In this document: positions 1-20,323 of the stretch, in pieces
Layout: the number at the start of each line of letters is the position of its first letter
Position numbering within the stretch: position 1 is the first letter of the stretch
Virus record (IMG/VR): IMGVR_UViG_3300037285_000075
Coordinates: 1 to 20,323 of that record
Direction: 5' to 3' (one strand)
DNA from: a virus
Length of the DNA stretch: 20,323 nucleotides
The notes under the pieces: generated by a model
What the model was told of the DNA's origin: nothing
The model's database searches: none
The model's input: the letters and a program-made list of their open reading frames with translations, nothing else
Translations under genes and position numbers: made by a program

Positions 1-193
1 AAAAATCAAGCATGATGCATTTCTTATTATAACGCGATTCGCGCGTATTCCAGTCTGTGTGATCTCTCCACGTAAATCCTAGTTTTTCTTTCATCCTGCG
101 ACGCAACAAAAACACACCAGGCGGATGCTCTTCTTTGAGTTTGGTCATGAACTTTTCAAAGTTCCGGTGGCTAATCTCAATTGGCTTTGTCAT
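1..193 (-). CDS. Unknown small phage protein, 3' end cut by window edge
   Basis: An open frame starts at the ATG at 193-191 and runs to the window edge without a stop, giving 64 residues beginning MTKPIEISHRNFEKFMTKLK. It is rich in Lys, Arg and aromatic residues, with no signal peptide or membrane segment. The start lies inside the 3' end of the 71-aa gene upstream (17-nt overlap), typical of this compact genome. I do not recognise a family. It is probably a small soluble phage protein; its length and C-terminus are unknown. Confidence 0.6.
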   Translation of the reverse strand, partial: MTKPIEISHRNFEKFMTKLKEEHPPGVFLLRRRMKEKLGFTWRDHTDWNTRESRYNKKCIMLDF

Positions 194-392
194 GTTCTTC
201 AATCGTGACAATATCGTCTACGCCGTTGACAATAGCTGTTGCTATGTACCCATCTTTGATTAGTCCTTCGATCGTAGCTGCAATAATAGCCATTCTAGTC
301 GAGTCCGCGACCTTTTTAACGCCTTCTCGATAGCCAACAATGGTAAAAATTACGGCTGTTATAAACAGATAGATATATACTTCTGTGCTCAT
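177..392 (-). CDS. Small membrane protein, unknown function
   Basis: 71 residues. Residues 5-20 (VYIYLFITAVIFTIVG) form one hydrophobic segment right at the N-terminus, followed by a basic stretch (YREGVKK). This fits an inner-membrane anchor with a cytoplasmic C-terminal part. The ATG overlaps the stop of the upstream 237-aa gene by 4 nt (ATGA), so the two are probably translationally coupled. No family recognised. Phages of this group carry many such one-segment proteins of unknown role. Confidence 0.7.
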   Translation of the reverse strand: MSTEVYIYLFITAVIFTIVGYREGVKKVADSTRMAIIAATIEGLIKDGYIATAIVNGVDDIVTIEEHDKAN

Positions 393-1102
393 GTGTTTTT
401 CTCCAGTTTTTGTATTTTCGCATAGTTGACTGCTGTCATTGTCAGGCCGGAATCTCTCTCGATTTCACGTTTCTTAGACTTGGCTCTTAATCTAACAACT
501 TCGCCTATATCGTACTTTTCGTCTTTAACAAAGCTAATAAGATCGCCACGCAGGCCTACAAAGTACAAATAAAGATCATAGTTTTTGAGGTAAATGCGCT
601 TGAGTACTTCTACGTCCCCATTAATCCATTTTCCTACTGCAATAGGTTGGCTGTCGTAATAGTTGTCTTTGAGATTCTGATTGTATGCAATTGTGTCAGC
701 TTCGTTTTCAATAAATGACGGAATGTATACCAGCAGCCCGAGGTTTTGCGGAGTTACATCTTCTTGGAGGTATGCAGTATACATGTCTTTTTGAAATTCT
801 GTAAGGCTGTCTCCAAGTATCAACATAGTAAAGCGCCGGAAGAATTTGTGTGTAGCCTGTGTCTGCAACCTGTCTTGCTCTGTAACAGCAGCAGGCACAA
901 AACCATTAGGCATTGCAGGCCGGTAGGCTTCGGTTGCAGCCGTAAGGGTTGCAGATGCAGTAAGAGCTACAATATCTTTGTTGCTGTAACGATGTGCGTC
1001 ATTCGCATAATTACAAGAAATCTTTTCATACCCATTGTTTATGCGATGTGCAGCGAATGAAATATCAAGTATATCGTCAATTGCATAACTAAACTGGCCC
1101 AT
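389..1102 (-). CDS. Conserved-looking phage protein, unknown function
   Basis: 237 residues, apparently soluble, with no Cys pair or recognisable catalytic motif. An Ala/Thr-rich part (around 45-75) is followed by a mixed alpha/beta region and a basic, probably helical C-terminus (about 200-237, with RLRAKSKKREIERDSG). It has its own promoter at 1130-1158 and is the first gene of a short operon with the two genes downstream. Start ATG at 1102 with an AAAGGA-like ribosome site 8-10 nt upstream. Function not recognised. Confidence 0.75.
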   Translation of the reverse strand: MGQFSYAIDDILDISFAAHRINNGYEKISCNYANDAHRYSNKDIVALTASATLTAATEAYRPAMPNGFVPAAVTEQDRLQTQATHKFFRRFTMLILGDSLTEFQKDMYTAYLQEDVTPQNLGLLVYIPSFIENEADTIAYNQNLKDNYYDSQPIAVGKWINGDVEVLKRIYLKNYDLYLYFVGLRGDLISFVKDEKYDIGEVVRLRAKSKKREIERDSGLTMTAVNYAKIQKLEKNT

Positions 1103-1129
1103 GTATCTGTCCTTTGTTGCTTATGCATT

Positions 1130-1158
1130 ACTATAACAACCTTGTGCAGCAGAGTCAA
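1130..1158 (-). promoter_or_regulatory. Sigma70-like promoter of the 237-aa gene operon
   Basis: Reading on the minus strand, TTGACT at 1158-1153 is followed by exactly 17 nt and TATAGT at 1135-1130. The start codon of the next gene is 28 nt further on. It lies in the 71-nt gap just after infA. The near-consensus boxes and ideal spacing make it a good host-polymerase promoter. Confidence 0.75.
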
Positions 1159-1173
1159 CTATTAATTATTAAG

Positions 1174-1389
1174 CTACAATCTAAATGTTATCCGTCCTTT
1201 GGATAGGTCATACGGTGTCATGTCTACCTTGACTCTATCACCTTGTACTAACCTAATTCTAAATTGTCTCATTTTTCCGCCAGTATAACACGTGACATAA
1301 TGTCCGTTGTCAAGCTCAACTTTAAATGTTTGATTGGGGAGTACCTCTACAATATTTCCTTCAATCTCGATTACTTCTTCTTTTGCCAT
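1174..1389 (-). CDS. infA: Translation initiation factor IF-1
   Basis: 71 residues, the normal length of bacterial IF-1. It matches the family end to end: MAKEE at the N-terminus, [23 protein letters not shown]-like [15 protein letters not shown], and the hallmark [17 protein letters not shown] at the C-terminus. This is the OB-fold (S1-like) domain that binds the 30S A site during initiation. In a phage it could bias host 30S subunits toward phage mRNA, but that is inference. It sits alone behind a strong promoter and a roughly 140-nt structured leader. An AAAGG ribosome site at 1400-1396 is 6 nt before the ATG. Host infA genes are single-copy chromosomal genes, so a full-length phage copy is unusual. 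Confidence 0.95.
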
Positions 1390-1527
1390 TCTCTACCTTT
1401 AGTGGACGCCCGTTAGCTACACAGGGTTGGAAACCTGCTTGTAACCCCTAACGTATATTGAATGCGTTAGGATTTAGTGTTTTAGCAATAGACCGCGACG
1501 GGCGAAGCGCGGCACTCTACTACATGT
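1390..1527 (-). ncRNA. Structured 5' leader RNA of infA, candidate cis-regulator
   Basis: From the predicted start of transcription (about 1526) to the infA ATG there are about 140 nt without a gene but with several complementary blocks. On the RNA: hairpin CCGCG (1512-1508) / CGCGG (1497-1493) with loop CUUCGCCCGU; the loop segment CGCCCGU (1504-1498) complements ACGGGCG (1413-1407), which lies 17 nt before the ATG, giving a pseudoknot; CCUAACG (1471-1465) pairs with CGUUAGG (1453-1447); the same block can instead pair with CUAACG (1416-1411). The last pairing overlaps the pseudoknot strand, so the two folds exclude each other. This is riboswitch- or autoregulator-like. Seen in sequence; the function is inferred. 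Confidence 0.6.
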
Positions 1528-1532
1528 AGTTT

Positions 1533-1561
1533 ATTGTATTACACAATTAACAAGATGTCAA
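1533..1561 (-). promoter_or_regulatory. Consensus sigma70 promoter of infA
   Basis: TTGACA at 1561-1556, a 17-nt spacer, then TACAAT at 1538-1533. The -35 box starts 3 nt after the stop of the upstream 50-aa gene. A perfect 12-bp palindrome, ACTACATGTAGT (1519-1530), covers the expected transcription start and could be a protein-binding site or the first RNA hairpin. Confidence 0.8.
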
Positions 1562-1563
1562 TC

Positions 1564-1716
1564 TTATTTTATTATGTGTTTCGGACTAAAGTCCTTGCCG
1601 TTTCTTTTTCGTTTTAGTGTTCGCTCTAATAAATGTCTTTTAAGCTTTTCGGCTTTCTTTAGTTTTCCTTGCGCTAGCATTGAATACATCAACATTTTTT
1701 CTTTTAGGTATTTCAT
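1564..1716 (-). CDS. Small basic protein (50 aa), unknown
   Basis: A 50-codon frame begins MKYLKEKMLMYSMLAQGKLK and ends SPKHIIK. It is very rich in Lys and Arg (about a third of residues), with an amphipathic helical N-terminal half and a basic middle (RTLKRKRNG). An AAAGGAATGAG ribosome site lies just before the ATG at 1716. It fills most of the gap between infA and the alpha/beta hydrolase, and its stop is 2 nt before the infA -35 box. Basic helical phage miniproteins often bind nucleic acid, but nothing here proves that. Confidence 0.65.
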   Translation of the reverse strand: MKYLKEKMLMYSMLAQGKLKKAEKLKRHLLERTLKRKRNGKDFSPKHIIK

Positions 1717-1738
1717 ATCTCATTCCTTTAGCTAAATA

Positions 1739-2407
1739 CTATTGGAGCATGAGGGCTTCGTATCGTGGTTGGATGATATGGGCTACGTCATTAGAACACA
1801 TAACTTCGTAGTGCGTGTTCTCGACATAGACGCATTCCATGTCATCCTTTCTTTGTTCCATACTTGCTACTGTTACAACACCGTCGTTGGGCGATTTCAT
1901 ATATGGAACAGTTCCAGTTGTGCTAATTATTTGTGTCCACGGAACATCAATTGGTATCTTGCCCGCTTCGATCATTGGCTGGCTCTTTACTCCAACATCT
2001 TTAAATAATGGATAACTTGGAATGACGTATTTGGCCCAGTCAGCAGCACTAGATCCTTTAAATGGTGTACTGATGCTTATTCCGCCGACTACATCACAAT
2101 ACTTGGTAAGATGTAATCCGTAGATTCCTCCCAAACTGTGGCCGATTACAAAAAGCGGGCCTTTGTTGTGAACAGAATTATATATAAGATCTAGATTGTC
2201 GTAGAAACTGTTTGTACTAGAATAGTCAATAAGTGTAGCAGGCCAATCAGGCAACACCATTCTTAAATAGTTGAAGCTTGTACTTGTTTGACCGGCACCA
2301 TGCAGCCACACAATATTAGGGCCGACATGCGTAGCCGCTTGATGTAATTCCGTTGACTCTATTTCAGGAGTCTTTCTTAAAAAACTAAATGACCAATCCA
2401 TATACAT
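1739..2407 (-). CDS. Alpha/beta-hydrolase (lipase/esterase-like)
   Basis: 222 residues. The family signature is clear: oxyanion strand IVWLHGAG (33-39), nucleophile elbow GHSLGG with Ser91, a likely catalytic Asp175 in NDGVVTV and His199 in ENTHYEVM. This is a complete Ser-Asp-His set in the expected order. The substrate cannot be read from sequence; esterase or lipase action on a small or acyl substrate is most likely. There is no signal peptide, so it should act in the cytoplasm. It directly follows the bilin reductase (2-nt gap), in one transcription unit with heme oxygenase. Start uncertain: ATG at 2407, or ATG two codons later at 2401. Confidence 0.8.
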   Translation of the reverse strand: MYMDWSFSFLRKTPEIESTELHQAATHVGPNIVWLHGAGQTSTSFNYLRMVLPDWPATLIDYSSTNSFYDNLDLIYNSVHNKGPLFVIGHSLGGIYGLHLTKYCDVVGGISISTPFKGSSAADWAKYVIPSYPLFKDVGVKSQPMIEAGKIPIDVPWTQIISTTGTVPYMKSPNDGVVTVASMEQRKDDMECVYVENTHYEVMCSNDVAHIIQPRYEALMLQ

Positions 2408-2409
2408 AT

Positions 2410-3096
2410 TTATTCAACTTCGGGAAATAGGCACTCTTGTATAAACATAGTTACATCATCTTCACTAAGCCCAAGACTTGTCATTGTTTTTGGAGTGTGC
2501 GGATTTTGTTTTTGATAGTGTGCATATCTATTCTGTGCAGCTTTGATTTCGTCTTGGTCCCCTGCAAAGTTGTATTCGCCAATTAGGTCTAGATATGCAA
2601 AAATGCTGGAAGAACTTAGATCAACTATTTGAGACAACTCTTCTTTCTTTTGTACATTGCCTGCTGCTACCATGTGTTCGCTAAAAATAGCCTCTGCCCA
2701 CTCGGGCAGCTTTCTTTTCTTTTTCCATTCGAGTGCATCGGTTTCGTCTCCAAATGCATCTATCATATCATGTGCTGGTTCAATGGATGCAGAATAGTCA
2801 TGAAAGAATCCTGTAACCTTATTCTTGCCTGCAATAACGTCAAGTCCAAAAATAGGTCCGTTGTTGTGAAGGTGAGGAAAAATGCAACAGTGCATCATCC
2901 ACAGCCCTTTGGTCTCTCTTGCGTCAACTACGTCTATGTGGGCACGGCGATATTTTTCTCCAGTCCAGACTCGGTTAATCCATCCTGGTTGATTAAACTT
3001 GGCCATTCCTGGCTCGAATATCTCTTTGCCTGTTTGTTCAAAGCTTTTGGTTAATTCTTCTTGTATTCCTGCTAGTGCAGCCCATACTTCACTCAT
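2410..3096 (-). CDS. pcyX: Ferredoxin-dependent bilin reductase, PcyX-type
   Basis: 228 residues, the usual size of the ferredoxin-dependent bilin reductase family. Family features: WMMHCCIFPHLHNNGPIFGLDVIAG (about 66-90), whose FGxDV aspartate (Asp86) matches the conserved substrate-protonating Asp, with nearby His69/75/77; LPEWAEAIFS (130-139); and the C-terminal Q.RY..YQ..NP.T pattern ending ECLF. Such enzymes reduce biliverdin IXalpha with ferredoxin electrons in the cytoplasm. The overall look is closer to PcyA/PcyX than to cyanophage PebS. Viral PcyX has been reported to make phycoerythrobilin, so that product is expected by family knowledge only. It lies downstream of heme oxygenase, which supplies biliverdin, and overlaps the 58-aa ORF by 8 nt. 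Confidence 0.88.
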   Translation of the reverse strand: MSEVWAALAGIQEELTKSFEQTGKEIFEPGMAKFNQPGWINRVWTGEKYRRAHIDVVDARETKGLWMMHCCIFPHLHNNGPIFGLDVIAGKNKVTGFFHDYSASIEPAHDMIDAFGDETDALEWKKKRKLPEWAEAIFSEHMVAAGNVQKKEELSQIVDLSSSSIFAYLDLIGEYNFAGDQDEIKAAQNRYAHYQKQNPHTPKTMTSLGLSEDDVTMFIQECLFPEVE

Positions 3097-3265
3097 CGGT
3101 GGTCTTCATATCTTTGTATCCGTAATGCAGATCCATTACACGCTGCCATAGAATGTCGGACCCGCCTTCTTTTTCAATAAAGTCGGCATACATTTTTAAT
3201 GCCACGGAAATCATTCCGCTGTCGGATTCCATTACATCTTCGCCTTCAGGGGATAGTTCATTCAT
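3089..3265 (-). CDS. 58-aa acidic ORF bridging heme oxygenase and bilin reductase
   Basis: Open frame of 58 codons starting MNELSPEGEDVMESDSGM and ending YKDMKTTDE. Its start lies inside the heme oxygenase 3' end and its stop inside the bilin reductase start, with an 8-nt overlap on each side. Such symmetric overlaps are typical of coupled real genes. The protein is acidic at both ends, with a probable helix (ISVALKMYADFIEKEG) and an aromatic patch (ILWQRVMDLHYGY). No family recognised. It could be a partner or chaperone for the bilin pathway, or an unrelated small phage protein. Confidence 0.75.
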   Translation of the reverse strand: MNELSPEGEDVMESDSGMISVALKMYADFIEKEGGSDILWQRVMDLHYGYKDMKTTDE

Positions 3266-3788
3266 TGCTTAGTTCCTTAAATAGCTGTATAGCAAACTGA
3301 AAACATCGATTTGCTTCGTCGGCCATGTCATCGGACAACTTTGCGCGTACAGTTGTCTTTAGTGCTTCTACATTGTCAAACTCGTACATCTTGCCACTGC
3401 CGGGATTTCTCTTGGAGATTATCTGGCCTCCATACATATCGCCAAAGTGGCGCACATAGATGTGAGCAAGAATGTCATTGGGGTTTGTTAGTGCTTCAAC
3501 ATAGTCAACGTATTCTGAAACAACATCACATACTACAGGATCGTTGAGTTTATGCAGCTTGTTGAGCTCGTCGATGTCATCATGAATACGGCTTCCTCTA
3601 CAAATCTCTTCGATACCAGTTAGCACGCCACGTTTTGTGGCATAATATTCTAATGCAACATAGATGTGATACTGATTAAACAAGTAACGATGATACTCGT
3701 TAGGAGACATGCCCAACAGTAACTTCCGGGCATGTTCTGTACGTTCGGCGTCCTGGTGGTATTTCCACGTCAGATCTTTTAGACTCAT
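3258..3788 (-). CDS. ho1: Heme oxygenase, biliverdin-forming
   Basis: 176 residues, all-helical HO-1 family. Likely proximal heme ligand His11 in the N-terminal KYHQDAERTEHAR segment, and the distal-helix signature HIYVRHFGDMYGGQII at 109-124 (family form H.YVRYLGDLSGGQ). The reaction is oxidative opening of heme to biliverdin IXalpha, CO and iron in the cytoplasm using ferredoxin electrons. It is shorter than cyanobacterial Ho1 (about 240) but includes the whole core. The start codon overlaps the ClpS stop by one base (TAATG). Downstream come the 58-aa ORF and the bilin reductase, forming a heme-to-bilin cassette. Confidence 0.93.
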   Translation of the reverse strand: MSLKDLTWKYHQDAERTEHARKLLLGMSPNEYHRYLFNQYHIYVALEYYATKRGVLTGIEEICRGSRIHDDIDELNKLHKLNDPVVCDVVSEYVDYVEALTNPNDILAHIYVRHFGDMYGGQIISKRNPGSGKMYEFDNVEALKTTVRAKLSDDMADEANRCFQFAIQLFKELSNE

Positions 3789-4087
3789 TAAGTTTCCTCT
3801 ATCTTAATTCTCAAAGGAAACCCATTTTCTCGACAAAGTGTAGTCGACTCAACTTTCTTTTGTTCTGCAATTTCGTGGCTGTATACACCAACAACGCCGC
3901 TGCCTTCCTTGTGGATTTGCATAGTAAGAGCATGTGCAGTATCGATTGTATGTTTAAACAACTCTGTCATCAACATTACAACAAAATCCATCGGAGTTGA
4001 ATCGTCATTTAGGAAGACAACTTTGTATTGGCTGGGCTCCTTAATTTTAACTTTTACTTTTTCTTCTGTGTTGATTTCTGTGGTCAT
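3788..4087 (-). CDS. clpS: ClpS, adaptor of the ClpAP protease
   Basis: 99 residues. Core signature YKVVFLNDDSTPMDFVVMLM (21-40), then HKEGSGVVGVYSHEIAEQK (59-77). The N-degron pocket residues of the family (Asn27-Asp28-Asp29 and His59) are present. The first 18 residues are a Lys/Glu-rich tail, as in bacterial ClpS. The role is delivering N-degron proteins to ClpAP; bacterial ClpS also blocks ClpA from degrading ssrA-tagged proteins. That is notable because the same window carries a tmRNA. It sits between bS21 and heme oxygenase in one operon. Host-protein turnover for amino acids, or redirection of Clp, are possible roles (inference). Confidence 0.93.
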   Translation of the reverse strand: MTTEINTEEKVKVKIKEPSQYKVVFLNDDSTPMDFVVMLMTELFKHTIDTAHALTMQIHKEGSGVVGVYSHEIAEQKKVESTTLCRENGFPLRIKIEET

Positions 4088-4097
4088 AATTACCCTC

Positions 4098-4325
4098 TTA
4101 GGTATCTAATTTAAGTTGATTTTTCTTGTATCTGCTGATTGCAGCTTTCTTTGCCTTGCGTTTCTTGGTGCCTTTGCTTTCAAAGGCTTCGCGCTGTCTA
4201 AGTGTCTGAAATACTCCGTCGTCAGCCAACTTCTTTTTTAATTTACGAAGTGCTCTTGGTACGTCGTTATTTCGGACTTCAACAGACATTCCGTGTTGAT
4301 AGTCAGACCTTTGGTGTTTACTCAT
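4098..4325 (-). CDS. rpsU: Ribosomal protein bS21 homologue
   Basis: 75 residues. The S21 pattern VEVRNNDVPRALRKLKKKLADDGVFQTLRQREAFESKGTKKRKAKK is clear, with a basic C-terminus. An extra roughly 12 residues (MSKHQRSDYQHG) precede the core. bS21 sits near the mRNA 3'-end/anti-Shine-Dalgarno site of the 30S subunit and is known to be carried by pelagiphages and other viruses, where swapping it in may favour phage mRNA. The start overlaps the upstream gene by 8 nt and ClpS follows after 10 nt, so these are co-expressed. Confidence 0.93.
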   Translation of the reverse strand: MSKHQRSDYQHGMSVEVRNNDVPRALRKLKKKLADDGVFQTLRQREAFESKGTKKRKAKKAAISRYKKNQLKLDT

Positions 4326-4704
4326 TATTTCCTCTTAGGATATTCTCTAACCAAGATACATCAAAAACTCGGTTCTTGCTTATTGTAGTATACGGGGTGA
4401 CCCCGTCATTTGTCAAGTAAAATGTAGATGGTTGTGCAATTATATGTGAAGAAAATACTCGTGTTAACGGATCGCAGTTATCAACATCTATAATAGATAC
4501 GTTTACAGTTTTTACCAATTGCAACACCCATTCTATATTTGGTTCTTCTACTTCTTCGTATAGAAATACATTTAACAGCGTATTAGCAGTTGCTAGTACT
4601 TCATGTAATTGCAATTTTAATGCAGCACTTGGAAATATTAATAAAATACTAAATGCATCGTTCAACAATAAGTCCGGTGGTGTAATTAATGTAATGTCAC
4701 TCAT
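4318..4704 (-). CDS. Unknown protein, possible thioredoxin-like fold
   Basis: 128 residues. Strand-like FSILLIFPS (18-26), helix, strand NVFLYEE, helix IEWVLQLVKT, strand VSIIDVDNCDP, and PSTFYLTNDG (92-101) give an alternating alpha/beta order that recalls thioredoxin-like folds. There is no CxxC, only one Cys, so redox activity is unlikely. It overlaps its neighbours by 8 nt on both sides (4697-4704 and 4318-4325) and so belongs to the bS21-ClpS operon. Family not recognised. Confidence 0.7.
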   Translation of the reverse strand: MSDITLITPPDLLLNDAFSILLIFPSAALKLQLHEVLATANTLLNVFLYEEVEEPNIEWVLQLVKTVNVSIIDVDNCDPLTRVFSSHIIAQPSTFYLTNDGVTPYTTISKNRVFDVSWLENILRGNNE

Positions 4705-4891
4705 CGGGTAATATCTTACTAAAATGCCAGGCCTCTTCGAGAACTGTCGGCTCTAACGATCCTAACATTGCACACAGGCGCTCTGTGGTTATAGAAGTGT
4801 CTGGCATTATTGGTTCTATTACTGCCGCTACTATTTCTGTTACCGGTACTGGTTGTGCTCGGTTCATTATGTCTATTAGATGAGTCATCAC
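4697..4891 (-). CDS. Small unknown protein (64 aa)
   Basis: 64 residues starting MMTHLIDIMNRAQPVPVTEIV. Acidic, predicted helical, no membrane segment. A TAGGAGATAGGTG ribosome site precedes the ATG at 4891. It overlaps the next gene by 8 nt, making it the first gene of the bS21-ClpS-heme oxygenase operon. Family not recognised. Confidence 0.65.
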   Translation of the reverse strand: MMTHLIDIMNRAQPVPVTEIVAAVIEPIMPDTSITTERLCAMLGSLEPTVLEEAWHFSKILPDE

Positions 4892-4959
4892 CTATCTCCT
4901 ATTGACAAAGCATCACTCTGCTTTTATAGTCTACTTGTTAACGTCGTTACGTATTTATC
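4892..4959 (-). promoter_or_regulatory. Gap with T4-late-type box upstream of bS21/ClpS/bilin operon
   Basis: GATAAATA at 4959-4952 on the minus strand matches the late-promoter core (TATAAATA) of T4-like phages and overlaps the stop codon of the gene before. It lies 60 nt before the first ATG of the operon. TATAAA at about 4928-4923 could be a -10 box, but I see no good -35 at the right distance. Functional class uncertain. Confidence 0.45.
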
Positions 4960-5231
4960 TATTTTTCCCTAGTGATACGTTCATTTGCAACCCCGTAGGT
5001 ATCGTCAAACGTTTTAATGACTTCTCTTAATTGTTTGAAGTTTGGAGCAGGTGGATAATCCGATTCGGAAAAGCTAGTCCCGTCAGGTCTAAACACAACC
5101 CATCCCCAGCCGACGCCTAGCACAAGTATATGACCTTTAGTGAGTCTCTTTTCAACATACGGTTCAAGCATGTTGTATGCAGCAATTCTTGCATCATGAT
5201 ACGGCTGTTCTAAGTCACTGTGAATAGACAT
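4959..5231 (-). CDS. Unknown protein (90 aa)
   Basis: 90 residues. The centre GHILVLGVGWGWVVFRPDGTSF (33-54) looks like two beta strands around a Gly-rich turn. The rest is polar, with an aromatic/proline patch (YPPAPNF). No membrane anchor or metal motif. It follows the 95-aa gene after 2 nt, so both are co-transcribed. No family recognised. Confidence 0.7.
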   Translation of the reverse strand: MSIHSDLEQPYHDARIAAYNMLEPYVEKRLTKGHILVLGVGWGWVVFRPDGTSFSESDYPPAPNFKQLREVIKTFDDTYGVANERITREK

Positions 5232-5233
5232 TG

Positions 5234-5521
5234 TTATTGTTCTGTAGTATCGGCGCTTGTCGTATCTAACATTTGCAAAGATATCTTGTCTGCAATGTTA
5301 GCAGACTTACTGCCTTCTGCATATGATAATCCGCCATACGCCGAAGTGCTGTATCCTATCAACTGGGCAAACTGCCGACGGTCAGCTTTTGAGAAGTTCT
5401 GAACAGCAATGGCGTTCATGTCTGCATTGCCGGTTTCTAGTAGCCACTCTACAATTGCGTTGGCACGAAATCGCGGTGTACCGTTGGCGTCCATGATGAT
5501 TTGTTGTACTGGGTGTTTCAT
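5234..5521 (-). CDS. Conserved-type phage protein (95 aa)
   Basis: 95 residues with the pattern IIMDANGTPRFRANAIVEWLLE (8-29), then FSKADRRQFAQLIGYSTSAYGGLSY (43-67). This composition resembles small proteins shared by T4-like marine phages, but I cannot name a function. Soluble, helical, no catalytic motif seen. The C-terminus is Thr/Asp rich. Confidence 0.75.
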   Translation of the reverse strand: MKHPVQQIIMDANGTPRFRANAIVEWLLETGNADMNAIAVQNFSKADRRQFAQLIGYSTSAYGGLSYAEGSKSANIADKISLQMLDTTSADTTEQ

Positions 5522-5533
5522 GTTGTGTGCTTT

Positions 5534-5662
5534 CTATCGCGTAAGGTAAGTTATTGTAATAAGTACAATAATAAAGGGTAAAGAAAGAAGTGCAGCAAGC
5601 ATTACATCTGCTTTCCACCCACGCGCAACTGTCTTTCCGCAAATTTTTAAGTAACTGGCCAT
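5534..5662 (-). CDS. Small single-span membrane protein (42 aa)
   Basis: Frame of 42 codons starting MASYLKICGKTVARGWKADV, then hydrophobic segment VMLAALLSLPFIIVLITITYL (20-40) and a terminal TR. A GGAG ribosome site lies 8 nt before the ATG. It fits exactly between two clear genes. Reading the same DNA in the overlapping longer frame (5382-5642) gives a Cys/His-rich sequence without ribosome site, so this frame is preferred. Function unknown. Confidence 0.65.
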   Translation of the reverse strand: MASYLKICGKTVARGWKADVMLAALLSLPFIIVLITITYLTR

Positions 5663-5695
5663 ATTAATTCTCCATTTTGTTTCAAGAGTGTTTAC

Positions 5696-6061
5696 TCATC
5701 TTCGCATGGTTGCAGCATCCGTTGCAGCGTTCTTGTTGTCGCGGCGAATGGGCATAAGATTTGATTTGTGTGTTGTAACAATTCCAGCAATCTCATTTCC
5801 TGTGTACACTGACTGTTCTTTTGCTGGGCCGTGTGCAGGAATAGCGTCGCTGGTTACACGCTTGACTTTGTAATCAGGAATGTTGTTAATGCCAGACCGC
5901 TGTCCTTTGGCATTGGTAGGAAGCTTGACCTTACCTACACCTAGACGTGCAAGCGTTGCTTCGTGCATTGCTTCGGCAGCAATAAGACTTTGAGTCTTTT
6001 TCTTGCCTTTGCGCTTTTTGGTAGTAAGCGAGGACATACCTCGCACAAGGTGCATGCTCAT
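5696..6061 (-). CDS. Conserved-type basic phage protein (121 aa)
   Basis: 121 residues. The N-terminus MSMHLVRGMSSLTTKKRKGKKK is strongly basic, followed by a helical part (IAAEAMHEATLARLGVGKVKLP, 27-48) and a polar C-terminal half with IPDYKVKRVTSD and PAHGPAKEQSVYTGNEIAGIV. Proteins of this look occur in T4-like marine phages without known function; nucleic-acid binding is plausible. Possible starts are Met1, Met3 or Met9; the first is used because no other has a better ribosome site. Confidence 0.75.
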   Translation of the reverse strand: MSMHLVRGMSSLTTKKRKGKKKTQSLIAAEAMHEATLARLGVGKVKLPTNAKGQRSGINNIPDYKVKRVTSDAIPAHGPAKEQSVYTGNEIAGIVTTHKSNLMPIRRDNKNAATDAATMRR

Positions 6062-6081
6062 ATATTAATTCCGGGGTTAAT

Positions 6082-6111
6082 GTTGACAACAGCGTCTAAA
6101 CTGTTGTCAAC
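6082..6111. repeat. 11-bp perfect inverted repeat in intergenic gap
   Basis: GTTGACAACAG (6082-6092) and CTGTTGTCAAC (6101-6111) around an 8-nt centre. It lies in the 76-nt gap after the 83-aa gene. There is no run of T on either side, so a classic terminator is unlikely. Each arm contains TTGACA, but no -10 box follows. A repressor site or RNA-stability hairpin is possible. Confidence 0.6.
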
Positions 6112-6137
6112 TACTGTTCTAACGACGCAACAGCGCG

Positions 6138-6389
6138 TTATTTCTTTACAACGGCCTTCCAGACAGTCTTGGCGTTTACGCGCAAAAACGGCTTGTTGGT
6201 TTCACTGACGTTAGGGTTAGGAATTGTAACCATAACGTTCTTGCCAGCATCAAACGCAGCACGTTGATTGATCAGACGGTCGCCGCTTGCGAGGTAGTCT
6301 TCACGTACCAGACGCATTGTAGAATTTGAAACATTGCTGTGGATGCCTTTTGAAATGTACGGAGTAGCGTTATGTCTCTTTTTACCCAT
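6138..6389 (-). CDS. Conserved-type phage protein (83 aa)
   Basis: 83 residues beginning MGKKRHNATPYISKGIHSNVS. Basic (pI high), soluble, with a repeated-looking NPNVSETNKPF stretch and basic end VWKAVVKK. It has its own promoter at 6439-6467. No family function known to me. The start is supported by an AGAGGAC ribosome site ahead of ATG 6389. Confidence 0.72.
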   Translation of the reverse strand: MGKKRHNATPYISKGIHSNVSNSTMRLVREDYLASGDRLINQRAAFDAGKNVMVTIPNPNVSETNKPFLRVNAKTVWKAVVKK

Positions 6390-6438
6390 GGTGTATAGTC
6401 CTCTTATGTGTTTGCATGTTTGCTAGTTTGTATACTTG

Positions 6439-6467
6439 TTTATACAACGTTTTTGTACTGCTGTCAA
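6439..6467 (-). promoter_or_regulatory. Sigma70-like promoter of the 83-aa gene
   Basis: TTGACA at 6467-6462, 17-nt spacer, TATAAA at 6444-6439 on the minus strand. The -35 box begins 2 nt after the U-tract end of the porin terminator, so termination and re-initiation are packed together. Confidence 0.75.
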
Positions 6468-6499
6468 GAAAAAAGAGACAAGTTCCCCTGTCTCTTTTT
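6468..6499 (-). terminator. Rho-independent terminator of the porin gene
   Basis: On the minus strand, AAAAAGAGACA (6499-6489) pairs with TGTCTCTTTTT (6480-6470) around the loop GGGGAACT, and the stem ends in a T run. It starts 21 nt after the porin stop codon. The stem is A/T-rich at its base, so part of it may double as the U-tract. It could also work on the plus strand. Confidence 0.75.
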
Positions 6500-6520
6500 G
6501 ATGTTATAGTTGCTTAACTA

Positions 6521-7336
6521 TTAGAAGCTAAGGCTTACGCCCACTGCAACGTCCGAGGATTCGGATTCGATGTTGTAAGCAACTTCGCTCCACAATTCAA
6601 CAGTGTTGAACGTCATGCTTGCGCCTGCGCCTACGTAGTCCACCATGTCGGTGTCTGTTGATCCGCCAACAAAGCCAGCAACATCAACTGTTGCCATAGA
6701 CCATCCGATCATGCCTTCGTATCCGAATGCTTCTGTTGCGTTAGAATAAGTTGCAACTGCGCCTGTGTTTAGTTGGTTGAACGAGCCGTTTACTTCAGCA
6801 GCAATTGCAAGGTCGTTGCTTGCATTTTGATAGTCAAGTACAACAGCAACGTTTTGTGCAAGCATCACAGATGGTGTAAAGTATGCTGCAACCTGGACGT
6901 TGGTCCATTCGTCGGTTGCGTTGTCATACCCAACATATGCTGCACCTGATGATGCACTGGCAATCAACGAATATTCTCCACCAGTTGGATTTGCGAGGGC
7001 GTCTCCTCCAAGTTCACGCATCAGTGAGCCAGTGAACAAGTCTTCCTGCTTGCCAGCAGTGGCAGCAACGGCGCCAAAATCAACACCAACATGCCATTCA
7101 GTCAGTTCAACTTCTTCCGAATCTGGAAAGTCTGTGAACGACAATTCGCCGCCGACTAGCATATCGATTGTTGATGTGATGCCGAAGCTAAAATCAGCTG
7201 TTGCGTTCATTGCAAATACTGTGTCTGCGTTTCCGGATTTTGTAGCAAATGTGTCAAGTGTGGCGCTTGTTCCTTGAGCAGATACTGTTGTCCCGATGGC
7301 CATTGCAGCAATTGTAGTTAAGAGTAGTGTACGCAT
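6521..7336 (-). CDS. Secreted outer-membrane beta-barrel (porin-like) protein
   Basis: 271 residues from ATG 7336, which has an AAAGGAA ribosome site; a longer frame from 7432 lacks one. Signal peptide MRTLLLTTIAAMAIGTTVSA with likely cleavage before QG. The mature part alternates polar and hydrophobic residues, is Gly/Ala/Thr/acidic rich, has no Cys, and ends in VGVSLSF with the terminal Phe used by the BAM machinery. It is therefore probably an outer-membrane barrel of 12-16 strands. A phage-made porin could alter host nutrient uptake or block superinfection; this is inference. It stands as a single-gene unit with its own promoter and terminator. Confidence 0.85.
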   Translation of the reverse strand: MRTLLLTTIAAMAIGTTVSAQGTSATLDTFATKSGNADTVFAMNATADFSFGITSTIDMLVGGELSFTDFPDSEEVELTEWHVGVDFGAVAATAGKQEDLFTGSLMRELGGDALANPTGGEYSLIASASSGAAYVGYDNATDEWTNVQVAAYFTPSVMLAQNVAVVLDYQNASNDLAIAAEVNGSFNQLNTGAVATYSNATEAFGYEGMIGWSMATVDVAGFVGGSTDTDMVDYVGAGASMTFNTVELWSEVAYNIESESSDVAVGVSLSF

Positions 7337-7403
7337 ATTGAATTCCTTTTTGTTATGCATTGTAACGTAGGAGCAATACTGACATTGCTCCTTAACAATA
7401 CTA

Positions 7404-7432
7404 ATTATACAACAAAAAACGCACTCAGTCAA
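7404..7432 (-). promoter_or_regulatory. Consensus promoter of the porin gene
   Basis: TTGACT at 7432-7427, 17-nt spacer, TATAAT at 7409-7404. The -35 box lies in the loop and right arm of the upstream terminator hairpin. A 5' untranslated region of about 60 nt follows, containing AGGAGCAAT repeats that may form a small hairpin (AGCAAT / ATTGCT). Confidence 0.82.
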
Positions 7433-7446
7433 GTACTGAGTGCGTT
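7413..7446 (-). terminator. Strong terminator overlapping the porin promoter
   Basis: AACGCACTCAGT (7446-7435) pairs perfectly over 12 bp with ACTGAGTGCGTT (7429-7418) around loop ACTTG, followed on the minus strand by a run of six T. It ends the unit containing the 59- and 85-aa genes. Confidence 0.85.
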
Positions 7447-7491
7447 CTATTTAAATAGTAACAAATGTGTTGCAAATTTGTAACAGTAATT

Positions 7492-7749
7492 TTACTTTCT
7501 ATTAATAGCCTTGGGGTTGGGTTTGGCCTTAGGTTTGGCCTTAGGTTTGGCCTTAGGTTTGGTCTTGGCTACAGGAAGTGGTGCAACATCTGAGTTCTGT
7601 TTTAGCCTACAGAGCAGCGGATCAATTGCAGCCTTTGATTGACTACGATTCCAATTAAAATGTTTTTCTACTTCTTCGTATGCATCGTTGACTTCTGTAC
7701 AACGGGCAATGATCTCGTAAAGCAGCTTGTCTATTTCGATCCAATTCAT
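7492..7749 (-). CDS. Small protein with C-terminal Lys-Pro-Lys-Ala repeats
   Basis: 85 residues from ATG 7749 (MNWIEIDKLLYE). Residues 1-58 form a helical, Trp-containing domain; residues about 60-81 are a repeat of PKAK/KPKA units ending NPKAINRK, resembling histone H1 tails and suggesting binding to DNA or RNA. The repeat is encoded by tandem 12-bp units (about 7519-7563). A frame open from 7779 would add ten residues, but these overlap the preceding gene, so the start is not certain. Confidence 0.7.
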   Translation of the reverse strand: MNWIEIDKLLYEIIARCTEVNDAYEEVEKHFNWNRSQSKAAIDPLLCRLKQNSDVAPLPVAKTKPKAKPKAKPKAKPNPKAINRK

Positions 7750-7753
7750 ATAA

Positions 7754-7933
7754 TTACTTGCTTTTTGCTGCTTTTTCATCTTTGGTAAGTTTTTGGTTCC
7801 AGCTGTTGTTGCTAATGCCTAATTCAGAGGCCATTGGCTTGGTTTTACCTTTGGTAACTTTGCCTCCTCCTTTTAAAAACGCATCAATCAAACTTTGTTC
7901 TGTGTTTGGCTTAGGTGGGTTGTTTAAAGACAT
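7754..7933 (-). CDS. Small protein with LIDAFLKGGGKV motif (59 aa)
   Basis: 59 residues from ATG 7933, with an AAGGATAA ribosome site. It contains EQSLIDAFLKGGGKVTKGK (12-30) and a basic end. The same short motif (LIDAFFDKGGEV) occurs in the 54-aa protein at 13885-14049, and this kind of sequence is common in small proteins of T4-like marine phages. Function unknown. It is followed at once by the Lys-Pro repeat protein. Confidence 0.7.
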   Translation of the reverse strand: MSLNNPPKPNTEQSLIDAFLKGGGKVTKGKTKPMASELGISNNSWNQKLTKDEKAAKSK

Positions 7934-8089
7934 TGCTTATCCTTGGGTTAAAATTTATATAACAGTTTCTGAGTGGTGCGTTTTGTATCCCACTATTTGC
8001 AATCTACTAGTACTAAAATGTTTGTATAGTACATCATTATTTGCCCAGCGGCCCAGACTATATCGTTATAGACTTTTTACAGTCTGTTA

Positions 8090-8128
8090 TTAAAAGTGTA
8101 CACAATAGGCAATGCCTGCTATGTACAC
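8090..8128 (-). terminator. Probable terminator hairpin downstream of tmRNA
   Basis: GTGTACA (8128-8122) pairs with TGTACAC (8102-8096); an inner AGGC/GCCT helix (8117-8114 with 8110-8107) caps it. CTTTTAATA follows. The T run is short, so termination may be weak, or this may be an RNA-processing hairpin. The stretch 7934-8089 holds no gene that I can support. It includes small inverted repeats such as CTATA-tcgt-TATAG (8058-8071). Confidence 0.5.
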
Positions 8129-8194
8129 GAGCAGCTTTTCTGTTACTAGGCAAGTTGTCAACCCTGGTAGCCCAATTTAGGCTGCGTTCCACTA

Positions 8195-8484
8195 GTACAG
8201 TATGTACCGGTAGCAAGTGAGGAGATTCTGTTGCTACGCTCTCCCCGGGCGCCACAGACTTAAGCCGCTAGGGCCATTTCTGTAGGAGCGAAATTTTCAT
8301 TTGCTTCTGTTAGTTGTATTCGCGGTAACGGCGCTTATATCCCGGATATCTAAGCTCATCTCATATGCATACGTCGATCCCTTTCGCCCCCATACTTGTA
8401 GTGCTATGGTGGAGGCGCTGGCCTCCGAGAGCCAGGTCCGTTCTACGTCAAAAATTGCCTACTAACTATCGAACCAATATCAAG
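8195..8484 (-). ncRNA. ssrA: Circularly permuted (two-piece) tmRNA
   Basis: Order on the minus strand: acceptor piece ending CGCCTCC-A-CCA (8417-8407), a 15-nt intervening spacer (8406-8392), then the coding piece starting GGGGGCG (8391-8385). The two arms pair over 7 bp (one G-U), forming the acceptor stem. The conserved GGGATCGACG follows. The resume codon GCA at 8304 begins a 14-codon tag frame, ANENFAPTEMALAA, stop TAA at 8262-8260. An H-type pseudoknot follows (GGAGA/TCTCC with GTAGCAA/TTGCTAC, 8244-8210). tmRNA rescues stalled ribosomes and tags the product for Clp proteases. Outer ends are estimated: the acceptor piece seems to begin near the stop of the upstream endonuclease (GATATT at 8481-8476 can pair with GATATC at 8350-8345). 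The T-arm loop is atypical. Confidence 0.92.
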
Positions 8485-9232
8485 AACGATAGTATTCCAT
8501 TTTTCTTCCTTTTAGCCATCCTATTGGAATTTCGCCACTTGTGCAACGATTTTCTTTTAGTTTTGGATTGTATATCCAAAAGTTACCATACTGTCCAGAC
8601 TTTCTTTTTCCAATGTCTCGTTGTTCTGAATTTCTGATCCATCCGTCTGGTATCTGCGCAATATCGAAAACTTTCTTATCTTCGTTGTATGATGTTGATC
8701 CTTTAGGGACACACCAACACTTGTTTTTCATGCTATTACTGTTTAGTTGATGTTCGGATACCAACTTGTATGATTCTTTGTATACATCTGGATTATCAGC
8801 TATTTTTTGTGCCTTTACTTCATTTGCATACTGACTTAGTTCACGGGTTCGATCATCATTTTTCTTAAATGGACCATCGACTGATACTCCTTTACGCTGC
8901 GCACTACCTTTATTACATGCTGCAATATGCGCTGCGCTGCCGTTGTTCCAATGATCCCATCCACCAAATCCGCCTTCTTTTATGTTGTACGTATCATCTC
9001 GACCAACAAATGCCGCGTTAACTAATTCTGCTTCTTTAAGATACATATCTTCTGGCGTATCACAATAACACAAAATCTCTTTGATAAAGCATTCTGTACC
9101 ATATTTAGTAATTGCAGCACTTACAATCTTACTTGACGACATATAGTTATCATCTACGTCAACTGTTTGATGCACACCTATGTAAATTTTGTTGTTTATA
9201 GTATTTGTTATCTTGTAAACTGTATATTTCAT
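8480..9232 (-). CDS. GIY-YIG homing endonuclease (free-standing)
   Basis: 250 residues. The N-terminal nuclease domain starts VYKITNTINNKIYIGVHQT (about 5-23), with the GIY and YIG elements as Y-K and YIG, and continues to about residue 95 (LVNAAFVGRDDTYNIKEGGFGG). The C-terminal half holds polar DNA-binding segments with two IPDGWIRN / IPIGWLKG repeats. Free-standing endonucleases of this kind spread by cutting alleles that lack them. Its stop codon touches the start of the tmRNA acceptor piece. The start codon is inside a hairpin just after a late-promoter box. AT-richer than its neighbours, as usual for mobile genes. Confidence 0.88.
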   Translation of the reverse strand: MKYTVYKITNTINNKIYIGVHQTVDVDDNYMSSSKIVSAAITKYGTECFIKEILCYCDTPEDMYLKEAELVNAAFVGRDDTYNIKEGGFGGWDHWNNGSAAHIAACNKGSAQRKGVSVDGPFKKNDDRTRELSQYANEVKAQKIADNPDVYKESYKLVSEHQLNSNSMKNKCWCVPKGSTSYNEDKKVFDIAQIPDGWIRNSEQRDIGKRKSGQYGNFWIYNPKLKENRCTSGEIPIGWLKGRKMEYYRS

Positions 9233-9245
9233 ACAGTTATTTATC
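9218..9245 (-). promoter_or_regulatory. Late box plus start-codon hairpin of the GIY-YIG gene
   Basis: GATAAATA (9245-9238) overlaps the arm AACTGTAT (9238-9231), which pairs over 8 bp with ATACAGTT (9225-9218). The ATG (9232-9230) sits in this hairpin. A late transcript starting about 6 nt after the box would begin at the ATG and lack the left arm. This resembles the T4 I-TevI control scheme. Confidence 0.5.
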
Positions 9246-9317
9246 TAAATGCTGGGTACTGGGTACTGCCCCCAAGTCCAGTATATGTTGTTGAATTGCT
9301 TCAACGTTACATGTATA

Positions 9318-9346
9318 TTTATACAATACTATAACTATCTTGTCAA
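9318..9346 (-). promoter_or_regulatory. Promoter of the GIY-YIG / tmRNA unit
   Basis: TTGACA at 9346-9341, 17-nt spacer, TATAAA at 9323-9318, extended as TATAAATA. The same 30-nt promoter, with two changes in the spacer, is found at 11140-11168. The 86-nt leader that follows contains tandem GGGTACT units (9254-9267) able to form a hairpin with GGGGGC. Confidence 0.75.
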
Positions 9347-9362
9347 GTGTTGAATTAATTTA

Positions 9363-9563
9363 TTATCTTTTAGGCATTGTTTGATGCATGTACTGCCTGC
9401 ATTGCATCTTTGACTCAGGGTCGGTTATTTCAATGAAGTGAAACTTATCTTCTAACATATGCACCAGCACCTGATTATCTGTCAGCCAAACAATCTGGCC
9501 ACCATGATTCATTCTTCCTGGGACAAGATTCTGCCACACTGAATAGCATCGCCTTCTATACAT
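9363..9563 (-). CDS. WLTD-family small protein, copy 1
   Basis: 66 residues. CY near the N-terminus, then GGQIVWLTDNQVLVHML (21-37), FHFIEIT (41-47) and YMHQT (58-62). The same order of motifs appears in the proteins at 11431-11649 and 11646-11855, so this is one member of a small paralogous family. A predicted beta-rich fold. Function unknown. It follows the hsp20 terminator. Confidence 0.72.
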   Translation of the reverse strand: MYRRRCYSVWQNLVPGRMNHGGQIVWLTDNQVLVHMLEDKFHFIEITDPESKMQCRQYMHQTMPKR

Positions 9564-9584
9564 CTATAATATTCTTGTTCCTTA

Positions 9585-9613
9585 ATAAAATGGGGGAGGT
9601 ATTTCGCTCCCCC
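9585..9613 (-). terminator. Terminator downstream of hsp20
   Basis: GGGGGAG (9613-9607) pairs with CTCCCCC (9598-9592) around an 8-nt loop, followed by ATTTTATT on the minus strand. It lies 10 nt after the hsp20 stop. Confidence 0.75.
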
Positions 9614-9622
9614 AAGACTATG

Positions 9623-10102
9623 TTACTCTTTGTCGTAATCGCCGAGTGTACCAACTGCATCAAATGTCTTATCACTATTGATATCAATCTTCTTAGGCTT
9701 TAGTGCTTCAGGTACTTCTCGCACTAGATGAATGTTTAACATGCCTAATTCTAAGCCTGCGTTTGATACATCTACATGTTCAGCAAGTGTAAACTCTCTA
9801 CGGAAGTTGCGGCCGCCAATACCTTTGTGTAAGTAGTTGACTTCTTCATCTCCTTTAGGAGCAGTTCCTTCAATCCGTAATTGATTACCGTCTTTAGTAA
9901 TCTCAAGATTGTCCATACCAAAGCCAGCCACAGCGACTGAGATCATAAACTCGTCTTCGTTGACTTGTGCGATGTTGTATGGGGGATAACCTTGTCCATT
10001 TGTGTTTGATCTGTTTACAAATTCAAGTTCGTTAAACAGTCTCTCAAAGCCAATAGTAGCTTTATGGAACTGAGGTAGGTCTAGTGTTTGTAGTCTTGTC
10101 AT
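9623..10102 (-). CDS. hsp20: Small heat-shock protein, Hsp20/IbpA type
   Basis: 159 residues. Alpha-crystallin domain from YPPYNIAQVNEDEFMISVAVAGFGMDNLEI (39-68) through the family signature LVREVPEALKPKKIDI (126-141), with GGRNFRREFTLAEHVDV in between. The N-terminus (LPQFHKATIGFERLFNEL) is the usual short amphipathic arm. It is an ATP-independent holdase that keeps unfolded proteins soluble. Hsp20 genes are standard in T4-like marine cyanophages and pelagiphages. Ribosome site AAAGGAGAAA before ATG 10102. Single-gene unit with a terminator. Confidence 0.93.
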   Translation of the reverse strand: MTRLQTLDLPQFHKATIGFERLFNELEFVNRSNTNGQGYPPYNIAQVNEDEFMISVAVAGFGMDNLEITKDGNQLRIEGTAPKGDEEVNYLHKGIGGRNFRREFTLAEHVDVSNAGLELGMLNIHLVREVPEALKPKKIDINSDKTFDAVGTLGDYDKE

Positions 10103-10137
10103 TTTGTTTTCTCCTTTAAAAAAGCAAGATTAAATAA

Positions 10138-10171
10138 TGAGACCCTTTACGGCATCTCACATTTATTTATC
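10138..10171 (-). promoter_or_regulatory. Late-type box and hairpin upstream of hsp20
   Basis: GATAAATA at 10171-10164 overlaps the end of the upstream gene. It is followed by a hairpin with arms TGAGA (10159-10155) and TCTCA (10142-10138). The hsp20 ATG is 62 nt from the box. A late promoter is plausible; the hairpin may instead end the upstream transcript weakly. Confidence 0.45.
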
Positions 10172-10622
10172 ATTTGCCTGCATACACTGCATTAAATTGC
10201 TGAGTACAACGAACAAACGTTGTGCATTTGCTAAGTTGCTTGAGCTTCAAAGCGCCTGCGTATGTACAGGTAGATCTTAGTCCTCCGGTTAAATCTTGTA
10301 TGGTTATACCAACAGAGCCCCTGTAAGGAACTAAGACTTCCCTGCCTTCTGATGAACGATAGTCTTTAAGTCCACCAAAATGTTTTGTGTTTGCTGCGTC
10401 ACTACTCATACCGTAGAACGCTACAAACTGTTTTTCTTCAATTACTGCTTTTGGTTCACCGACATCTTTATTACCTACTACAAATCCAGAACTTTTAACT
10501 TCAACTGTTGGTATACTGCGAATAACATCACCAGCAAAACTGTGGCCATTAACTACTTCGCCAAACAATGCAGCAGTTAATGCAAGCATGATTATAAAAT
10601 ATCCAATGTCACTTAAATTCAT
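10170..10622 (-). CDS. Membrane-anchored or exported unknown protein (150 aa)
   Basis: 150 residues. N-terminal hydrophobic segment IGYFIIMLALTAALFGEVV (6-24), which could be a membrane anchor or uncleaved signal, then a soluble domain of about 120 residues with VEVKSSGFVVGNKDVGEP, FVAFYGMSS and four Cys near the C-terminus (at about 118, 132, 139). The first 37 residues are nearly identical, also at DNA level, to the 55-aa protein at 13272-13439. Ribosome site CTGGAGAAG before ATG 10622. Function unknown. Confidence 0.78.
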   Translation of the reverse strand: MNLSDIGYFIIMLALTAALFGEVVNGHSFAGDVIRSIPTVEVKSSGFVVGNKDVGEPKAVIEEKQFVAFYGMSSDAANTKHFGGLKDYRSSEGREVLVPYRGSVGITIQDLTGGLRSTCTYAGALKLKQLSKCTTFVRCTQQFNAVYAGK

Positions 10623-10693
10623 TTTCTTCTCCAGTTGTTAGTAACATAACACCAAGATAAAAATTTATCAAACATTAAAAATAACCTTCTCAT
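10619..10693 (-). CDS. Possible 24-aa ORF bridging two genes
   Basis: MRRLFLMFDKFLSWCYVTNN followed by WRRK. The ATG lies inside the 3' end of the gene before and the stop overlaps the ATG of the gene after (ATGA). The overlaps fit a coupled gene, and the peptide would be basic and amphipathic. No ribosome site is obvious and 24 codons can be open by chance. Confidence 0.25.
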   Translation of the reverse strand: MRRLFLMFDKFLSWCYVTNNWRRK

Positions 10694-11034
10694 GATAATG
10701 TCATTAATGCCATGGTTCTATCTTGGTCAGTTTTAAACACTAACCAAAAGTCGTAATTTGCACGGCTTCCCCTGGAGGACCACAACCTATTATCAGCATA
10801 ATATCGTCGGCTCAAAGGATTATCCTTTGCAAATACTCTCTTAACATCTGGCTTAGTACTATATGCGGGTGTGTAAAAGTGATACTGCTTTGCAGCAGAT
10901 CCAAAAGCGGTTTTTTGTAGCATGTGCAGTGCTTCGTTAAATTGTTTTTTACTTATAATCATAATAGGATACGTCCATCCTAATTTAGACACATGGCTGT
11001 TTACATGTACTTTGTCGTCAAGTATTAACCTCAT
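10690..11034 (-). CDS. Unknown basic phage protein (114 aa)
   Basis: 114 residues from ATG 11034 (MRLILDDKVHVNSHVSKLGW), chosen because AAGGGA lies 8 nt upstream; a frame from 11052 would need a TTG start. Basic, aromatic-rich: YHFYTPAYSTKPDVKRVFAKDNPLSRRYY and FWLVFKTDQDRTMALM. No membrane segment. Looks like a small globular alpha/beta protein; no family recognised. Driven by the promoter at 11140-11168 with a 100-nt leader. Confidence 0.75.
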   Translation of the reverse strand: MRLILDDKVHVNSHVSKLGWTYPIMIISKKQFNEALHMLQKTAFGSAAKQYHFYTPAYSTKPDVKRVFAKDNPLSRRYYADNRLWSSRGSRANYDFWLVFKTDQDRTMALMTLS

Positions 11035-11139
11035 GATATTATCCCTTATCAATTAGTCGTTACGTCGCCCCCAGGTCCGTTTCATTTATTACAATCATCA
11101 ATAATGCAACAACCGATTACTCTCTGCTGCATGTATATA
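11035..11139 (-). other. Leader region of the 114-aa gene
   Basis: About 105 nt between promoter and gene. It holds GGACCTGGGGGC (11077-11066), close to GGACTTGGGGGC (9282-9271) in the leader behind the sister promoter, so the two leaders may share an element. A 16-codon frame starting at the ATG 5 nt after the TATAAATA box is too short to trust. Confidence 0.4.
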
Positions 11140-11168
11140 TTTATACACTACTATAACTATCATGTCAA
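11140..11168 (-). promoter_or_regulatory. Promoter of the 114-aa gene
   Basis: TTGACA at 11168-11163, 17-nt spacer, TATAAA at 11145-11140, extended as TATAAATATATA. Almost the same sequence as the promoter at 9318-9346. Confidence 0.75.
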
Positions 11169-11182
11169 GTATTATTTTAGAC

Positions 11183-11380
11183 CTAGGGACGACCTTGTTG
11201 CAAGCCGCCAGCATTTTCATTGTCAACGACCTCGTTGCCTGCATATTTTGTAGGCAACAGTTCAATGTTGGATGTATCTCGAGGGTTGCCGGCTGCTGTA
11301 CGGTCGTTTGCCGCAAGAGCAAGCTTTGCTTCTTGCTTTTCTTGTTTGGTTGTTAGTTGTGATATACCATTTGCGCTCAT
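11183..11380 (-). CDS. Small charged protein (65 aa), unknown
   Basis: 65 residues: MSANGISQLTTKQEKQEAKL, then a polar stretch with DTSNIELLPTKYAGNEVVDNE, ending GGLQQGRP. Predicted disordered to helical; no cysteine. Codon use fits the neighbours better than the overlapping frames at 11098-11322 or on the plus strand. There is no ribosome site, but TATAAATA (11393-11386) places a predicted late transcription start at the ATG itself, suggesting a leaderless mRNA. Confidence 0.6.
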   Translation of the reverse strand: MSANGISQLTTKQEKQEAKLALAANDRTAAGNPRDTSNIELLPTKYAGNEVVDNENAGGLQQGRP

Positions 11381-11385
11381 ACTAA

Positions 11386-11393
11386 TATTTATA
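11386..11393 (-). promoter_or_regulatory. TATAAATA late-type box
   Basis: Exact match to the T4 late-promoter core on the minus strand, 5 nt before the ATG at 11380. The upstream -35 region has only a weak TTGACA-like match, which favours the late class. Confidence 0.5.
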
Positions 11394-11430
11394 CAATGTT
11401 TGTAAATTAATATTAAGCTCTGATTTCATT

Positions 11431-11649
11431 TTAATTATTGCCGTTGATTTCATCAATTGTACGGTGCATAAATATTTCGTAACGTTTTTTAATATCGGCA
11501 TTGACAACTTCTACAAAACGGAGGCGGCCTTTTATTGTTTGTAATAAAAGTTCTTGGTCCGTTAGCCATATTACAAGGCCTGACACGTTTGTCGTTCCGT
11601 GGCAGCTATGCTTTTTGTAATGCGTGGCATAACATTTCTTTTCACTCAT
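11431..11649 (-). CDS. WLTD-family small protein, copy 2
   Basis: 72 residues: MSEKKCYATHYKKHSCHG, then LVIWLTDQELLLQTI (25-39), LRFVEVVN (43-50), IFMHRTI (58-64). It is co-linear with copies 1 and 3. The start overlaps the stop of copy 3 by 4 nt (ATGA), as expected for a tandem duplication that stayed coupled. Function unknown; three Cys in the N-terminal part may bind a metal. Confidence 0.75.
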   Translation of the reverse strand: MSEKKCYATHYKKHSCHGTTNVSGLVIWLTDQELLLQTIKGRLRFVEVVNADIKKRYEIFMHRTIDEINGNN

Positions 11650-11855
11650 CCGTCTACTGTCGGGCCTACAGTTTGATGCATGTAGACTTCGTTTAATTTT
11701 TTAATAGCGACGTTGGTTATTTCTACGAACAAATATTCGCCGTCTAATTGGTGCATCAACAGTTCGTTGTCAGTCAGCCAAACAATTTTTCCGCCAGCTT
11801 TAAAGTTGATTAGGAGATCCGTCCATTGGGCGTAGCAACGCTTTTCACTGTTCAT
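11646..11855 (-). CDS. WLTD-family small protein, copy 3
   Basis: 69 residues from ATG 11855 (MNSEKRCYAQWTDLLINF). The frame is open to 11948, but the paralogues begin at this Met and the upstream part overlaps another gene. Motifs GGKIVWLTDNELLMHQL, YLFVEIT and VYMHQT match copy 1 closely. It overlaps the divergent copy 4 by 11 nt. Function unknown. Confidence 0.75.
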   Translation of the reverse strand: MNSEKRCYAQWTDLLINFKAGGKIVWLTDNELLMHQLDGEYLFVEITNVAIKKLNEVYMHQTVGPTVDG

Positions 11856-12102
11856 GAGGTTCAAGAATGTTGTTGTATGTATGATCTGAAAGTTTTTCTC
11901 TAAAATGTTGTAGGGCGTCAGATTCGAGTATTTTAACCGCAAGTTCATTTGGGTAACGTATACTAAACAATAAATATTGCTTGTTGGATAACCAGATTAC
12001 ACGGCTATACGGTCCAGGAAACAAATCGATTGTAGTTACAAAGCATTGTATACGATTCTTAACTTTGGGAATGGTTGGTATTTGCGACTGCCATTTTTTC
12101 AT
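11845..12102 (-). CDS. Divergent WLTD-family-like protein (85 aa), copy 4
   Basis: 85 residues from ATG 12102, with AAGGT 6 nt upstream. It contains QCFVTTIDLFPGPYSRVIWLSNKQYLLFSI (18-47), where VIWLSNKQYLL lines up with the VWLTDNQ/ELL block of copies 1-3. The C-terminus (FREKLSDHTYNNILEPHEQ) differs. It is first in the tandem array, so all three copies here are probably co-expressed. Function unknown. Confidence 0.68.
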   Translation of the reverse strand: MKKWQSQIPTIPKVKNRIQCFVTTIDLFPGPYSRVIWLSNKQYLLFSIRYPNELAVKILESDALQHFREKLSDHTYNNILEPHEQ

Positions 12103-12111
12103 AATAATACC

Positions 12112-12303
12112 TTATGCATATATTAGATAAGTGATAACGCCTTGGTTTGAAATATAACAACAACCGTTTGCATCAACGTTAACTTTAAACCGAGGGCCAT
12201 TTTTTACTAATGAAACTGAGGACATTCCATCGTCGACCCAACAGCATTTACTGTCTATGCTGTTTTCAAATTCACGGACTTTTCCGAGGGTAGCAAGACA
12301 CCA
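12112..12303 (-). pseudogene. Open frame without a start codon, possible gene remnant
   Basis: 63 open codons including FENSIDSKCCWVDDGMSSVS and FKVNVDANGCCYISNQGVIT, a protein-like composition with repeated beta-strand patterns. There is no ATG, GTG or TTG in the first 26 codons; the only ATG (12225) would leave 37 residues. GTG codons just upstream are in another frame and would need a frameshift near GGAAAAG (about 12286-12280). A decayed gene is the simplest reading. It fills the 217-nt gap between genes. Confidence 0.4.
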
Positions 12304-12319
12304 CTAATCTATAAACTTG

Positions 12320-12574
12320 TCAATTATTTGTAGGAACATAATAACACCTTTCTATATCTACTAGAGCAGGCGGGATCCTGCCCGCCTCATTCAAGTCTTC
12401 AATCGTTGCACCCATAATTCTTCCCAATAGAATATACTTTGGTTCCATATATCGACACTGTCGTATCCACAAAGGCGTAAGGTGAATTTCACCGCATGGA
12501 TTGGTTACATGCTCAGGCTCGTTAGTAGTGACATAAACTAGGTGCGCCGACGCCATAACTGGTTCATAATTCAT
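12320..12574 (-). CDS. Unknown protein (84 aa)
   Basis: 84 residues from ATG 12574 (MNYEPVMASAHLVYVTTNEP); GGAG lies 8 nt before it. An earlier ATG at 12595 would add MFNGDRS and overlaps the previous gene by 8 nt, so either start is possible. It contains NPCGEIHLTPLWIRQCRYMEPKYILLGRIMGATIEDL. The NPCGEI string is shared with some ribonucleotide reductases, but the rest does not match. Function unknown. Confidence 0.68.
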   Translation of the reverse strand: MNYEPVMASAHLVYVTTNEPEHVTNPCGEIHLTPLWIRQCRYMEPKYILLGRIMGATIEDLNEAGRIPPALVDIERCYYVPTNN

Positions 12575-12587
12575 GGAGCGGTCTCCG

Positions 12588-12986
12588 TTAAACATCTGGT
12601 TCAGGGTTATGTGCCCAATGCAACAATCCTTGACGTTGCCTAGGACGTTTGGTGATATTGCCTAGGCCACTTTTTAATACTTGTGCTCCGTGGCGTGCAC
12701 CAAATGAGCTCCAGCGTCCAATTTGCCACCTGTCCAGCTTCTCAATGCGACGTCCGTGGTAGTATCTCATGTACCACTGGAACCATCCTAGTGGATCTTC
12801 AGGTGTGATCCAGCCTTTCTCAACCCAACGTTGAGCCGACAGTCCAACATTGCTGGCATAAAAGTTCACTGGTGCAATCTCAGTGTCTTCAATTACATCT
12901 TCAGGAGAACTATTAAAATAGCCGCCGTCAAATACTCCAATTTTCAGCATCTGGTATGGTGTATAGAATGGTGTAAACGCTCTCAT
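12588..12986 (-). CDS. Conserved uncharacterised protein with GWFQWYMRYYHGRR motif
   Basis: 132 residues. It matches a widely spread uncharacterised family that I recall from bacteria and phages: YTPYQMLKIGVFDGGYF (9-25), WVEKGWITPEDPLGWFQWYMRYYHGRR (54-80), QIGRWSSFGARHGAQV, and RPRQRQGLLHWAHNP near the C-terminus. The function of the family is not known to me. The dense Trp/Tyr/Arg blocks suggest a compact domain that may bind nucleic acid or a nucleotide. Start ATG 12986 with AGGACG upstream. Confidence 0.8.
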   Translation of the reverse strand: MRAFTPFYTPYQMLKIGVFDGGYFNSSPEDVIEDTEIAPVNFYASNVGLSAQRWVEKGWITPEDPLGWFQWYMRYYHGRRIEKLDRWQIGRWSSFGARHGAQVLKSGLGNITKRPRQRQGLLHWAHNPEPDV

Positions 12987-13012
12987 TGTACGTCCTGTAT
13001 TGTCTATAGTTC

Positions 13013-13041
13013 ACAGTAGCACACACACAAAACACTGTCAA
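13013..13041 (-). promoter_or_regulatory. Possible promoter of the 132-aa gene
   Basis: TTGACA at 13041-13036, containing the upstream stop codon, 17-nt spacer, TACTGT at 13018-13013. The -35 is perfect, the -10 is weak; ACTATAGA 7 nt later is an alternative. Confidence 0.5.
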
Positions 13042-13229
13042 GTGCCTAAAACTTTACGTGCCCACTTTATGTTGTGCTGTTTTTCAGGATCGCCTAGCTG
13101 GTTGATTTCCATGTATTCGCTGTTTTCTTCAACAAACGCTTGTATTAATTGTTTTAGTTGTATGTTGCGTCTGTGATAAATCGCACATACCAAGCATGCG
13201 CCAAAGACAACTCCTAGTAAAAATTCCAT
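13038..13229 (-). CDS. Small membrane protein (63 aa)
   Basis: 63 residues from ATG 13229. Hydrophobic segment MEFLLGVVFGACLVCAIY (1-18), then HRRNIQLKQ and a polar helical tail (IQAFVEENSEYMEINQLGDPEKQ). Probably one membrane span with the tail in the cytoplasm. A frame from 13241 would need TTG. No strong ribosome site. Function unknown. Confidence 0.6.
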   Translation of the reverse strand: MEFLLGVVFGACLVCAIYHRRNIQLKQLIQAFVEENSEYMEINQLGDPEKQHNIKWARKVLGT

Positions 13230-13271
13230 GCTGCTATACAAGCCACGTTTGAATTAGCAATGTTAACGGTA

Positions 13272-13439
13272 TTATTGATCGCGTTCTTCTTGACATGTTG
13301 CAAGTGCAGGTAACGTGTCAACTTCTTTTATACTGCGAATAGCATCACCGGCAAAACTGTGGCCATTAATTACTTCGCCGAACAATGCAGCGGTCAGTGC
13401 AAGCATGATTATAAAATATCCAATGTCACTTAATACCAT
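13272..13439 (-). CDS. Short membrane protein, duplicate of the N-terminus of the 150-aa protein
   Basis: 55 residues: MVLSDIGYFIIMLALTAALF, continuing GEVINGHSFAGDAIRSI, then a short unrelated tail (KEVDTLPALATCQEERDQ). The first 37 residues differ from those of the gene at 10170-10622 at only a few positions. CAGGAGAGAC is a good ribosome site for ATG 13439, which lies inside the dCMP deaminase 3' end (14-nt overlap). A membrane segment at 7-24. This seems to be a working small gene rather than debris. Confidence 0.7.
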   Translation of the reverse strand: MVLSDIGYFIIMLALTAALFGEVINGHSFAGDAIRSIKEVDTLPALATCQEERDQ

Positions 13440-13884
13440 TTGTCTCTCCTGAATGAGTCACTACGTCAACTGTAACGCCTGCTTCGTTAAGCATTGTCTT
13501 TGCTGCAACAAAACTGTCTGCAAATCGTTCTGCTAGTGCAGCTTCTGGTTCAACTGTTACAATCCTTGCAATTCCAGCTTGGATTAGCGCACCTGTGCAG
13601 TTTGCACACGGGTAGTGGGTAACATATGCAGTTGCGCCATTTGTATCTGCTGTAGAGTTTAGAAGTGCGTTGGCTTCTGCATGCTGTACCATAAGATATT
13701 TGGTTGCTCGATCTTCTAGTCTTTGAGTACTATCACTTACTCCTCGAGGAAATCCATTGTATCCGGTAGCAATAATACGACGTTGTCGGTCGACGATTAC
13801 ACATCCTACCTTGGTAGAAGGGTCCTTTGACCAAGAGGCAACCATACTAGCAACATCAGCAAATCTTTTATCCCAATGATCCAT
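13426..13884 (-). CDS. Deoxycytidylate (dCMP) deaminase
   Basis: 152 residues. Zinc-binding and catalytic motif QHAEANALL (His68, Glu70) and PCANCTGAL (Cys93, Cys96), with substrate-side STKVGCVIVD and GYNGFPRGV (41-49). It converts dCMP to dUMP, feeding dTTP synthesis; a standard T4-like phage function. Length is close to the usual 150-190. Next to the nrd and HAD genes it completes a nucleotide set. Its start is 1 nt after the preceding stop. Confidence 0.94.
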   Translation of the reverse strand: MDHWDKRFADVASMVASWSKDPSTKVGCVIVDRQRRIIATGYNGFPRGVSDSTQRLEDRATKYLMVQHAEANALLNSTADTNGATAYVTHYPCANCTGALIQAGIARIVTVEPEAALAERFADSFVAAKTMLNEAGVTVDVVTHSGETNGIK

Positions 13885-14049
13885 TTATGTATCTTCCTCT
13901 TTCTTCTTCTTTCGGCGACCGTAAAAGCCTCCGGTGTACACAATATCTTCTGATCGTGCGCCCGGTGGCAATGTTTCAACTTCGCCACCTTTGTCAAAGA
14001 ATGCGTCAATGAGTTCTTGTGATGTATTATTTATTGTGCGGTCAGCCAT
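13885..14049 (-). CDS. Small protein with LIDAFFDKGGEV motif (54 aa)
   Basis: 54 residues: MADRTINNTSQELIDAFFDK, then GGEVETLPPGARSEDIVYTGGFYGRRKKKKEEDT. The motif at 13-24 is shared with the 59-aa protein at 7754-7933. Charged Lys/Glu C-terminus. Its ATG overlaps the upstream stop by one base (TAATG), and dCMP deaminase follows directly. A longer frame over the same DNA (13806-14009) has unlikely composition. Function unknown. Confidence 0.75.
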   Translation of the reverse strand: MADRTINNTSQELIDAFFDKGGEVETLPPGARSEDIVYTGGFYGRRKKKKEEDT

Positions 14050-14384
14050 TATTTAAAACTTTCTACTGTTTGGTCAAATATTTCGTTTAAGGTAAGTTCA
14101 GCGTGAAGCGGATTAAGTTTTAAAACTTCTGCTGCTTCCATGTCGAGTTCTGCTGTCTCTTCGGCCCTGCTAAGTCCAAAAAGGATCAACAGGTCTGTCT
14201 CGGTTAAAAACTCGCTACGCTGGTGAGATGCCCAAACTGCGCTCATTAGTACTAGATTGATTCCAAGTTCAGCATCTTTAATACTATTGTCCATGATGTA
14301 CCGAATAGCTTTTTTTCGAATTGAATAATAGTATTCAACTCGGGCAACTATGGTATACAAGTATTCCGTGTTGTTGTTATCCAT
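14049..14384 (-). CDS. Unknown helical protein (111 aa)
   Basis: 111 residues, almost all predicted helical: VARVEYYYSIRKKAIRYIMD (13-32), LGINLVLMSAVWAS, TETDLLILFGLSRAEETAEL and an acidic C-terminus. The central part resembles a small four-helix or winged fold; no motif recognised. ATG 14384 has a CGAGGAT ribosome site. It is the first gene of a unit that includes the 54-aa protein and dCMP deaminase. Confidence 0.72.
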   Translation of the reverse strand: MDNNNTEYLYTIVARVEYYYSIRKKAIRYIMDNSIKDAELGINLVLMSAVWASHQRSEFLTETDLLILFGLSRAEETAELDMEAAEVLKLNPLHAELTLNEIFDQTVESFK

Positions 14385-14409
14385 TAAATCCTCGTTTATA
14401 GGTTGTAAT

Positions 14410-14434
14410 TACTGTATATTGTACAGTATTTATT
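14410..14434 (-). promoter_or_regulatory. Late-type box overlapping a hairpin
   Basis: AATAAATA (14434-14427) overlaps the arm TACTGTA (14428-14422), which pairs over 7 bp with TACAGTA (14416-14410). The arrangement and sequence resemble the element at 9218-9245. It precedes the 111-aa gene by 26 nt. Confidence 0.45.
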
Positions 14435-14612
14435 ATTGATCTGTTTTCTTTTCTTGAATTTCTCTGCGGCGCACGATTAACAAGTCTTTCATATCGTGTA
14501 ATGCCTGCCTTGCGCGAACAGCACTAACCTTAACACCGTCACTATCAAATTTTTCACTTTCACGAAGATAGATAGCCCATGTTAATTTTAACTGTTCGTG
14601 TGCGTCATTCAT
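14433..14612 (-). CDS. Histone H1-like / small DNA-binding phage protein (59 aa)
   Basis: 59 residues: MNDAHEQLKLTWAIYLRESE, then KFDSDGVKVSAVRARQALHDMKDLLIVRRREIQEKKTDQ. The pattern F...(G/K)V..SA.RARQAL.....L...RR.EIQ matches small Hc1/H1-like proteins common in T4-like marine phages, which I know as putative DNA-binding proteins. Two long helices are predicted. It overlaps the HAD gene by 8 nt. Confidence 0.75.
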   Translation of the reverse strand: MNDAHEQLKLTWAIYLRESEKFDSDGVKVSAVRARQALHDMKDLLIVRRREIQEKKTDQ

Positions 14613-15177
14613 CCAGTACTACTCTGCAGACCTCTGCCCAGTTGGATACTCTAATCACGTTATCGTTGTTATACCACTGGTTGGTTGGATTGTCGATGAG
14701 AATTGGCCGCAATCCAAATTTTAAACCCGTGTCGCAGTTTTCTGGCTTGTCTTCAATCCACCAAAGTCCAGTACCTTCGTACTTTACCAACTCTTCATCT
14801 TTGTCGGCACCGCATGCAATTGAAATCAATGTTTCAACTGAATTTGGTCCAAACAACAGATCTAGATTTCTTTGGCGGCGTACTTTCGCCGCTGGCAGTT
14901 CGCTGAGACTTGTTATCATGTCAAACGTGTGACCTGAATTTCGCAGACGCATAACTCCTGCAACTGCATCTCCTAATGCAGGCAACTTTGCTATTGCATC
15001 ACTTTGGTTGAAGTCCAAGACTGCTTGTTGGATTTCTTCTAGTTCTAAATCAGGATAGTTAACCTGCATATTGTACGAAATTTCACCACTGCGTACATGG
15101 CCTAGATAGTGCATGTGCCTGTGGAAAGGCCACGTCCAATTAAGCCAAACGCCGTCGCAGTCTGTTAGTATCTTCAT
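14605..15177 (-). CDS. HAD-superfamily 5'(3')-nucleotidase-like hydrolase
   Basis: 190 residues. HAD motif I DCDGVWLNW (7-15, Asp7 and Asp9), motif II-like ITSLSELP (88-95), motif III Lys around 98-100, motif IV WIEDKPENC (140-148). The layout resembles 5'(3')-deoxyribonucleotidases (NT5C type), which remove the phosphate from dNMPs; other phosphatase substrates are possible. With dCMP deaminase and RNR nearby, a nucleotide-pool role is likely (inference). Own promoter at 15200-15228. Confidence 0.8.
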   Translation of the reverse strand: MKILTDCDGVWLNWTWPFHRHMHYLGHVRSGEISYNMQVNYPDLELEEIQQAVLDFNQSDAIAKLPALGDAVAGVMRLRNSGHTFDMITSLSELPAAKVRRQRNLDLLFGPNSVETLISIACGADKDEELVKYEGTGLWWIEDKPENCDTGLKFGLRPILIDNPTNQWYNNDNVIRVSNWAEVCRVVLDE

Positions 15178-15199
15178 GTGTTAATCCTTTGTATACTAA

Positions 15200-15228
15200 A
15201 CTATAGCACATAAGCAGCATAGTGTCAA
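15200..15228 (-). promoter_or_regulatory. Sigma70-like promoter of the HAD gene
   Basis: TTGACA at 15228-15223, directly after the upstream stop codon, 17-nt spacer, TATAGT at 15205-15200. Confidence 0.78.
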
Positions 15229-15468
15229 TCACTTGTTATCTTGAAAAAATGCAGAATCTCGTAACTGTTGCAACAGTGTTTCAAGTGCAGACACTGCAGA
15301 AGCTTCTGTGGTTGCACTTGTGCCAATAATATCATTGGTTAAGTCAACAACTGTGGCTGCTTTTACCAACGACCCGTGTAGCAGTGCGTCGTTTATTATG
15401 CCGTAAGGGCGAGAGACTCTTATACCAGTCGATACTGTCAGGGTCTGCAAGATATGTAAGTCGCTCAA
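15229..15468 (-). CDS. C-terminal part of a phage protein, out of frame with its N-terminal part
   Basis: 79 residues in the +1 frame relative to the ORF at 15344-15706. The frame has no ATG, only a TTG at 15468 without a ribosome site, and is closed by a TAA just upstream. It reads GIRVSRPYGIINDALLHGSL, then ALETLLQQLRDSAFFQDNK. This looks like the natural C-terminus of T4-like marine phage proteins that have an N-terminal helical part, then GI-R/H-x-x-x-PY/F and end in LR..FF. I therefore read it as the 3' half of one gene, broken by a frameshift or needing ribosomal frameshifting. Confidence 0.55.
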   Translation of the reverse strand: MSDLHILQTLTVSTGIRVSRPYGIINDALLHGSLVKAATVVDLTNDIIGTSATTEASAVSALETLLQQLRDSAFFQDNK

Positions 15469-15706
15469 CGTCGTCTGTTAGTCGCCCAACGTCGTCTGTT
15501 AGTCGTCCAAGGTAGCTGTTGTGTAAATCGAATGCATCAGCTAGTCTCTCTAATTTAGATGAATAATCAATGGCAATAGAAATACCTTGCGCAGGACCGA
15601 CAACACCTTCTTCGTTGGCGACACCAGGGATTTCACCGATTACTACTACTAACTCTTCAGATGAATCAGTGTTGTTAATTAATTGTGTTGTTAATACAGT
15701 TGCCAT
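15344..15706 (-). CDS. N-terminal part of a phage coiled-coil protein, apparent frameshift
   Basis: 120 residues as read from ATG 15706. Residues 1-80 look natural: VVVIGEIPGVANEEG, then a coiled coil with heptads LERLADA, LGRLTDDV, GRLTDDV, ERL, encoded by 21-bp tandem repeats (15459-15500). From about residue 83 (LADPDSIDWYKSLSPLRHNKRRTATRVVG) the composition turns unnatural, while the overlapping frame becomes protein-like. One gene of about 158 residues over 15229-15706 is the likely original. Function unknown; possibly a virion or tail-associated small protein. Its ATG directly abuts the stop of the 96-aa gene. Confidence 0.65.
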   Translation of the reverse strand: MATVLTTQLINNTDSSEELVVVIGEIPGVANEEGVVGPAQGISIAIDYSSKLERLADAFDLHNSYLGRLTDDVGRLTDDVERLTYLADPDSIDWYKSLSPLRHNKRRTATRVVGKSSHSC

Positions 15707-15997
15707 TTATATCACCGCCAGTGAACTAGTGCTGCCGACGTAGGTCTTGGCTGTGGCAGGATCTGTCTTGACACAGAACACAACCGTGGATTTGTTAATA
15801 GGTATCTTGGTATCAGGGTGAACTGTAAATGCAAATGGGCCGAGCCCCATGCCATTATCAGTTACCATCAGCGCCTGCGGCTTGCTGACGATGTATTGGT
15901 CCTGGGTCATCTCTAATAAGCGAGCGATAATTTCGTCGCCTGTGGTCATCTTAATAGTAACAATATCGCCGGATGTTACTGGTTTTTCAATCATCAT
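15707..15997 (-). CDS. LSm-like conserved phage protein (96 aa)
   Basis: 96 residues. GDIVTIKMTTGDEIIARLLEMTQDQYIVSKPQALMVTDNG (10-49) has the five-strand look of an LSm/Hfq-type small barrel, followed by GPFAFTVHPDTKIPINKSTVVFCVKTDPATAKTYVGSTSSL. Proteins with this pattern are common in T4-like marine phages. RNA binding is possible by fold analogy but not shown. Start ATG 15997, or the next codon, both after AAAGGAATT. Confidence 0.78.
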   Translation of the reverse strand: MMIEKPVTSGDIVTIKMTTGDEIIARLLEMTQDQYIVSKPQALMVTDNGMGLGPFAFTVHPDTKIPINKSTVVFCVKTDPATAKTYVGSTSSLAVI

Positions 15998-16024
15998 TTA
16001 ATAATTCCTTTATAATTTATATTT

Positions 16025-16282
16025 TTAGAGTTCGCTGTCGCCTGACCACATATTGTGATCATCGAAGTATCTACACAGATCGTTGTGGCCGCCAACGTAT
16101 TTGCCGTATAGCCATATTTGAGGTACGGTTGTTGCAGAAGGAGCAGCTTCTAACAACTGATCCCTGCCCCATTTACCACCAGAGAGATTTCTCTCTTCGA
16201 ACTTAATGCCCTTGCTATCTAGCATTTGTTTTGCCTTAACACAATAGTCACAATAGTTCTTGGTCCAAACAACAGTGCTCAC
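16025..16282 (-). CDS. grx: Glutaredoxin
   Basis: 85 residues with active-site CDYC (11-14) after VVWTKNY, then TVPQIWLYGKYVGGHNDL (53-70) with the cis-Pro and GG glutathione-site motifs. It provides electrons to ribonucleotide reductase, fitting its place at the end of the nrd operon. It starts with GTG at 16282, which overlaps the TGA of the duplicated NrdB tail (TTGTGAGC). This suggests that nrdB and grx were once directly coupled. Confidence 0.93.
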   Translation of the reverse strand: MSTVVWTKNYCDYCVKAKQMLDSKGIKFEERNLSGGKWGRDQLLEAAPSATTVPQIWLYGKYVGGHNDLCRYFDDHNMWSGDSEL

Positions 16283-16374
16283 AAGCTCATACCGTTGAAG
16301 GTGTCGCCGTCTACGTCGCGCTTGGTGCCGCCGTTGACATAACTTGTGATTTCTGTTTCGTATGTATTAATCAT
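16279..16374 (-). CDS. Duplicated NrdB C-terminal tail (31 aa relic)
   Basis: A 31-codon frame: MINTYETEITSYVNGGTKRD, then VDGDTFNGMSL and TGA. Residues 8-31 repeat the last 24 residues of NrdB, with one change (Met for Phe before SL). The ATG overlaps the stop of the GIY-YIG gene (ATGATTAA), so it may be translated. Family knowledge: the NrdB C-terminal peptide docks on NrdA, and free C-terminal peptides inhibit some reductases. Whether this one has a role is unknown; it may only keep glutaredoxin translation coupled. Confidence 0.7.
   Translation of the reverse strand: MINTYETEITSYVNGGTKRDVDGDTFNGMSL
16292..16352. repeat. Direct repeat of the nrdB 3' end, distal copy
   Basis: 60 of 61 bp identical to 17508-17568, in the same orientation, including an exact run of 53 bp. 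The two copies flank the GIY-YIG gene. Confidence 0.95.
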
Positions 16375-17494
16375 TATTTATTACCTCTAATTTCCAACCT
16401 TTTGTTTTACCCTTTTTTGGGATCATCCAGTTTTTTTGTATTTGCATTTTTAACGTACTGTGACTTAAATTATGCTCCTTGCAATAGTCGCTTAATTCGC
16501 CGCCGTATAATATGTGCTCTTCATTATCCGGTGATGATAATTTGTAGCAGTGACTTCTCTTATTTAACTTGCCGGTGCGCAAGCTAGCTTTTTGCCCAAT
16601 TAACTCTTTAGCATGCGCAGACTGAGTCTTTCCATACATAGGGTTTCCTGAACCAGTATTAAGTTTTTTAAACAATTCCTTTGTTTCTTTACTGTGTTGC
16701 TTTGGGCCATAGCCGCCCCTATCTTTTTGTAATCTTGATCTCAAATCACGCTGCGCTTGTGCGTTTTCACTACCGTATATTTCTTCATAAGATTTACCTT
16801 TATGGTTAGGCGGTCGAGCATCTTTGCATATATTTGTCAAAGTGCCGTTCTTGTCATACCCTTTGCGGCCGTACTTTTCTATTAACACTTCTTCTATATC
16901 ATATGCTAACTGTTCATCGATGATATTTTCTGCAATATATTCGATAACAGGTTCTAAACCTGCTTTACGAATACTAGCTATTTTATTTTCTTTATACTTA
17001 TTTCTAGTCGAAGGAGTGGGGCGTAAATGCGTTGTTGCTCTACCGCCTTTTCCTTTACCAATATAAAACGGTTCATTTGTTCTTGGGTCAACTATCTGAT
17101 ATACATAAAACATATTATTAATCTCTTGTGTATTGTATTTAGCAAGAGACTGAGCATACCAGTTAGGTACACTATAATCTGTATTTTGTATCGAACTCCT
17201 TGCAAAGATAATAAAATCTCTATTATCCTTATAAGGTGTTACATCAACTAACATTTTGCCATTATTCCATACAGTATGTCGTATAGCTTGTAGCGTAACT
17301 CCTCCGTCAATTATATACCATCCTATAACTGGTGACCCTCCTTCTAACTGAGTATGCGTGTATACATTATTGTGACAGTTGTCATAATCGTACTCTGCTT
17401 CGGGTTCTACTAGTATTGCTCCTACCCAATTACAGTCTAGGCGTTTACTAAAACTTAGAATACTATCATTGATGTTAGTAGGAGTTGTCCACAT
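16367..17494 (-). CDS. GIY-YIG homing endonuclease with extra N-terminal domain
   Basis: 375 residues. The GIY-YIG domain begins MFYVYQIVDPRTNEPFYIGKGKGGRATTHL (128-157) and runs to about 235. The C-terminal part has modular DNA-binding segments (SYEEIYGSENAQAQRDLRS, GSGNPMYGKTQSAHAKEL, and a helix-turn-helix-like LSDYCKEHNLSHSTLK, 337-352). Residues 1-125 form a separate domain with DNCHNNVYTHT (38-48), VIGWYIIDGG and AIRHTVWNNGKMLVDVTP (70-87), a Cys/His-containing pattern not usual in homing nucleases. It starts 1 nt after the nrdB stop and is flanked by copies of the nrdB 3' end. Confidence 0.88.
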   Translation of the reverse strand: MWTTPTNINDSILSFSKRLDCNWVGAILVEPEAEYDYDNCHNNVYTHTQLEGGSPVIGWYIIDGGVTLQAIRHTVWNNGKMLVDVTPYKDNRDFIIFARSSIQNTDYSVPNWYAQSLAKYNTQEINNMFYVYQIVDPRTNEPFYIGKGKGGRATTHLRPTPSTRNKYKENKIASIRKAGLEPVIEYIAENIIDEQLAYDIEEVLIEKYGRKGYDKNGTLTNICKDARPPNHKGKSYEEIYGSENAQAQRDLRSRLQKDRGGYGPKQHSKETKELFKKLNTGSGNPMYGKTQSAHAKELIGQKASLRTGKLNKRSHCYKLSSPDNEEHILYGGELSDYCKEHNLSHSTLKMQIQKNWMIPKKGKTKGWKLEVINND

Positions 17495-18625
17495 TTAAAG
17501 ACTAAATCCGTTGAAGGTGTCGCCGTCTACGTCGCGCTTGGTGCCGCCGTTGACATAACTGGTGATTTGTGTTTGCTGAGGTGCCACTTGTACGTCTGCT
17601 CCGCTGATCCACTTTTGTGTCCACGGTAACGGATTATCGCGCGTTGTCTTGTACGGACACGGGAGATACACATTTTGCATACGCTTGGCACAGATCCACT
17701 CAATATAGTTGTCCAGCAGCTCTCTGTTGATACCCAGCATTGATCCATCCTTGAACAGATAATCGGCCCATGCTTTTTCTTGATCAACTGCATCAACAAA
17801 CATTTGCACACATTCGTCTTCTGTTTCTTCTGCAATTTTTGCAAAGTCTGGATCGTCTTTCTTAAGGATTTTCAGCAACATCTGGGTCGAGGCAAGGTGT
17901 AGATTTTCATCACGTGCAATAAGCTTGATGATTTGTGCATTGCCGTCCATCTTCTTAATTTCAGCAAACGCCCAGCTGCATGCAAAGCTAACATAAAATC
18001 TTACGCCTTCGAGGATGTTCACACTCATTAGTGTTAGCCACAGCAACTTCTTAAGTTCGTATAAGTCCACAACAACTTTTTTGCCGTTGACTGTATGCGT
18101 GCCCACGCCTAGAAGATTGTAATACGAAGACATTTCAATCAAGTTATCATAATACTTGGAGATATCTTCGGCGCATTCGACAATCTCTTTGATGTCCAGC
18201 AACTCGTCAAAGATTTTACTAGGATTTGTGTAGATGTTGCGAATGATGTGTGTATAGCTGCGACTGTGAATTGTTTCAGAAAACGTCCATGTGGTGATCC
18301 AGTTTTCAATTTCCGGCAAGCTTACAATTGGGCTAAATGCTTCCATGGGTGCGCGGCCTTGCACACTGTCCAAAAGAATTTGGCGCTTGAGATTGGAAGT
18401 AAAGATGTGCTGTTCGTGGTCGGTTAAATCTTTGAAGTCTTTTGAATCTTGCGTGACATCAATTTCTTCTGGTCTCCAAAAGAATCCAAGCTGTTTTTCA
18501 GTTAACTGCTCAAATTGTTTGTATTTTAGTGTGTCGTATCGTTGTATAGTTGGGCCGCCGCTTGGGTCTAAAAATGCTGTTACCTTAGTGTGGTCGACTT
18601 TGTTGTTTATGTCAAAAACGCTCAT
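17495..18625 (-). CDS. nrdB: Class I ribonucleotide reductase, small subunit
   Basis: 376 residues, full length. Diiron ligands of the family are in place: Asp86 (LLDSV), Glu117 and His120 (SETIH), Glu206 (ILEGVRFY), Glu240 and His243 (RDENLHL). The radical tyrosine is Tyr124 in SRSYTHIIRN. The C-terminal tail DVDGDTFNGFSL is the NrdA-docking peptide. It makes the tyrosyl radical used by NrdA to reduce ribonucleotides. Own promoter at 18650-18678; followed at once by the GIY-YIG gene. No intron or intein inside. Confidence 0.97.
   Translation of the reverse strand: MSVFDINNKVDHTKVTAFLDPSGGPTIQRYDTLKYKQFEQLTEKQLGFFWRPEEIDVTQDSKDFKDLTDHEQHIFTSNLKRQILLDSVQGRAPMEAFSPIVSLPEIENWITTWTFSETIHSRSYTHIIRNIYTNPSKIFDELLDIKEIVECAEDISKYYDNLIEMSSYYNLLGVGTHTVNGKKVVVDLYELKKLLWLTLMSVNILEGVRFYVSFACSWAFAEIKKMDGNAQIIKLIARDENLHLASTQMLLKILKKDDPDFAKIAEETEDECVQMFVDAVDQEKAWADYLFKDGSMLGINRELLDNYIEWICAKRMQNVYLPCPYKTTRDNPLPWTQKWISGADVQVAPQQTQITSYVNGGTKRDVDGDTFNGFSL
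17508..17568. repeat. Direct repeat of the nrdB 3' end, native copy
   Basis: Coding sequence for the NrdB tail; partner of 16292-16352. Confidence 0.95.
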
Positions 18626-18649
18626 TGAATATCCTCTGTTATGTCTACG

Positions 18650-18678
18650 AGTGTAACACGCCCCGATGGGCGTGTCAA
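18650..18678 (-). promoter_or_regulatory. nrdB promoter with palindromic spacer
   Basis: TTGACA at 18678-18673, 17-nt spacer, TACACT at 18655-18650. An 8-bp perfect inverted repeat ACACGCCC (18675-18668 on the minus strand) / GGGCGTGT (18663-18656) with a 4-nt loop fills the spacer and part of the -35 box. It is GC-rich in an AT-rich region. No T run follows, so an operator or an mRNA-end hairpin is more likely than a terminator. Confidence 0.65.
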
Positions 18679-19319
18679 TAGTTAAATGTGTATGACCAAA
18701 TATATCCTTTATATGGTCTATCTTTTTTCATATTGCGCCAAACTGACGCATGATTTATTATCTTGCCTGTGTGAGCTGTTATAAAGGCTTCGGCTTCTTT
18801 AAGACTCTTAAACTCAAATCTTTCTGTGCCGTCAACACTATTTACATAAGTTGTCTTCTTAAAAAACTCGCCGCCTGCATTTGGATTATTCTTTTTCATC
18901 CTTTCAGATGCAGCTTTTTTCTCCCAGTTTGCAATATCTGTCTTACGCAGACTTTTGTGTCCTTGTCCAGCAGTTCCGCTATTCCATGCGCCGCCTTTGG
19001 CAGGGTTGTTTATCTTCATTGCTAACGACCTAGCCGCTGTCATCTTTTCATAATGTCTAGACATATATGTTCTTTGCTGTTTCGGACCAACTCTAGACAT
19101 ACTACCAAATGCGTGTAACAGTTTATAATCTCTCGGATACATCTTAGTTAATAAGTAGTGTGCTAGATAATGTTCTCTAGCTGTTAACTTAGTAAGATTG
19201 TCGTTACTATCACTTCCTCCTAAACAACGAGGAAGAATATGATGTTTTTCAGTATATTCCTTTAACACTCGTTCTCTTCCTTGTTTGCATAATGCATCGT
19301 ATATTCTTTGGTAATTCAT
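18675..19319 (-). CDS. HNH homing endonuclease (free-standing)
   Basis: 214 residues. HNH core EKHHILPRCLGGSDSNDNLTKLTAREHYLAHYLL (24-57) with the His-His pair, Asn and His in order. The C-terminal half has DNA-binding modules (NNPAKGGAWNSG, KKNNPNAGGEFFKKT) and an AP2/NUMOD1-like FKSLKEAEAFITAHTGKIINHASVWRNMK (170-198). It stands between nrdA and nrdB, the same neighbourhood in which T4 carries the mobE gene. Its ribosome site is hidden in a hairpin (see 19318-19348). Confidence 0.9.
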   Translation of the reverse strand: MNYQRIYDALCKQGRERVLKEYTEKHHILPRCLGGSDSNDNLTKLTAREHYLAHYLLTKMYPRDYKLLHAFGSMSRVGPKQQRTYMSRHYEKMTAARSLAMKINNPAKGGAWNSGTAGQGHKSLRKTDIANWEKKAASERMKKNNPNAGGEFFKKTTYVNSVDGTERFEFKSLKEAEAFITAHTGKIINHASVWRNMKKDRPYKGYIWSYTFNY

Positions 19320-19348
19320 AATAGCAAGTCTCCTTGCTATTATTTATC
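19318..19348 (-). promoter_or_regulatory. Late box and hairpin hiding the ribosome site of the HNH gene
   Basis: GATAAATA (19348-19341) leads into ATAATAGCAAG (19343-19333), which pairs over 11 bp with CTTGCTATTAT (19328-19318) around loop GAGA. The Shine-Dalgarno AAGGAG spans the left arm and loop, and the right arm reaches the AT of the ATG. Transcripts from upstream would fold it shut; a late transcript starting near 19335 lacks most of the left arm. Confidence 0.65.
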
Positions 19349-19381
19349 TAAAAGTTAAACTTCACAAGCGTCAAGTCTTGC

Positions 19382-19933
19382 TCAGATATGACAAGATTCG
19401 CAATCTGAGTCGTCGTCTGCATCGACTTGCTCAAGTTCCGGTAATTCTTCTTCACCTAGCATCTTGTTGACATCAAGTTCTCCTTGACCGTCATATGTGT
19501 TAAAGTAGTATAACTGCTTGCCACCAAACTTGTAGAACATCACCATGTGCTGCAACATTACACTCATTGGAATCTTTTCATCTTCGTAAAACTCAGGATT
19601 GTAGCTGGTGTTAACACTGATGCCTTGGTCTATGTACTTTTGTAGCACGGCCATAATTTTTAGATATCCTTCGGGTGACTTTTGTGTCCAAAGAAGATCG
19701 TACTTGTTTTTAAGGCGCTTGTATTCCGGTACTACTTGCTTTAGTACTCCGTGCTTGCTTTGCTTTACACTAATAAATGCACGCGGAGGCTCGATGCCAT
19801 TTGTTGCATTTGCAATTTGCGCACTAGTGTTATGACTAATGCATCCATTTGACAAGGTATAAGTTTCGTTGTCAGTTGAAACATCCCAAGTGTGTTCTGT
19901 TCCTGCGTCTCTTGTAATACGTTTAATTTTCAT
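19382..19933 (-). CDS. nrdA: Split-intein C-half fused to C-terminal part of RNR large subunit
   Basis: 183 residues from ATG 19933. Residues 1-35 are an intein C-terminal half: MKIKRITRDAGTEHTWDVST followed by DNETYTLSNGCISHN, with the strand pattern of block F and the terminal His-Asn of block G. The +1 residue is Thr36. Residues 36-183 are the NrdA C-terminus: TSAQIANATNGIEPPRAF, VKQSKHGVLKQVVPEY, LYYFNTYDG, ending DCESCHI with the CxxC shuttle cysteines used by glutaredoxin/thioredoxin. The insertion interrupts the phosphate-binding PT.TSAQI loop. GAGGA lies 9 nt before the ATG. The N-part must come from another ORF beyond the window and be joined by trans-splicing. Confidence 0.9.
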   Translation of the reverse strand: MKIKRITRDAGTEHTWDVSTDNETYTLSNGCISHNTSAQIANATNGIEPPRAFISVKQSKHGVLKQVVPEYKRLKNKYDLLWTQKSPEGYLKIMAVLQKYIDQGISVNTSYNPEFYEDEKIPMSVMLQHMVMFYKFGGKQLYYFNTYDGQGELDVNKMLGEEELPELEQVDADDDSDCESCHI

Positions 19934-20322
19934 TTTAATAATTCCTCTTTTGTAATTGAACATTTTCCTTGTTTTGACACGTTATCTTCCCAGGGAATAA
20001 ATTCTAAATTTTGCAAGCTTCCTAATAGCGCAGGATCAATTCCTTCAATAAATCCTCGAGATATTGAGAATTTATGATCTAGATGATAGGCGTTGTTGAT
20101 ACCTGCTCGGCCTCTTTTTTCATAATTCACTAATAAATTTAGGTCATGTTGATTAGTATATTTCCATACTTCTTTGTGATACTTTTTATAATTGGATAAG
20201 TCACAATATGGAACCCAAATGCCATTTTCTTCTAATGTTTTTCTGATCTTTGATTGCCGTTCTTTAAAAACGTTTTCTCCTAGGTTATTAATTGTGTTGT
20301 GACCTCTATTTTCCTTTATCTT
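19930..20322 (-). CDS. HNH endonuclease lying in the intein break, 5' end beyond window
   Basis: 131 residues visible, open to the window edge. IWVPYCDLSNYKKYHKEVWK and the HNH core YHLDHKFSISRGF, then NLEFIPWEDNVSKQGKCSI, match HNH endonucleases common in T4-like phages. Its stop overlaps the ATG of the intein-NrdA gene by 4 nt (ATGA). It is either a free-standing endonuclease or the C-terminal portion of a protein fused to the N-terminal intein half; the window edge prevents deciding. Confidence 0.85.
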   Translation of the reverse strand, partial: KIKENRGHNTINNLGENVFKERQSKIRKTLEENGIWVPYCDLSNYKKYHKEVWKYTNQHDLNLLVNYEKRGRAGINNAYHLDHKFSISRGFIEGIDPALLGSLQNLEFIPWEDNVSKQGKCSITKEELLK

Positions 20323-20323
20323 A

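Follow-up and report, generated by a model that had tools for sequence, protein, structure and literature searches.

A permuted phage tmRNA gene beside a homing endonuclease gene and the remains of older tmRNA genes: probable replacement by homing

Results

Genomic setting of the tmRNA gene

Judging by gene content, we take the window, i.e. the whole stretch of DNA that was analyzed (20,323 nucleotides, a single metagenomic contig), to be part of the genome of a T4-like aquatic phage: It carries nrdA, nrdB, dCMP deaminase, Hsp20, IF-1, ClpS, bS21, heme oxygenase and a ferredoxin-dependent bilin reductase. Five viral contigs (L038-L042; the longest of 251 kb) are its closest relatives, with 85-92% identical DNA across most of the length compared, and the synteny with viral contigs of this size bears out the phage origin that an earlier note, made from the sequence, had ascribed to the tmRNA. 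In a DNA similarity search against cultured phages, the tmRNA had no match and, of the window, only nrdB was matched. IF-1, an alpha/beta hydrolase, the bilin reductase, heme oxygenase, ClpS and bS21 form a translation/proteolysis/pigment cluster at 1174-4325 (minus strand); the nearest NCBIfam model of the bilin reductase is phycocyanobilin:ferredoxin oxidoreductase.

The two-piece tmRNA

tmRNA is one of the most conserved bacterial RNAs. The earlier note had read a permuted two-piece tmRNA of alphaproteobacterial type from the sequence and proposed a covariance search as a check; this search located the two pieces on the minus strand, in the permuted arrangement. RF04321 (tmRNA_permuted) matched 8470-8260 with 79.8 bits (E 3.6e-14; all 213 model positions; gathering score 47) and RF01849 (alpha_tmRNA) matched 8518-8216 with 71.7 bits (E 4.8e-18; all 355 model positions; gathering score 50); ARAGORN reported no tmRNA in the window, though both models match. 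The CCA end, the 15-nt spacer, the 5' GGGGGCG, the paired acceptor arms, the tag ending in ALAA-stop and the pseudoknot were all found (Table 1). All seven acceptor-stem pairs are formed (7/7, with G-U at position 3) and the stem carries an ACCA end. Across 14 distinct phage tmRNAs, the acceptor-stem pairs, G3-U included, are formed in 98/98 cases (shuffled-partner maximum 94) and the T-stem pairs in 70/70 (shuffled-partner maximum 60). Judged by these sequence features, the two-piece phage tmRNA of the window is probably functional.

Table 1. Features of the tmRNA locus in the window (coordinates as positions of the window).
Feature	Position	Strand	Basis or remark
Strong hairpin with UUUU directly after it, probable terminator downstream of the tmRNA	8090..8128	-	fold and sequence
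Second pseudoknot-like element behind the tmRNA, motif CCUAGUAACAGAA	8131..8173	-	sequence; also in L039
tmRNA coding piece (acceptor strand, mRNA-like part, 3' pseudoknot)	8210..8391	-	covariance match and sequence
H-type pseudoknot, 7+7 bp (GGGGAGA/UCUCCUC and GUAGCAA/UUGCUAC)	8246-8210	-	read from sequence
Tag reading frame ANENFAPTEMALAA-stop (GCA..TAA)	8304-8260	-	ends ALAA
5' acceptor strand GGGGGCG	8391-8385	-	opens coding piece
Intervening spacer, 15 nt, CCA end to 5' end of coding piece	8406-8392	-	sequence
tmRNA acceptor piece (P2 strand, T-arm, acceptor 3' strand, ACCA)	8407..8470	-	RF04321/RF01849 alignments
Acceptor 3' strand CGCCUCC with ACCA	8417-8407	-	CCA end at 8407
Altered (type-2) T-arm CUGGC-UCUCGGAG-GCCAG	8435-8418	-	in acceptor piece
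Hairpin ACTATCG..CGATAGT across endonuclease stop codon and start of acceptor piece	8465..8493	-	sequence
Free-standing GIY-YIG homing endonuclease, Seg family, 250 aa	9232-8480	-	Pfam, PHROG, NCBIfam
Relic 2: older tmRNA without acceptor strand and CCA	9346-9259	-	RF01849 and similarity to L064
Relic 2, ordinary (type-1) T-arm	9279-9259	-	sequence
Relic 2, hairpin GTTGAAGCAATTCAAC	9305-9290	-	sequence
Relic 2, promoter TTGACA-17-TATAAAT	9346-9316	-	sequence
Hsp20 gene, probable cargo of the insert	9623..10102	-	Pfam HSP20
ORF, 120 aa, no assigned function, first gene past relic 1	10690..11052	-	ORF list
Relic 1: promoter and 5' acceptor piece of resident tmRNA	11168-11066	-	near-identical to intact L039 from -10 region to junction
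Insert/replacement, 2785 bp versus 195 bp in L038-L042	8281..11065		blastn synteny

The tag had been expected to identify the host. This attempt failed: ANENFAPTEMALAA is an ordinary alpha-type tag, and alphaproteobacterial tags are too variable to serve as a host marker, so the tag was rejected for this purpose. The view that a tmRNA is unusual in a lytic phage is contradicted as well: According to the accessible text of PMC9004378, 53 of 133 unique phage tmRNA structures are two-piece, 50 of these from marine or aquatic phages, and among 50 related viral records, picked mostly for carrying bilin reductase, 39 contained a permuted tmRNA above the cut-off, which makes the phage-borne permuted tmRNA a common trait of this group. 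The window tmRNA is therefore of an already known kind, described in marine phages in the same text. As a search of 21 related phage records turned up no SmpB gene, the RNA would have to rely on the SmpB of the host. The earlier note suggested as roles that the phage copy may substitute for host tmRNA, alter the tag or keep ribosomes recycling late in infection. Variants of the permuted gene occur among the bilin-reductase phages: In L259 it has a long intervening segment (the match spans 464 nt), and the long intervening segments of L267 and L279 hold a second tRNA-like T-arm with CCA.

A homing endonuclease gene abuts the tmRNA

The earlier note was silent on three features of the locus: A homing endonuclease gene (HEG) abuts the tmRNA, a pair of broken tmRNA copies lies upstream, and the tmRNA itself is a chimera. 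The HEG product contains a GIY-YIG nuclease domain (Pfam SegE_GIY-YIG, 28.2 bits) and matches PHROG 314 (E 3.8e-39); its score against NCBIfam grpIintron_endo (38 bits) lies under the cut-off of that model, a PDB sequence search gave weak matches only, and the predicted structure is poor (pLDDT 53.5). By the patterns used, relatives were found in 19 IMG/VR contigs; in these and the window (20/20) the HEG is followed in the same orientation by a permuted tmRNA, with 27-42 nt (40 nt in the window) separating the HEG stop codon from the GGAC ahead of the T-arm. The contigs represent six lineages: the window, the L118 group (13 contigs), L132, L312/L313, L031 and L316. The reading frame is intact in the window, L118 and L312 despite their divergence, decayed in L132, 5'-truncated in L031 and reduced to the C-terminal part in L316; between the window and L118, the C-terminal half is clearly more conserved than the nuclease half. 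Hairpins similar to that across the HEG stop codon of the window occupy the same position in L118, L031 and L312. The HEG is polymorphic in presence and absence: It is missing in L038-L042 and L064, and the flanks have been exchanged and are chimeric.

Broken tmRNA copies and the inserted block

Upstream of the HEG, the window, the L118 group, L132 and L312 share a succession of TTGACA, 16-17 nt, TATAAAT, a hairpin and GGAC with a T-arm, but no CCA end; broken T-arm and promoter are thus present in all four lineages that retain the 5' side of the HEG, and no relic was found upstream of the 5'-truncated HEG of L031. In the window this copy (relic 2) matches RF01849 with 13 bits (E 6.1e-4) and the intact tmRNA gene of L064 with 78% identity over 92 nt (E 7e-11). 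The relic T-arm follows the promoter at 35-37 nt, as in the intact tmRNA genes of L064, L260, L262, L266 and L271; these empty sites carry the same promoter 35-36 nt ahead of GGAC. T-stem pairing is kept at 14/15 positions of the relics (window, L118, L132). The motif GGAC..GGGGCRGTRCC was encountered 24 times in 3.1 Mb (strand-bases) of phage loci, namely in 9 intact tmRNAs and in 15 relics before this HEG, all 15 with the promoter, and not once outside these two settings.

The second broken copy (relic 1) is the 5' part of a resident tmRNA. In L038-L042 a single intact tmRNA gene (tag ATDNANTVEMALAA) occupies the site and the 2.8-kb insert is missing; in the window this gene is split, its 5' part lying at 11168-11066, broken in mid T-loop (directly after CGGACCTGGGGGCG; GGACCTGGGGGCG), and its 3' part continuing from about position 8280. 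The block in between comprises the HEG, relic 2, the 5' part of the window tmRNA, Hsp20 and small ORFs; Hsp20 was not found in the L039 and L040 contigs. Immediately ahead of the Hsp20 start lies a ROSE_3-like RNA thermometer (10097-10161, minus strand; 31.5 bits, E 5e-4, under the gathering score of 43). A further ORF of the insert (10170-10622, minus strand) is similar to IMP dehydrogenase in the C-terminal part alone (PF00478 positions 249-336), and small ORFs that look paralogous and share a WL[TS][DN]..LL-like motif occur on the minus strand both inside the insert (9363-9563) and outside of it (11431-12102). No integrase was present among the insert ORFs, and searches for group I introns gave no match, either over the whole window with the gathering score as cut-off or over 7400-11500 with E values of up to 5 allowed. 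Two candidate explanations were rejected on these grounds, i.e. a group I intron in the tmRNA (no ribozyme core around the HEG) and an integrase-type genomic island at the tmRNA (no integrase gene in the insert).

Chimeric make-up and T-loop types

The window tmRNA is, by its sequence, a recombinant chimera whose 3' end is of the resident type and whose remainder is not. The tag itself is mixed: Its last codons (EMALAA) are those of the resident L039 type and the rest is of the donor type, with the breakpoint at about 8285-8280. Sites of the coding piece shared with L064/L262/L031 and not with L039 lie left of about 8285, the L039-only sites right of it (informative sites 14:4 versus 1:25 around the breakpoint; Fisher 3.5e-7; 0/500 permutations). 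L028 constitutes a second chimera: Its first 112 nt are identical to L118 and are followed by an L260-like pseudoknot (33 nt, 94%), and this identity with subsequent difference marks the exchange as recent. Both switches are located at or near the tag, the tRNA-like domain being kept together.

In a set of 120 bacterial (alphaproteobacterial) tmRNAs gathered irrespective of the T-loop, the ordinary loop GGGGCRGTRC was exact in 117 and represented by close variants in the other three. The window tmRNA departs from it with UCUCGGAG; the ordinary loop is usual but not defining, and the variant is compatible with tmRNA. The tmRNAs behind a HEG have the T-loops UCUCGGAG, UUUCGAAG, UUCGAA or similar, and type-2 loops are the only ones in all six HEG lineages: The HEG accompanies 6/9 type-2 and 0/12 type-1 lineages (Fisher, p 0.0015, from small lineage counts made by hand). 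Type-2 loops also occur in phages that do not carry the HEG (L034, L295, L298), and the altered loop is therefore neither a product of the HEG nor exclusive to it.

Discussion

The order of an older-tmRNA 5' remnant, a HEG and a complete tmRNA with another T-loop is present in the window and three other phage lineages. We consider it probable that a SegB-like HEG enters phage tmRNA genes of the ordinary kind at the T-arm and that its own tmRNA, presumably resistant to cleavage, takes their place; the window tmRNA, too, has probably been put in place by homing, the order of the elements being seen directly in the sequence and the cleavage being inferred. The endonuclease would cut tmRNA genes that bear the ordinary T-arm (GGAC..GGGGCRGTACC), and the break would be repaired from a HEG-bearing phage, with crossovers presumably located in the tmRNA homology near the tag on the right side and at the T-arm on the left. 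The incoming tmRNA would be spared because its T-loop differs (GGCTCTCGGAGGCC and the like): The distribution of loop types would be explained most simply by a HEG site that comprises the ordinary T-arm and by an immunity due to the altered loop. The captured promoter (TTGACA-17-TATAAAT) would then drive HEG and tmRNA jointly, and the RNA would act as any two-piece tmRNA with host SmpB, i.e. with an Ala-charged acceptor piece and an ALAA-ending tag in the rescue of stalled ribosomes. As its two relics are of different tmRNA types, one of them resident-type, two separate events are indicated; the window apparently preserves the traces of two takeovers, of which one left relic 2 by the HEG and the next moved the resulting block into an L039-like phage.

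A single old insertion of the HEG together with a replacement acceptor piece, followed by vertical descent and loss, with an endonuclease that is no longer active and with chimeras produced by the usual homologous recombination of phages that have an RNA gene in common, is an unlikely but serious alternative. It would accord with the likeness of all lineages in architecture and AT-rich HEG leader, with the decay or truncation of the HEG in L132 and L031, and with the mosaic nature that phage genomes have anyway. However, the difference in type between the two relics of the window points to two events, the HEG frame has stayed intact, though diverged, in the window, L118 and L312, and the abrupt end of the L118/L028 identity after 112 nt speaks for recent exchange. 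Part of the shared architecture may nevertheless derive from one ancestral insertion and vertical descent rather than from repeated homing.

It is very improbable that the arrangement is an assembly artefact in which two phage populations were joined at a shared tmRNA sequence. The right junction does lie within a stretch identical to L039 (GAAATGGCCCTAGCGGCTTAA) and the window is one metagenomic contig only, but little sequence is common at the left junction, the outer flanks are both L039-like, and other contigs share the architecture (13 contigs of the L118 group, L312/L313 and the 150-kb contig L132). Hardly any weight is given to an ordinary phage tmRNA with the HEG as a chance neighbor and the upstream T-arm as a chance hairpin: The Rfam match of relic 2 taken alone is weak (13 bits) and the broad HEG family is common in T4-like phages (767 records), but the tmRNA lies within 42 nt of the HEG in 20/20 contigs, the T-arm motif has no background matches, and relics and intact genes have promoter, spacing and hairpin in common. 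Site-specific integration at the tmRNA T-loop in the manner of genomic islands and group I introns is equally implausible, for although relic 1 ends in the T-loop, a known region of group I intron insertion in tmRNA (PMC11915505), the right junction is placed in the tag and the insert has neither an integrase nor a group I intron match.

Replacement by homing at the T-arm has a far-reaching extension, which we regard as speculative and rather improbable: HEG and altered tmRNA might form a linked 'cut and replace' pair that destroys tmRNA genes with an ordinary T-arm in rival phages and in the host chromosome, the linked uncuttable tmRNA taking over ribosome rescue. The host chromosome would be a target as well because the T-arm motif is nearly invariant in alphaproteobacterial ssrA.

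Among known systems, the closest model of the HEG is SegB of T4/T6, a free-standing GIY-YIG endonuclease of the tRNA region that, as far as the accessible texts describe it, favors the inheritance of that region (Brok-Volchanskaya 2008, cited in PMC10448857; PMC13096335); intronless homing is known for Seg enzymes (PMC2988022). Both are Seg-family GIY-YIG proteins encoded beside phage translation-RNA genes. Unlike SegB, the window HEG has a permuted tmRNA as its putative target, is nested in what is left of the gene that it would have invaded, and comes with a substitute bearing an altered T-arm. HEG islands with cargo (PMC10448857) resemble the window in that a nuclease gene marks the edge of the phage DNA that was exchanged, and in the possible cargo (here Hsp20); tmRNA is not mentioned there. 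The group I introns of tmRNA genes (PMC11915505) share the insertion at the T-loop, whereas in the window no ribozyme was found and the gene is replaced, not spliced. The permuted two-piece tmRNA of the OM43 phage Melnitz is similar in RNA class, alphaproteobacterial type and the aquatic, myophage-like genome, and differs in the glutamine riboswitch of its 3' domain; in the accessible text of that report (PMC9004378), no adjacent HEG, remains of older tmRNA or chimerism are described for phage tmRNAs. A partial literature search of titles and abstract openings found no earlier report linking HEGs to phage tmRNA (ssrA). What is new here is the repeated tie of the tmRNA to a HEG nested in the remains of tmRNA genes, together with the chimerism; the underlying processes are known.

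Why phages carry their own tmRNA is an open question in the field. The repeated targeting by a HEG, the altered and presumably immune replacement and the successive takeovers suggest that competition between phages, and not only a benefit during infection, keeps and reshuffles tmRNA genes. As tags and tmRNA halves are swapped between phages, trees of phage tmRNAs and the host guesses derived from them need caution. The T-arm provides a directly testable target sequence, and the relatives offer a clear present/absent pair.

Nuclease genes are also found elsewhere in the window. Two further homing endonuclease genes flank nrdB on the minus strand (16367-17494, GIY-YIG with NUMOD3; 18675-19319, HNH type). 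The nrdA fragment (19382-20322, minus strand) begins with the C-terminal splice region of an intein (...CISHN|TSAQ; NCBIfam intein_Cterm, 16.6 bits at a cut-off of 15.6), and a separate ORF before it looks HNH-like by eye and matched no family; the region resembles a 'fractured' split-intein nrdA whose two halves are separated by a nuclease gene.
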